From positions 1-51,332 of the forward strand of contig NZ_JACBYE010000029.1 of NCBI RefSeq assembly GCF_013415325.1: a stretch of DNA of 51,332 bases. The letters are read 5' to 3'. Made by a program: the position numbers and the translations under genes. Source of the DNA: Sanguibacter inulinus. GTDB taxonomy: Bacteria > Actinomycetota > Actinomycetes > Actinomycetales > Cellulomonadaceae. Positions 1 through 51,332 of the stretch are shown one piece after another; within the stretch, counting starts at the first letter, position 1, and every line of letters starts with the position of its first letter. The notes beneath the pieces were generated by a model that worked only from the letters and a program-made list of their open reading frames with translations, was not told the origin of the DNA and did not search any database.

Positions 1-10
1 CGGACGAGAC

Positions 11-50
11 GACGAGGGGCGGGGTGCGCGCTCGCACCCCGCCCCTCGTC
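11..50 (-). terminator. Perfect 18-bp hairpin downstream of exonuclease III
   Basis: Arms 11-28 and 33-50 are perfect reverse complements around a 4-nt loop. The hairpin starts 9 nt after the exonuclease stop on the minus strand. There is no T-tract, which is common for terminators in GC-rich actinobacteria. Confidence 0.7.
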
Positions 51-59
51 CCGGTCGCG

Positions 60-851
60 CTAGTCCGCGATGTCGACGATCACCGGGACGTGGTCGGACG
101 CGCCCTTGCCCTTGCGCTCGTCACGGTCGATCTCGACAGCGGTGACCGCAGAGGTCAGCGCGGGGGAGGTGTAGGCGAAGTCGATCCGCAGGCCCTGGTT
201 CTTGGGGAACCGCAGCTGCTGGTAGTCCCAGTACGTGTACTTGCGGTCTTCGGGGACGAACTCGCGGCTCACCTCGGTGAAGCCCGCGGTCTCGAAGGCC
301 CCGAAGGCGTCGCGCTCGGGCTGGCTCACGTGGGTCTGACCCTCGAAGACCGCCATGTCCCACACGTCGGTGTCGCGCGGGGCGACGTTCCAGTCGCCCA
401 CGAGCGCGATCTTCGCCGCAGGGTCTGCCTCGACCCAGCCCGCAGCGTGCGATCGCAGCGTCGACAACCAGTCGAGCTTGTAGGCGTAGTGCGGGTTGTC
501 GAGCGCCCGACCGTGCGGCACGTACAGGCTCCACACGCGGACGCCGCCGCAGGTCGCGCCGATCGCACGGGCCTCGACCACGGGCTCCTCGCCGAACTGC
601 GGCTGGTCCGGGAAGCCGAGCGAGACGTCCTCGAGCCCCACCCGGCTGATGATCGCGACGCCGTTCCACTGCGAGAGGCCGAAGTGCGCCACCTCGTAGC
701 CGGCGGCCTCGAAGGCCGCGAAGGGGAACTGCGTGTCCTTGCACTTGGTCTCCTGGAGCGCGAGCACGTCGGTGCCGCTGCGCTCCAAGAAGGCGACCGC
801 ACGGTCGACGCGGGCGCGGATCGAGTTGATGTTCCAGGTGGCGAGGCGCAT
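60..851 (-). CDS. xth: Exodeoxyribonuclease III (AP endonuclease family)
   Basis: A 263-aa protein of the exonuclease III / EEP (endonuclease-exonuclease-phosphatase) fold, the usual full length. It would cut DNA at abasic sites and degrade 3' ends in base excision repair. Visible active-site landmarks are the N-terminal TWNINSIR, E34 in LQETKC, Y110, D153/N155 in VGDWN (the family more often has GDFN), D224 in LRIDFAY and the terminal D253-H254 in SDHVPV. The start is ATG at 849-851: reading further upstream is open but has no family similarity, and a TAGCCT -10 box lies exactly 7 nt before this ATG, so the mRNA is probably leaderless. It is divergent from the dehydrogenase at 958. The exact Xth subclass is inferred. 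Confidence 0.95.
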   Translation of the reverse strand: MRLATWNINSIRARVDRAVAFLERSGTDVLALQETKCKDTQFPFAAFEAAGYEVAHFGLSQWNGVAIISRVGLEDVSLGFPDQPQFGEEPVVEARAIGATCGGVRVWSLYVPHGRALDNPHYAYKLDWLSTLRSHAAGWVEADPAAKIALVGDWNVAPRDTDVWDMAVFEGQTHVSQPERDAFGAFETAGFTEVSREFVPEDRKYTYWDYQQLRFPKNQGLRIDFAYTSPALTSAVTAVEIDRDERKGKGASDHVPVIVDIAD

Positions 852-858
852 GAGGTCC

Positions 859-864
859 AGGCTA
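859..864 (-). promoter_or_regulatory. -10 box of leaderless exonuclease III transcript
   Basis: TAGCCT on the minus strand, followed by 7 nt and then the ATG at 851. This is the same arrangement as at ten other genes in the window. No convincing -35 is visible. Confidence 0.55.
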
Positions 865-944
865 GCCGTCTGGGCCGACACAGGGGCAAGGGGCGAGCTG
901 CTCGAGCGGGGTCGGCGGTCGCGACGCCCTCGGGGCACCCTCGG

Positions 945-950
945 TAGGCT
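945..950 (+). promoter_or_regulatory. -10 box of leaderless dehydrogenase transcript
   Basis: TAGGCT followed by 7 nt and the ATG at 958. There is no Shine-Dalgarno sequence, so translation from the 5' end of a leaderless mRNA is expected. Confidence 0.55.
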
Positions 951-957
951 GGCGCTC

Positions 958-1707
958 ATGGCTACTGCACTCATCACCGGCGCGAGCGCCGGTCTCGGCG
1001 TCGAGTTCGCCTGGCAGCTCGCGACAGGGCACCACGACCTCGTCCTCGTCGCCCGCGACACCGACCGCCTCGAGACGCTCGCGCACCAGATCCGGTCGGC
1101 TGCCGGGGTGAGTGTCGAGGTCCTCGGGGCCGACCTCTCCGACCGGGACCAGACCGAGGTGGTCGCCGAGCGGCTGCGCAGCACCACCAGCCCGGTCAGC
1201 CTGCTCGTCAACAACGCGGGGTACGCGGTCCACGACTCCTTCGTCGGCGGGGACGTCGCTGCCCAGGAGGCGTCGCTCGACGTCATGGTCCGTGCTGTGC
1301 TCGTCCTGTCGCAGGCCGCGGCAGGGTCCATGCGCTCGCGCGGCCGCGGGGCCATCCTCAACGTCTCGTCCGTCGCGGCGCTCACGGCCTCCGGCACCTA
1401 CTCGGCGCACAAGGCGTGGGTGCGGACCTTCACCGAGGGGCTCGCGGTCGACCTGCGCGGGACCGGCGTCACGGCGACGGCGCTGTGCCCTGGGCTCACG
1501 CGGACCGAGTTCCACGAGCGCGCCCAGCTCGACTACTCGGCCTTCCCGGAGGTCGCCTGGCTCGACGCCGGCGCCGTGGTGAGCGCCGCGCTGCGCGACG
1601 TGCGGCGCGGGGCCGTGATCTCGACGCCGTCGATCAGGTACCGGGTGGCTGCGGGCCTGCTCCGCCTCGCACCACGGTCGGTCGTCCGAGCCGCCGAGGG
1701 CCGCTGA
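958..1707 (+). CDS. Short-chain dehydrogenase/reductase (SDR)
   Basis: A 249-aa classical SDR with a Rossmann fold. The nucleotide motif TGASAGLG is at residues 7-14, the structural NNAG motif follows around residue 85, and the catalytic Tyr148-Lys152 pair sits in YSAHK with the serine in NVSSV before it. It would be an NAD(P)-dependent oxidoreductase. The substrate cannot be read from sequence; the C-terminal half resembles the broad DltE/YqjQ-type SDRs. ATG 958 is chosen because the TGxxxGxG motif should lie near the N terminus and because the -10 box is 7 nt upstream. It is followed by a palindromic intergenic repeat, not by a co-transcribed gene. Confidence 0.9.
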   Translation: MATALITGASAGLGVEFAWQLATGHHDLVLVARDTDRLETLAHQIRSAAGVSVEVLGADLSDRDQTEVVAERLRSTTSPVSLLVNNAGYAVHDSFVGGDVAAQEASLDVMVRAVLVLSQAAAGSMRSRGRGAILNVSSVAALTASGTYSAHKAWVRTFTEGLAVDLRGTGVTATALCPGLTRTEFHERAQLDYSAFPEVAWLDAGAVVSAALRDVRRGAVISTPSIRYRVAAGLLRLAPRSVVRAAEGR

Positions 1708-1792
1708 GCGGACCCGGGAGCCCCAGCTGACGCTGCGGCAGCCCGACCCGGCCCGGCCCGGCGTCCGTCGACCACCTAGGCACCCCAGCCGT

Positions 1793-1860
1793 CGAGATCG
1801 ATCCTTCGGAGCGAGATCGACCCTCCTGCGGCACGATCTCGCTCCGAAGGATCGATCTCG
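1793..1860. repeat. Intergenic palindrome, copy 1 (27-bp perfect arms)
   Basis: Arms 1793-1819 and 1834-1860 are perfect reverse complements with a 14-nt loop. The core CTCCGAAGGATCGATCTCG resembles the arms of a second palindrome at 19745-19812. Either strand could form the hairpin. It follows the dehydrogenase stop by about 85 nt, so it may act as its terminator, but no T-run follows. Confidence 0.85.
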
Positions 1861-1944
1861 CCTCCTTGGTGCCCTGATCACCGGCCCCCGGCCCCCGGAG
1901 GTGCTCGGCTGCACGGGCTGAGCGACCGGGTCTGGGGCTGGCGA

Positions 1945-1950
1945 TAGGGT
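1945..1950 (+). promoter_or_regulatory. -10 box of leaderless pyrE transcript
   Basis: TAGGGT followed by 7 nt and the GTG at 1958. It decides between two in-frame GTG codons (1949 and 1958): 1949 lies inside the -10 box, so it cannot be transcribed from this promoter. Confidence 0.55.
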
Positions 1951-1957
1951 GGCGGGC

Positions 1958-2542
1958 GTGACGACCACCGACTCTTTCAGCGCCCCCACCCCCCGCGAGC
2001 AGCTCCGCGACCTCATCACGTCCCTCGCGGTCGTGCACGGCAAGGTCACGCTGTCCTCAGGCAAGGAGGCTGACTACTACGTCGACCTCCGCCGGGTGAC
2101 GCTGCACCACCGCGCCGCGCCGCTCATCGGGCACGTGATGCTCGACGCCCTCGAAGAGGCCGGGCTCGGCACGTCCGAGGTCGACGCCGTCGGCGGGCTC
2201 ACGCTCGGGGCCGACCCGATCGCGACAGCCCTGCTGCACGCCGCGGCGTCGCGCGGGCTCGACCTCGACGCCTTCGTCGTCCGCAAGGCCGCGAAGGCCC
2301 ACGGCATGCAGCGCCAGATCGAGGGACCGGACATCAGCGGCCGTCGTGTGGTCGTCGTCGAGGACACGACCACGACGGGCGGCTCGCCCATCGCCGCGAT
2401 CGAGGCGGCTCGTGCAGCGGGGGCCGAGGTCGTCGGCGTGGCGACGATCGTCGACCGCGCGACGGGCGCCCGCGAGAAGATCGAGGCGCTCGGGGTGCCC
2501 TACCACTCGCTCTTCGGTCTGGCTGACCTCGGTCTCGCCTAG
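1958..2542 (+). CDS. pyrE: Orotate phosphoribosyltransferase
   Basis: A 194-aa type I phosphoribosyltransferase that makes orotidine 5'-phosphate from orotate and PRPP in pyrimidine synthesis. The PRPP-binding motif VVVVEDTTTTGGSP is clear, and the flexible catalytic loop RKAAKAHG lies upstream of it as in PyrE. The N-terminal FTLTSG-like region reads KVTLSSGKEADYY. The length is close to actinobacterial PyrE. GTG 1958 is preferred over GTG 1949 because of the -10 spacing. No other pyrimidine gene is adjacent; the gene appears to be monocistronic. Confidence 0.95.
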   Translation: MTTTDSFSAPTPREQLRDLITSLAVVHGKVTLSSGKEADYYVDLRRVTLHHRAAPLIGHVMLDALEEAGLGTSEVDAVGGLTLGADPIATALLHAAASRGLDLDAFVVRKAAKAHGMQRQIEGPDISGRRVVVVEDTTTTGGSPIAAIEAARAAGAEVVGVATIVDRATGAREKIEALGVPYHSLFGLADLGLA

Positions 2543-2610
2543 GGCGGACGCGACCGCGGGCCGCGCCGTGCGCTGAGGGGCGCAGCCTGGCCTAGCCGAT
2601 CACACTCACC

Positions 2611-2695
2611 GAGCCGAGCCGAGCCGAGCCGAGCCGAGCCGAGCCGAGCCGAGCCGAGCCGAGCCGAGCCGAGCCGAGCCGAGCCGAGCCGAGCC
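2611..2695. repeat. Pentanucleotide tandem repeat (GAGCC) x17
   Basis: Seventeen perfect uninterrupted GAGCC units, followed by one imperfect unit (GACCC). It lies in the 497-nt gap between pyrE and the HtaA surface protein, ending about 345 nt before that start codon. The rest of the gap (2543-2610 and 2700-2900) has no gene that I can support. Length polymorphism by slipped-strand mispairing is likely for such a tract. No function can be read from sequence. Confidence 0.95.
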
Positions 2696-2924
2696 GACCC
2701 CGGCCGCTCGTGGACCTGGACCATCTGCCCCGCGCCGCGACGGGTCAAATGATGACGTTTCGTCATCTTCAAGGTATCTGACAGTGCTTGAGAGTTTTTC
2801 ATATCTCTGCGAGGGTCGTGCTGTCCGGTACCGCTCTCTCTTGCGACCGCACTTGTCGGCACTCGTCGGCGTCGCCCCTGGTGAGGGGTGGCGTCCGGGA
2901 CCTTTGACTTAGGCATGCCTCTGC

Positions 2925-2953
2925 TTGCTTTGGTAAGGCTCTCCTTATAAGGT
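2925..2953 (+). promoter_or_regulatory. Promoter with DtxR/IdeR-like iron boxes before HtaA protein
   Basis: A possible -35 TTGCTT (2925-2930), 17-nt spacer and -10 TAAGGT (2948-2953). The 19-nt stretch 2929-2947 fills the spacer and matches the degenerate DtxR consensus TWAGGTWAGSCTWACCTWA at 16 of 19 positions. A weaker second site at 2904-2922 contains TTAGGCATGCC, an 11-mer also present in the promoter at 24827-24845. Repression by an iron-loaded DtxR/IdeR regulator is inferred. The 5' leader would be about 80 nt. Confidence 0.65.
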
Positions 2954-3039
2954 GCGGACCACACGGGTGCACACGTCGCTGTCGAGCGACCTTGCCGGTA
3001 CCCCCGCGCCGCGAGGCGCCGACCCCAGGAGGCTCCACG

Positions 3040-6000
3040 GTGCCCACCGTCCTCGAGCAGCGCGTCAGACGCGTACTCGCCACCCTGACAGCGCTCGCGC
3101 TCACCGCCGGGCTGTCTCTCGTCGGCGTCCTCGCGCCGGCCCAGGCAGATCCCGCCGCCGGCACCCTCTCGTGGGGGGTCAAGGAGAGCTTCCGCTCGTA
3201 CATCGCCAGTCCCATCGCCAAGGGCTCCGTGACTGTGGGCGGAGGGGCGACGAACAACGGCACCAGCTACGGCTTCGCCCAGACGGCGACGACCTTCGAC
3301 GGCTCGACAGGACTGACCACCTTCGCCGGATCGGTGAACTTCACAGGGCACGACGGAGCCCTCGACACGACCTTCGAGAACCTCCGGGTCCGGGTCGACT
3401 CCCCGACCGCCGGTGTCCTCGTCGCTGACGCCCGGGGCAAGAGCTTCGACACAGGTGGGGCCTATGAGCTGCTGGATGTCGAGCTGGCCACGCTCGCACT
3501 CCCTGCTCCGCAGGTCGACGGTGACGTCTCGACGTGGGTTTCCGCACCGGCGGCCCTGACCGCGGCTGGCGCGCAGGCCTTCGCCGGGTTCTATGCTGCC
3601 GGCAGCGCGCTCGACCCCGTGACCTTCTCGGTCGTCACGGAGGCTCCGGCCGAGCCGGAGCCCGAGCCGACGACGCCAGACCCTGAGCCGACGACGCCTG
3701 AGCCCTCGCCCGAGCCCACCGAAGAGCCGAGCCCGGAGCCGACCACCGAGCCCACGCCCGAGCCGACCGACCCTCCGGTCGCGACCTTCGAGCCTGCGGT
3801 GAGCCTGTTCGCTGCTGACGGCACGACGCCGCTCGCGTCGTCGTCGGTCAAGCTCGGTGACACGATCGTGGTGAAGGGTTCGGGCTTCGACCCGGCTGGG
3901 AACCTCGCTCCTGCGGGTGCGCGTCCGCCGATCTCGGCGGGCAACCCCGCGGGGACCTACGTGGTGTTCGGCAAGTTCGCCGACACGTGGAAGCCCTCTG
4001 CTGGTGCTGCGTCGAGCACGCGTGTCGCGGGTGACCAGAAGTGGGCGCTGAGCGATGCTGCCTTCGCGCTGGTCAACCCGGCCTACCAGCCGGCCATCGC
4101 CGGTCAGCGTGCGGTGATCGCGCCGGACGGGACGTTCACCACGACGCTGACGGTCAAGGAGAAGGCGACCGGGTGGCCCGAGTCGGGCAACCTCGGTGTC
4201 TACACCTACGCAGCCGGTGGCACGACCAACGCTGAGCAGGAGCTCTACGCACCCGTCACCCTCGCCCCTCCTGCTCCGGTCTTCGAGCCTGCTGTGAGCC
4301 TGTTCGCTGCTGACGGCACGACGCCGCTCGCGTCGTCGTCGGTGAAGCTGGGCGACACGATCGTGGTCAAGGGTTCGGGCTTCGACCCGGCTGGGAACCT
4401 GGCTCCTGCGGGTGCGCGTCCGCCGATCTCGGCGGGCAACCCTGCGGGGACCTACGTGGTGTTCGGCAAGTTCGCCGACACGTGGAAGCCCTCTGCTGGT
4501 GCTGCGTCGAGCACGCGGGTGGCTGGCGACCAGAAGTGGGCGCTGAGCGATGCTGCTTTCGCGCTGGTCAACCCGGCCTACCAGCCGGCCATCGCCGGGC
4601 AGCGTGCGGTGATCGCCCCGGACGGGACCTTCACCACGACGCTGACGGTCAAGGAGAAGGCGACCGGGTGGCCCGAGTCGGGCAACCTCGGTGTCTACAC
4701 CTACGCGGCCGGTGGCACGACCAACGCCGACCAGGAGCTCTACGCACCCGTCACCCTCGCGACCGCTCCGACGGACCCTGAGGTGCCGACCGACCCCGAG
4801 GTCCCCACAGACCCGACGGACCCTGAGGTCCCCACGGTGCCGACCGACCCCGAGGTGCCGACCACGCCGGAGACCCCGGTCGTCCTGGGCTCGCTCAGCT
4901 GGGGCGTCAAGGAGTCCTTCCGCAGCTACATCACCGGCCCGATCGCCAAGGGCGGCATCTCGGTCCTCGCGCCGGCCACGGCTGACGGCTCGCGCTACGT
5001 CTTCCCGCAGTCGTCGTCGGCACTCGCCGGGACGACAGGGTCCGCGAGCTACGCGGGTGCTGTGCTCTTCACGGGCCACGCTGGTGCGCTCGAGCTCACG
5101 CTGAGCAACCCCACGGTCCGGGTCACCGGCCCGACGTCGGGTGTCCTGGTCGTCGACGCGAAGGGCAAGAAGATCAGCGGCGAGGTCCTCGACCTCCAGG
5201 CCGTCGACTTCGCGACCCTCACGCTCCCGACGCCCACCACTGCGGGCGGAGCGACCACCTGGACCGACGCCCAGGCGACACTGACCGCAGCCGGCGCCAC
5301 GGCCTTCTCCGACTTCTACCCGGCCGGTGCCGCCATCGACCCGGTGACCTTCACCGTCGGCTCGGACGTCGGCAGCACCCCCGGTGGGCAGAACCCTGGT
5401 ACCGGGCCCGGCACCGACCCCGGCACTCCCGTGGTCGTCACCCCGCTCGCTCCCGGCACCTACGCCAACGCGATCGCCAGCGTCACGACCGTCGTCCCCG
5501 GCGGCGAGGTCACCTTCACGGGTCAGGGCTTCGGCTCCGGCACCGAGAACATCGAGGCCGCGGTCTACTCCGAGCGCCAGCTGCTCGCGTCGGGCATCAC
5601 GGCCGACGCCTCGGGTGCCGCCACGGCGACCGTCACCCTCCCGAAGAACCTCGCACCGGGCGTCCACACGCTCTCGCTCGAGTCGCCCTCGGGTGTGAGG
5701 TCGCAGGTGCAGATCACCGTCGAGGCGCCTGTCGTCCCGACGGCCGCGCAGCAGTGCGTCGCCCGCTCGGTCTCGGGCGCGACGCTCAGCTGGGGCGTCA
5801 AGGAGTCCTTCCGCACCTACATCACCGGTCCGATCGCCAAGGGCTCCATCACGCCCTCCGGCGTGACCAGCAGCGGCAGCAGCTTCGGCTGGGGCGGCGG
5901 CAGCGGCAAGTTCAACACCGAGGTGAACCAGGGACGCGTCGCCTTCCCCGGGTCGGTGAACTTCTCCGGTCACGGCGGGATCCTCGACCTGACCATCTCC

Positions 6001-6426
6001 AACGTCCGCGTCCAGGTGAGCAGCGCCTCGACGGGCTCGCTCGTCGCCGATGTCTCGTCGACGGACATGAACGGCACCGCCTCCGAGCAGAAGGGCGTGA
6101 CCATCGCGTCCCTCGGCCTCGCGGGGAAGAAGTCGACCACCGGCAGCACGGTCTCGTGGTCTGGCGTGAGCGCGACGCTCACCTCGGCCGGTGCGAGCGC
6201 CTTCGGCGGCTTCTACGTCGCCGGTGACGCCATGGACCCCGTGAGCTTCAGCTTCCCGCTGGGCTCCGAGGTCGACTGCGACGCCTCGTCCGGCGCCAAC
6301 GGTGCCGGGTCGCTCGCCACCACCGGAGCCGACGGGTCGGTCTCGGCCGCCCTCGCCGCGCTCCTCGCCCTCACCGTGGGTGTCGGGGCCGTCGGCCTCG
6401 CACGCCGCCGACGGACGGTCGGCTGA
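3040..6426 (+). CDS. Cell-wall-anchored haem-binding surface protein with three HtaA domains
   Basis: A 1128-aa exported protein. Residues 1-36 are a signal peptide ending APAQA. Three HtaA domains start with the same signature (SWGVKESFRSYI or SFRTYI) at about residues 41-200, 617-775 and 913-1074. HtaA domains in corynebacteria bind haem through Tyr and His. Between domains 1 and 2 lie a Pro/Glu/Thr-rich linker (about 200-248) and two repeats of about 159 aa that differ by one residue. A second Pro/Asp-rich linker (about 577-614) follows, and an Ig/TIG-like domain (about 805-900) precedes domain 3. The C terminus has LATTG (1092-1096), a hydrophobic segment and RRRR, fitting the LAXTG motif used by class E sortases. 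GTG 3040 has AGGAGG 7 nt upstream. No hmuTUV or sortase gene is in the window. Role in haem capture is inferred. Confidence 0.9.
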   Translation: MPTVLEQRVRRVLATLTALALTAGLSLVGVLAPAQADPAAGTLSWGVKESFRSYIASPIAKGSVTVGGGATNNGTSYGFAQTATTFDGSTGLTTFAGSVNFTGHDGALDTTFENLRVRVDSPTAGVLVADARGKSFDTGGAYELLDVELATLALPAPQVDGDVSTWVSAPAALTAAGAQAFAGFYAAGSALDPVTFSVVTEAPAEPEPEPTTPDPEPTTPEPSPEPTEEPSPEPTTEPTPEPTDPPVATFEPAVSLFAADGTTPLASSSVKLGDTIVVKGSGFDPAGNLAPAGARPPISAGNPAGTYVVFGKFADTWKPSAGAASSTRVAGDQKWALSDAAFALVNPAYQPAIAGQRAVIAPDGTFTTTLTVKEKATGWPESGNLGVYTYAAGGTTNAEQELYAPVTLAPPAPVFEPAVSLFAADGTTPLASSSVKLGDTIVVKGSGFDPAGNLAPAGARPPISAGNPAGTYVVFGKFADTWKPSAGAASSTRVAGDQKWALSDAAFALVNPAYQPAIAGQRAVIAPDGTFTTTLTVKEKATGWPESGNLGVYTYAAGGTTNADQELYAPVTLATAPTDPEVPTDPEVPTDPTDPEVPTVPTDPEVPTTPETPVVLGSLSWGVKESFRSYITGPIAKGGISVLAPATADGSRYVFPQSSSALAGTTGSASYAGAVLFTGHAGALELTLSNPTVRVTGPTSGVLVVDAKGKKISGEVLDLQAVDFATLTLPTPTTAGGATTWTDAQATLTAAGATAFSDFYPAGAAIDPVTFTVGSDVGSTPGGQNPGTGPGTDPGTPVVVTPLAPGTYANAIASVTTVVPGGEVTFTGQGFGSGTENIEAAVYSERQLLASGITADASGAATATVTLPKNLAPGVHTLSLESPSGVRSQVQITVEAPVVPTAAQQCVARSVSGATLSWGVKESFRTYITGPIAKGSITPSGVTSSGSSFGWGGGSGKFNTEVNQGRVAFPGSVNFSGHGGILDLTISNVRVQVSSASTGSLVADVSSTDMNGTASEQKGVTIASLGLAGKKSTTGSTVSWSGVSATLTSAGASAFGGFYVAGDAMDPVSFSFPLGSEVDCDASSGANGAGSLATTGADGSVSAALAALLALTVGVGAVGLARRRRTVG
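3787..4758 (+). repeat. Direct repeat of a 159-codon domain inside the HtaA surface protein
   Basis: Copy 1 is about 3787-4263 and copy 2 about 4282-4758, with a 495-nt period. The encoded domains are identical except Glu to Asp near the end (TTNAEQEL versus TTNADQEL). The DNA copies differ only at scattered third positions otherwise. The domain starts FEPAVSLFAADG, has KGSGFDPAGNL, and resembles Ig-like stalk domains of actinobacterial HtaA proteins. Confidence 0.9.
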
Positions 6427-6484
6427 GCCGAGGCCTGAGCGGCCGAGCACTCACCATGAGCAGGACCTGTCGTCGCTGACGACC

Positions 6485-6522
6485 AGGGGCCCGGGACGCG
6501 CAGCAGCGCGGACCGGGCCCCT
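6485..6522 (+). terminator. Hairpin after HtaA surface protein
   Basis: Arms AGGGGCCCGG (6485-6494) and CCGGGCCCCT (6513-6522) pair perfectly, with an inner GCGC/GCGC extension. It lies 58 nt after the stop codon. No strong T-tract follows. Confidence 0.65.
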
Positions 6523-6587
6523 CTGGCGTCCAGGGCAGTGCCGCCCAGGGCTCACCACCAGCCGGGGCAGGCCCGTCACGAGGCAGG

Positions 6588-6615
6588 CCCGCCACCGACG
6601 GTCGTCGGTGGCGGG
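6588..6615. terminator. Hairpin between convergent HtaA protein and HAD hydrolase
   Basis: A perfect 12-bp stem (6588-6599 and 6604-6615) with a 4-nt loop. A T-rich stretch (TCTTCGTCGTTCT) follows on the plus strand. It lies 27 nt past the minus-strand HAD stop, so it could serve both genes. Confidence 0.7.
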
Positions 6616-6641
6616 TCTTCGTCGTTCTGGACTCTGGGCGG

Positions 6642-7415
6642 TCAGACCCTCTCGATGAGGTTCGCGACGGAGTCCACGACTGTGCTCGGGCGGAACGGGT
6701 ACCTGTCGACGTCCTTGACCGAGGTCGACCCCGTCAGCACGAGGAAGGTGTGCAGGCCGGCCTCGATCCCGGCGACGACGTCCGTGTCCATGCGGTCGCC
6801 GACCATCGCTGTCGACTCCGAGTGCGCGTCGATCCGGTTGAGGGCCGAGCGGAACATCATCGGGTTCGGCTTGCCGACGAAGTACGGCTCGCGCCCCGTG
6901 GCGCGGGTGATCATCGCGGCGACAGCACCTGTCGCAGGCAGCGGACCCTCGGCACTCGGGCCCGTCGCGTCGGGGTTCGTGCAGATGAAGCGCGCCCCGC
7001 CGAGGATCAGCCTGACGGCCTTGGTGATCGCCTCGAAGGAGTACGTGCGGGTCTCGCCGAGGACCACGTAGTCGGGGTCGGACTCGGTGAGCGTGTAGCC
7101 GGCCTCGTAGAGGGCCGTCGTCAGCCCGGCCTCGCCGATCGCGTACGCGCTGCCGCCAGGGATCTGGTCGGACAAGAACTGCGCCGTCGCGAGCGCAGAG
7201 GTCCAGATCGCCGTCTCGGGCACGTCGATGCCCGACGCGTACAGACGTGCACGGAGGTCGCGCGCCGTGAAGATCGAGTTGTTGGTGAGGATGAGGAACG
7301 GACGTTCTTTGTCGCGCAGGGTCTTGATGAACTCCGCGGCGCCGGGGATCGCGTGGCCCTCGTGGACCAGGACCCCGTCCATGTCGGTCAGCCAGGACTC
7401 GATGGTGCGGGTCAT
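6642..7415 (-). CDS. HAD-superfamily IIA phosphatase (NagD-like)
   Basis: A 257-aa haloacid dehalogenase-type hydrolase of the NagD/PNPase subfamily. Motif I is LTDMDGVLV with nucleophile D11 and acid D13. Motif II is ILTNNS, the motif III lysine is in VGKPNP, and motif IV is MVGDRMDTD. The cap lies between motifs II and III, as expected for subclass IIA. It would dephosphorylate a small metabolite, possibly a nucleotide or sugar phosphate; the substrate is not readable. Its ATG overlaps the TGA of the upstream DedA gene by one base (TGATG), so translation is probably coupled. Confidence 0.9.
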   Translation of the reverse strand: MTRTIESWLTDMDGVLVHEGHAIPGAAEFIKTLRDKERPFLILTNNSIFTARDLRARLYASGIDVPETAIWTSALATAQFLSDQIPGGSAYAIGEAGLTTALYEAGYTLTESDPDYVVLGETRTYSFEAITKAVRLILGGARFICTNPDATGPSAEGPLPATGAVAAMITRATGREPYFVGKPNPMMFRSALNRIDAHSESTAMVGDRMDTDVVAGIEAGLHTFLVLTGSTSVKDVDRYPFRPSTVVDSVANLIERV

Positions 7416-8323
7416 CAGCGGTCCTTGTCGTCGTGGGGTGCGCCCTCGACGACGTCGGAGGCTGCTGCCTCAGATCGTACGACCCCGCTGCTGGGACCTG
7501 CTGCTGCGTCTGCGGCGGGGTCGGTGACAGAGCCTGCGACGGGGTCGATCACCGGGCTGGCGAAGGGCCGCGCAGCGGGGTCTGCGGTCGGCTCGGCGGC
7601 CGCAGCGGTGAGGCCGTCAGGAGCCGTCGCCGGGCCCGTCGCCGCAGCAGCCGCGGCGGCCTTGCGGTTGCCCAGCCACCCACGGCCGAGCTCGACGACT
7701 ATCGGCAGGACCGACACGAAGACGATGGCCACGAGGATGAGCTCGATGTTGTCGTGCACAAAGCTGATCTGCCCGAGGAAGTACCCGAGGACCGTGATCC
7801 CGACGCCCCACAGGAAGGCGCCGATGACGTTGTAGCTGACGAAGTGGCGGTACGGCATCCGGCCGACGCCTGCGGCGACGGGGGCGTAGGTGCGCACGAA
7901 GGGCGCGAAGCGCGCGAGGATCAGCGCGCGGCCGCCGTACTTGTCGAAGAACGCGTTCGTCTGCTCGATGTACGACTGCTTGAAGAACCTCGAGTCGGGC
8001 TTGTTGAAGATCTTCGGCCCGACCTTCCGGCCGATGAGGTACGAGCACTGGTCACCGGCGAAGGCAGCGAGGAACAGCATGATGCAGAGCAGCCACAGCG
8101 GGAAGTCGAGCTGCTCCTGCGCCACGAGCATGCCTGCCGTGAACAGCAGAGAGTCGCCGGGGAGGAACGGGAACAAGAGCCCGGTCTCGACGAAGATCAC
8201 CAGGCAGATCCCGACGAGGGCATAGCCCCCGAAGGAGGCGATGAGGCTGTCGGCGTTGAGCCAGTCGGGGCCGAGGGCCACGACCTGCTCGCCGGCGGAC
8301 GCGAGGATGTCTGCTGAGATCAC
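7415..8323 (-). CDS. DedA-family membrane protein
   Basis: A 302-aa polytopic membrane protein. It carries the DedA/VTT hallmarks: an amphipathic entry helix with [16 protein letters not shown] near residues 45-60, and [19 protein letters not shown] in the middle. DedA proteins are thought to flip polyprenyl or phospholipid carriers across the membrane. The C-terminal 80 residues are a low-complexity Ala/Pro/Asp-rich cytoplasmic tail that the family does not need. GTG 8323 is chosen because a TACTCT -10 box lies 7 nt before it on the minus strand and no Shine-Dalgarno is seen. It forms a two-gene operon with the HAD hydrolase. Confidence 0.9.
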
Positions 8324-8330
8324 GGGAACC

Positions 8331-8336
8331 AGAGTA
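8331..8336 (-). promoter_or_regulatory. -10 box of leaderless dedA transcript
   Basis: TACTCT on the minus strand, 7 nt before the GTG at 8323. This matches the spacing of the other leaderless genes here. Confidence 0.5.
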
Positions 8337-8480
8337 CGGGGTGGACCTCTCGAGAGGTCTGGCTGCCGCAGACCCGCACGCGATGGTCACATCGTGCTGC
8401 TGGGTGGCAGGCGCGCAGAGGTGTCGTCGTCAGGGTGTCGTCGTCACCGGTGCGGGCGCGACCCGTCGCACCGGGTGCGA

Positions 8481-8486
8481 CAAGAT
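8481..8486 (+). promoter_or_regulatory. -10 box of leaderless purT transcript
   Basis: CAAGAT, one base from TANNNT, 7 nt before the ATG at 8494. No Shine-Dalgarno is present. Confidence 0.45.
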
Positions 8487-8493
8487 AGGCGGC

Positions 8494-9822
8494 ATGTCGA
8501 CACCTCAGACACCGCAGAGCCCGCTGTCCCCGCAGTCCTCGCCGAGCCCGCAGTCCGCTCAGCCCCTCACGGCCCCGACAGAGCAGCAGGCTCCCGGCGG
8601 GCGCTCCGCCCCGAGCATCGCCCCGGCCGGGCACCCCGACGCCACCCGGGTCCTGCTCCTCGGGTCGGGTGAGCTCGGCAAGGAGGTCGCGATCGAGCTG
8701 GCGCGCCTCGGGGTCGAGGTCGTCGCGGCCGACCGTTACGCCGGTGCCCCGGCGATGCAGGTCGCGCACAGCAGCAGGGTCGTCGACATGCTCGACCCCC
8801 AGGCGCTCCGCGACCTCGTCGCCGAGGTCCGCCCGCACGTGGTGATCCCGGAGATCGAGGCCATCGCGACCGAGGTGCTGCTCGAGGTCGAGGCAGCCGG
8901 CACGGTCGTGGTCCCGACGGCCCGCGCGACGCGGCTGACGATGGACCGCGAGGGCATCAGGCGGCTCGCGGCAGAGGCCTTGGGGCTGCCCACCTCGCCC
9001 TACAGGTTCGTCGACACGCTCGACGACCTCCGTGACGCGACGCAGACGCTCGGGCTGCCGTGCGTCGTCAAGCCGGTGATGAGCTCGTCGGGCAAGGGGC
9101 AGTCCGTCATCCGCACGGCCGACGACGTCGACGCCGCCTGGGCCTACGCGCAGACCGGTGGTCGGGCGACGGGCGTCGAGGGGGCTGCCGCCCGCGTGAT
9201 CGTCGAGGGCTTCGTCGACTTCGACTACGAGCTGACGCTGCTCACGGTCCGCCACGTCGCCGGCACCACCTTCCTCGAGCCTGTGGGCCACACCCAGGTC
9301 GACGGCGACTACCGCGAGTCCTGGCAGGGGCAGGACGTCCCCGCGGTCGTCCTCGAACGGGCCCAGGCCGTCGCACGCGCGGTGACCGACGACCTCGGCG
9401 GCTACGGGGTCTTCGGGGTCGAGCTCTTCGTGGTCGGTGACGAGGTGGTGTTCTCCGAGGTGTCCCCGAGGCCCCACGACACAGGTCTGGTCACCCTCGT
9501 CTCGCAAGACCTCAGCGAGTTCGCCCTGCACGCCCGCGCGGTCCTCGGGCTGCCTGTCGGGGACGTCCTGCGAACCGGTGGCCCTACCGAGAGGGCCGCG
9601 GCCTCGTGCGCGGTGCTCGCCGAGGGGGAGGGTGTGCCTGTCGTCGGAGGGCTCGCCGAGGCTCTTGCCGTGCCCACGGCCCAGGTGCGCGTCTTCGGCA
9701 AGCCCAGCGTCTCGGGGCGTCGTCGTGTCGCTGTCACGCTCGCCCGCGGGGCTGACGTGGCGGAGGCCAGGGCGCGCGCTCGCGCTGCTGCGGCTGCGCT
9801 GCAGGTCGAGGTCCGCCCGTGA
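8494..9822 (+). CDS. purT: Formate-dependent phosphoribosylglycinamide formyltransferase (GAR transformylase 2)
   Basis: A 442-aa ATP-grasp enzyme that formylates glycinamide ribonucleotide with formate and ATP, step 3 of purine synthesis. The nucleotide-binding start [21 protein letters not shown] is typical of PurT/Pur[35 protein letters not shown] and [13 protein letters not shown] (PurT reads [10 protein letters not shown]) are diagnostic. The first 50 residues are a Pro/Gln/Ser-rich extension not needed by the family, whose E. coli member has about 392 aa. The start is supported by the -10 spacing; an internal start after the extension cannot be excluded. Its stop overlaps the methyltransferase GTG. 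Confidence 0.95.
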
Positions 9823-10496
9823 CCGGTGCGGCGTCGGACGGCGCGGCTGAGCCGCAGGCCGTCGCCGAGCACGAGATCGGGGTCGGACCGTGGCCCGGCG
9901 GGCCGGAGACCTGGCCGCGCACCGCCGACGGCGGGCTCGACCCCCGGTACGACCCCGAGCTGCTCGCCGAGGGCGACCGCCGTAACGTCGTCGACGAGTT
10001 CCGCTACTGGACCGTCGAGGCCGTCGTGGCCGAGCTCGACACCCGGCGCCACCCGCTGCACGTGGCGATCGAGAACTGGGGGCACGACCTCAACATCGGG
10101 TCGGTGGTCCGCACGGCGAACGCCTTCGGGGCCGCGGAGGTGCACATCGTCGGGCGCCGCCGGTGGAACCGCCGGGGTGCGATGGTCACCGACCGCTACC
10201 AGCACGTGCGCCACCACCCCGACGTCGAGAGCTTCCTCGCGTGGGCCCGCAGCGAGGACCTGCCCGTGGTCGGGATCGACAACGTGCCCGGCTCCGTCCC
10301 GATCGAGCGGTACGCGATCCCCGAGCGGTGCGTCATGCTCTTCGGCCAGGAGAGCACCGGGCTCACGCCCGAGGCGCGGGCGGCGAGCGTGGACATCTTG
10401 CACATCACGCAGTTCGGCTCCACGCGCTCGATCAACGCCGGGGCGGCTGCCGCGGTCGCGATGCACGCCTGGGTCCAGCAGCACGCCGTGGTCTGA
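9819..10496 (+). CDS. TrmH/SpoU-family RNA 2'-O-ribose methyltransferase
   Basis: A 225-aa SPOUT methyltransferase using S-adenosylmethionine to methylate ribose in tRNA or rRNA. The three family motifs are visible: [13 protein letters not shown] (motif 1), [11 protein letters not shown] (motif 2) and [16 protein letters not shown] (motif 3, where SLNV is more usual). An N-terminal extension of about 60 residues precedes the catalytic domain. The GTG start overlaps the purT stop by 4 nt (GTGA), so the two are co-transcribed. The RNA target cannot be told from sequence. Confidence 0.9.
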
Positions 10497-10568
10497 GCGG
10501 GCCCGGTCCTCCAGCCCCGCTGGGACCCCCGCGACCACAGGCCGAACGGCCCAGGCACGCACCCCCGG

Positions 10569-10592
10569 TTTCGTGACAGACTTGGCACGAAA
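10569..10592 (+). promoter_or_regulatory. Inverted repeat upstream of class II aldolase
   Basis: TTTCGTG and CACGAAA are perfect inverted repeats separated by 10 nt, 38 nt before the aldolase ATG. It lies where a promoter is expected and could be an operator. The binding protein is unknown. Confidence 0.4.
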
Positions 10593-10629
10593 GTCGTTCA
10601 GAATCCCCCCTCTCTCACAGGAGCTATCG

Positions 10630-11652
10630 ATGGCCATCGCAACCCCCGAGGTCTACGCCGAGATGATCGACCGCGCGAAGGCAGGCAAGTTCGCCTACCC
10701 GGCCGTGAACATCACGTCGTCCTCGACCGTCACCGCGGCCCTCCAGGGCTTCGCTGAGGCAGAGAGCGACGGCATCATCCAGGTGTCGGTCGGCGGCGCC
10801 GAGTACGCCTCCGGCTCGACCGTCAAGGACCGCGTCGCGGGCTCGCTCGCCCTCGCCGCCTACGCGCACGAGGTCGCCAAGGGCTACGGCATCACCGTCG
10901 CGATCCACACTGACCACTGCGCCAAGCAGAACCTCGACTCCTGGGTCCGCCCGCTCCTCGCCCTCGAGGCCGAGCAGGTCAAGGCCGGCAAGCTCCCCAC
11001 GTTCCAGTCGCACATGTGGGACGGCTCGACCGTGCCGCTCGAGGAGAACCTCATCATCGCCGAGGAGCTCCTCGAGCTCTCCGTCGCGGCCCGCACGATC
11101 CTCGAGATCGAGGTCGGCGTCGTCGGTGGCGAGGAAGACGGCCACGAGGCCGAGATCAACGAGAAGCTCTACACGACCGTCGAAGACGGCCTCGCGACCG
11201 TCCGTGCCCTCGGCACCGGCGAGAAGGGCCGCTACCTCACGGCCCTCACCTTCGGCAACGTGCACGGCGTCTACAAGCCCGGTGCCGTCAAGCTGCGCCC
11301 GTCGCTCCTCAAGGAGATCCAGGAGGGTGTCGGCTCGGTCATCGGCAAGGAGAACCCCTTCGACCTCGTCTTCCACGGTGGCTCCGGCTCGACCGCCGAG
11401 GAGATCTCCGAGGCTGTCGACAACGGCGTCATCAAGATGAACGTCGACACCGACACCCAGTACGCGTACTCGCGTCCTGTCGCGGACCACTTCTTCCGCA
11501 ACTACGACGGCGTCCTCAAGGTCGACGGCGAGGTGGGCAACAAGAAGGCCTACGACCCGCGCGCCTGGGGCAAGGCTGCTGAGGCCGGCATGGCTCAGCG
11601 CATCGTCGAGGCTGCCCAGCAGCTCCGCTCGGCGGGCCAGTCGATCGGCTGA
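10630..11652 (+). CDS. fbaA: Class II fructose-bisphosphate aldolase
   Basis: A 340-aa zinc-dependent aldolase that cleaves fructose 1,6-bisphosphate in glycolysis and makes it in gluconeogenesis. Signature elements are AIHTDHC (catalytic Asp and zinc His), SHMWDGSTVPLEEN, EIEVGVVGGEEDGHE, FGNVHGVYKPG (zinc His), VFHGGSGS and KMNVDTDTQYAYSRP. The length is typical of class IIA. The ATG has AGGAG (10619-10623) 6 nt upstream, unlike the leaderless genes nearby. The same frame is open far upstream, but only as a shadow over the methyltransferase. Confidence 0.97.
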   Translation: MAIATPEVYAEMIDRAKAGKFAYPAVNITSSSTVTAALQGFAEAESDGIIQVSVGGAEYASGSTVKDRVAGSLALAAYAHEVAKGYGITVAIHTDHCAKQNLDSWVRPLLALEAEQVKAGKLPTFQSHMWDGSTVPLEENLIIAEELLELSVAARTILEIEVGVVGGEEDGHEAEINEKLYTTVEDGLATVRALGTGEKGRYLTALTFGNVHGVYKPGAVKLRPSLLKEIQEGVGSVIGKENPFDLVFHGGSGSTAEEISEAVDNGVIKMNVDTDTQYAYSRPVADHFFRNYDGVLKVDGEVGNKKAYDPRAWGKAAEAGMAQRIVEAAQQLRSAGQSIG

Positions 11653-11670
11653 CCTGGCTGACCGCACGTG

Positions 11671-11706
11671 AGAAGGGCCCCGGTGGACATCCACCGGGGC
11701 CCTTCT
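11671..11706 (+). terminator. Strong hairpin after fbaA
   Basis: A perfect 16-bp GC-rich stem (11671-11686 and 11691-11706) with loop ACAT, then TCAT. It starts 19 nt after the aldolase stop. Confidence 0.85.
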
Positions 11707-11778
11707 TCATCATGCTGCGGCTGCTGTGGGCGCCCGCTGCTCTCGGCACCCGCAGGTTGCAGAGGCCGTCCCTCAGGC

Positions 11779-12207
11779 TCAGCCTTCGGCCGGCTCCGCA
11801 GAGGTCGTCTCGTCCTCGACGATGTCGAGCATCGTCCCGATGCTGGTCACCTCGAGCAAGAACTTCACGGTCGGCGGGACGTTGTGCAGCCGGACCCGGC
11901 CGGGTGTCACAGAGGTGAGGCGCGCGAGGAACGCGACGCCCGAGGAGTCCATGAAGGTCACGTGGTGCACGTCGACGTCGACCGGCAGGCCGGACTCGCG
12001 GACGTCTTCGGTCGCCTGCTGGAGGTCGGCCGACAGGTCGGCGTCGATCTCTCCCGAGAGGACCACGCGCGCGTGGGTCTCGTCCACGATGACGTGCACG
12101 GACCCAGGCTCGATCTCGTTCGTGCTCGCCAGCGCGACGTCGTCGCGTCCTGGCGATGCCGCCGGTCCGGTGGAACCGGCAGCGTGCGGGGTGTTGGCTT
12201 CGCCCAC
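11779..12207 (-). CDS. STAS-domain anti-sigma factor antagonist
   Basis: A 142-aa protein with a single STAS domain (about residues 35-130) after a disordered N terminus. The phosphorylatable serine is in FMDSSGVAFL, as in SpoIIAA/RsbV. Such proteins bind a kinase-type anti-sigma factor when unphosphorylated and release sigma. GTG 12207 has GAAGGGAG 4 nt upstream. It is divergent from the PAS-PP2C-HATPase gene, which is a plausible phosphatase/kinase partner. Confidence 0.88.
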   Translation of the reverse strand: MGEANTPHAAGSTGPAASPGRDDVALASTNEIEPGSVHVIVDETHARVVLSGEIDADLSADLQQATEDVRESGLPVDVDVHHVTFMDSSGVAFLARLTSVTPGRVRLHNVPPTVKFLLEVTSIGTMLDIVEDETTSAEPAEG

Positions 12208-12359
12208 GATGCTCCCTTCGACAGGTGACCATTGTGACCTGAGAGCGCCTCGATGACTAGTTGCGTGCGATCTGGCCCCTCATGAGGGCAGTGCGGAGGA
12301 AGTCTGCGTGCCGTCGCCGGCCGCCGGTGAGGGTCCGCCGTCGCTCGAGTCCCACCCTC

Positions 12360-12365
12360 TATGCT
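12360..12365 (+). promoter_or_regulatory. -10 box upstream of PAS-PP2C-HATPase gene
   Basis: TATGCT with a leader of about 25 nt that contains the ribosome-binding site GGAGGGG (12383-12389). It supports the GTG at 12395 over earlier in-frame codons. Confidence 0.45.
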
Positions 12366-12394
12366 GTCCTCACCGAGGACCTGGAGGGGTACGA

Positions 12395-14674
12395 GTGGAT
12401 TCCGCGACGCCACGTCACGGTGCGCAGAGGGGCGCGCCAGACCACGCCACGGGCGTCGTCGCGGGCCTGCGCGACCGTGCGCTCGAGCACGCAGGGGTCG
12501 CAGCAGCGCTGCTCGACCCGAGCGTCGACGTCCCCACCATCCTCTGGGCCAACGCCTCCTTCGAGAGGCTCACCGGCCACGACCCGGCGGCTGTGGTCGG
12601 GCTGCCGCTGAGCGTCCTGGAGGCCGAGGGCGGGACCCCGCTCGACGTCGAGGCCCTGCACGCGGCGATGTCGCCGACGGCGGCAGGGACACCGGTGACC
12701 TGGCGGATGCTCAACGTCCGCGCCGACGGCGGTCAGATCTGGTGCGAGTACACGCTCTCCCAGGTGCGTGACGAGGACGGCGCCGTCGAGGCCTGGCTCG
12801 TGCTGCTCAGTGACGTGTCGGGTCAGGTGCGCGACGTCGCGAGCCGTGCCCAGACCTCTCGTCGTCTCGGCACCGCAGAGATCGTGCTCGAGGTCGTCAG
12901 CGGCGTGTCGAGGCTCCTCAACGACATGGAGTACCCCTTCGTCCTGCGAGACATCTCGGCGGCCTACAGCCGTGGGGTCGTCGCGTGGGGCGGGTTCTTC
13001 CTCGACGAGAACGGGCTCCGGTACTCCGAGGGGGTCCCGGCCGCCGTGCTCTCGCGCCCTCGGCGGGGACAGCCTGCGACCGACGCGCTCGGCGACGCGC
13101 AGGTGGAGGGGGAGTCGGCGGCGGCACCGACAGGGCCGACCACCTTCATCGACCCGCTGCGCGAGCTCGTCGAGGGCTTCGTCGACGGCCCTCTCGACTT
13201 CCCGCTGTCGACCGGCTACCCGGCCGGGAGCGACGCCGCCTACGTCGCGGAGCAGGTGCGCGAGCGTGCAGGGCTGACCGAGGCCGACGGTGACGGTCCG
13301 CTCGTGCCTGTGGCGCGCGTCGTAGGGATCCCGGGGCGACGGTCGGTCCTCGGGCTCTTCGTCTCGCTGCCGGCGGTCGACAGCATCGAGCCGGCCACGT
13401 CGGCGAAGCTCGTGAGGGCTCTCGTCGACAGGGTCGCCGTCGGGATCGACACCCTCCGGCTGCACACCCGCGAGCACCAGCTCGCCGAGACGCTCCAGCG
13501 GTCCATGCTCCCCGAGCAGGTCGAGGTCACCGGTCTCGACGTCTGGACGTACTACGCGCCGACGTCGGACGACGCGCAGATCGGCGGCGACTGGTACGAC
13601 ATCGTGCAGATCGACGACGAGGTCGTGGGCCTCGTGATCGGCGACGTCGCGGGTCACGACATCGAGGCTGCGGCGACCATGGGGCAGCTGCGCTCGGTGG
13701 TCCGCTCCTACGCCTTCGAGCTCGCGACCCCGGGACCTGTCCTCGAGCGGGTCGACCACCTCGTGGCAGGGATGCGCGTGCAGCGCTCGGCCAGCCTCGT
13801 CTACGCGACGCTGCGCCGGACGACCGGTGCGCTGACAGCGCGCGACGGGCGAGAGCGGACAGACGGTGAGCGCCCCCTGCGCTGGCGGCTCGAGTACACC
13901 CGGGCCGGGCACCTCCCGCCGCTGCTGGTGCGGCGGGGTGCCGTCACGCCCCTCGACGGTGCGGCGGGTGCGCTCGTCGGCTTCGGCTCCCGCGCCAGGT
14001 CGACGGCGGCGACCACGCTCGAGCCGGGCGACACCCTGCTCTTCTACACGGACGGGCTCATCGAGCGCCGCGACCGACCGCTGCGGGCGGGCCTGGCGGC
14101 GCTGACCGAGGTGGCCTCGAGCATCACCGCGACCGACGCTGCGGGCATCGGCGAAGACCTCCTCGCCCGGCTGGCCGAGGCTGCCGAGGACGACGTGGCC
14201 GTCGTCGTGGTCCGGGTCCCCGACCCTGAGCGTGACGCCCTCGCGCCCGCTGTCAGCCCGCGGTCGCGCCGATGGCTGCTGCCGAGCGAGCCCGCGTCGA
14301 TCGGGCGGGCCCGGCACGCCGTGCTGCGCACCTGCCAGGCGTGGGAGCTCGCTGACGTCTCGAGCGCCGAGCTGGTCGTCTCCGAGCTCGTCGCCAACGG
14401 CGTCCTGCACGGCTGGGGGCACATCGCGCTGCGCCTGTTCGACACCGGCGACGGTCTGCGCATCGAGGTCGAGGACTCCAACCCGTCGCCGCCCGTGACG
14501 ACCGACGGCCACGCCAACAGGCTCGGGGGCTACGGCATGCAGATCGTCGAGCGGCTCGCCGACTGGGGCTGGCGCCCGAGCGGCACGGGCAAGCTCGTGT
14601 GGGCGAAGGTGCGACCTGTCCCCGTGCGGCGGCCGCAGACCACGCAGACCACGCAGACCACTCAGACCACCTGA
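12395..14674 (+). CDS. PAS - PP2C (SpoIIE-type) phosphatase - HATPase fusion, partner-switching regulator
   Basis: A 759-aa cytoplasmic protein. An N-terminal PAS domain spans about residues 30-145 (NASFERLTGHDP, then WCEYTLSQVRDEDG). A central region of about 200 residues is GAF-like in position only. A SpoIIE/RsbU-type PP2C phosphatase spans about 360-612 (LQRSMLPEQ, QIGGDWYDI, VIGDVAGHDIEAA, FYTDGLIERRD). An RsbW-type GHKL ATPase spans about 625-740 (VVSELVANGVLHG N-box and LGGYGMQIVERL). The fusion joins the phosphatase and kinase of a partner switch in one chain and probably acts on the STAS proteins at 11779 and 17132. GTG 12395 is chosen for its GGAGGGG site 5 nt upstream. It ends in a QTT repeat. 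Confidence 0.9.
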   Translation: MDSATPRHGAQRGAPDHATGVVAGLRDRALEHAGVAAALLDPSVDVPTILWANASFERLTGHDPAAVVGLPLSVLEAEGGTPLDVEALHAAMSPTAAGTPVTWRMLNVRADGGQIWCEYTLSQVRDEDGAVEAWLVLLSDVSGQVRDVASRAQTSRRLGTAEIVLEVVSGVSRLLNDMEYPFVLRDISAAYSRGVVAWGGFFLDENGLRYSEGVPAAVLSRPRRGQPATDALGDAQVEGESAAAPTGPTTFIDPLRELVEGFVDGPLDFPLSTGYPAGSDAAYVAEQVRERAGLTEADGDGPLVPVARVVGIPGRRSVLGLFVSLPAVDSIEPATSAKLVRALVDRVAVGIDTLRLHTREHQLAETLQRSMLPEQVEVTGLDVWTYYAPTSDDAQIGGDWYDIVQIDDEVVGLVIGDVAGHDIEAAATMGQLRSVVRSYAFELATPGPVLERVDHLVAGMRVQRSASLVYATLRRTTGALTARDGRERTDGERPLRWRLEYTRAGHLPPLLVRRGAVTPLDGAAGALVGFGSRARSTAATTLEPGDTLLFYTDGLIERRDRPLRAGLAALTEVASSITATDAAGIGEDLLARLAEAAEDDVAVVVVRVPDPERDALAPAVSPRSRRWLLPSEPASIGRARHAVLRTCQAWELADVSSAELVVSELVANGVLHGWGHIALRLFDTGDGLRIEVEDSNPSPPVTTDGHANRLGGYGMQIVERLADWGWRPSGTGKLVWAKVRPVPVRRPQTTQTTQTTQTT
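14636..14671 (+). repeat. 9-nt tandem repeat x4 at the 3' end of the PP2C-HATPase gene
   Basis: Four near-identical CAGACCACG units encode the terminal QTTQTTQTTQTT. The repeat keeps the reading frame, so copy number could vary without disrupting the gene. Confidence 0.85.
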
Positions 14675-14802
14675 GCGCGTCTCGTCCGAGAGCAGGTCGT
14701 CCGCCGGGCGGATGGGCCGCCGGGCAGGTAGGCCGTCGAGGCTGGTGCGGTGTGTGCGTGCGCCGGAGGACGGTGAAGCGTGTGCGTGCGCCTGAGGGCG
14801 GC

Positions 14803-14830
14803 GCCGGCCGGGGGCGTACCCCAGGCCGGC
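14803..14830 (-). terminator. Hairpin after the AIM24 operon
   Basis: GCCGGCC (14803-14809) pairs with GGCCGGC (14824-14830), with an inner GGGG/CCCC extension. It starts 10 nt after the last AIM24 stop on the minus strand. Confidence 0.7.
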
Positions 14831-14840
14831 ACCGCCGGTG

Positions 14841-15584
14841 TCACTGCTGCAGGCGTGCGCCGATCGACCTGTGCAGCTGCTGCAGGCTCACCTGGCTCAG
14901 GCTCGCGGTCTGCGACTCCACGTGGCGGAACATGTGCGTGTCGTCGAGGACCTTCTCGCTCGACTGGATGAGCACCGTGCCGGTCCCTGTGAAGTCGAAC
15001 TGGCGCTCCTCGCCCGAGTCCATGCCGAAGAACCCTGCCGCGGCGCTGAGGAACGAGCTCATCCACTCGGCGTCGAAGTGGTGCGAGGGCGCCGGGGTGT
15101 CAGCCCACCCGACGAGGGCCTGCGGGTCGACGCGCAGCGGTGGCTCCGCGAACATCACGGGGCCGTTCGAGGAGGCGAGGAACTTGCCCGTGCCGAGCAG
15201 CGTGAGGAAGCCGGGGACGATCGACTGCTTGAGGCTCAGCCCAGGCTCGAAGGCCAGCAGGCTCGAGGCGCGGATCGTCAGGTTGCCCTCGTCGAGGTCG
15301 AAGGAGTTGATGTCGAAGCCGCGGTCGCCGAGGATCAGCTTGCCGCGGCCCTGGGCGATCACCCAGTCGTCGGCGTAGAGCGGCGAGGAGAACTGCGAGG
15401 CGACCATGCCTGTCACGCTCGTCCGGCTCAGCGGCTCGAACTGGACGGTGCCGTAGTACGCGATCATCGCGCCCTTGGACGTGAACCACGGCGTGCCGTC
15501 GAGGTCGACGCAGAAGGCGTAGGAGTTGCCCGGCAGGTTGTCGTTCGTCGGCAGGGTCGACGGGTCGAGGATCTGGATGCTCAT
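14841..15584 (-). CDS. AIM24-family protein (third of three tandem paralogues)
   Basis: A 247-aa protein of the AIM24 (former DUF124) family, a beta-rich fold of unknown biochemical role. Family-like features are AMIAYYGTVQFEP near the N terminus and a terminal TGTGTVLIQSSEK strand. The length and the pattern of a glycine-rich beta repeat match its two upstream paralogues, which are much more diverged from it than from each other. ATG 15584 has AGGAGA about 6 nt upstream. It is the last gene of a minus-strand operon, 14 nt after the second paralogue. It has no signal peptide, so it is cytoplasmic. Confidence 0.85.
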   Translation of the reverse strand: MSIQILDPSTLPTNDNLPGNSYAFCVDLDGTPWFTSKGAMIAYYGTVQFEPLSRTSVTGMVASQFSSPLYADDWVIAQGRGKLILGDRGFDINSFDLDEGNLTIRASSLLAFEPGLSLKQSIVPGFLTLLGTGKFLASSNGPVMFAEPPLRVDPQALVGWADTPAPSHHFDAEWMSSFLSAAAGFFGMDSGEERQFDFTGTGTVLIQSSEKVLDDTHMFRHVESQTASLSQVSLQQLHRSIGARLQQ

Positions 15585-15598
15585 GTCGTGTCTCCTGC

Positions 15599-16273
15599 TC
15601 AGAACTTCTGCTCGGACGCCTGGACCCACACGGTGCCCTGGCCGGTGAACTTCAGCTGCGTGGCCTCGCCGGACCCCTTGCCGACCACGTCGCGGAAGCC
15701 GACCTTGGCCGTGAGGTCCACGGTGATCGGGCCGCGGTGGCCGACGTAGGCCTGCGGGTCGACGACGACCTCGGGGTGACCGGGGCCGACCTCGAGCGAG
15801 AAGGTCCCGCCGTGCGAGAGGACCGCGACCGAGCCCTGGCCGCTGAGCTGCGTGGTGAACATGCCCTGCCCTGTCACGGCGCCGCGGACCGCGCCGCGCA
15901 TGCCGCCCTGCTGCGTGAGCGGGACGATCGCCGTCTGCAGGTAGCCCTCGTAGGCGAGCAGCCGGCTCGCCTCGACGGTCAGCTGGTTGGCGCCGTCGAG
16001 CTGGACGATGTCGATGTACAGGCCGTCGTGCCCGAAGTACGACTCGCCCTGACCCTCGACCGTCATCAGGGCGACGTGCTCACCCTGCATCATGCGGCCG
16101 GCCGCGCCGGCCATCGCACCGAAGCCGGGCATGGCGCCGCCACCGCCCATCGAGTGCGGGACGAAGCGCACGTCGCCGCGGTAGTACAGCATGCTGCCCT
16201 TGCGGGCCGTGAGCTGAGCACCGGGGGTGATCGTCGTCTTGAGGACCTTGCCGTTCTCGATCTCCATGACCAT
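15599..16273 (-). CDS. AIM24-family protein (second of three)
   Basis: A 224-aa AIM24-family member. It has KGSMLYYRGDVRFVPHS, then a Gly/Met-rich loop, VEGQGESYFG, VEASRLLAYEG, a GQGMFTTQLSGQGSVAVLS strand pair and TGQGTVWVQASEQ at the C terminus. Two in-frame ATGs (16273 and 16267) compete; 16273 is preferred because GAGGAG lies 8 nt upstream inside the end of the preceding gene. Only 2 nt separate it from that gene's stop, so translation is likely coupled. Function is unknown; no catalytic residues can be pointed to. Confidence 0.85.
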   Translation of the reverse strand: MVMEIENGKVLKTTITPGAQLTARKGSMLYYRGDVRFVPHSMGGGGAMPGFGAMAGAAGRMMQGEHVALMTVEGQGESYFGHDGLYIDIVQLDGANQLTVEASRLLAYEGYLQTAIVPLTQQGGMRGAVRGAVTGQGMFTTQLSGQGSVAVLSHGGTFSLEVGPGHPEVVVDPQAYVGHRGPITVDLTAKVGFRDVVGKGSGEATQLKFTGQGTVWVQASEQKF

Positions 16274-16275
16274 CT

Positions 16276-16899
16276 CTACCGCTCCTCGGGCTGGATGTAG
16301 ACGACGCCGTGGCCGTCGAAGCGCAACGAGAACGCCTCGCCGCTGCCGCCGCCGACGGCGGACCGCCACGTCACGTCGGTGACGAAGCTCTGGTTGAGCT
16401 GGCCCTGGAACGCGACGAAGGCGTCGGGGTCGGCGACCAGCGGGGTCTGCGGGGTGACCCCGAGAGCGATGAGCGGACCACCCGCGGACAGCAGCGCGAT
16501 CGTGCCCGTGCCCGACACGGTCGTGGTGAACAAGCCCTGGCCCGACGTCGCACCGCGCAGGCCCGAGAACTTCACGTCCATGCGGACCTGGCCGTCGATC
16601 GCGAGCAGCTGGGAGGCCTCGACGCTCATCGTGTCGTTCTCGAGCTGCACCAGCGTGATGTGCTGGGCGTCGACCGCGAAGTGCACGCTGCCGTGGCCCG
16701 TCACCTCCATGAAGGACAACGACTCGCCCGTCATCTTGCGCTTGAACGCGGCCTTGAAGCCGTCACCCCCGCCCATGCCGGCGTTCTTGAAGGTCACGTC
16801 CCCCTCGTAGGCGACCATCGAGCCTGTGACGGCTCGGATGGTCTCGCCCCTGAGGTCTGCGACCAGCACCCTGTGCCCGGTCATGCGTAGCTGTGCCAC
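16276..16899 (-). CDS. AIM24-family protein (first of three)
   Basis: A 207-aa AIM24-family member and the promoter-proximal gene of the triplet. It has TGSMVAYEGDVTFKNAGMGGGDG, VTGHGSVHFAV, VEASQLLAIDG, a GQGLFTTTVSGTGTIALLS strand pair (parallel to the second paralogue) and FDGHGVVYIQPEER at the end. GTG 16899 is preceded by GGAGAG at a normal distance. About 230 nt separate it from the STAS gene upstream, and no other gene was seen there. Confidence 0.85.
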   Translation of the reverse strand: MAQLRMTGHRVLVADLRGETIRAVTGSMVAYEGDVTFKNAGMGGGDGFKAAFKRKMTGESLSFMEVTGHGSVHFAVDAQHITLVQLENDTMSVEASQLLAIDGQVRMDVKFSGLRGATSGQGLFTTTVSGTGTIALLSAGGPLIALGVTPQTPLVADPDAFVAFQGQLNQSFVTDVTWRSAVGGGSGEAFSLRFDGHGVVYIQPEER

Positions 16900-17111
16900 G
16901 TGCTCTCCATCGTCTGGTTCCTGCGTCCGTGCCTGGTGGACGTCGCTGCTGCGCGTCCCTGCTCGTTCATCATGGAGACCCTAGAGGCTCGGCGCGCGTC
17001 GAGGACATGGGGAGTGCTCCACACCGGGTGAGCTTCACCCTGGCGGTGGGCGCAGGGCGCGGGCCTGCGGCGACGCGACGCTCACGGAGGAGCCGGGCGA
17101 GCGTGGGTGCG

Positions 17112-17130
17112 GCGCGAGCGGGGCTCGCGC
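17112..17130 (-). terminator. Short hairpin after second STAS gene
   Basis: GCGCGAGC (17112-17119) pairs with GCTCGCGC (17123-17130) around GGG, one base past the STAS stop on the minus strand. Confidence 0.5.
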
Positions 17131-17131
17131 G

Positions 17132-17491
17132 TCAGCGGTGCTCGACGACAGGGACGCCCGTGGCCGGGGTCTCGGGGGCGCAGGAGTGGTCTGGGTCGAT
17201 GCGGAACAGCTCGAGCGCGCCGCAGACCTCGAGCACGAAGAGGTCGCGGTCGTCGCAGCCGCGCAGCACCGTCGCACCACCACGCTTGCGGCCGGAGTCG
17301 GCGAGCGAGATGAGGAAGGCCGCGCCCGTGGAGTCCATGAAGGTCACCCGGCACATGTCGATGACCAGCAGCTGACGCCGCAGACCGACCACACGCGCGG
17401 CGATCTCGGGGAACTGGTCACGTTCGGCGAGGTCGAGGTCGCCGGCGATCACGAGCGTGGTGGTCGCCGGGGATGTTGCGATCTCGATCAT
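17132..17491 (-). CDS. STAS-domain protein (second anti-sigma antagonist-like)
   Basis: A 119-aa single STAS domain. The serine/threonine phosphorylation loop reads TFMDSTGAAFLISLAD, so the residue after Asp is still Ser. The C terminus has an added Cys/Glu/Pro tail. ATG 17491 is preferred over upstream codons because a TAGAGT -10 box lies 8 nt before it and the STAS beta strand starts at residue 2. With the STAS protein at 11779 it gives the PAS-PP2C-HATPase two candidate substrates. It may instead sense another signal; this cannot be told from sequence. Confidence 0.85.
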   Translation of the reverse strand: MIEIATSPATTTLVIAGDLDLAERDQFPEIAARVVGLRRQLLVIDMCRVTFMDSTGAAFLISLADSGRKRGGATVLRGCDDRDLFVLEVCGALELFRIDPDHSCAPETPATGVPVVEHR

Positions 17492-17499
17492 GAGGCCCG

Positions 17500-17505
17500 A
17501 CTCTA
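17500..17505 (-). promoter_or_regulatory. -10 box of leaderless STAS transcript
   Basis: TAGAGT on the minus strand, 8 nt before the ATG at 17491. Confidence 0.5.
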
Positions 17506-17626
17506 TCGACGCCCTCCCAGGGTCGCACCCTGGTCCGGTCACGACTCGGCAACGGCTCCGTCGAGGCCCTGTGCGGTTCTGTCCACAGGGGCCACAGCGA
17601 CCGGCGCCCTGACGCCTCCGCCGGGG

Positions 17627-17632
17627 CACAAT
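17627..17632 (+). promoter_or_regulatory. -10 box of leaderless DUF3151 transcript
   Basis: CACAAT, one base from TANNNT, 7 nt before the ATG at 17640. The in-frame ATG at 17631 overlaps the box and is rejected. Confidence 0.45.
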
Positions 17633-17639
17633 GGGACCC

Positions 17640-18080
17640 ATGAGCCACGCACCCCTCGACCCGTCCTCGAACCTCCTCGGCCCGGCACCCACGCTGCTCG
17701 GCGCCGACCACCCCGACGTCGCGGCACGCGCCGAGATCGACGGCGGACGCAGCGCGCAGGACGTCGCGCGGGACGTCCCGTCCTCCTCCTACGCCTGGGC
17801 GCTCCTCGCTGAGGCCGCGCTCGACCGCGGGGACGACGTCACCGCCTACGCCTTCGCCCGCACCGGCTACCACCGCGGCCTCGACTCCCTGCGCCGCGCA
17901 GGCTGGCGCGGCCAGGGCCCGATCCCCGTCACGCACGCGCCGAACCAGGGATTCCTGCGGGCGCTGCTCGCGCTCGCGGAGGCAGCTGCCGCGATCGGCG
18001 AGGACGACGAGGCAGCACGCTGCCAGACCTTCCTCGTCGACTCCGGGGTCTCGGCCGACGCCGTCGCCGCGCTGCGCTGA
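17640..18080 (+). CDS. DUF3151-family protein
   Basis: A 146-aa soluble protein that I recognise as the actinobacterial DUF3151 family from its N terminus (NLLGPAPTLL), the helical repeat-like middle (SYAWALLAEAALDRGDD, YAFARTGYHRGLD) and RGQGPIPVTHAPNQGFLRAL. The helices resemble TPR hairpins. The function is unknown. Its place just upstream of purA may reflect conserved neighbourhood, but the 324-nt gap makes a shared transcript uncertain. Confidence 0.8.
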   Translation: MSHAPLDPSSNLLGPAPTLLGADHPDVAARAEIDGGRSAQDVARDVPSSSYAWALLAEAALDRGDDVTAYAFARTGYHRGLDSLRRAGWRGQGPIPVTHAPNQGFLRALLALAEAAAAIGEDDEAARCQTFLVDSGVSADAVAALR

Positions 18081-18201
18081 CGGATGGGCCAGCCGTGCTG
18101 AGGGACGCGCCTCTGCTTGGCTGACCTGCCTGCGCCCGGTGCCCTGACAGCGCCGGGTCGCACTGCACCGACAGCACCGTGCCGCCCCGCCCGCGCGACG
18201 T

Positions 18202-18235
18202 CCGCCGGCCGTCCTCGAGGAGAGGCGGCCGGCGG
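18202..18235 (+). terminator. Hairpin between DUF3151 gene and purA
   Basis: CCGCCGGCC (18202-18210) pairs with GGCCGGCGG (18227-18235), with an inner CCTC/GAGG stem. Then TCTCGTCTC follows. No gene lies in 18081-18404. Confidence 0.55.
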
Positions 18236-18296
18236 TCTCGTCTCACCGCGGGCCTGCAGTCGTGGGACGACCCGTGCGTCCGGGGGTTCCGGACGG

Positions 18297-18302
18297 TAAA
18301 CT
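18297..18302 (+). promoter_or_regulatory. -10 box of purA promoter
   Basis: TAAACT, giving a leader of about 95 nt before the purA start. A purine-rich AAGGTGGGG (18391-18399) acts as ribosome-binding site. Confidence 0.5.
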
Positions 18303-18404
18303 CGCCGGGGAGATCGGGTCACTGCCGCCCGAGAGTCCTGAGCACCAGCGCGAAGTCGAGCCGCTGCGGCTGCCACAGACAGGCAGGTTGAAGGTGGGGA
18401 TTCC

Positions 18405-19694
18405 ATGCCAGCCGTGATCGTCGTCGGTGCCCAGTGGGGCGACGAAGGCAAGGGCAAGGCGACGGACCAGCTCGGCTCTCGGGTCGACTACGTCGTGAAG
18501 TTCAACGGCGGGAACAACGCCGGGCACACCGTGGTCATCAACGGTGACAAGTACGCCCTGCACCTGCTGCCCTCCGGGATCCTCTCACCAGGCGTCACCC
18601 CCGTCATCGGCAACGGTGTCGTCATCGACATCGAGGTCCTCTACCAAGAGCTCGACGCGCTCATCGCGCGCGGCGTCGACGTCTCCCGCCTGCTCGTCTC
18701 GGGCAGCGCGCACGTCATCGCGCCGTACAACCGCATCATGGACAAGGTCACCGAGCGCTTCCTCGGCAAGCGGAAGATCGGCACGACCGGCCGCGGCATC
18801 GGCCCGACCTACTCCGACAAGATCAACCGCGTCGGCATCCGCGTGTGGGACCTCTTCGACGAGAAGATCCTGCGCGCCAAGGTCGAGGGCGCCCTCGAGC
18901 AGAAGAACCACCTGCTCGTGAAGGTCTACAACCGCCGCGCGATCACCGTCGACGAGACCGTCGAAGAGCTCATGCAGTACGCCGAGCGCCTGCGCCTGAT
19001 GGTCGCCGACACCTCGCTCGTGCTCAACACGGCTCTCGACGAGGGCAAGACAGTCCTCTTCGAGGGTGGCCAGGCGACGATGCTCGACATCGACCACGGC
19101 ACGTACCCCTTCGTCACGTCCTCGAACGCGACCGCCGGTGGTGTCATCACGGGTGCGGGCGTCGGCCCGACCCGGATCGACCGCGTGGTCGGCGTCATCA
19201 AGGCGTACACGACCCGTGTGGGCGAGGGGCCCTTCCCGACCGAGCTCTTCGACGAGTGGGGCGAGTTCCTCGCCCGCGTCGGCGGCGAGGTCGGCGTGAC
19301 CACTGGTCGCGCCCGTCGCTGCGGCTGGTACGACGCCGTGATCGCCCGCTACGCCTCGCGCGTCAACGGCCTCACGGACCTCGTCATGACCAAGCTCGAC
19401 GTGCTCACCGGCATCGAGAAGATCCCGGTCTGCGTCGCGTACGACGTCGACGGTGTCCGCCACGACGAGATGCCGACAGACCAGAGCGCCTTCCACCACG
19501 CGACCCCGATCTACGAAGAGTTCCCCGGCTGGACCGAGGACATCTCCGGCGTCCGCGCCTTCGACGAGCTCCCCGAGAACGCGAAGGCCTACGTCCTCGC
19601 CCTCGAGGCGATGTCGGGCGCACGGATCTCCTCGATCGGCGTCGGCCCCGGCCGCGAGGCCACCATCCAGCGCCACGACCTCATCGACGACTGA
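18405..19694 (+). CDS. purA: Adenylosuccinate synthetase
   Basis: A 429-aa enzyme that joins IMP and aspartate using GTP, the first step to AMP. The P-loop-like [11 protein letters not shown] is at residues 7-17 and the family motif [13 protein letters not shown] follows. [22 protein letters not shown] and the GTP-binding TKLDVLTG are also present. Length and motif order are normal for the family. ATG 18405 has AAGGTGGGG 5 nt upstream. It appears monocistronic, with a terminator before purD. Confidence 0.97.
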
Positions 19695-19744
19695 GGTCTG
19701 CTTCCAGCCCCCGCCTGGCCCAGCTGGATCGGGGCTCCTAGCCC

Positions 19745-19812
19745 CGAGATCGTGACTTCGGAGCGAGCTCGGCCTCCCGGGGCATCGATCTCGCTCCGGA
19801 GTCACGATCTCG
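19745..19812. repeat. Intergenic palindrome, copy 2 (23-bp arms)
   Basis: Arms 19745-19767 and 19790-19812 pair with a single G-T wobble around a 22-nt loop. The arm CTCGCTCCGGAGTCACGATC resembles the palindrome at 1793-1860 (CTCGCTCCGAAGGATCGATC). Both copies follow a stop codon by 50-90 nt. Confidence 0.8.
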
Positions 19813-19836
19813 CTGCCAGGGCTGCCAGGCACCGCA

Positions 19837-19870
19837 CGGGTGGGACCTGTCTCAGGACGGGTCCCACCCG
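19837..19870 (+). terminator. 11-bp hairpin between purA and purD
   Basis: CGGGTGGGACC (19837-19847) and GGTCCCACCCG (19860-19870) pair perfectly around 12 nt. It sits just ahead of the purD -10 box. Confidence 0.6.
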
Positions 19871-19893
19871 CTGTCGTCTGCGGGCTCGGTCAG

Positions 19894-19899
19894 TAGACT
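19894..19899 (+). promoter_or_regulatory. -10 box of leaderless purD transcript
   Basis: TAGACT, 8 nt before the GTG at 19908. It fixes the start against earlier in-frame codons. Confidence 0.55.
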
Positions 19900-19907
19900 C
19901 CCGTCTC

Positions 19908-21197
19908 GTGAAGATTCTCGTCGTCGGGTCCGGTGCTCGTGAGCACGCCATCGTCCACTCGCTCGCGCAGGAGGCCCCCGCCGGGGGACGGCACGAGCTG
20001 CACGCGGCGCCCGGGAACCCGGGGATCGCCGCCCTCGCCACGCTGCACGAGGTCGACGCCCTCGACGGTCGCGCCGTCGCCGAGCTGACGCAGCAGATCG
20101 GCGCCGACCTCGTGGTCGTCGGACCCGAGGCTCCGCTCGTCGCCGGCGTCGCCGACACCGTCCGGGCGACCGGGACCCCGGTCTTCGGCCCGAGCGCCGA
20201 CGCCGCGCGGCTCGAGGGCTCGAAGGCCTTCGCCAAGGACGTCATGGCCGCAGCCCACGTGCCGACCGCGAAGGCTCACGTCTGCTCGACGGTCGACCAG
20301 GTGGGTGACGCCCTCGACGACTTCGGTCCGCCCTTCGTCGTCAAGGACGACGGCCTCGCCGCTGGCAAGGGTGTCGTGGTGACGAGCGACCGGCTCGAGG
20401 CGCTGCGCCACGCGCAGGAGTGCTTCGCCAACCCGGACCGCGGGGGAGACCCGCGCGTCGTCGTCGAAGAGTTCCTCGACGGACCCGAGGTGTCGCTCTT
20501 CTGCATCAGCGACGGCCAGACCGTCGTGCCGCTCGCCCCCGCGCAGGACTTCAAGCGCGCTTTCGACGGCGACGCCGGCCCCAACACCGGCGGCATGGGC
20601 GCGTACAGCCCGCTCCCGTGGGCGCCCGAGGGGCTGACCGCCGAGGTGGTCGAGGCGATCGCGCAGCCGACCGTCGACGAGATGCGCTCGCGCGGGATCC
20701 CCTTCGTCGGGGTCCTCTACGTCGGGCTCGCGCTCACCAGCCGCGGCACCCGCGTCATCGAGTTCAACGCGCGCTTCGGCGACCCGGAGACCCAGGTGGT
20801 GCTCTCGCGCCTCGAGACCCCGCTGTCCGAGCTGCTGCTGTCGGCCTCGACGGGTCGGCTCGCCGACCTCCCGGAGCTCCGCTGGCGCGACGACGCCGCG
20901 GTGACCGTGGTGGTGGCCTCGGACGGCTACCCGGCCGCCCCACGGACCGGCGGTCCGGTCACAGGTGTCGGCGAGGCCGAGAACCTCCCGGGCGTGCACG
21001 TGCTGCACGCCGGCACGACGACCGACGACGAGGGTGTGCTGCGCAGCGCCGGTGGGCGTGTGCTCTCCGTCGTGGGAGTCGGCGAGACCCTCTCCGAGGC
21101 GCGGCGGCTCGCCTACTCGGGTGTCGACCGCATCGTGCTGCCCGGCTCGCACCACCGCACGGACATCGCCGAGCAGGCTGCGGCGGACGCCCGATGA
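19908..21197 (+). CDS. purD: Phosphoribosylamine-glycine ligase (GAR synthetase)
   Basis: A 429-aa ATP-grasp ligase for step 2 of purine synthesis. It begins [14 protein letters not shown], the PurD N-terminal signature. [58 protein letters not shown] and [11 protein letters not shown] follow in the family order. The length is normal. The GTG start is set by the -10 box. Its TGA overlaps the purC ATG (ATGA), so the two form an operon. Confidence 0.97.
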
Positions 21198-22141
21198 GCG
21201 CGCAGACGCAGGGCGACGCGCCCCTCGAGCTCTCGGGGTGGCGGCACGTCTACTCCGGCAAGGTCCGTGACCTCTACGAGCCCGACCTCTCGCACTACGG
21301 CGGCGTGCACCCGCTCGGCGACGTCGTCCTCGTCGTCGCATCGGACCGCGTGAGCGCCTACGACGCCGTGCTCAGCCCCGGGATCCCCGACAAGGGGACC
21401 GTCCTGACGCAGCTGAGCCTGTGGTGGTTCGAGCAGCTGACCGACATCGTCGGGAACCACGTGGTGAGCACCGAGGCGTCGGCGATGCCCGGTGACGGTC
21501 TGGTCCCCGACGCCGTCGCGGGGCGCGCCATGGTGTGCCGCCGTCTCGAGATGTTCCCCGTCGAGTGCGTCGTCCGCGGGTACCTCACAGGGTCTGGGCT
21601 GGTCGAGTACCGGCAGAGCCGGTCGGTGTGCGAGGTCCCGCTGCCCGAGGGCCTCGTGGACGGGTCACGGCTGCCCGAGCCCATCTTCACGCCGGCCACC
21701 AAGGCCGAGGTCGGGGAGCACGACGAGAACGTCAGCTTCGAGGTCGTGGCCTCGACCATCGGGCTGGAGGACGCGACCAGGCTTCGCGACCTGACCCTGG
21801 CCGTCTACGCGCGGGCCGAGAGCATCGCGCGAGAGCGCGGCATCATCCTGGCCGACACCAAGCTCGAGTTCGGGGTCGACCCGGCGACGGGCGAGATCAT
21901 CCTCGGCGACGAGGTGCTCACGCCGGACTCCTCCCGCTTCTGGGCAGCAGACCGCTGGGTGCCCGGGCAGGCGCAGCCGAGCTTCGACAAGCAGCCGATC
22001 CGTGACTGGCTCGTCTCGGCAGAGTCCGGGTGGGACAAGGACGCGGGCACCCCGCCGCCCGCGCTGTCGGACGAGGTCGTCGAGGCGACCCGTGACCGGT
22101 ACCTCGACGCGTACAGGCGGCTGACCGGGGCTGAGCTCTAG
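21194..22141 (+). CDS. purC: SAICAR synthetase
   Basis: A 315-aa phosphoribosylaminoimidazole-succinocarboxamide synthase, which adds aspartate to CAIR with ATP. The signature regions are YSGKVRDLYE, VVASDRVSAYDAVLSPGIPDKG, LEMFPVECVVRGYLTGSG, ILADTKLEFGVD and LTPDSSRFWAADRW. It is of the longer, roughly 300-aa type. ATG 21194 overlaps the purD stop by 4 nt. No terminator hairpin was recognised right after it. Confidence 0.97.
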   Translation: MSAQTQGDAPLELSGWRHVYSGKVRDLYEPDLSHYGGVHPLGDVVLVVASDRVSAYDAVLSPGIPDKGTVLTQLSLWWFEQLTDIVGNHVVSTEASAMPGDGLVPDAVAGRAMVCRRLEMFPVECVVRGYLTGSGLVEYRQSRSVCEVPLPEGLVDGSRLPEPIFTPATKAEVGEHDENVSFEVVASTIGLEDATRLRDLTLAVYARAESIARERGIILADTKLEFGVDPATGEIILGDEVLTPDSSRFWAADRWVPGQAQPSFDKQPIRDWLVSAESGWDKDAGTPPPALSDEVVEATRDRYLDAYRRLTGAEL

Positions 22142-22336
22142 GAGCTGGGCTGACGTGCGTGGCTCGCTCAGGCGGAGCGGGCTGCGCACGAGCGACGCCT
22201 GGCCCTGTCACGTGACGTGGGGCCTCGTCTGAGGTGTCCCGGCGGGCGCCTGCGACGAGCCTGCAGCGACGTGGCGGTCGTCACGTCGGCCGCGGCTGGG
22301 CGTGCGCTGTGAGTCACCCGGTGCCAGTCTCGACCC

Positions 22337-23107
22337 ATGACTGGAAACGTTCAGAGTGCAGCCTCCCGCGCCGGGGACCACCCTCTCGTCGAGAAGGGCG
22401 CACGGCTCGGCTACGGCGCGAGCGGTGTCCTGCACCTGCTCCTCGCCTGGGTGACCGTGCAGCTCGCGTGGACCTCGGGCGGCGAGCAGGCCGACCAGGA
22501 GGGTGCCCTGCAGAAGCTCGCCGGCGACGGAGCCGGCCAGGTGCTGCTGTGGGTGCTGTTCGTCGGCTTCGTGCTCCTCGCGCTGTGGCAGATCACCGAG
22601 GCTGTCGCCTGGGGCGAGGCGAAGGACCGCATCAAGGCGGCCGCGAAGGCCGTGACCTACGGAGTGCTGGCCTTCACCACGGTGTCTGTGCTCACGAGCG
22701 GGTCGAGCGGCGGTTCGGGTGGGGCGACCTCCAGCCTCATGTCGTCGGGTGCCGGCCGCGCCCTCGTCGGTGTCGTCGGCCTCGGTGTGGTGGCTGTCGG
22801 GGTCTACCACGTGGTGAAGGGTTGGAAGGAGAAGTTCCTCGAGGACCTCGAGTCGAGCCCCAGCCGCTGGGTCCGCCGGGCCGGACGCATCGGCTACATC
22901 GGCAAGGGCGCGGCGCTCGGCGTCGTCGGTGTGCTGCTCGTCGTCGCCGCCGTGCAGAGCGACCCGGAGCAGGCTGAAGGGCTCGACTCCGCGCTCCACG
23001 CGCTCGCCGGGCTGCCCTACGGTCCTGTCCTGCTGACGCTCGTCGCGATCGGGTTCGCCGCGTACGGGGTGTACTCCTTCGGGCGCGCGAAGCACGCGAA
23101 GGTCTGA
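22337..23107 (+). CDS. DUF1206-family integral membrane protein
   Basis: A 256-aa membrane protein with about six transmembrane helices arranged as three related two-helix units. Each begins near an ARxGYxxxGxLH-like segment: GARLGYGASGVLHLLL, a degenerate middle unit around residues 95-140, and GRIGYIGKGAALGVV. This three-fold pattern is that of DUF1206 proteins, whose function is unknown. ATG 22337 has no good Shine-Dalgarno; a weak CAGTCT 6 nt before it could make it leaderless. It is followed by a PadR operon with its own promoter. Confidence 0.8.
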   Translation: MTGNVQSAASRAGDHPLVEKGARLGYGASGVLHLLLAWVTVQLAWTSGGEQADQEGALQKLAGDGAGQVLLWVLFVGFVLLALWQITEAVAWGEAKDRIKAAAKAVTYGVLAFTTVSVLTSGSSGGSGGATSSLMSSGAGRALVGVVGLGVVAVGVYHVVKGWKEKFLEDLESSPSRWVRRAGRIGYIGKGAALGVVGVLLVVAAVQSDPEQAEGLDSALHALAGLPYGPVLLTLVAIGFAAYGVYSFGRAKHAKV

Positions 23108-23129
23108 GCTGCTCGGCGCCACGTATCGC

Positions 23130-23158
23130 TTGACGATATATATCGGGATCGCTAGCGT
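23130..23158 (+). promoter_or_regulatory. PadR operon promoter with overlapping palindromic operator
   Basis: TTGACG (-35, 23130-23135), 17-nt spacer and TAGCGT (-10, 23153-23158), then 6 nt to the ATG at 23165. The perfect 12-bp palindrome CGATATATATCG (23134-23145) overlaps the -35 and spacer. AT-rich dyads of this type are typical PadR sites, so autorepression is likely. Confidence 0.75.
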
Positions 23159-23164
23159 CGTGGC

Positions 23165-23518
23165 ATGACCCCGTTCCGGATGACGCAGCAGGCGTACCTC
23201 ATCCTGCTCACGCTCGTCGACGAGCGCCAGCACGGCTACGGGGTCATCAAGCAGGTGGCCGAGCTGTCCGGGGGTGACGTCACGCTCGCCGCGGGGACGC
23301 TCTACGGCAACCTCGACAGGCTGCTCGCCGCCGGGATGGTTGCCGCCGACGGCGAAGAGATCGTCGACGGCCGGTTGCGCAGGTACTACCGCGCGACCGA
23401 CCTCGGCGCGCAGGCCGCGCAGGCCGAGACCGAGAACCTCGCGCGCCTCGCGGCCCGCGCCCAGCGGCTGCTCGACCGACCCCGAGGGCTCAACCGCCCG
23501 GTGCTCGGGGGTGCGTGA
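23165..23518 (+). CDS. PadR-family transcriptional regulator
   Basis: A 117-aa winged-helix protein of the short PadR class. It has AYLILLTLVDERQHGYGVIKQV, then LAAGTLYGNLDRLLAAGMV (recognition helix and wing) and GRLRRYYRATDLG, all in the PadR order. A short C-terminal helix would mediate dimerisation. It is the first gene of an operon with two paralogous membrane proteins, a common arrangement in which PadR represses its own operon. The signal it senses is unknown. Confidence 0.92.
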   Translation: MTPFRMTQQAYLILLTLVDERQHGYGVIKQVAELSGGDVTLAAGTLYGNLDRLLAAGMVAADGEEIVDGRLRRYYRATDLGAQAAQAETENLARLAARAQRLLDRPRGLNRPVLGGA

Positions 23519-23521
23519 ACC

Positions 23522-24157
23522 ATGACTGGCAGGGGGACTTCCAGGATGACGACGGCTGAACGGACTGCCCGGCTGTGGCTGCGGGCGTACCCGCGCCGGT
23601 GGCGCTACGACTACGGCGAGGACCTCGTGGGGACGCTGCTCGACCTCGCCGGGCCTGACGCACGGACAGTGCGGGTGCGCGACGGCGTGTCGGTCGTCAG
23701 AGCCGGGTGGTCACTCCGCTGGCGGGAGCACCCGCCGCTGCTGCCGTGGTTGGGGTACAGGTTCTTCGAGATGAGGTTGCCTGCCCGTTACCGGTACTGG
23801 GTGATGGACGACCTGCTCGACAGGTTCTACACGGCGCGCATGGCAGCGGTCGGCTTCGTCACCGTGGCGGCACTCTTCCTCATCCTCAGTGCCGCCATAC
23901 CGTCCCTCAGGTCCGTGCTGATCCCAGACTCGTGGGATCTCCCGATCATGTTCGGTCTGACAGTCGTCCTGCTCGCGGTGCTGCAGCCCCGCGTGGCCCC
24001 GCGCCGAGTCTGGCGGCGTCAGATCAGCACCTGGCTCCCGCGTGACCTTCGTCCGCGCTCTGAGCGCTGGAAGGCGGACGTCGAGCTGGCCCAGTACCGG
24101 GCGGCGCTGCGTGCCGACGGCGAGGCTGGTCCTGCTGGTGGTGAGGCACATGGCTGA
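23522..24157 (+). CDS. Unrecognised membrane protein, paralogue A (PadR-linked)
   Basis: A 211-aa protein with a soluble basic N-terminal domain (LRAYPRRWRYDYGEDLVGT, a motif seen at the start of many actinobacterial PadR-linked membrane proteins) and two transmembrane helices at about residues 108-130 and 138-156. It has no catalytic motif I can recognise. It starts 3 nt after the PadR stop. A second ATG at 23546 with AGGGGGA 8 nt upstream is an alternative start. It shares a near-identical N-terminal domain with the next gene, so the pair is a tandem duplication. Confidence 0.75.
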   Translation: MTGRGTSRMTTAERTARLWLRAYPRRWRYDYGEDLVGTLLDLAGPDARTVRVRDGVSVVRAGWSLRWREHPPLLPWLGYRFFEMRLPARYRYWVMDDLLDRFYTARMAAVGFVTVAALFLILSAAIPSLRSVLIPDSWDLPIMFGLTVVLLAVLQPRVAPRRVWRRQISTWLPRDLRPRSERWKADVELAQYRAALRADGEAGPAGGEAHG

Positions 24158-24767
24158 CGTCGACCGTCGCGCGTCGCGGCGCGAGCTCTCCGCGCGGCTG
24201 TGGCTGCGGGCGTATCCGCGCCGGTGGCGCTACGCCTACGGCGAGGACCTCGTGGGGACGCTGCTCGACCTCGCGGGGCCAGACGCACGAGTGGTCAGGC
24301 TCCGGGATGGGCTCTCGGTGCTCCGCGCCGGCTGGTCGCTGCGCCTGCGTGAGCACCCGCCCCTGGTGCCGTGGCTGCGGTACAGGGTCTTCGAGAGCGA
24401 TCTCCCAGGCCAGTACAGAGTCTGGATGATCGACGATCTCTTGGGACGCCTGCACGGGGCCCGGTGGTACGCGGGATACATGGTGATCCTGGCTCTGATC
24501 TTCTCCATCATCTCGCTCGTGTCGAGGGATACGCAGGTCGTCCTGTCTGCGCTGAGCGCGTGGCCCGCCTACCTCGTCCTGGGAGTCGTGAGCACCGTCG
24601 CGTGGCCTCGGGCGAAGGCGCGACAGGTGTGGCGCAAGCACGTGAGCGGCTGGGTCCCACCCGAGCTCTTACCTCGAGCAGAGCGTGCTGCGGCAGTCCA
24701 AGAGCTGGTCGAGTTCCGTGCCGCGACCGGGTACGTGAGCGCACCGCACCGCCTCCACAGCACCTGA
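24150..24767 (+). CDS. Unrecognised membrane protein, paralogue B (PadR-linked)
   Basis: A 205-aa paralogue of the preceding gene. The first 75 residues (LRAYPRRWRYAYGEDLVGT and the following VRLRDGLSVLRAGWSLRLREHP) are strongly conserved, while the two transmembrane helices (about 108-126 and 136-152) and the C-terminal tail diverge. ATG 24150 overlaps the upstream stop by 8 nt and has GTGAGG just before it. Its role presumably parallels paralogue A; a membrane-stress or transport role is only a guess. Confidence 0.75.
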   Translation: MADVDRRASRRELSARLWLRAYPRRWRYAYGEDLVGTLLDLAGPDARVVRLRDGLSVLRAGWSLRLREHPPLVPWLRYRVFESDLPGQYRVWMIDDLLGRLHGARWYAGYMVILALIFSIISLVSRDTQVVLSALSAWPAYLVLGVVSTVAWPRAKARQVWRKHVSGWVPPELLPRAERAAAVQELVEFRAATGYVSAPHRLHST

Positions 24768-24817
24768 CGAGCGTCGGTCGTGTGGGATCTTCCACAGGAC
24801 GAGAGGCCAGCGAAGCC

Positions 24818-24847
24818 TTACCTGCCGAAGGTTAGGCATGCCATACT
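24818..24847 (+). promoter_or_regulatory. Promoter with DtxR/IdeR-like iron box before siderophore-interacting protein
   Basis: A -35 TTACCT (24818-24823), 18-nt spacer, -10 CATACT (24842-24847), and 6 nt to the ATG. The stretch 24827-24845 (GAAGGTTAGGCATGCCATA) matches 15 of 19 positions of the degenerate DtxR consensus and covers the spacer and -10. It shares TTAGGCATGCC with the promoter at about 2909-2919. Iron-dependent repression is inferred. Confidence 0.7.
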
Positions 24848-24853
24848 CGAAGC

Positions 24854-25891
24854 ATGACGACGACAGCGACGACCGAGACCGTCACGAGCGCCGAGCCCGC
24901 GTACCGCGTCTTCGACGTCACGGTCTCCCGGGTGCAGCAGCTGAGCCCGTCCTTCGTCCGCATCACGTTCACGGGGCCTGACGCCGCTGCCTTCGGCACC
25001 GACGGTCTCGACCAGCGCATCAAGCTCGTGCTCCCGAACGAGGCCGGCCACCGCCCGGACGCCGCAGACTTCGAGGGTGACAGCTGGTACGCCGCGTGGC
25101 GCGAGCTTTCCGACGAGCTCCGCTGCCCGCTGCGCACCTACACGGTCCGTGCCGTCCGCCCGCACGTCGGGCTCGGTGAGATCGACATCGACCTCGTCGT
25201 CCACGTCTCCGAGGACGGCCACGACGGACCGGCCGCCCGCTGGCTGAAGACCGCCGAGGTCGGCACGCCCTGCGTCCTCATCGGTCCGAACGCACGCTAC
25301 GACGGACCGCCGTCCGGCATCGAGTGGGCTCCGCCCGCCTCCGCGAGCACGCTGCTGCTCGCCGGTGACGAGACTGCCGCCCCCGCCATCTGCTCTATCC
25401 TCGAGTCGCTCGCCCCCGGCACGCAGGCGCACGCCTTCGTCGAGGTCCCGCTCGAGGGCGACGCGCTGCCGCTCGACCTGGCCGAGGGCGTCTCGATCAC
25501 GTGGTTGCCGCGCAGCCGGGGCGGCGCGACACCGGTCGAGCACGGCAGTCTCCTCGACCGCGCCGTCCGGTCCCACATGCAGCTCTGCGCCGCCAAGCAG
25601 GCTGCCGGGCTGTGCGACATGTCGTGCCACGAGGTGCCGATCGAGCGCATCACCCTTCCGGCCCGCCCCGCCGCGGCCGAGCTGGACGATGTGGACGTCG
25701 ACCAGAACATCCTGTGGGAGGTGCCGACGGTCGAAGACTCCGCGCGCCCCCTGACCGACTGCTACGCCTGGATCGCCGGCGAAGCCGGCGTCATCAAGCT
25801 GCTCCGCCGCCACCTGGTGAGCGACCTGGGCATCGACCGCCGCTCGGTCGCCTTCATGGGCTACTGGCGCCGCGGCAAGGCCGAGGGCTGA
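24854..25891 (+). CDS. Siderophore-interacting protein (FAD-binding ferric-siderophore reductase)
   Basis: A 345-aa flavoprotein of the SIP/ViuB family that reduces ferric siderophores in the cytoplasm to release iron. The FAD-binding region includes RTYTVRAVRP, the family's R-x-Y-T-hydrophobic motif, preceded by the SFVRITFTGPD strand. The NAD(P)-binding half has LLLAGDETAAPAICSILE, and the C-terminal YAWIAGEAGVIKLLRRHLV ends in the MGYWRRG motif of SIPs. A stretch of about 50 residues around 245-290 (MQLCAAKQ, CDMSCHE, DVDQNILWE) is an insertion or long linker rich in Cys. The -10 box is 6 nt from the ATG, so the transcript is probably leaderless. No siderophore synthesis gene is nearby. 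Confidence 0.93.
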   Translation: MTTTATTETVTSAEPAYRVFDVTVSRVQQLSPSFVRITFTGPDAAAFGTDGLDQRIKLVLPNEAGHRPDAADFEGDSWYAAWRELSDELRCPLRTYTVRAVRPHVGLGEIDIDLVVHVSEDGHDGPAARWLKTAEVGTPCVLIGPNARYDGPPSGIEWAPPASASTLLLAGDETAAPAICSILESLAPGTQAHAFVEVPLEGDALPLDLAEGVSITWLPRSRGGATPVEHGSLLDRAVRSHMQLCAAKQAAGLCDMSCHEVPIERITLPARPAAAELDDVDVDQNILWEVPTVEDSARPLTDCYAWIAGEAGVIKLLRRHLVSDLGIDRRSVAFMGYWRRGKAEG

Positions 25892-25902
25892 CCCGAGCGG
25901 TC

Positions 25903-26433
25903 GTGACCGCTCCTGACGTCTCGGCGGCCTCGGTTCCCGATCCTGCCCTGACGGCCGAGATCGTCCACGGGACGCGGCTCGCAGTCCAGCAGCTCCACGA
26001 CGAGCACCCCGGACCGTTCTGTGTCTACGCGCTCGCCACCAGCGGTGAGGCGCTCCGGCCGTATCTCATCGTCACCCCGGACGACGCGACCCGGTGGGAC
26101 CTGCCGGACAGCCCTTTCGCCGTCTATGGAGACGAGCACCTCGCTGGGCTCGAGGAGCTCTTCACGGCGCGTGGCGATCTCTTCGACATGTCTGCAGAGC
26201 AGGCCCAGGCAGAGTACGACCTCCGACTGGCATCGATGGAGGCGGCCCTCCGAGCCCTAGACGCCGACGGTCTCTTCGCGGCGGGGGACGCCCGGGCAGA
26301 TGTTCTGCTCCTCGTGACGACGATGCCGCCGGACGAGACCGGTGTGGAGAGCGCGCGACGTCTCAACCCGGCCAGCCCGCTCCTGGCATCTTGGCTAGAC
26401 GAGGCCGCGGAGGTCGGGTCGGCCGAGCGCTGA
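25903..26433 (+). CDS. DUF4303-like protein
   Basis: A 176-aa soluble protein, 11 nt downstream of the siderophore-interacting gene and probably in its transcript. The stretch FCVYALATSGEALRPYLIV, followed by RWDLPDSPFAVYG and a long helical region, resembles DUF4303/SMI1-like proteins. I am only moderately sure of that family. No catalytic residues are evident. Base use is slightly less GC-biased at third positions than in its neighbours. GTG 25903 is the only codon that avoids overlap with the upstream gene. Confidence 0.6.
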   Translation: MTAPDVSAASVPDPALTAEIVHGTRLAVQQLHDEHPGPFCVYALATSGEALRPYLIVTPDDATRWDLPDSPFAVYGDEHLAGLEELFTARGDLFDMSAEQAQAEYDLRLASMEAALRALDADGLFAAGDARADVLLLVTTMPPDETGVESARRLNPASPLLASWLDEAAEVGSAER

Positions 26434-26530
26434 CCCCGAGGGGCAGCAGCCTCGGAGATCAGCGGGGTGCCGGTGATGCCACGCCGAGGCGTACCGCGAG
26501 ACGCGCGCACGCCCGCGCGCAGCCTCGCGA

Positions 26531-26536
26531 TAAACT
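26531..26536 (+). promoter_or_regulatory. -10 box of purS promoter
   Basis: TAAACT with a leader of about 100 nt to the purS GTG. The ribosome-binding site AGGAG is at 26632-26636. Confidence 0.45.
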
Positions 26537-26641
26537 GTCCGCGAAGCACTCAGAGGACCGCCTGGCCGTCTCTCGGCCGGGGCCTCGCGCGCTTCCGCCC
26601 TCACGCCCTCGCGTGACCAGAACCGAGCACTAGGAGCCCCC

Positions 26642-26920
26642 GTGGGACGCGTAGTCGTCGACGTCATGCCCAAGCCCGAGATCCTCGACCCGCAGGGGAA
26701 GGCCGTCGCCAACGCCCTGCCGCGCCTCGGTCTCACAGGCTTCACCAGCGTGCGCCAGGGCAAGCGCTTCGAGCTCGAGGTCGACGGGCCGGTGACGGAC
26801 GAGGTCCTGGCCGCCGCCCGCGAGGCCGCAGCGACGGTGCTCTCCAACCCGATCATCGAAGACGTCGTGGCCGTCGTCGACGCCGCGAGCCTCGACGCCG
26901 TCCAGGGCGCCCAGGCATGA
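26642..26920 (+). CDS. purS: Phosphoribosylformylglycinamidine synthase subunit PurS
   Basis: A 92-aa small subunit that bridges PurL and PurQ in FGAM synthase. It has [19 protein letters not shown] and a two-stranded [14 protein letters not shown], both typical. The length is normal. GTG 26642 is 5 nt after AGGAG. The TGA overlaps the purQ ATG by 4 nt. Confidence 0.93.
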
Positions 26921-27633
26921 GCGACGTCCTCACCGGCGCGCGCATCGGCGTCATCACCTTCCCCGGCACGCTCGACGACCGCGACGCGGCCCGCGCCGTC
27001 CGCATCGCCGGTGGCACCGCGGTCCCGCTGTGGCACGCCGACGCCGACCTCCACGGGGTCGACGCCGTGGTCCTGCCGGGTGGGTTCTCCTACGGCGACT
27101 ACCTGCGCGCCGGGGCGATCTCCCGCTTCGCACCTGTCATGGACGTCCTCGTCGACGCCGCGAAGGGCGGGCTCCCCGTCCTCGGCATCTGCAACGGCTT
27201 CCAGATCCTCACCGAGTCGCACCTGCTGCCCGGCTCGATGATCAAGAACGAGTCGCTGTCCTTCCTGTGCCGCGAGCAGCGCCTCACGGTCGAGAACGCC
27301 GACACCGCCTGGACGCGCGGCTTCCGTGCCGGCCAGGAGATCACCATCCCGCTCAAGAACCAGGACGGGCAGTTCGTCGCCGACGAGCGCACCCTCGACG
27401 AGCTCGAGGGCGAGGGCCGCGTCGTGTTCCGCTACGCGGGCGAGAACCCCAACGGCTCGCGCCGCGGGATCGCCGGCATCACGAACGCCGCCGGCAACGT
27501 CGTCGGCCTCATGCCGCACCCCGAGCACGCTGTCGAGGTCGGGTTCGGGACGGCCGCCGAGGCCGGACCCCGCGCCGGGACCGACGGGCTGACCTTCTTC
27601 ACCTCGGTGCTCGGCACGCTCGTCACCGCCTGA
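26917..27633 (+). CDS. purQ: Phosphoribosylformylglycinamidine synthase subunit PurQ
   Basis: A 238-aa class I glutamine amidotransferase that supplies ammonia to PurL. The nucleophile is in [11 protein letters not shown], and the His-Glu pair is in [24 protein letters not shown] and [16 protein letters not shown] are the PurQ start motifs. The gene is followed by a strong terminator and the convergent metZ, so purL, which often comes next in actinobacteria, is not in this window. Confidence 0.96.
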
Positions 27634-27676
27634 CGCAGCGGCACGGCCAGCACGACAGCACCTCAGCACTACCAGT

Positions 27677-27725
27677 ACGACGCACGAGGCCCCAGCCGGA
27701 TCCCGGCTGGGGCCTCGTGCGTCGT
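27677..27725. terminator. Bidirectional 22-bp terminator between purQ and metZ
   Basis: Arms 27677-27698 and 27704-27725 are perfect reverse complements around the 5-nt loop GATCC. It lies between convergent stop codons, so it can serve both. Confidence 0.9.
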
Positions 27726-27759
27726 GGCGGTCCGTCCGCGAGGGCCGGACCGCCGCCTC

Positions 27760-29037
27760 TCAGGCCTGGAGCGCGATCTCCAGGTCTTCGATGAGGTCCT
27801 GCACGTCCTCGAGCCCTACGCTCAGGCGCACCGTCGTCTCGGCGATGCCGACAGCGGCGCGGCCCTCGGGGCCGATCCTGCGGTGCGTGGTCGTCGCGGG
27901 GTGCGTGATGAGCGACTTCGCGTCGCCGAGGTTGTTCGAGATGTCGATGACCTCGAGGGCGTCGAGGAAGGCGAAGGTGCGCTTCTTGGCCGACTCCGGG
28001 TCGGTGCCCTCGGGGACAGCGAGGTCGAAGGTGACGACGGTCCCGCCGCCGGTCTGCTGCTTGCGGGCGAGCTCGTGCTGCGGGTGCGACGGCAGGAACG
28101 GATAGCGGACCCGGGTGATCCCCGGCAGCGTCTCGAGGTGCTCGGCGACCCGCAGCGCTGCGGCGGTCTGCGCCGCGACACGGATCGGCAAGGTCTCGAG
28201 TCCCTTGAGCAGCACCCAGGCGTTGAAGGGGCTGAGCGAGGGTCCGGTGTTCCTGATGAACTTCTGGACGGGCCCCTCGATGTACTCCTTCGACCCGAGG
28301 ATGGCCCCGCCGAGCACGCGGCCCTGCCCGTCGATGTGCTTGGTGGCCGAGTACACCACGACGTCGGCGCCGAGCTCGAAGGGCTTCTGCAGGATCGGCG
28401 TCGCGAAGACGTTGTCGAGGACCACGACGGCGCCGGCGGCGTGCGCGAGCTCGCAGACGCGCTCGACGTCGACGATGTCCTGCATCGGGTTGGACGGGGT
28501 CTCGAAGAAGACGACGTCGGCCGGGGTGGCCAGGGCCGCCTCCCACTGCTCGGTCTCGTGGCCGTCGACGTAGTCCACGGTGACGCCCCAGTCGGCGAAG
28601 ATCTCGTCGAAGATCACCACGGTCGAGCCGAAGAGCGCTCGGGCCGAGACGATGCGGGACCCGGACTTCACGAGGGCCGCGAGGGAGGTGAAGACTGCAG
28701 ACATGCCTGTCGCCGTCGCGTAGCAGGCCTCGGCGCCGTCGAGGAGCCGCAGGCGCTCCTCGAACATGTGGACCGTCGGGTTGCCGTAGCGGGAGTAGAT
28801 GAAGCGGTCGGTCTCGCCCTTGAAGGCGGCCTCGGCGTCGGCGGCCTGCGCGTAGACGTAGCCCTGGGTGAGGTAGATCGGCTCTGAGGTCTCCTGGAAC
28901 TCGGAGCGGACCTGGCCGCCGCGGACAGCGGCGGTCGCGGCACGGACCGTGCGCGGAGGGCGAGCCGGGTCGGACGACGGGACGTTCGGTGCGGTCGCGG
29001 CCGAAGCGCCGGCCGGGGCGTCAGGGGTGGTCGACAT
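27760..29037 (-). CDS. metZ: O-succinylhomoserine sulfhydrylase (MetZ-like)
   Basis: A 425-aa PLP enzyme of the Cys/Met metabolism family that makes homocysteine from an activated homoserine and sulfide. The PLP lysine is in YSATKHIDGQGRVLGG, with SRYGNPT and ETPSNPMQDIVDV as further family signatures. The N-terminal 30 residues are a Pro/Ala-rich extension. IDGQGR after the lysine favours MetZ over cystathionine gamma-synthase, but O-acetyl versus O-succinyl use is not certain. It lies 6 nt after the rhodanese stop, so both are read from the SAM-I riboswitch transcript. Confidence 0.9.
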   Translation of the reverse strand: MSTTPDAPAGASAATAPNVPSSDPARPPRTVRAATAAVRGGQVRSEFQETSEPIYLTQGYVYAQAADAEAAFKGETDRFIYSRYGNPTVHMFEERLRLLDGAEACYATATGMSAVFTSLAALVKSGSRIVSARALFGSTVVIFDEIFADWGVTVDYVDGHETEQWEAALATPADVVFFETPSNPMQDIVDVERVCELAHAAGAVVVLDNVFATPILQKPFELGADVVVYSATKHIDGQGRVLGGAILGSKEYIEGPVQKFIRNTGPSLSPFNAWVLLKGLETLPIRVAAQTAAALRVAEHLETLPGITRVRYPFLPSHPQHELARKQQTGGGTVVTFDLAVPEGTDPESAKKRTFAFLDALEVIDISNNLGDAKSLITHPATTTHRRIGPEGRAAVGIAETTVRLSVGLEDVQDLIEDLEIALQA

Positions 29038-29043
29038 CCTCGT

Positions 29044-29475
29044 TCACTCCCCAGCGGTGTAGGAGGTGCTCGGCAGCCCGCGCAGGCGCCAGCCGTTGAC
29101 GGTCCGCCCGCCGGAGAGGTCCGTGTCGCCCTCGAAACCCTCGAGCACGTTGTACGACGGACCGAAACCGGCTGCCGTCGCGTCCACAGCCGCGCCGATC
29201 GAGCGGTTGCCCGAGCGGCACAGGAAGATCACCGGGCGGCCGTCGCCAGGTGTGAGGCCGGCCTCGGCCAGCTGGTCGAGGAAGCGCGGGTTGGGGCCGA
29301 AGGCCGTCGCCCACTCGGTGAAGACGACCTCGCGGTCGCCGTCGAGCGGGGAGAGGTCGGGGACGCCGATCTGCTGCCACTCACCGACCGTGCGTACGTC
29401 CACGAGGACGGCGTCGGGGGTGGTCTCGAGCAGGTCCCAGGCCTGCTGCGGGGTGAGGTCGCCTGCGTAGCTCAT
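29044..29475 (-). CDS. Rhodanese-like sulfurtransferase
   Basis: A 143-aa single rhodanese domain. The catalytic cysteine is in VIFLCRSGNRSIGAA, the usual CRSGxRS loop, and the substrate-binding VLVDVRTVGEW lies near the N terminus. It would carry or donate sulfur as persulfide and, placed before metZ, may supply sulfide for homocysteine synthesis. The ATG (29475) has GGAGG 6 nt upstream; this site overlaps the 3' strand of the riboswitch P1 helix. A second ATG at 29480 is out of frame. Confidence 0.93.
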   Translation of the reverse strand: MSYAGDLTPQQAWDLLETTPDAVLVDVRTVGEWQQIGVPDLSPLDGDREVVFTEWATAFGPNPRFLDQLAEAGLTPGDGRPVIFLCRSGNRSIGAAVDATAAGFGPSYNVLEGFEGDTDLSGGRTVNGWRLRGLPSTSYTAGE

Positions 29476-29484
29476 GTCATGCCT

Positions 29485-29583
29485 CCATCGGTCCGTGGCG
29501 GTAGCACCCTCGCCCCGACGTCGAGCTCGTCGGAGGGGTTGCTGCGGCGTCGTCGTGCCAGGTCACTCAGCCGCTCTGGATGG
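29485..29583 (-). ncRNA. SAM-I (S-box) riboswitch before rhodanese-metZ
   Basis: On the minus strand, P1 pairs CCATC (29583-29579) with GATGG (29489-29485). The core contains AGAGCGGCTGAGTGACCTGG, then GCAACC, and GGTGCTACCG, matching the S-box pattern. The last bases of P1 overlap the GGAGG Shine-Dalgarno of the rhodanese gene. SAM binding that stabilises P1 would therefore block translation. No terminator helix is seen between aptamer and gene. Translational control is inferred. Confidence 0.8.
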
Positions 29584-29660
29584 TTGTCCCTCTGAGCATC
29601 GCCCTCGACCCCCAGAATGAGACAGCCCGTCCAGCATGCAAGACAGACTGCGCTCGCTGA

Positions 29661-29689
29661 TTGACACCCCCGGAAACCTCGCCAATCCT
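29661..29689 (+). promoter_or_regulatory. Promoter of SAM-IV riboswitch transcript
   Basis: TTGACA (29661-29666), 17-nt spacer, AATCCT (29684-29689). The predicted start is at about 29696, right at the 5' edge of the aptamer. Confidence 0.65.
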
Positions 29690-29694
29690 TGACG

Positions 29695-29810
29695 CAGGTC
29701 ATGAGTGCCAGCGTGTAACCCCGGTTTGCTGGCCGGCAACCCTCCTCCGCGGTGGGGTGCCCCGGGTGACGACCTGGCCGGAACCAGATGGTCTCCGGCA
29801 AGCGCGGGAA
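29695..29810 (+). ncRNA. SAM-IV riboswitch before class V aminotransferase
   Basis: The segment starting GGTCATGAGTGCCAGCG and running through GCTGGCCGGCAACC to GGTGGGGTGCCCCGGGTGA closely matches the actinobacterial SAM-IV aptamer. P1 pairs CAGGTC (29695-29700) with GACCTG (29771-29776). A 3' hairpin (29777-29799) and GGCAAGCGCGG follow as in the class; CCGC at 29747-29750 could make the pseudoknot with GCGG at 29804-29807. GATCC (29832-29836) can pair with GGATC (29852-29856) and mask part of the ribosome-binding site. The control mechanism is inferred. Confidence 0.9.
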
Positions 29811-29857
29811 TCGGTCGAACCCATGTGCGTCGATCCCCACCACGTCCTGGAGGATCT

Positions 29858-31288
29858 ATGTCTGCCACCCCTGAAGCCCAGTCCTGCCTGCCTGTCGTCG
29901 GCTCGGACACCCTCGTCCCGCTCGTCGACGGCCGGACGGTCACCTACGCCAACCTCGACTGCGCAGCGAGCGCCCCTGCGCTCCAGGCCGTCGCCGACCG
30001 CGTCACCCAGGTGCTGCCGCTCTACGCCTCCGTGCACCGCGGCGCGGGCTACCTCTCGCAGGTCTCGACTGCCCTCTACGAGGCCTCGCGCCAGACCATC
30101 GGCGCCTTCGTGGGTGCCCGGCCCGACGACGTCACGGTCGTCACGCGCAACACGACAGACTCGCTCAACCTGCTCGCCGGCTGCGTCCCGGCCGACGCGG
30201 ACGGCACCCCCGGCCGGGTGCTCGTCCTCGACGTCGAGCACCACGCCAACCTCCTCCCGTGGCAGCGGTCGACCGGCGGTGCGACCGTGCTGCACGGTGC
30301 GGAGACCGTGGCCGAGACCCTCGAGGCGATCCGGGCCGAGCTCGCCCGGGCGCCCTACGCGCTGCTCGCGCTCACCGGGGCGTCGAACGTCACCGGCGAG
30401 CTGTTGCCTGTCGCCGACGTGGTCGCGATCGCCCACGAGGCGGGGACGCGTGTCGCGATCGACGGTGCTCAGCTGGTGCCGCACCGCCGCTTCTCGCTCG
30501 CCGAGACCGGGGTCGACTACATCTCCTACTCGGGCCACAAGACGTACGCGCCCTTCGGGTCGGGGGCCCTCGTGGGCCGTCGCGACTGGCTCGACGCCGG
30601 GACGCCCTACCTCGCCGGTGGTGGGGCTGTCCGCCAGGTCGACCTCGACCAGGTGCAGTGGACGAACGCCCCGGCGCGGCACGAGGCCGGCTCGCCGAAC
30701 GTCATCGGCGCCGTGGCCCTGGCCGCTGCCTGCGAGACCCTCGCGTCGCTGTCCGCGGGCACGCTCGAGGCGCACGAGGCCTACCTGCGCGAGCGACTGG
30801 TGAGCGGCCTCGAGTCCATCCCGGGCGTCCAGGTGGTCCGGGCCTGGGCCGACGCGTCCGACCCTGTCGGCGTTGTGACCTTCTCGGTCGTCGGGCACGA
30901 CCCGGGCCTCGTCGCTGCCTACCTCTCGGCCGAGCACGGGATCGGCGTGCGCGACGGTCGCTTCTGCGCCCACCCGCTCCTCGCCCGGCTCGGCTACGCC
31001 TCGGGTGCCGTGCGGGCCAGCGTGGGCGTCGGGACCACCCAGGAGGAGGTCGACCGTCTGGTCGCCGCCCTCGAGACTTACGTGACTGACGGCCCGACTG
31101 CTCGTTACGAGATCGTCGACGCCTGCTGGACCGTCGCCGACGACCCGCGTCCGCTGCCTGAGGGATCGGGTCTCTCGGGGCTCATCGCCACTGCCGCGGC
31201 CGGGTTCATCGCGGGGGCTGCCGGCTGCGGCCCTGTCCCGGAGCCGCAGGCCTCGGCTGCGCGTGCAGGATCGCTCGTCGACGCCTGA
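29858..31288 (+). CDS. Class V aminotransferase / cysteine desulfurase-like protein under SAM-IV control
   Basis: A 476-aa PLP enzyme of the SufS/Csd-like fold. The PLP lysine is in ISYSGHKTYAPFGSGAL, with VLVLDVEHHANLLPWQ and AIDGAQLVPHRRF as family motifs. A cysteine in GRFCAHPLL lies where the desulfurase active-site loop should be. It is longer than typical SufS by about 60 residues, with a C-terminal Ala/Gly-rich tail containing two cysteines. ATG 29858 has GGAGG 4 nt upstream. SAM control suggests sulfur donation or recycling for methionine synthesis instead of Fe-S assembly; this is inference. Confidence 0.85.
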   Translation: MSATPEAQSCLPVVGSDTLVPLVDGRTVTYANLDCAASAPALQAVADRVTQVLPLYASVHRGAGYLSQVSTALYEASRQTIGAFVGARPDDVTVVTRNTTDSLNLLAGCVPADADGTPGRVLVLDVEHHANLLPWQRSTGGATVLHGAETVAETLEAIRAELARAPYALLALTGASNVTGELLPVADVVAIAHEAGTRVAIDGAQLVPHRRFSLAETGVDYISYSGHKTYAPFGSGALVGRRDWLDAGTPYLAGGGAVRQVDLDQVQWTNAPARHEAGSPNVIGAVALAAACETLASLSAGTLEAHEAYLRERLVSGLESIPGVQVVRAWADASDPVGVVTFSVVGHDPGLVAAYLSAEHGIGVRDGRFCAHPLLARLGYASGAVRASVGVGTTQEEVDRLVAALETYVTDGPTARYEIVDACWTVADDPRPLPEGSGLSGLIATAAAGFIAGAAGCGPVPEPQASAARAGSLVDA

Positions 31289-31364
31289 GCGCTGCCTGTC
31301 TGACCGTCACGATCTCACGGCTGTGTGCCGTGCTCGCCGCCGCGGGCGCTCCTGGAGCCCGCTC

Positions 31365-31410
31365 GGCACTCCGCCCCGGCTGGTCCACCCGGCCGGGGCG
31401 GAGCCGTGCC
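31365..31410 (+). terminator. Long hairpin after aminotransferase
   Basis: TCCGCCCCGGC (31370-31380) pairs with GCCGGGGCGGA (31392-31402), extended by GGCAC/GTGCC with a 3-nt bulge. It lies 77 nt after the stop. Confidence 0.75.
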
Positions 31411-31544
31411 GGCGGGTCCACCCGGCAGGCTTCGTCGCGTGCGCTTAATACCCGGTGGAGCCGCCCGTGCGCTTGAAAGTCCTTTTTAGGTGTAGTGTCA
31501 CTTATAGCAGGTCAATGATGACTTGCGTATATTGGAGGCACAAG

Positions 31545-32033
31545 ATGCGTAATATCAAGAAGTCCATAGCCGGTTTGGTCGTCGCGGGTTTGATGACAGT
31601 TGGCCTTGTGTCGCCTGCGACGGCAACCGAGTCACCAGTGTTCGATGAGCTTCCTGTCGCGGAGTTCGCGGCGACGGAGGCGGGAGGTGGCGGAGCCCAG
31701 CTCGTTCCTTTCGGATCCGGGAGCCTCATCGTCTCGGTCCCGGACGACGTCGATCAGGCGCCCCTCATCGAAGGGCAGCGGACCTCTAGGCTCTCGGTCG
31801 GGCTCGGATGGACGTTCTACGTCTATCTCAACCGGACTGACCAGGCCGTGCTCGCCGGCGGGGGTGCCACGAGCCTGGGCATCTTGGTTTGCGCGATCCC
31901 GGGTGTCGGAATTCCTGCGTGCGCAGCTGTTGCGGGACTCCTCGTCGCAGGCGCTACATACATCGCGCTCAACGGTCTGTGCCCGTCCCGTCTCGAGCTT
32001 GCCGTGGGGAAGGGGTCCAAGTGCGTCAGCTAG
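31545..32033 (+). CDS. Secreted four-cysteine small protein, bacteriocin-like, unknown family
   Basis: A 162-aa predicted secreted protein that I do not recognise. Residues 1-27 form a signal peptide (KKSIAGLVVAGLMTVGLVSP, cut near ATA). A Gly/Glu-rich segment (28-85) is followed by GWTFYVYLNRTDQ (88-100) and a 40-residue Gly/Ala-rich hydrophobic region (101-141). Cysteines are at 116, 126, 146 and 160, enough for two disulfides. ATG 31545 has GGAGG 6 nt upstream. The promoter region 31440-31540 is AT-rich for this genome. The next small gene overlaps it. A membrane-active peptide is a possibility, not a demonstrated fact. Confidence 0.75.
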   Translation: MRNIKKSIAGLVVAGLMTVGLVSPATATESPVFDELPVAEFAATEAGGGGAQLVPFGSGSLIVSVPDDVDQAPLIEGQRTSRLSVGLGWTFYVYLNRTDQAVLAGGGATSLGILVCAIPGVGIPACAAVAGLLVAGATYIALNGLCPSRLELAVGKGSKCVS

Positions 32034-32242
32034 GGCGCGAGGTCGCCGCCCTCGTGGCCGGGCGCCGCCAGAGCCTCGTCGCTGGGGTCGTGATCCTGCT
32101 TGTCGTCCCGGGCGCCGCTGCGGCTGGCTCGGCCAGCCCGGTCGTGACCTACCTCCAGGTCCTCTCCGGTGCGGTGGTGGTCGCGTCGGCCCTCTTGATC
32201 GCGTGGGTGCTCGTTCGACGACATCTCGGTGGCAGGCGCTGA
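32021..32242 (+). CDS. Small two-helix membrane protein coupled to the secreted protein
   Basis: A 73-aa protein with a basic N terminus (RQLGREVAALVAGRRQ), two transmembrane helices (about 18-36 and 42-65) and a basic end (RRHLGGRR). GTG 32021 overlaps the secreted protein's last codons and has GGGGAAGGGG 5 nt upstream, so translation coupling is likely. Small membrane partners of this kind often give immunity to a co-encoded peptide, but no homology supports that here. Confidence 0.65.
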   Translation: MRQLGREVAALVAGRRQSLVAGVVILLVVPGAAAAGSASPVVTYLQVLSGAVVVASALLIAWVLVRRHLGGRR

Positions 32243-32372
32243 GCCTCAGACTTCCGAGGGGCTGGACAGCTCTGGCTGTGGTTCGCGGAGACGGGACTCG
32301 GCTCTGCGTCTGATGCCCTCAGTGAGTGTCGAGAGCGCGCTCCAGCGGTCGGGGCGACCTGGCGTTCCGGTC

Positions 32373-32987
32373 TCACTGGATCGAGATGCCCAGGTGTGCC
32401 GCGAGCAGCGGAGCGAGGTCGAGGAACTGGTCGGTGCTGACCGTCGTGCCCTTGAGGCCCGTGATGCCTGTCAGCTGACCGAGCTCGGCGCCGCGCAGGT
32501 CGGTCCGGGTCAGGGTCGCCCGGCTCAGGGTGAGCTGGGCGATGCGCGTCCCGACAAAGCTCATGCGGGTGCCGCGCGCCGAGGAGAGGTCGAGCTCTCC
32601 GATCACGCAGTCGGTGAAGGTGACGTCCGCGAGGCGGGCCTCGCGCAGGTTGAGGTAGTCGATCTTGGTGCTGTGGAAGGCGACACGTGACCACTGCGAG
32701 CCGTAGGCCTGGACGCCGCCGAGGCGGCTCGCGCGGACCTGGGTGTCCTGCCAGTCGCCGCTCGAGATGTCGAGGGTCGCTGCGTTGACCGTGTCGAAGG
32801 AGCAGTCGCTCACGCGTGACGAGGCGAGCTCGGCGCCCGACAGGTCCGTCCCGGTGAAGCTGCACTCGATGATGCGGGAGTCGACGGCGTCGATGCCGTT
32901 CAGGTCGGTCCCGTCGAAGGTCAGGACCTCCACGTAGGCCTCTGGGCTGAAGGCTGCGGCGGTGCCGAGGGTGTCCGGTTCAGGCAT
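32373..32987 (-). CDS. Pentapeptide-repeat protein
   Basis: A 204-aa protein with a long run of degenerate A(D/N)LXX repeats: TDLSGAELASS, ATLDISSGDW, NLREARLADVTF, ELDLSSARG, TLSRATLTRTDLRGAELG. These form a right-handed quadrilateral beta-helix. Some relatives mimic DNA and protect gyrase, others have unknown roles. The C terminus (DQFLDLAPLLAAHLGISI) is an amphipathic helix, perhaps for dimerisation. ATG 32987 is the first good start. It faces the secreted protein/membrane protein pair convergently. No neighbour indicates its target. Confidence 0.88.
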   Translation of the reverse strand: MPEPDTLGTAAAFSPEAYVEVLTFDGTDLNGIDAVDSRIIECSFTGTDLSGAELASSRVSDCSFDTVNAATLDISSGDWQDTQVRASRLGGVQAYGSQWSRVAFHSTKIDYLNLREARLADVTFTDCVIGELDLSSARGTRMSFVGTRIAQLTLSRATLTRTDLRGAELGQLTGITGLKGTTVSTDQFLDLAPLLAAHLGISIQ

Positions 32988-33086
32988 GCGACCAGCCTCT
33001 CACGAGCGCCTGACAGCCGATGTGTCCGCGCGTCGGGGCCCTGGGACGCTCGGTGATGCTGCGCCATCGAGACGCGCCGCGCTGGC

Positions 33087-33971
33087 CTAGTTCGGAGCCG
33101 GAGCCGGAGCCGGTGTCGCAGGAAGCAGGGCGTCGATCCTCTCGTTGATCCAGGCGAATGCACTCGTCAACCAGTCGAATCCCAGTCCGCTGGTCATGAT
33201 CAAGGACAAAGAGGCAAGGATGAATAGTGTCCACCACGTCAATGCGTGCATCGCCCACCGATTGGTCCAGAAAGCAAACTTCCAGAGCCAGCGCGGTCGA
33301 CTGCTGGAGTGCACGTACACCGCGGCGACCGAGCCTAGGCCAAGTGCGATGCAGGCTATGAGCAGGCCGAACGTGAATAGGGCTGCGAACATCTGGGTCA
33401 CGATGACTCCGACGTGCACGCCATCGGCATCGAAGATGGAGCCACCATCGCGTAGAGCTGTCGCCAGGGCGTCCAGAGCGTCCGCGTGGAGCGGAGGCTC
33501 GACGAGCCAGAGTGCTGAGAGGACTCCGGCGATCACTGCAATATAGACGGCTGCGAGGCGCGCGGCGATGCCTCTGCCGTCCACTGCGCCGCGGCACCAC
33601 AGCACGGTGAAGGTGATAGTGACTACGACCGTGGCCAGGATTGAGAGTCCTGCCATCAGCCCCGCGATGAGGACTGCGTTTCTCACGTACGCGGTCACGA
33701 TAGTCACGAGGACGACGAGGGCGACGAAGGCTGCCGCGAGTTCTTCATCGTTCGTCCTCGTCTTGGTGCTGCCGCCTGAAGGGAACTGTGCTCGAATTCT
33801 TGCGAAGACGTGCCAATCGGTCGTCGCGAGGGAGTGCGCCACTGCGCTGTTGAGGGAGACTCGACCGTGTCCGTGCCCCCCGAGCAACGGCGAGAATGCT
33901 AGGGCGATAGGGGTGCCGAGGAGGATGCCGAGAATGGTAAAAGCCAGGCTCGTGCCGTCAAAGTTCTGCAT
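33087..33971 (-). CDS. Unrecognised multispanning membrane protein
   Basis: A 294-aa protein with about six hydrophobic helices (roughly residues 8-28, 80-100, 108-130, 138-160, 185-215 and 250-275). It ends in a Pro/Ala repeat (PATPAPAPAPN). I see no family signature. Third-position GC is visibly lower than in housekeeping neighbours and several rare codons are used, a sign of recent transfer. ATG 33971 is chosen over upstream codons because the hydrophobic start follows directly. The gene belongs to an apparently accessory stretch. Confidence 0.65.
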   Translation of the reverse strand: MQNFDGTSLAFTILGILLGTPIALAFSPLLGGHGHGRVSLNSAVAHSLATTDWHVFARIRAQFPSGGSTKTRTNDEELAAAFVALVVLVTIVTAYVRNAVLIAGLMAGLSILATVVVTITFTVLWCRGAVDGRGIAARLAAVYIAVIAGVLSALWLVEPPLHADALDALATALRDGGSIFDADGVHVGVIVTQMFAALFTFGLLIACIALGLGSVAAVYVHSSSRPRWLWKFAFWTNRWAMHALTWWTLFILASLSLIMTSGLGFDWLTSAFAWINERIDALLPATPAPAPAPN

Positions 33972-34484
33972 CGGGACCCGCCCTGTCTGCCGGAGGTTTC
34001 TGGAGCCTGCCGACCAGGGCACCGAATGCGGCCGTCAGGGACGTGGATCCTAAGAGGAAAACGATGTCCCAGAGGTGTTCGCGAAAGAAGGTAAGTAGCA
34101 ACTTTCCTCTTCTGGGTCATGGGTGGCGGCTCGAGGGGTGGGGCTGGCCTCGGTCGTCGCGCTCTGGACGGAGAGATGGCGGATGGTGCGGTAAAACCGT
34201 AATCGGGATAGAGGTCACGAAGCGGGACGAAGGTCATGGGTGAGAGATGAGACGAGGGCTGTCTGGACCGGCTCGCCAACCCGGCTCGGTGACGGTGCGG
34301 GTCGCTCCTCTACGCCCTTGTTCGTCGAGGCCGGCGGCGCCTGCAGTGTCTTCGCACTCGTTCAGAGGTATGGCTAGATCGCAGGCGACTGTCTGTCGGC
34401 GCCGTGTGTTCTCCAGCTGGCCGGGAACATCCGGCGGACCGACGCGGTTACCGTAGTGCTTGAACCTTCAACCAAGGAGTGCAC
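33972..34484. other. Low-GC intergenic stretch without a supported gene
   Basis: Short open frames exist on the plus strand (34043-34243 and 34247-34456) but lack a ribosome-binding site and family features. A dyad pairs CCCAGA (34068-34073) with TCTGGG (34111-34116), with GAAAG/CTTTC inside it; it may be a terminator or RNA structure. Nothing else can be supported. Confidence 0.5.
34449..34471 (+). promoter_or_regulatory. -10 box and downstream palindrome before flavoprotein
   Basis: TACCGT (34449-34454), then the perfect palindrome TTGAACCTTCAA (34460-34471) at about +1 to +12, and AAGGAG just after it. The palindrome could be an operator of a MerR- or ArsR-type regulator; none is encoded next to it. 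Confidence 0.4.
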
Positions 34485-35594
34485 GTGTACGACGTCGTCG
34501 TGATCGGGGCTGGTCAGGCAGGGCTGTCGGCCGCCCACCACCTGCGACGGCGCGGGCTGGTGCCCGGCGTCGACATGGTCGTGCTCGACTCGGGCGACGG
34601 GCCCGGGGGAGCGTGGCGCGAGCGCTGGGACTCCCTCACGCTCGGTGCTGCGCACGGTATCCACGACCTGCCTGGCCTCCCGCTCGGCGACCCTGACCCG
34701 GCCGAGCCCGCGTCCGCCGTCGTCTCCAGGTACTACGGGGCGTACGAAGAGCGCTTCGGGCTCGACGTGGTCCGCCCTGTGCGGGTGCGCGACGTCAGGC
34801 CGCTCGTCGGAGAGGCAGGTGATGAGGTCGTCGAGGGCGGGACTGGCGAGGTCGTCGACCGCGGTGTCGACAGGACGTCACCTCTCGTCGTGAGCTCCGA
34901 CGCCGGCTCGTGGACCACCCGCACCGTCGTCAGTGCGACGGGCACGTGGACGCGTCCGCACTGGCCCGCCTACCCGGGGCGCGAGACCTTCCTCGGCAGG
35001 CAGCTGCACACCCACGACTTCGTCTCGGCCGAGGAGTTCCGCGGCAAGCACGTCGTGGTGGTCGGGGGAGGGGCCTCCGCAGTCCAGTTCTTGCTGCAGA
35101 TCGCCGAGGTCACCACGACCACCTGGGTCACCCGGCGCCCGCCGGTCTTCGACGTCCGCAGCTTCGACCAGGAGTGGGGTCGCGATGTCGAGCGGCGGGT
35201 CGTCGAGCGGACCTCCGCCGGCCTGCAGACCCTGAGTGTCGTCGGCGCGACTGGGCTCGCTCTCACGCCCGTGTACCAGCAGGGCATCGACGACGGCGTG
35301 CTCGTCTCCCGGGGTATGTTCACGCGGATCACGCCGGCAGGTGTCGTGTTCGAGGACGGCGAGGTCCAGGCCGACGTCATCCTCTGGGCCACCGGCTTCA
35401 AGCCGGCCGTCGACCACCTCGCGCCGCTTCGCCTGCGCGAGCCGAGCGGCGGCATCGCGACGGACGGCGTGCACGTCCCCCGTGACCCCCGGGTGTTCTT
35501 GGCCGGGTACGGCGCCGGGGCCTCGACCATCGGTGCGACCCGGACGGGGCGGGCTGCTGCGCTCGCGGCGCTGGAGCGGGTGGGGCGGCGGTGA
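34485..35594 (+). CDS. FAD-dependent oxidoreductase (ArsO-like flavin monooxygenase)
   Basis: A 369-aa flavoprotein with two Rossmann motifs: FAD-binding VVVIGAGQAGLSAAHHL at the N terminus and NADPH-binding VVVVGGGASAVQFLL at about residue 190. An ATG-type motif (ILWATGFKPAVDHL) and a C-terminal VFLAGYGAG complete the pattern. It resembles class B flavin monooxygenases and ArsO-like proteins; the substrate is unknown. GTG 34485 is favoured over GTG 34479 because AAGGAG lies 5 nt upstream of it and overlaps 34479. The gene is not overlapped by a partner. Confidence 0.85.
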   Translation: MYDVVVIGAGQAGLSAAHHLRRRGLVPGVDMVVLDSGDGPGGAWRERWDSLTLGAAHGIHDLPGLPLGDPDPAEPASAVVSRYYGAYEERFGLDVVRPVRVRDVRPLVGEAGDEVVEGGTGEVVDRGVDRTSPLVVSSDAGSWTTRTVVSATGTWTRPHWPAYPGRETFLGRQLHTHDFVSAEEFRGKHVVVVGGGASAVQFLLQIAEVTTTTWVTRRPPVFDVRSFDQEWGRDVERRVVERTSAGLQTLSVVGATGLALTPVYQQGIDDGVLVSRGMFTRITPAGVVFEDGEVQADVILWATGFKPAVDHLAPLRLREPSGGIATDGVHVPRDPRVFLAGYGAGASTIGATRTGRAAALAALERVGRR

Positions 35595-35627
35595 GTCGGG
35601 CGAAGGTGTGGGGCTGTCGATCCAGCA

Positions 35628-35664
35628 CTTCTGTAGTGCAATATGCCGCAAACCTATACAGAAG
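35628..35664. repeat. Inverted repeat after flavoprotein
   Basis: CTTCTGTA (35628-35635) and TACAGAAG (35657-35664) are perfect inverted repeats 21 nt apart, in an AT-rich spot. It may be a terminator for the flavoprotein or an operator for the export operon downstream. Confidence 0.45.
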
Positions 35665-35754
35665 CCCCTGGTGCCCATATCGTCGCAGGACGAGTTATTC
35701 GGGCACATGACTGCCTTGCGGCGCACAGGTGCGCTGCTAGGCGCGGACGGAGCG

Positions 35755-35832
35755 ATGATGAAGAGACGACTTCTGACGATGCTGACTGTCTCGTCGGCGA
35801 CGACCCCCTCAGGCAGCTACGGCTGCTTGTGA
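35755..35832 (+). CDS. 25-aa leader-like ORF upstream of lipoprotein
   Basis: The reading frame encodes MMKRRLLTMLTVSSATTPSG and five further residues (SYGCL). GGACGGAG lies just before the tandem ATGs. Its TGA overlaps the GTG of the lipoprotein (GTGA), so ribosomes could re-initiate there; the lipoprotein lacks its own ribosome-binding site. The role is a coupling leader or, speculatively, an exported peptide. Confidence is limited by its size. Confidence 0.4.
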   Translation: MMKRRLLTMLTVSSATTPSGSYGCL

Positions 35833-36407
35833 GACTGCGGTCCGCGACCGTCGCAGCAGCAGGGCTCCTGATGCTCAGCGCGTGCAGCCCAGCCCCGATC
35901 GAGGGTGAGGACGTCTCGTACTCCCCACCAGCCTGGATGGCAGACGTGGTGGCGCAGGACGAGGAGTACATGAGTGCCATGACGACCTGCCTCGAAGACC
36001 GCGGGCAGACCGTCATGGCCCACGGGGGCAAGGTGGGGATCGAGACTCTCTCGGACGAGGACGGCCAGATTCTTCCCGGTGTCTCTGAGCTCGCTGACGA
36101 GGCGTGGGGCGAGTGCTCTGCGCTCGTCCCTGAGCAGGCGTACATCTCTGACGACCGCGACCTCGAGTACGACAGGATGTTCGACACCGTCGAGTGCCTG
36201 GCGCACGAGGGCTATCCACTCGCCGCGCCTCCCAGCAGAGAGGCGTGGGTCTCGGGGAGCGTGGAGTACTCGCCCTACGCAGAGCTGACCGAGACCGGGG
36301 ACGGTGGCTCCTGGGCGGTCGAGACTGACGAGGTGCTCAGGCTGCTGGAGGTCTGCCCGGCCAGCAGCCAGAAGCTGATCCTGCTCGACCCCAGGGAGCC
36401 GGGGTGA
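35829..36407 (+). CDS. Lipoprotein of an export operon, unknown family
   Basis: A 192-aa lipoprotein. The signal (VRLRSATVAAAGLLMLSACS) carries the lipobox LSAC, with the acylated Cys at residue 19. The mature part is acidic and has cysteines in MTTCLEDRG, GECSALV, VECLAHEG and LLEVCPAS, consistent with two disulfides. No enzyme motif is seen. GTG 35829 follows from the lipobox position. An upstream frame extension to 35643 is rejected. It overlaps the adaptor gene by 4 nt, so it belongs to the four-gene export operon. Confidence 0.75.
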   Translation: MRLRSATVAAAGLLMLSACSPAPIEGEDVSYSPPAWMADVVAQDEEYMSAMTTCLEDRGQTVMAHGGKVGIETLSDEDGQILPGVSELADEAWGECSALVPEQAYISDDRDLEYDRMFDTVECLAHEGYPLAAPPSREAWVSGSVEYSPYAELTETGDGGSWAVETDEVLRLLEVCPASSQKLILLDPREPG

Positions 36408-37495
36408 GGGGTCCTCGACGGGACAGGCCGAGGGACGCCCGGGAGTCGGTCCACGCACGGCGGGTGCTCTGGGGCCTCGCGCTCGTGGGCGCGGCCGGAG
36501 TCGGGTTCGTGTGTGCGCGTGCGACCCTCCAGCCACCCGCAGTCGACGTGGTCGCCTCGGGTGACCTCACCGTCACCGTCGTCGAGGCGACTGTCGGGCG
36601 ATCCGTCCCTTACGTCGTGCGGGGAGAGTGGACGCAGACCCCCGCCGGCGCAGGAGCGAGCGAGGGGGTCGTGACGACGCAGCACGTCGATGGCGCAGAG
36701 GCAGTCATTCCGGGGTCCGTCGTCTACACGGTCGACCTCCGCCCGGTGGTCGTCGGGCTCGGCGAGGTCCCGTCCTTCCGCGATCTCTCCCAGAGCATGC
36801 AGGGGCGCGACGTCAGCCAGGTCCAGGCTCTCCTGCGCGAGACCGGACACCTCACGGCTGCTGCGGGTGATGGGATCTTCGACGAGGTGACCGCGAGCGC
36901 CGTCCGAGAGTGGCAGCGCTCGCTGGGCGTCGAGGCCGACGGGATCGTCCGCGCCGGCGACGTCGTCTACCTCCCGTCGCTCCCGGCCCGCATCGTCCTG
37001 GACGACGAGGTCGGCGTCGGATCGCGGGTGAGTGTCGGGCAGCCAGTCCTGGACATCGTGTCCGACGTGCCCGAGCTCAGCATCACCGTCTCCCTCGACG
37101 AGGTCGAGCAGGTCACCTCTGGTCCGCTCACAGTCGCTCTCGACTCCGGGCCTGTCGAGGCCGTCGTCGCCAGCACACGGACCAACGAGAGCGGAGACGC
37201 GCTCCTCGTCCTGGCGGCGCCTGACGGGAGCGCGCTGTGCGGCGACAGGTGCGCGGACGTGCCGCGTGATCCTGCGGCCGCGACGTACCGCGCCGAGAGG
37301 GTCGTCGTCCCTGAGGCCACAGGTTCAGCTGTCCCGACATCCGCGGTCCGCACCTCGGGGGACGGGACCACCTTCGTCACCACTCCCGCTGGGGAGCGTC
37401 GAGCCGTCGAGGTCCGAGCGCAAGGGGACGGGCTGACGGTCGTGGAGGGGGTCGACGTCGGTGACGAGGTCAGGCTGATCGGGAGCGAGCCGTGA
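36404..37495 (+). CDS. Membrane-anchored adaptor with peptidoglycan-binding domain
   Basis: A 363-aa protein with one N-terminal transmembrane helix (about residues 21-40) and an extracellular body. A peptidoglycan-binding type 1 domain (about 145-190) is marked by VSQVQALLRETGHL and VREWQRSLGVEADG. A beta-rich adaptor part (about 195-360) resembles HlyD/MacA-type periplasmic adaptors, with VYLPSLPARIVLDDEVGVG. With the following ATPase and FtsX permease it forms a MacAB-like efflux or cell-wall system. The GTG overlaps the lipoprotein stop. Confidence 0.85.
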   Translation: MRGPRRDRPRDARESVHARRVLWGLALVGAAGVGFVCARATLQPPAVDVVASGDLTVTVVEATVGRSVPYVVRGEWTQTPAGAGASEGVVTTQHVDGAEAVIPGSVVYTVDLRPVVVGLGEVPSFRDLSQSMQGRDVSQVQALLRETGHLTAAAGDGIFDEVTASAVREWQRSLGVEADGIVRAGDVVYLPSLPARIVLDDEVGVGSRVSVGQPVLDIVSDVPELSITVSLDEVEQVTSGPLTVALDSGPVEAVVASTRTNESGDALLVLAAPDGSALCGDRCADVPRDPAAATYRAERVVVPEATGSAVPTSAVRTSGDGTTFVTTPAGERRAVEVRAQGDGLTVVEGVDVGDEVRLIGSEP

Positions 37496-38133
37496 CGGTC
37501 GTCGTCGAAGGGCTCGGTCTCCGGTACCCGCGCGCCGCGGCACCTGTCTTCTCCGGCTTGTCCGCAGCCTTCGCACCTGGGGCGCTCACGGCGGTCACGG
37601 GCCCCTCGGGATCGGGGAAGTCGACGTTGCTGTACGTGCTCGGACTGCTGGTGCGGCCTACTGCTGGTGACGTGCTCTGGGACGGTGTGCCGACCCAGGG
37701 TCTGACCGACCTCGAGCGGTCGAGGATCCGGGCGCGAGACATCGGCTTCGTGTTCCAGGACGCTCTGCTCGACCCCGCACGGAGCATCCTGGAGAACGTG
37801 TGCGATGCGGGGCTCTTCGCCGGGATGGACCGTGCCGTGCAGGTCGAGCTCGCGCAGGTGCTCCTCGGGAGGTTCGGGGTCGAGCACAGGGCGTCGCACA
37901 AGCCCGGTGAGATCTCCGGCGGACAGGCGCAGCGCGTCGCGCTCTGCCGCGCGCTGCTCACGTCACCGCGGGTCGTCCTGGGAGACGAACCGACGGGCAA
38001 CCTCGATGCCGAGTCGGCCCGGGTGGTGTGGGATGCCCTCCGGGACCATGCACGCACCGGCGCGACTGTCGTGGTCGCCACCCATGACGAGAGGCTCGCC
38101 GACACCGCAGACCACCGCCTGGTGCTCCCGTGA
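37492..38133 (+). CDS. ABC transporter ATP-binding protein (MacB/LolD type)
   Basis: A 213-aa ATPase. Walker A is GPSGSGKST, the Q-loop is FVFQDALLDPARS, the signature is EISGGQAQRVALCRALL, and Walker B is VVLGDEPTGNLD; the switch His is in VVATHDERLAD. The EPTGNLD sequence is typical of LolD/MacB/FtsE-like ATPases. GTG 37492 overlaps the adaptor stop by 4 nt, and its own TGA overlaps the next GTG. It powers the FtsX-type permease next door. Confidence 0.95.
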   Translation: MTVVVEGLGLRYPRAAAPVFSGLSAAFAPGALTAVTGPSGSGKSTLLYVLGLLVRPTAGDVLWDGVPTQGLTDLERSRIRARDIGFVFQDALLDPARSILENVCDAGLFAGMDRAVQVELAQVLLGRFGVEHRASHKPGEISGGQAQRVALCRALLTSPRVVLGDEPTGNLDAESARVVWDALRDHARTGATVVVATHDERLADTADHRLVLP

Positions 38134-39302
38134 GAGATCGTCCTCGTGAGCAGGGCGACCCGACCGCGAAGCGCCCAGGAGGGCTCTCTCCCGGCCGACC
38201 ACGTCTCGTCGCGCTGCTCGTCGACAGTGTCGTGGGGGCTCTCGCGCAGCCTCTCGCGACGTCGACCATGGCCTTCGTGGTGCTCGTCGTGTGCGCGTCC
38301 GCCCTGGTCACGACAGGGCAGGCGGCGGTCGCCGAGCAGCAGGTGGTGGCGCGCATCGACGGGACGGGTGCCAGGCTCCTCACCGTCGTGGACGAGTCGG
38401 GGAGCGGGCAGATCGTCGCGGCAGGACTCTCGGTCGTCGGGGCGGTCGACGCTGTCGAGTGGGTGCTCGGTCTCGGGGTGGTGACCGACGTCCGTAACGC
38501 GGCCTACCCCACGGACGAGCGTGCCGTCGCCAGCAGACCTGTCTACGGTCGCCTCCCGACCGACCTCGCGATCGTCGCCGGACGGGCGCCGGAGGTCGGC
38601 GAGGCTGTCGCCGGGAGAGCGGCCGCAGCGGCGCTCCACCTCGCCGACGGTGTCGGGTCCGTCGTGGCAGCCGACGGCACCAGCACCGTCCCGGTGGTCG
38701 GCGTCGTCGCCGGGACCGGTCCGCTGGCCAGGCTCGACGAGACCGTCCTCGTCGCGTCCGAGGAATCTGCTGACGCCGTGGTGCGCACCGTCTACCTCAT
38801 GGCGCGTGACGCCGCCGACGTCTCGACCCTCGGTGCGGCGCTCCCTGATGCGCTCTCGGCCGCCGACCCTGCCGCGCTCGTGGTGGATGCTCCGGAGGGG
38901 ACGGTCGCTCTGCAGGCCGTGGTCTCAGGTGATCTGGGGGCGAGTGCCCGCCGGACCATGCTGCTCGTCCTGGGTGTCGGGCTGGTCGTCGTCGTGGTGA
39001 CGACCTACAGCTCGACCTCCTCACGACGACGCGAGCTCGGGCGACGGCGTGCTCTGGGGGCCACCCGCAGTGCACTGGTCGTCGCCGTCCTCACGCAGGT
39101 GGCTGTCGCAGGTGTGGCTGGAGCGCTGCTCGGCGTGGTCGCAGGGCTCGTCGTCGTCCACAGGCTGTCGGGAGCCCTGCCGCCGGCATCCTTCGTCGGT
39201 GGGGTCGCAGGTCTGGCGGTCCTCGTCGCAGTCGTCGGGGGGATCGTGCCGGCTGTGCTGGCCGCCCGACGAGACCCCCTGAAGATCCTCCGCGTCCCGT
39301 GA
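38130..39302 (+). CDS. FtsX-like ABC permease
   Basis: A 390-aa permease with an N-terminal transmembrane helix (about residues 35-60), a large extracellular domain of about 200 residues, and three C-terminal helices (about 270-290, 310-335 and 350-375). RRRELGRRRALGATRSALV between helices 2 and 3 is the MacB/FtsX coupling motif. The protein ends with RRDPLKILR, the usual FtsX/MacB ending. GTG 38130 overlaps the ATPase stop. A role in peptide or lipid export, or in cell-wall hydrolase control, fits the operon but is inferred. Confidence 0.9.
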   Translation: MRDRPREQGDPTAKRPGGLSPGRPRLVALLVDSVVGALAQPLATSTMAFVVLVVCASALVTTGQAAVAEQQVVARIDGTGARLLTVVDESGSGQIVAAGLSVVGAVDAVEWVLGLGVVTDVRNAAYPTDERAVASRPVYGRLPTDLAIVAGRAPEVGEAVAGRAAAAALHLADGVGSVVAADGTSTVPVVGVVAGTGPLARLDETVLVASEESADAVVRTVYLMARDAADVSTLGAALPDALSAADPAALVVDAPEGTVALQAVVSGDLGASARRTMLLVLGVGLVVVVVTTYSSTSSRRRELGRRRALGATRSALVVAVLTQVAVAGVAGALLGVVAGLVVVHRLSGALPPASFVGGVAGLAVLVAVVGGIVPAVLAARRDPLKILRVP

Positions 39303-39340
39303 GCCCGCGTCCCCTGAGCCTGCGGCTCTGGACCGTGACG

Positions 39341-39372
39341 CACCGAGCACCGAGCACCGAGCACCAAGCACC
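39341..39372. repeat. Heptanucleotide tandem repeat (CACCGAG)
   Basis: Three exact CACCGAG units, one CACCAAG and a partial CACC. It lies 39 nt after the FtsX permease stop. Confidence 0.75.
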
Positions 39373-39394
39373 GGCGCCTCGGCATCGGGTGCCC

Positions 39395-39524
39395 GGCAGA
39401 CCGAGCGGCTCGCGTGCTTGTGTGCTGGGCCGACTGGGCAGCTCACGTTCTCGTGTGCTCGGCCGACCGAGCAGCTCACGTCTTTGCGTGCCCGCCGACC
39501 GAGCAGCGTGCGTTCTCGTGTGCT
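39395..39524. repeat. Imperfect 33-nt tandem repeat x4
   Basis: Units begin at about 39395, 39427, 39460 and 39493 (32-33 nt each) and share GACCGAGCAGCTC-like and TTCTCGTGTGCT-like blocks. The array fills the gap between the convergent permease and MaoC genes and touches the MaoC stop codon at 39524-39526. A 33-nt period equals 11 codons in the minus frame, but the array lies downstream of the MaoC stop, so it is not translated. Confidence 0.75.
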
Positions 39525-40585
39525 CAGCCGAGCGGGACGACGGTCCCGGTGAGGTGGAGCCTCGTCCGGCGGGCGTCCCAGCCGACGACGTCGTATCCCG
39601 GAGAGCTCGACGCGCGGGGATGCGGGATTGCTGCTGAGGGAGATGACGTCGACCGGTGTGGTCGTGGCAAGACGGCCACGTCGACAGTCCCGGGCAGCAG
39701 GACCGGGGAGGCGAACTCGACGGTCCAGTCGAAGGCCTCGCCGCGGGACGGGCCGACCTGGGCGAGGGCGCGGCTGGCCGTGTACATGCCGTGGGCGATC
39801 GCGCGGGGGAAGCCGAAGGCCGTGGCCGTGAGCGCGGAGAGGTGGATGGGGTTGCGGTCGCCCGAGACGGCCGCATAGCGGCGGCCGGTCGCGGCGTCGA
39901 GGTGCCACTGGGCAGTCGGAGTCGGTGGGGCGAACGACGGGCGGCCGGAGGCGGAGTCAGCGTTGCCGCCGACAGCGCTGGGGTCGCCGTCGGCCGAGTC
40001 CTCGCCCAGCATCGTGCCCTTGGCGAGATAGGTCGAGACACCGCGCCATACGACCTCGGTGCTGTCACCCGCGCCGTAGCGCGCCGACACCTCGGTGACG
40101 AGGTCGACCTGGGTGCCCTTGCGGTGCGGGCGGAGGTTCTCTGCGTGGGCGTGGACGAGCAGGCGCTCGTCGGACGAGATCGTGCGGTGGACGGTGACGG
40201 CGTTGGACAGGTGCACCATCCCGGCGAGCCGGAGCGGGAAGTCGTCACGCACCATGAGCGCCGTCGCGACGGGGAAGGCGAGCACGTGCACGAAGCCCGC
40301 AGGCAGTGTCCCGTCGACGGGTTCACCGAGGAGTCGCTGGTAGGCGACGAGCTGCGCCTCGTCTGCGACGACGTCGGCCACCCTGTACGTCACGTCGGGC
40401 AGTGTCGCGTGCGCGAGGTCTGGCGAGCGCCGTGGGCGCAGGGCCCGTGCGTACAGGCCGCCGAGGGGCGGGACCGTCGCGAGGGTGGTGGTGGTACGGG
40501 GGCTCCGGGCCGAGCTCGACGGACTAGCAGCGCCCGACAGACCGCTCGCCTGCGCCGGGGCAGCCTCGTCGCGGTCGTCGCTCAT
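39524..40585 (-). CDS. MaoC-like (R)-hydroxyacyl dehydratase
   Basis: A 353-aa double hot-dog protein. The C-terminal half has YAAVSGDRNPIHLSALTA with the catalytic Asp and His of the MaoC hydratase motif. The N-terminal half (about 60-200) has a degenerate hot-dog. The N-terminal 30 residues are Ala/Ser-rich. It resembles mycobacterial HtdX, which hydrates enoyl-CoA next to FabG4 and FadA2. ATG 40585 overlaps the FabG stop by 4 nt. It is the last gene of a three-gene minus operon. Confidence 0.88.
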   Translation of the reverse strand: MSDDRDEAAPAQASGLSGAASPSSSARSPRTTTTLATVPPLGGLYARALRPRRSPDLAHATLPDVTYRVADVVADEAQLVAYQRLLGEPVDGTLPAGFVHVLAFPVATALMVRDDFPLRLAGMVHLSNAVTVHRTISSDERLLVHAHAENLRPHRKGTQVDLVTEVSARYGAGDSTEVVWRGVSTYLAKGTMLGEDSADGDPSAVGGNADSASGRPSFAPPTPTAQWHLDAATGRRYAAVSGDRNPIHLSALTATAFGFPRAIAHGMYTASRALAQVGPSRGEAFDWTVEFASPVLLPGTVDVAVLPRPHRSTSSPSAAIPHPRASSSPGYDVVGWDARRTRLHLTGTVVPLG

Positions 40586-41952
40586 GCGCCGACCATGCTC
40601 TGGCCGCAGACGCGGAGCACCGTGCCGTTGATCCCGCCGGCGGCTGGGCTCGCGAGGAAGGCCACGGCCTCGGCGACGTCGATCGGCAGGCCGCCCTGCT
40701 GCACGGAGCTGAGTCGCCGTGCGACCTCGCGGGTCGCGAAGGGCATCCGTGCGGTCATCTCGGTCTCGATGAACCCCGGCGCGACGGCGTTCGCCGTGCC
40801 GTCGACCTTCGCCATGAGCTTCCCCGTCGGACGCACCATGCCGATCACCCCGGCCTTGGACGCCGCGTAGTTCGTCTGCCCCCGGTTCCCCGCGATGCCG
40901 CTCGTCGACGCGAGCGAGATGATCCGCGGTGCGTCCACGAAGGCGGGAGAGCGCATGAGGGTGTCGTTGATGCGCAGCTGCGCGGCGATGTTCACCGCGA
41001 GGACCGCGTCCCACTTCTCGGGGGTCATGTTGGCCAGCAGCTTGTCGCGCGTGATCCCCGCGTTGTGGACCACGATGTCGATGCTCCCGTGCCGCGAGAC
41101 GGCGTGCTCGATGATCTTCTCACCCGCGTCCGGCGCGGTGATGTCGAGCTGGAGCGCCGTGCCCTTGATCCGGTTGGCGACCCCTGCGAGGGCCTCACCG
41201 GCGGCAGGGACATCGACCACCACGACCCGTGCGCCGTCACGGGCAAGGGTCTCGGCGATCGCTGCACCGATGCCTTGCGCGGCACCCGTGACCACGGCGA
41301 CGCGGCCGTCGAGCGGACGGTCCCAGTCGGAGGAGGAACCAGCCGTCGAGCCGACGGTGAGGGACTGCCCGTCGACGTACGCCGAACGGGCGGACATCAA
41401 GAACCGCAGGGCCGCGCCGACCGACGGCGCGCTGAGGTCGACGTCGTCGGTCAGCACGATGCCGTTGGCTGTCGAGCCGCCGCGGAGCTCCTTCGCGACA
41501 GAGCGGAGCAGCCCGTCGACGCCCTGGCGGGCTGCGGCCACCGCCGGCGCGTCGTCGTCGGTCGCTGCCCGGGAGATCGTCACGACGCGTCCGCCGGGAG
41601 CGAGGGAGCGCAGGGTCGAGGCGAGGTCGAGGGCGGGGCCCGACAGGTCGTCAGGGTGCTCGACCTCGGTCAGCACGAGGACCACAGCACCCCAGCTGAC
41701 GTGCTCGGTGCCTAGGACAGCGCGGTGCACCTCGAGGTCGGGTGCTGCGAAGCCCGTCGACAGCAGCAGCTGCGCGACGATGTCGGAGTCTTCACCGGTC
41801 CCTGTGGTCGACCCGAGCACCAGGACGGGGCCGGCGGTCAGCGTCGCGCCCTCGGTGTACCTGCGCAGGACCGAGGGGCGAGGCAGCCCGAGGGTCTTGG
41901 CGACCTTGCCGCCGATGCCGCCGTTGACGAGGGAGATGTAGCCGTCGCTCAC
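40582..41952 (-). CDS. High-molecular-weight 3-oxoacyl-ACP/CoA reductase (FabG4-like)
   Basis: A 456-aa SDR with an N-terminal flavodoxin-like domain (about 1-205) and a C-terminal catalytic SDR domain. The latter has VVTGAAQGIGAAIAE for NADH binding, VHNAGITRDKLLANM, SLASTSGIAGNRGQTNYAASK with the Ser-Tyr-Lys triad, and PGFIETEM. The size and domain order match mycobacterial FabG4 (454 aa), not the roughly 250-aa FabG. GTG 41952 overlaps the thiolase stop by 4 nt. Confidence 0.92.
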   Translation of the reverse strand: MSDGYISLVNGGIGGKVAKTLGLPRPSVLRRYTEGATLTAGPVLVLGSTTGTGEDSDIVAQLLLSTGFAAPDLEVHRAVLGTEHVSWGAVVLVLTEVEHPDDLSGPALDLASTLRSLAPGGRVVTISRAATDDDAPAVAAARQGVDGLLRSVAKELRGGSTANGIVLTDDVDLSAPSVGAALRFLMSARSAYVDGQSLTVGSTAGSSSDWDRPLDGRVAVVTGAAQGIGAAIAETLARDGARVVVVDVPAAGEALAGVANRIKGTALQLDITAPDAGEKIIEHAVSRHGSIDIVVHNAGITRDKLLANMTPEKWDAVLAVNIAAQLRINDTLMRSPAFVDAPRIISLASTSGIAGNRGQTNYAASKAGVIGMVRPTGKLMAKVDGTANAVAPGFIETEMTARMPFATREVARRLSSVQQGGLPIDVAEAVAFLASPAAGGINGTVLRVCGQSMVGA

Positions 41953-43349
41953 TGGTCTGCTCCGTCCGTCGTGCCTGTGGTGCTGTCGCCCGGGACCGAC
42001 TCGAGCAGTGCTGCGACACCCAGACCGCCCGCCGCGCACACCGAGATGAGCGCGCGGGACACCTGCCCTGTCTCGGCAGCGCGTGCTGCGAGCAGCTTGG
42101 CGGCCGTCGCGACGATGCGTCCGCCTGTCGCGGCGAAGGGGTGGCCTGCGGCGAGCGACGAGCCCGCGACGTTGAGCCGGGTGCGGTCGACGGAGCCGAG
42201 CGCACCGTCGAGGCCGAGCTCGGTCCGGCAGTACTCCTCGTCCTCCCACGCGGCGAGGGTGGTGAGCACGGTCGAGGCGAAGGCCTCGTGGATCTCGACG
42301 AGGTCGATGTCGCCGAGGGTCAGCCCGTTGCGGGCGAGCAAGCGGGGGACAGCGTGCGCTGGGGCCATGAGCAGGCCGTCGTGGCCGTGCACGAAGTCGA
42401 CCGCGGCGGTCTCGGCGTCGACCACCCGGGCGAGGATCGGCAGGTCGTGCTCGTCGGCCCAGTCGCGCGAGGCCACGAGGACCACGGAGGCGCCGTCGGT
42501 CAGGGGTGTCGAGTTGCCCGCGGTCATGGTGGCAGGTGTCGACAGCGAGGTGCCGAAGGCGGGCTTGAGGGAGCCGAGCTTCTCGGCCGACGTGTCGGGC
42601 CGCAGGTTCTGGTCGCGGGTCAGCCCGCGGAACGGGGTGACGAGGTCGTCGAAGAACCCGCCGTCGTAGGCGGCAGCGAGGTTGTGGTGGCTCGCGAGGG
42701 CCACCTCGTCCTGCGCCTCACGGGTGATGCCCCAGCGGGCTGTCGTCAGTGCCTGGTGCTCGCCCATCGACAGGCCTGTGCGTGGCTCGTCGGTGCGCGG
42801 GGGAGCGGGTGCGAGGTCGGAGGGACGGACGGCGGCGAAGGCCTTGAGGCGGGCGCCGAGGGTCTTGGCGTGGGAGGCCTTGAGCAGCGCGTGGCGGAGG
42901 CCCTCGCTCACGGCGATCGGTGCGTCGGAGATCGTGTCCGTGCCACCCACGATCGCCGAGTCGATCTGACCGAGGCGGATCTTGTTGCTCACCGACACGA
43001 CGGCCTCGAGGCCCGTCGCGCAGGCCTGCTGGAGGTCGTAGGCCGGGGTCGTGGGCGCGAGGGCCGAACCCAGGACGCACTCCCGGGTGAGGTTGAAGTC
43101 CTTCGGGTGCTTGAGCACAGAGCCTGCGACGACCTCCCCGATCCGTTCGCCCTGGAGGCCGAAGCGGGCGACCAGGCCGTCGATCGCGGCGGTCAGCATG
43201 TCCTTGTTCCCGACGTCCGCGTACGCCCCGCCCGCTCGTGCGAAGGGGATGCGGTTCCCCCCGACGATCACGGCGTCCGTGAGCGCGCGACGCGCCTCGG
43301 CCTGGGCTGTCGGGCTCTCGCCCTGTCCTGCTGCGGTCCTTCGGGGCAC
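41949..43349 (-). CDS. Acetyl-CoA C-acyltransferase (thiolase, FadA/FadI-like)
   Basis: A 466-aa thiolase. The acyl-accepting Cys is in LQQACATGLEAVV, the catalytic His in EIHEAFAS, the GHPFAATGGR motif follows, and the second Cys is in VCAAGGLGVA. The length fits the FadI/FadA2 type. GTG 43349 is preferred because GAGGAG lies 7 nt upstream; an in-frame GTG at 43445 lies only 2 nt after the -10 box and cannot be a start of that transcript. It is the first gene of the thiolase-FabG4-MaoC operon, a set able to elongate or degrade fatty acyl-CoA. Which direction it runs is unknown. Confidence 0.93.
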   Translation of the reverse strand: MPRRTAAGQGESPTAQAEARRALTDAVIVGGNRIPFARAGGAYADVGNKDMLTAAIDGLVARFGLQGERIGEVVAGSVLKHPKDFNLTRECVLGSALAPTTPAYDLQQACATGLEAVVSVSNKIRLGQIDSAIVGGTDTISDAPIAVSEGLRHALLKASHAKTLGARLKAFAAVRPSDLAPAPPRTDEPRTGLSMGEHQALTTARWGITREAQDEVALASHHNLAAAYDGGFFDDLVTPFRGLTRDQNLRPDTSAEKLGSLKPAFGTSLSTPATMTAGNSTPLTDGASVVLVASRDWADEHDLPILARVVDAETAAVDFVHGHDGLLMAPAHAVPRLLARNGLTLGDIDLVEIHEAFASTVLTTLAAWEDEEYCRTELGLDGALGSVDRTRLNVAGSSLAAGHPFAATGGRIVATAAKLLAARAAETGQVSRALISVCAAGGLGVAALLESVPGDSTTGTTDGADQ

Positions 43350-43447
43350 GTCAGTCTCCTCGCGTCGTCGCTCGGGTCTCGCTCTGGTGCGGCTGGTCTC
43401 CGGCGCCTCGGAGGAGCACCTCGGAGGGCGAAGACTTACCGACACCC

Positions 43448-43463
43448 ACGGTACCTGGTACCG
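43448..43463 (-). promoter_or_regulatory. TetR-type operator overlapping the thiolase promoter
   Basis: CGGTACCTGGTACCG (43449-43463) is a perfect palindrome. On the minus strand TACCGT (43453-43448) overlaps its end as a -10, giving a leader of about 90 nt. It matches the operator in the tetR promoter at 50505-50519 at 13 of 15 positions, and each overlaps a TACCGT -10 in the same register. Confidence 0.8.
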
Positions 43464-43613
43464 GCTCGGTCGACCCGGCGAGAGCGCGGCCTGTGGACGG
43501 ACGCCCTACGCTGACCAGCGGGGACGACCTGGGGTGCGCGCCGGGCTGGGCTGGGAGGGTGCACCTGTGGGTGACCACATCCGCGTCCGGCATCGCGAGT
43601 CCGCCTGCTGGGT

Positions 43614-43641
43614 CCACAGCCCACAGCCCACAGCCCACAGC
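43614..43641. repeat. Heptanucleotide tandem repeat (CCACAGC) x4
   Basis: Four perfect units, 61 nt before the cutC start, in the divergent region between thiolase and cutC. The rest of 43350-43702 holds the operator and no gene that I can support. Confidence 0.85.
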
Positions 43642-43702
43642 GCGTCGTCCCCCGGGCCCGCTGTCCGGTCCTGCCGCCCCACCACCCGAGAAGGAGCGCC
43701 AC

Positions 43703-44464
43703 ATGCCACGCACGCCCGTGCTGGAGATCGCCGTGCAGGACGTCGCCGGCGTCAGGGTCGCCGCCGAGGTCGGCGCTGCCCGCGTCGAGCTGTGCGTCGC
43801 GCTCGGCGCGACAGGCGGGCTCACCCCGAGCGTCGGCCTGGTCGAGGCCGTGGTCGACGCGGCCCGATCGGCTACGCATGCCGACGGCCGCGACCTCCCT
43901 CTCGAGGTCCACACCCTCGTCCGCGCCCGCGCGGGCGGCTTCGTCTACGACGCCGACGAGCTCGGTGTCCACCTGCGCGACGTCCGTGCGCTGGTCGCCG
44001 CAGGAGCGTCGGGGGTCGTCGTCGGTGCGCTCACCCCCGAGGGAGAGGTCGACGCCGAGCAGGTCGCGCGGCTCGTCGAGGCGGCGAGCGGCGCAGAGGT
44101 GACCTTCCACCGGGCGATCGACACCCTCGTCGACCCGCTCGAGGCCGTCGAGACGCTCTGCGGGCTGGATGTCACGAGGATCCTGACCTCGGGCGGCGCC
44201 GAGCGCAGCGTCGACGGTGCTGAGCAGCTGCGTCACATGGTCGACGTCGCGGCGGGCCGCCTGCAGGTGATGGCGGGCGGAGGTGTACGCCCTGTCGACG
44301 TCGCCACCCTGGTGGCCGTCGGCGTCGATGCCGTGCACCTCTCGGCCAAGGGCATCGTGGCGGCGGACGGCGGTGTCGGGGGCGGCGCAGGTGCTGGCGT
44401 CGAGGTGACGGACCCTGCAGTGGCCCGCGCCGCGGCCGACGCGCTCCGCGTCGCGACAGCCTGA
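43703..44464 (+). CDS. cutC: CutC-family copper homeostasis protein
   Basis: A 253-aa cytoplasmic TIM-barrel protein. Family signs are LEIAVQDVAGVRVAAEVGAARVELC, GGLTPSVGLVEAV, VVVGALTPEGEVD, EVTFHRAIDTLVDP, RILTSGG and VMAGGGVRP. The name comes from copper tolerance in E. coli; its biochemical role is debated. ATG 43703 has AGAAGGAG 6 nt upstream. Residues about 220-235 are an Ala/Gly-rich insert near the end. It is not linked to a copper transporter here. Confidence 0.93.
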   Translation: MPRTPVLEIAVQDVAGVRVAAEVGAARVELCVALGATGGLTPSVGLVEAVVDAARSATHADGRDLPLEVHTLVRARAGGFVYDADELGVHLRDVRALVAAGASGVVVGALTPEGEVDAEQVARLVEAASGAEVTFHRAIDTLVDPLEAVETLCGLDVTRILTSGGAERSVDGAEQLRHMVDVAAGRLQVMAGGGVRPVDVATLVAVGVDAVHLSAKGIVAADGGVGGGAGAGVEVTDPAVARAAADALRVATA

Positions 44465-44545
44465 GCCCGACGGCTGGTCAGAGGCTCGGCGGACTCCGAC
44501 CGGGCGGGTGAAGGTCCTAGGCCAGGAGTGTGGCGTGGGTCTCGA

Positions 44546-44575
44546 TTGCGTAACAGTCGGTGAGAGGGTTAGTGT
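44546..44575 (+). promoter_or_regulatory. Promoter of ABC importer operon
   Basis: TTGCGT (44546-44551), 18-nt spacer, TAGTGT (44570-44575), with a leader of about 90 nt. The leader has TTAGGTTCCC and TTACTAAAG, a partial dyad, but no operator can be assigned. Confidence 0.5.
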
Positions 44576-44671
44576 TTTCAGAGTCTGTTCGTTAGGTTCC
44601 CTTACTAAAGCCTCGCAGCAGTTGAGGGGCGAGCGGCGTCGCGGCGTCGCACACGACCGAAGGGATTAACG

Positions 44672-46357
44672 ATGATCCGAACTGAGGGCCTCAGGAGACT
44701 GCTCCCGGCAGTCGCGCTGGCCTCGAGTGTCGCCCTGATCGCCTCGGGGTGCAGCAGCGACTCGGACGGCGGCTCCGGCGGGAGCAGCGGCGAGGAGTCT
44801 GTCCTCAACGTCTGGGCCGGGTCGCAGACCCCGCTCGTGGCGAACTTCAACCCGTACTCCACGGGCATCCAGAACGGGACGCTCGGACCGATCTACGAGC
44901 CCCTCTTCTACTTCAACCGTGCTGCCGCGGGCGACCCGGTCCCGATGCTCGGCATGAGCTACGAGTTCAACGAGGACGGCACCGAGATCACCGTGAAGAC
45001 CCGCGAGGGTGTCACGTGGAACGACGGCACCCCCTTCACGGCGAAGGACGTCGCCTTCACCTGGAACTACGAGCCGGCCAAGCCGCTCGGCCTGATCTCG
45101 GCCGAGGCGACCGACGACACGACGGTCGTCGCGAAGTTCGAGACCGCGCAGTACACCACCGTCGCCGGACTGTTCATGGCCGCTGTCGTCCCTGAGCACA
45201 TCTGGAAGGACAAGACCGTCGAAGAGGCGGGCTCCTGGGCCAACGAAGAGGCTGTCGGCACCGGCCCCTACATGGTCGACTCGACCTCGTCGCAGGCCTT
45301 CACCCTGAAGAAGAACCCTGAGTACTGGCAGGAGGGGAAGCCGACTGTCGAGAAGCTCCGCTACCTCGGCATCAACGACAACAACTCGGCGCAGAGCCTG
45401 CTCACCACCGGCAAGATCGACTGGACCGCGATGTTCATCGCGGACACCGAGCCCGTCACCGCCGACGGTCGCATCTCCATGGTCAACACCCCGCAGGACC
45501 CCACGGTCATCTACACCTGCTCGAACGCCGAGCTCGGGTGCACGGGCCCGCAGACGGACGTCGCCGTCCGCCAGGCGATCAACCTCGTGCTCGACCGCAC
45601 GGAGATCAACTCGAAGGCGTTCTCGGAGAAGGCCGGCATCATCTCGCCGACCTTCGCCCTCATGCCCCGTGACGAGAAGTGGCTCGCCGAGGGGATGCCC
45701 GAGGAGAGCCCGCAGACGGCCGACGCCGCTGCCGCTGAGAAGGTCCTCACCGACGCCGGCTACGCCAAGGGCGGCGACGGCATCTACGCCAAGGACGGCG
45801 AGCGCGTCGCGATGACCCTCGTGTCGATCGACGGCTGGACCGACTACAACAACGCCGCCAAGCTCATCGCCGAGCAGGCTGCTGCCGCAGGTATCGAGAT
45901 CACGGCGTCGACGGCCTCGCAGGCCGAGGTCGACGAGCAGAAGACCTCGGGCAGCTTCCAGCTCATGGTGCACGGCATGAACGGCACCAACGTCGCGGAC
46001 CCGTACCAGATCTACCTGGACTGGTTCACGACCGACAAGACCCAGCCCGTGGGGACCACGGTCCCGCAGGGTGACTGGAACTTCTCGAGGTTCAGCAACC
46101 CCGACGTCGACGCGGCTGTCGTGGCCGCTGCGGCCACGGACGACGACGCCACTCGCCTGGAGCAGTACACGATCATCCAGGACGCGATCGTCACCGACCT
46201 GCCGTACATCCCGCTGGTCATCAACTCGACCATGACCTTCCAGAACGTGAAGGACTTCGCGGGCTGGCCGACGGACGAGGACCTCTACGCCTTCCCGCCG
46301 TCCTGGGGAGCGATGGCCTCGGGTCTCGTCGTCACGAACCTGACGCCGACAGACTGA
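44672..46357 (+). CDS. ABC transporter substrate-binding lipoprotein (family 5)
   Basis: A 561-aa lipoprotein. The signal ends in LIASGCSSDSDGG, with lipidated Cys27. Family 5 features are NFNPYSTGIQNGTLGPIYEPLFYFN, GVTWNDGTPFTAKDVAFTW, GTGPYMVDS, and RQAINLVLDR. It captures peptides, or in some actinobacteria and thermophiles oligosaccharides, and hands them to the permeases downstream. The C-terminal FPPSWGAMASGLVVTN resembles sugar-binding members, but the substrate is not certain. ATG 44672 has AAGGGATTAACG just before it. Confidence 0.92.
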   Translation: MIRTEGLRRLLPAVALASSVALIASGCSSDSDGGSGGSSGEESVLNVWAGSQTPLVANFNPYSTGIQNGTLGPIYEPLFYFNRAAAGDPVPMLGMSYEFNEDGTEITVKTREGVTWNDGTPFTAKDVAFTWNYEPAKPLGLISAEATDDTTVVAKFETAQYTTVAGLFMAAVVPEHIWKDKTVEEAGSWANEEAVGTGPYMVDSTSSQAFTLKKNPEYWQEGKPTVEKLRYLGINDNNSAQSLLTTGKIDWTAMFIADTEPVTADGRISMVNTPQDPTVIYTCSNAELGCTGPQTDVAVRQAINLVLDRTEINSKAFSEKAGIISPTFALMPRDEKWLAEGMPEESPQTADAAAAEKVLTDAGYAKGGDGIYAKDGERVAMTLVSIDGWTDYNNAAKLIAEQAAAAGIEITASTASQAEVDEQKTSGSFQLMVHGMNGTNVADPYQIYLDWFTTDKTQPVGTTVPQGDWNFSRFSNPDVDAAVVAAAATDDDATRLEQYTIIQDAIVTDLPYIPLVINSTMTFQNVKDFAGWPTDEDLYAFPPSWGAMASGLVVTNLTPTD

Positions 46358-46387
46358 CCTGAACGACCGAGGAGGAGCTCCGACAGC

Positions 46388-46408
46388 ATGGGAAGTGTTG
46401 AGCAATGA
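46388..46408 (+). CDS. Six-codon leader ORF coupled to the first permease
   Basis: The ORF reads MGSVEQ. AGGAGGAG (46370-46377) is 10 nt upstream of its ATG, whereas the permease ATG at 46405 lacks a good site of its own. The ORF's TGA (46406-46408) overlaps the permease ATG (ATGA). Re-initiation would couple permease synthesis to this mini-ORF. Confidence 0.35.
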   Translation: MGSVEQ

Positions 46409-47400
46409 AATTCTACGTCCGGCGGTTCGCCTTCTACCTAGCAACGCTGTGGTTCGCCGTCACACTCAACTTCGTCCTTCCCAGGCTCTTGCCGGGGGAC
46501 CCCGCGACCATCCTGCTGCAGAAGCTTGCACGGCAGGGCGGCGAGGTCACCCCGGCGATGATCCGGAGCGTGGAGCTCCTCCTCGGCACCTCGGACGGTG
46601 CGTCGCTGTGGTCCCAGTACTGGAGCTACCTCGGCAGCATCCTCCGCGGAGACCTCGGTGTCTCCATCTCGAACTACCCGGAGCAGGTCACCACGCTCAT
46701 CGGCCAGGCGCTGCCCTGGACGCTGGCCCTGGTCGGTCTCGCGACGCTCATCTCCTTCCTCATCGGGATCTTCGTCGGCGCCTACGTCGGCTGGAAGCGC
46801 GGGACGTGGGCCGACCACATCATCCCGGCGACGACCTTCATGCAGTCCGTGCCGTACTTCTGGCTCGCGCTGCTGCTCATCTACATCTTCTCGGTCACCC
46901 TCGGCTGGTTCCCGATCATCGGCGGCTGGGACACCTGGACCTTCGACAACCCTGAGGTGAGCTTCGCCTTCCTCAAGGACGCGATCTGGCACGGGACGCT
47001 CCCGGCGCTGACGATCATCCTCAGCTCGGTCGGCGGCTGGCTGCTCGGCATGCGCAACATGACGGTGTCGACGCTGTCGGAGGACTACATCACCACCGCG
47101 GAGGCCAAGGGGCTGCGCCCGTCGCGCATCTTCATGACCTACGCCGTCCGCAACGCCTCCCTCCCCTCGATCGCCGGGTTCACGATCTCCCTCGGGTTCG
47201 TGGTCGCCGGGTCGATCGTCATGGAGCAGGTGTTCACCTATCCAGGGCTCGGGCGGCTCATGATCCAGGCTGTCCAGGGCAACGACTACGCGCTCATGCA
47301 GGGCGTGTTCCTCGTGATCACGCTCACCGTGCTCGCGGCGAACTTCATCATGGACATGTTCTACGGACTCATCGACCCGAGGGCGCGCAACAATGGCTGA
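46405..47400 (+). CDS. ABC transporter permease (DppB/OppB type)
   Basis: A 331-aa inner-membrane permease with six helices. It has FYVRRFAFYLATLWFAVTLNF at the N terminus, RLLPGDP after it as in OppB, and the EAA loop reading TTAEAKGLRPSRIFMTYAVRNA before the last helices. It is 47 nt after the binding protein, with the leader ORF between. It overlaps the next permease by 8 nt. Confidence 0.95.
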   Translation: MKFYVRRFAFYLATLWFAVTLNFVLPRLLPGDPATILLQKLARQGGEVTPAMIRSVELLLGTSDGASLWSQYWSYLGSILRGDLGVSISNYPEQVTTLIGQALPWTLALVGLATLISFLIGIFVGAYVGWKRGTWADHIIPATTFMQSVPYFWLALLLIYIFSVTLGWFPIIGGWDTWTFDNPEVSFAFLKDAIWHGTLPALTIILSSVGGWLLGMRNMTVSTLSEDYITTAEAKGLRPSRIFMTYAVRNASLPSIAGFTISLGFVVAGSIVMEQVFTYPGLGRLMIQAVQGNDYALMQGVFLVITLTVLAANFIMDMFYGLIDPRARNNG

Positions 47401-48453
47401 CGACATCCGCGAGCAGCAGCTCGCAGCACAGGCGAGCGGTGGCGGGATCGCGCCCGCCCAGATCATCGAAGAGACGCCGACGGCGGTGACCGCTGGGCGG
47501 GTCGAGAAGGTTGGGGCCTGGCGGCGGTTCGGGCAGCTGCTCCGGCGTTCCCCAAAGCTCGCTATCGGTCTCGCGATGGTGATCGCCATCGTGCTCTTCA
47601 CCGTGATCGTCCCGTTCTTCACGGAGTCACCGACGGCACTCGACAACGCCTCGCTCCTGAGGCCAGGCGAGGGCGGTCACCTGCTCGGGACCACGCAGCT
47701 CGGAGCCGACGTCCTGGCCCAGCTCGCGCACGGAGGCCGGAGCTCGTTGCTGATCGGCCTCGGAGCGGGTTTCATCACCGTCGTCCTCTCCGTCTTCTTC
47801 GGTGTCGTGGGTGGTTACCTCGGTGGCTGGACGGACGAGGTCCTCTTCTTCATCAGCAGCATCATGCTCGTGATCCCCGGGCTTCCGCTCCTCATCGTCG
47901 TCTCGTCGTACATCCCTGGACGCAGCATCTGGCTCTTCGCGGTGCTGCTCGGAGTGACGTCTTGGGCCGGTTCTGCCATCGTGCTGAGGAGCCAGGCGCG
48001 CTCCCTTCGCAACCGGGACTATGTCGCTGCAGCCCGGGTGGCTGGCGAGAACCCCTGGCGGATCATCTTCGTCGAGATCATCCCGAACCTCTTGCCGCTC
48101 GCAGCCGCGCAGTTCCTCTTCGCCGTGGTCGCCGCGATCCTCGGTGAGGCAGGCCTGTCCTTCCTCGGTCTCGGCCCGACCGGTGGCGTCACCTGGGGCA
48201 CCATGCTCAACGACGCCCAGCAGGGCGCCGCGCTCACCCGCGGTGCGTGGTGGTGGTTCATCCCGCCGGGCATCCTCATCGCCCTGCTCGGTGGTGCGCT
48301 GTCCCTCGTCAACTTCAGCATCGACGAGATCATCAACCCGAAGCTGCGCACGGGCTCCGCCCAGGCCAAGAGCGTCCGCGAGGCACGCCGCAAGCACAAG
48401 GAGTCGCGCCGTGCGGTTAAGTCCGCCCGCGCCGAGCAGAAGAAGGTGACCTC

Positions 48454-48457
<4 letters not shown>
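47393..48457 (+). CDS. ABC transporter permease (DppC/OppC type)
   Basis: A 354-aa permease. An N-terminal cytoplasmic stretch of about 45 residues precedes the first helix. GTTQLGADVLAQLAHGGRSSLLIG is the DppC signature, and the EAA loop reads YVAAARVAGENPWRIIFVEIIPN. The C-terminal 40 residues are Lys/Arg-rich (RREARRKHKESRRAVKSAR-like) and are not needed by the family. ATG 47393 overlaps the first permease; its TGA overlaps the ATPase GTG. Confidence 0.95.
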
Positions 48458-49343
<886 letters not shown>

Positions 49344-49347
<4 letters not shown>

Positions 49348-50219
49348 CCATGGCATCGCTCGAGGTCAAGCACCTGGTCAAGGACTTCCGTCTGCAGGGC
49401 GGACGCGGCAAGCGCTTCCGCGCCGTCGACGACGTCTCGTTCACGCTCGAGCCCGGCAAGACCATCGCCCTCGTGGGCGAGAGCGGCTCGGGCAAGTCGA
49501 CCATCGCCCGCATGATCGCCAAGCTCGAGACCCCCTCGAGCGGGGAGATCCTGCTCGACGGGAAGGTCAGTGCGACCCGTGGGCGGGGGCTGGCCAGCTA
49601 CAGGCACGACGTGCAGATGGTGTTCCAGGACCCCTTCGCGTCGCTCAACCCCTTCCACACGATCCAGCACCACCTCGAGCGGCCGCTGCGCCTGCACGGG
49701 CGGGTCAAGGGGCAAGCCGAGGCCGACGCCGAGGTCGAGAGGCTGCTCGAGCGCGTGAGCCTCACGCCGGCGTCGGGCTATGCACGCCGCAGCCCGCACG
49801 AGCTGTCGGGCGGTCAGCGTCAGCGCGTGGCCATCGCCCGGGCGCTCGCACCCGGGGCGCGGTTCCTCGTGGCCGACGAGCCCGTCTCGATGCTCGACGT
49901 GTCGATCCGCCTCTCGGTCCTCAACCTGCTGGCCCGCCTGCAGCGCGAGGACAACCTCGGGGTCCTGTACATCACGCACGACCTCGCGACGGCGCGGCAC
50001 TTCTCGGACGAGATCATCGTGCTGTTCAAGGGCAAGATCGTCGAGCGAGGCCCGGCCGACGACGTGATCATGAACCCCCAGCACGAGTACACGAAGCTGC
50101 TGCTCTCGGCGGCGCCGAACCCCGAGAACCACGGCCGGCTGCGCGCCGAGGTGCTCGCGGAGATGTCGCTCGGGCCGCAGGACGCCGGGCGGGACCGCTT
50201 CGGCACGCGCGGGATGTGA
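49344..50219 (+). CDS. ABC transporter ATP-binding protein (OppF/DppF type)
   Basis: A 291-aa ATPase, partner of the preceding one. Walker A is GESGSGKST, the Q-loop is MVFQDPFASLNPF, the signature is ELSGGQRQRVAIARAL, and Walker B is FLVADEPVSMLDVSIR; the switch His is in YITHDLATARHF. The tail (NPQHEYTKLLLSAAPNP) is the OppF ending. GTG 49344 overlaps the upstream stop; an ATG two codons later (49350) is an alternative. It ends the operon. Confidence 0.95.
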
Positions 50220-50329
50220 GCCGGCCTCGGCGTCCCGCCTGCTGACGCAGCGCGAGGCCCAAGGCACGAGAGACCTCTGACCGCAGGTCCGCACACCTCG
50301 GTCAGGTCGCGCCGGACAGACCGGCGGGG

Positions 50330-50368
50330 CGACGACGGCGCGACGGGACACCCGTCGCGCCGTCGTCG
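50330..50368 (+). terminator. Perfect 18-bp hairpin after the ABC importer operon
   Basis: Arms 50330-50347 and 50351-50368 are perfect reverse complements around the loop ACA. It lies about 110 nt past the stop. Nothing else is seen in 50220-50504. Confidence 0.85.
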
Positions 50369-50504
50369 TGCCCGGGGTGGGGTGCGCTGGGTTCTCGGGG
50401 CTCGGGGCTACGGGTTCAGAGCTCTGGGTCGAGAGCCCTGGGTGCGACGGGTGCGAGGACCGCGTGCTGCGTGCACAGCCCGCCGTCCCACTGTCCGCGA
50501 CCGG

Positions 50505-50520
50505 AGGTACCTGATACCGT
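50505..50520 (+). promoter_or_regulatory. TetR autoregulatory operator and -10 box
   Basis: AGGTACCTGATACCG is a near-perfect palindrome with one mismatched pair. TACCGT (50515-50520) overlaps its end and lies 7 nt before the GTG, so the mRNA is leaderless. It matches the thiolase operator at 13 of 15 positions. Confidence 0.8.
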
Positions 50521-50527
50521 CGGTCTC

Positions 50528-51244
50528 GTGAGCCACGCCACCGAAGAAGCCGCGACAGCTGACGCCACCGAGCCCGCCACGAGCACCGGTGCCGCTGGTG
50601 CAGGGGAGCGCGTGGACCGCGCCGTGGCCGCCGTCCACGGGGCGCCCGACGGACGGTCGACCCGCTGGGACGACCACCGCGCCGCGCGCCGCGTCGAGCT
50701 GGTCCACGCCGCCCGACGTGCCGTCCACAAGGTCGGCCCCGAGGTGTCGATGGACGAGATCGCGACGCGCGCCGGCACGTCGAAGTCGATCGTCTACAGG
50801 TACTTCGTCGACAAGCCGGGTCTGCAGCAGGCCGTCGGAGAAGCCGTGGTGGCGCAGATGCGCGAGGCGCTCACCTCCGCTGCCCGCACGGCCTCGACGC
50901 CGCGTGACGCCCTGCGGTCCATGGTCGCCGTCTACCTCGAGATGATCGAGCACTCGCCGAACGTCTACTACTTCGTGACACGGACAGCCCCCGGGCTGCC
51001 CTTCCTGGACTCGGTCATCGAGATCGTCGCGCTGCCCTTCGCCCAGGAGATGGACGCAGACCCCGTCGATGCCGCCGCCTGGGGTGCCGGGGCCGTGGGC
51101 TTCATCCGGGGGACGGGCGAGTGGTGGATGTCGGCCCGCGACGCCCCCGACGCGCTGAGCCGCGACGAGGTGACCGACAGGGTGACTGCCTGGCTCTGGG
51201 GAGGCCCTGTCGGGGTCCTCGCCCGGGGACGCCGCGCGCCCTGA
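50528..51244 (+). CDS. TetR-family regulator, probable controller of the thiolase operon
   Basis: A 238-aa TetR protein. The N-terminal 45 residues are an Ala/Thr-rich extension. The helix-turn-helix domain (about 52-100) reads ELVHAARRAVHKVGPEVSMDEIATRAGTSKSIVYRYF, closely like the mycobacterial regulator next to fabG4 and fadA2. The ligand domain has aromatic residues in NVYYFVTR and GEWWMSARD. The start is fixed by the -10 spacing. Acyl-CoA as ligand is plausible from the target genes but unproven. Confidence 0.9.
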   Translation: MSHATEEAATADATEPATSTGAAGAGERVDRAVAAVHGAPDGRSTRWDDHRAARRVELVHAARRAVHKVGPEVSMDEIATRAGTSKSIVYRYFVDKPGLQQAVGEAVVAQMREALTSAARTASTPRDALRSMVAVYLEMIEHSPNVYYFVTRTAPGLPFLDSVIEIVALPFAQEMDADPVDAAAWGAGAVGFIRGTGEWWMSARDAPDALSRDEVTDRVTAWLWGGPVGVLARGRRAP

Positions 51245-51272
51245 CGGCCCGGGCGGGACGTCCGCCCCGTCC

Positions 51273-51307
51273 GTCGTCACGGGCCCCGTCGCCGGGCCGC
51301 CGACGAC
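51273..51307. terminator. Hairpin after tetR
   Basis: GTCGTC (51273-51278) pairs with GACGAC (51302-51307), with GGCC/GGCC pairing inside. It lies between tetR and what may be a convergent gene. Confidence 0.45.
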
Positions 51308-51318
51308 CCCGTGAGCCC

Positions 51319-51332
51319 TCAGCCCTTCATCC
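51319..51332 (-). CDS. Possible 3' end of a convergent gene (partial)
   Basis: On the minus strand the last bases read GG ATG AAG GGC TGA, so a protein ending MKG could terminate here. Only 14 nt are in the window, so this rests on the hairpin before it and the reading frame alone. Confidence 0.2.

Follow-up and report, generated by a model that had tools for sequence, protein, structure and literature searches.

Back-to-back SAM-I and SAM-IV riboswitch aptamers in a divergent intergenic region of Sanguibacter inulinus and its relatives, with a SAM-I form that is without P4

SAM-IV riboswitches are without the P4 helix of SAM-I and gain the pseudoknot PK-2 together with P5, according to the available part of a cryo-EM report (PMC6890682). 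A ribosome-binding site placed inside P1 is a known direct mode of SAM-I action in actinobacteria (PMC2258182). Both SAM-I and SAM-IV have been reported in Streptomyces lividans, with SAM-IV ahead of a cysteine desulfurase gene (PMC8079986, in the portion available), and in S. clavuligerus a class V PLP gene follows a predicted SAM-IV (PMC8269248, likewise in the portion available). The co-occurrence of the two classes and the link between SAM-IV and SufS-like genes are thus already known, and they are not peculiar to the S. inulinus genome. In the literature searched, neither a divergent SAM-I/SAM-IV pair nor a P4-less SAM-I was found described; both may already stand in the founding SAM-IV work or in the structure work on the SAM clan.

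The stretch of DNA analysed here, called the window, comprises 51,332 nt of S. inulinus contig NZ_JACBYE010000029.1. Only two matches at gathering level were found in the whole window with Rfam 15 (cmscan), SAM-IV on the plus strand and SAM-I on the minus strand, and a divergent intergenic spacer of 110 nt separates them. The features of the locus are as follows.

27760-29037, minus strand: metZ, O-succinylhomoserine sulfhydrylase (NF005870, 738 bits, cutoff 618)
29044-29475, minus strand: rhodanese-domain protein (PF00581), first gene of the SAM-I operon
29482-29486, minus strand: Shine-Dalgarno GGAGG of the rhodanese gene, assigned by sequence; 29485-29486 are common to the 3' strand of P1
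29482-29586, minus strand: SAM-I aptamer (RF00162), P4-less; 52.7 bits, gathering 44.4, E 2.3e-9
29587-29696, no strand: spacer between the aptamers, with two putative back-to-back promoters
29661-29689, plus strand: likely SAM-IV promoter, TTGACA at 29661-29666 and AATCCT at 29684-29689; the position of TTGAC is conserved
29697-29810, plus strand: SAM-IV aptamer (RF00634); 112.3 bits, gathering 38, E 5e-20
29806-29813 with 29831-29837, plus strand: candidate antisequestor hairpin, bulged, GGGAAUCG with CGAUCCC; overlaps the PK-2 strand; supported family-wide, weak in the window
29832-29836 with 29852-29856, plus strand: candidate alternative pairing, by sequence, of GAUCC with GGAUC, which would cover part of the Shine-Dalgarno
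29849-29853, plus strand: Shine-Dalgarno GGAGG of the SufS-like gene
29858-31288, plus strand: class V PLP enzyme of the SufS/cysteine-desulfurase type (PF00266, 277.7 bits), first gene after SAM-IV

The scores of both aptamers were identical when 29400-29900 was rescanned at a permissive threshold, and a chance match for either is ruled out by their E values in 51 kb. One shared class on both strands is likewise ruled out. In searches of the S. inulinus genome at E <= 0.001, the minus-strand element was absent from the RF00634 matches and the plus-strand element from the RF00162 matches, and the SAM-I/IV model (RF01725) gave no match anywhere in the genome at E <= 10. An earlier note on this DNA, made from the sequence alone, had proposed two different SAM riboswitch classes back to back, about 110 nt apart. 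This is borne out by the covariance search of both strands, in which each aptamer lies above its own gathering cutoff and the best classes differ, and by the measured distance. The SAM-I assignment of the minus-strand leader stands as to class by the Rfam score; its form is not typical, since P4 is absent. The arrangement does not have the form of a tandem riboswitch (two aptamers in one leader, on the same strand), as the two aptamers lie on opposite strands and belong to two operons. The module is real and, as described below, conserved.

In total, the S. inulinus genome has two SAM-I and three SAM-IV elements. The second SAM-I (contig C21, region 86000-96000, at 5439-5544, minus strand) precedes a metF-type gene and metE and is also P4-less. 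The two other SAM-IV elements lie in contig C40, 33000-43942. One precedes genes for an oligopeptide-type ABC transporter, which are followed by a rhodanese gene, and the other precedes a flavin reductase gene; close by are genes for a LysR regulator and a family 5 solute-binding protein.

The PF00581 and NF005870 matches agree with the earlier assignment of the minus-strand leader to a rhodanese-metZ operon. The plus-strand gene had been called a class V aminotransferase, which is correct for the fold (PF00266); its sequence is of the SufS cysteine-desulfurase type. The encoded protein has 476 residues, its closest solved structures are cysteine desulfurases (PDB, best E 1.1e-59), and it scores under the cutoff of the NCBIfam sufS model TIGR01979 (288.5 vs 475.1 bits). 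All 80 relatives compared have both the SGHK motif with the PLP lysine and the cysteine of VRDGRFCAHPL, and we take this lysine and this cysteine to be catalytic positions. The invariant cysteine aligns with a cysteine of the cysteine desulfurase 8odq. Judged by its sequence, the gene is thus called SufS-like here. Since it is of the SufS type and an aminotransferase by fold only, it and rhodanese-metZ are only putatively the two arms of one pathway spoken of in the earlier note. A sulfur relay from the SufS-like protein through the rhodanese to MetZ is possible, as a speculation. Farther out in the window, genes for a siderophore-interacting protein (PF08021/PF04954) and PurQ lie upstream (24854-25891 and 26917-27633, plus strand) with nothing unusual about them. 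For a 192-residue open reading frame at 31455-32033 (plus strand), Pfam and NCBIfam gave no match at E <= 0.001; its start looks signal-like to the eye.

It is most likely that both leaders are translational OFF switches for SAM, where SAM binding and the OFF logic are presumed. The explanation that we favour, and consider somewhat probable, is a compact divergent unit in which both leaders act mainly at translation start, SAM-I through P1 and the Shine-Dalgarno and SAM-IV through PK-2 and its tail. The adjacency of the two classes would reflect the clustering of sulfur and methionine genes, in which every core gene retained the riboswitch class that it already had. In such a unit, two promoters, at the positions proposed above, would fire outward, each transcript beginning near the SAM aptamer that it carries. 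At high SAM levels, binding in both leaders would lower expression of both operons, chiefly at the initiation of translation. In the minus-strand leader, SAM would hold P1 of the P4-less SAM-I, the 3' strand of which enters the rhodanese Shine-Dalgarno, and this would be a direct block to the ribosome. In the plus-strand leader, the SAM-IV aptamer would hold PK-2, the PK-2 strand would be kept from forming a hairpin with a C-rich arm, and the freed arm may then pair with the Shine-Dalgarno of the SufS-like gene. We hold this SAM-IV switch to be much less certain than the P1/Shine-Dalgarno mode of SAM-I.

As the earlier note had claimed, P1 of the SAM-I element overlaps the Shine-Dalgarno, with the two bases at 29485-29486 shared; the Shine-Dalgarno stands six bases ahead of the start codon. 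Direct attachment of the Shine-Dalgarno to P1 is seen in 116 of 132 element copies. Counted as distinct elements, the two are joined in 86 of 100 and not joined in the other 14. Within the genus, the Shine-Dalgarno is joined in the window and in L147, and it lies about 10 bases beyond P1 in the sister Sanguibacter loci L065, L066, and L072 and in the same-genus L057. Therefore, direct blocking of the ribosome is not universal. Plain folding favours neither the SAM-I leader (z +1.29) nor the SAM-IV leader (z -0.22).

Conservation of the pair was followed in the best 80 of 234 stretches related to the SufS-like protein, some of which are metagenome-assembled genomes (MAGs). A SAM-IV element precedes the SufS-like gene in 79 of these 80 loci, and the remaining contig begins inside the gene; being the best matches from one family, the 79 loci are not independent. 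SAM-I scores over the Rfam cutoff in 35 of the 79, at 86-165 nt in 28 and at 318-1132 nt in 7. With a looser sequence pattern, a SAM-I-type element is present upstream on the other strand in 74 of the 79. The distance is below 200 nt in 53 of these, 273-337 nt in 3, and 748-2646 nt in 18. P4-less SAM-I elements often fall below the Rfam cutoff, and the standard model misses many of them when counted per locus. Loci characteristic of the cellulomonad group are present in two records, L143 (a MAG titled Proteobacteria bacterium) and L077 (Sphaerisporangium cinnabarinum), which are probably mislabelled or contaminated.

The pair may be an accident of gene neighbourhood, that is, usual riboswitches that came to stand head to head with no selection or coordination of the pairing itself, and we give this about an even chance. 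It is compatible with most of the favoured explanation, and the distribution of the elements agrees with it in several ways. The class tracks the core gene family, and 18 of the 74 loci have over 700 nt between the two elements. In family f14, the same SAM-IV/SufS-like gene faces a different SAM-I operon, one with a metF-type gene, at 136-161 nt in seven genomes as measured from coordinates. All six f14 regions that were fetched show the SAM-IV, the SufS-like gene, and an opposite-strand SAM-I before the metF-type gene. In NCBIfam, that gene scores highest against methylenetetrahydrofolate reductase, at 187-202 bits and so under the cutoff of 293.7 bits; the next gene is metE, over cutoff, in both regions tested. 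Divergent SAM-IV/SAM-IV pairs also exist, 156-167 nt apart (G080, contig C2, 77978-78365; G032, contig C2, 817005-817380). Two separate observations concern other loci. In L190 of family f13, SAM-IV/SufS-like and SAM-I/rhodanese-metZ are divergent and about 3 kb apart. The second is the f14 genome G293, which has 13 SAM-I and 7 SAM-IV elements, among them three divergent SAM-I/SAM-IV pairs 98-137 nt apart by coordinates.

Against a mere accident speak the short spacing in 53 of the 79 loci and the fixed position of TTGAC, which starts 36-38 nt ahead of the SAM-IV aptamer in 56 of 57 spacers; however, promoter constraint alone could explain both. Since TTGAC is fixed at this distance, transcription of the SAM-IV leader probably starts at about the first base of the aptamer. 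On the SAM-I side, a TACGAT-like element is present 9-14 nt before P1 and is weaker (47-66% per position). A strict sigma-70 scan found no promoter site. An inverted repeat, TGRGAC-N4-GTCYCA, was also noticed in the spacers (29587-29696 of the window, L112, L113, L119, and others), in some genera with one copy near each promoter. Its best score is at least 10/12 in 18 of 57 spacers and in 15 of 1140 shuffles, for a motif picked by eye from the same, related sequences, and the window spacer scores below 10. The repeat is possibly a transcription factor site.

The SAM-IV of the window matches the whole RF00634 model, that is, no P4, a P5 hairpin after P1, PK-1, and PK-2. In PK-2, CCGCG of the P3 loop (29747-29751) is complementary to CGCGG of the 3' tail (29803-29807). 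The tail sequence CGCGG is present in 80 of 80 rows, and the P3 loop, parsed in 49 of the 80, reads CCGCG in 47 and CTGCG in 2. Family SAM-IV leaders can form a hairpin after PK-2 and shortly ahead of the ribosome site, the 5' arm of which begins inside the PK-2 strand and which takes forms such as CGGGGAG/CUCCCCG, CGGAG/CUCCG, CGGACU/GGUCCG, and CGGGACC/GGUCCCG. The best tail helix averages 6.3 pairs in 62 tails vs 5.2 in shuffles, with 9 of 80 tails left out because no start codon was found. Own hairpin arms give -11.9 kcal/mol vs -10.4 kcal/mol when arms are swapped among 61 distinct tails (0 of 5000 permutations; L066 dropped), a comparison in which relatedness is not controlled. The earlier suggestion that SAM-IV may use a downstream helix therefore stands as a possible tail hairpin across the family and is weak in the window itself, where the perfect helix has only 4 bp and is equalled by 40 of 40 shuffles.

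It is doubtful, at roughly one chance in three or somewhat less in our judgement, that attenuation of transcription or early decay, and not masking of the Shine-Dalgarno, is how the SAM-IV leader acts. The weak statistics of the Shine-Dalgarno switch count in favour of such a mode. In the model, accessibility of the Shine-Dalgarno falls from 0.28 to 0.23 when PK-2 is blocked (62 tails), vs 0.32 to 0.30 in shuffles, and it falls by more than 0.1 in only 10 of the 62 tails. A specific pairing of the arm with the Shine-Dalgarno was rejected, as it was no better than swapped arms (662 of 5000). In S. clavuligerus, reads drop strongly from the predicted SAM-IV leader into the class V PLP gene, as given in the available part of that report (PMC8269248), which by analogy suggests a transcription-level effect of the SAM-IV leader. 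However, the window leader is without a terminator-like site: none was found in 29440-29900 by a scan to which Rho-dependent ends are invisible.

Both classes are common in the relatives of S. inulinus. Among 221 genomes of the family, SAM-I is present in 201, SAM-IV in 198, and both in 194 (three genomes assigned by elimination), and at least one SAM-I over the cutoff is found in 195. In 248 genomes of the order, the custom SAM-I model matches in 113 and SAM-IV in 148, with both in 96; in 296 genomes of the phylum, the numbers are 145 for SAM-I, 26 for SAM-IV, and 14 for both. Genes under each class were compared in a set of 12 genomes with 52 SAM-IV and 38 SAM-I matches, for which 49 and 36 regions were examined, those of S. 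inulinus itself being studied apart, and one downstream frame was taken per match by composition. In these genomes, the metF-type gene is under SAM-I in 6 of 6 cases, the SufS-like gene under SAM-IV in 7 of 7, and O-acetylhomoserine sulfhydrylase (over the NCBIfam cutoff) under SAM-IV in 5 of 5. SAM-I also precedes ten other genes of the metZ cluster; five were checked, and they comprise two O-succinylhomoserine sulfhydrylases over cutoff, two of the O-acetylhomoserine type below cutoff, and one cystathionine gamma-synthase (over the TIGR02080 cutoff). Luciferase-like monooxygenases, ABC transporter parts, and other transporters occur under both classes. Overall, the class mostly goes with the gene, and the rule is not strict. 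A strict split, in which SAM-I would serve methionine synthesis and SAM-IV sulfur uptake, fails on the monooxygenases and transporters.

These results bear on the idea that unequal SAM affinity, or unequal selectivity between SAM and SAH, has preserved the two neighbouring classes, so that one operon would shut first. The presence of both classes in most genomes of the family and their different peripheral architectures and expression platforms agree with this, but function is not cleanly split between them, and it seems to us rather unlikely. The mixed assignments also count against the favoured explanation, in which each core gene kept its own class.

The SAM-I of the window has P1 (29579-29583 with 29485-29489), P2 with an internal loop, P3, and PK-1, and the place of P4 is taken by a 13-nt J3/1. 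The element is thus without the P4 helix of SAM-I (RF00162), and we class it as a P4-less SAM-I variant that falls short of full membership in form. The same was found in all 65 of the family loci checked that have a SAM-I at Rfam level (52 distinct elements), where J3/1 is 11-13 nt long and too short for P4. In an alignment of 63 non-redundant SAM-I elements, the structure consists of P1 (5 pairs), P2a (5), P2b (3), PK-1 (4), and P3 (7), with 99.1% of cells paired. Covariation is 0.093 vs 0.029 when shuffled (0 of 500) and at most 0.025 when the structure is slid, and five pairs change on both sides. PK-1 and P2 covary; the end pair of PK-1 is C-G in 29 rows, G-C in 24, and G-U in 1, and it is unpaired in 7 (the window included) and a gap in 2. 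P1 is invariant across the alignment and, because it never varies, has no support from covariation. Many core columns are also invariant in all 63 rows, and the P2 internal loop is K-turn-like, as judged from the bases alone.

Beyond the family, a custom model (R1) was used, which was built from P4-less elements and is biased toward such forms. It gives the window SAM-I, one of its building sequences, 106.2 bits at 29475-29587. By pattern or by eye, P4 is absent in 30 of 30 R1 loci fetched across the order and in 35 of 36 SAM-I elements of the 12-genome set. The exception, L276 (genome G347, family f17), keeps P4, is the weakest R1 match (40.5 bits), and precedes a cystathionine gamma-synthase gene. 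In the phylum sample, outside the order, P4 is kept in 28 of the 30 best RF00162 loci, with about 20 nt or more at its place, a choice of loci that favours forms with P4; the other two, L281 and L284, did not parse. In the same class outside the order, P4 is kept in 7 of 7 SAM-I elements fetched, as judged by eye. Within the loci sampled, loss of P4 therefore appears to go with the order.

It is conceivable, and we think improbable, that the P4-less SAM-I of the order is a halfway form between SAM-I and SAM-IV, that SAM-IV arose from such a form in Actinomycetes, and that the two descendants, now on either side of a single spacer, form a SAM control unit that works in both directions through two different read-outs. 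P4 is gone as in SAM-IV, and the 12-nt J3/1 is near the length of that of SAM-IV; P5 and PK-2 are not gained. SAM-IV occurs in the same class outside the order, where SAM-I keeps P4, and the halfway form is less likely because SAM-IV is spread wider than the P4-less SAM-I in the loci sampled. Finally, that the minus element is a decayed SAM-I which no longer binds SAM since P4 was lost is very unlikely: it is only 8 bits above the Rfam cutoff and P4 is absent throughout the family loci checked, but the core columns are invariant, PK-1 covaries, and the elements precede metZ and metF-type genes in many genera.

Because the two classes have one ligand and the same binding core and occur in a single cell, separated by 110 nt, the locus offers a clean comparison of the roles of P4, P5, and PK-2, and the peripheral parts can be compared for affinity, selectivity, and read-out. 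If P4 has indeed been lost naturally across the order, the SAM-I class can do without this helix, and a path from SAM-I to SAM-IV could then be tested.

Compared with the SAM-I or S-box riboswitch (RF00162), the minus element has the same P1-P2-P3 core, a P2 loop that is K-turn-like by sequence, PK-1, and a ribosome-binding site in P1; it differs in being without P4 and in its J3/1 of 11-13 nt. The plus element matches the whole SAM-IV model (RF00634), for which the cryo-EM structure is described in the part of PMC6890682 available, and no difference in the aptamer was found; what we propose in addition is a tail hairpin that overlaps PK-2. The type of gene downstream is the same as for SAM-IV in Streptomyces, as far as the available parts of PMC8079986 and PMC8269248 go. 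SAM-I/IV (RF01725) has a related core and belongs to the same Rfam clan; it has P4 and lacks PK-1, as stated in the accessible part of PMC6890682, whereas the minus element has PK-1 and no P4. The SAM-II/SAM-V tandem (PMC9481103, the available portion) also places two classes for one ligand close together, but on one strand and for one gene, whereas here the aptamers lie on opposite strands and serve two operons. Overall, nothing in the locus amounts to a new kind of system: it joins two known classes, one of which takes a P4-less form not found described in the literature searched, and its value is as a good natural comparison.
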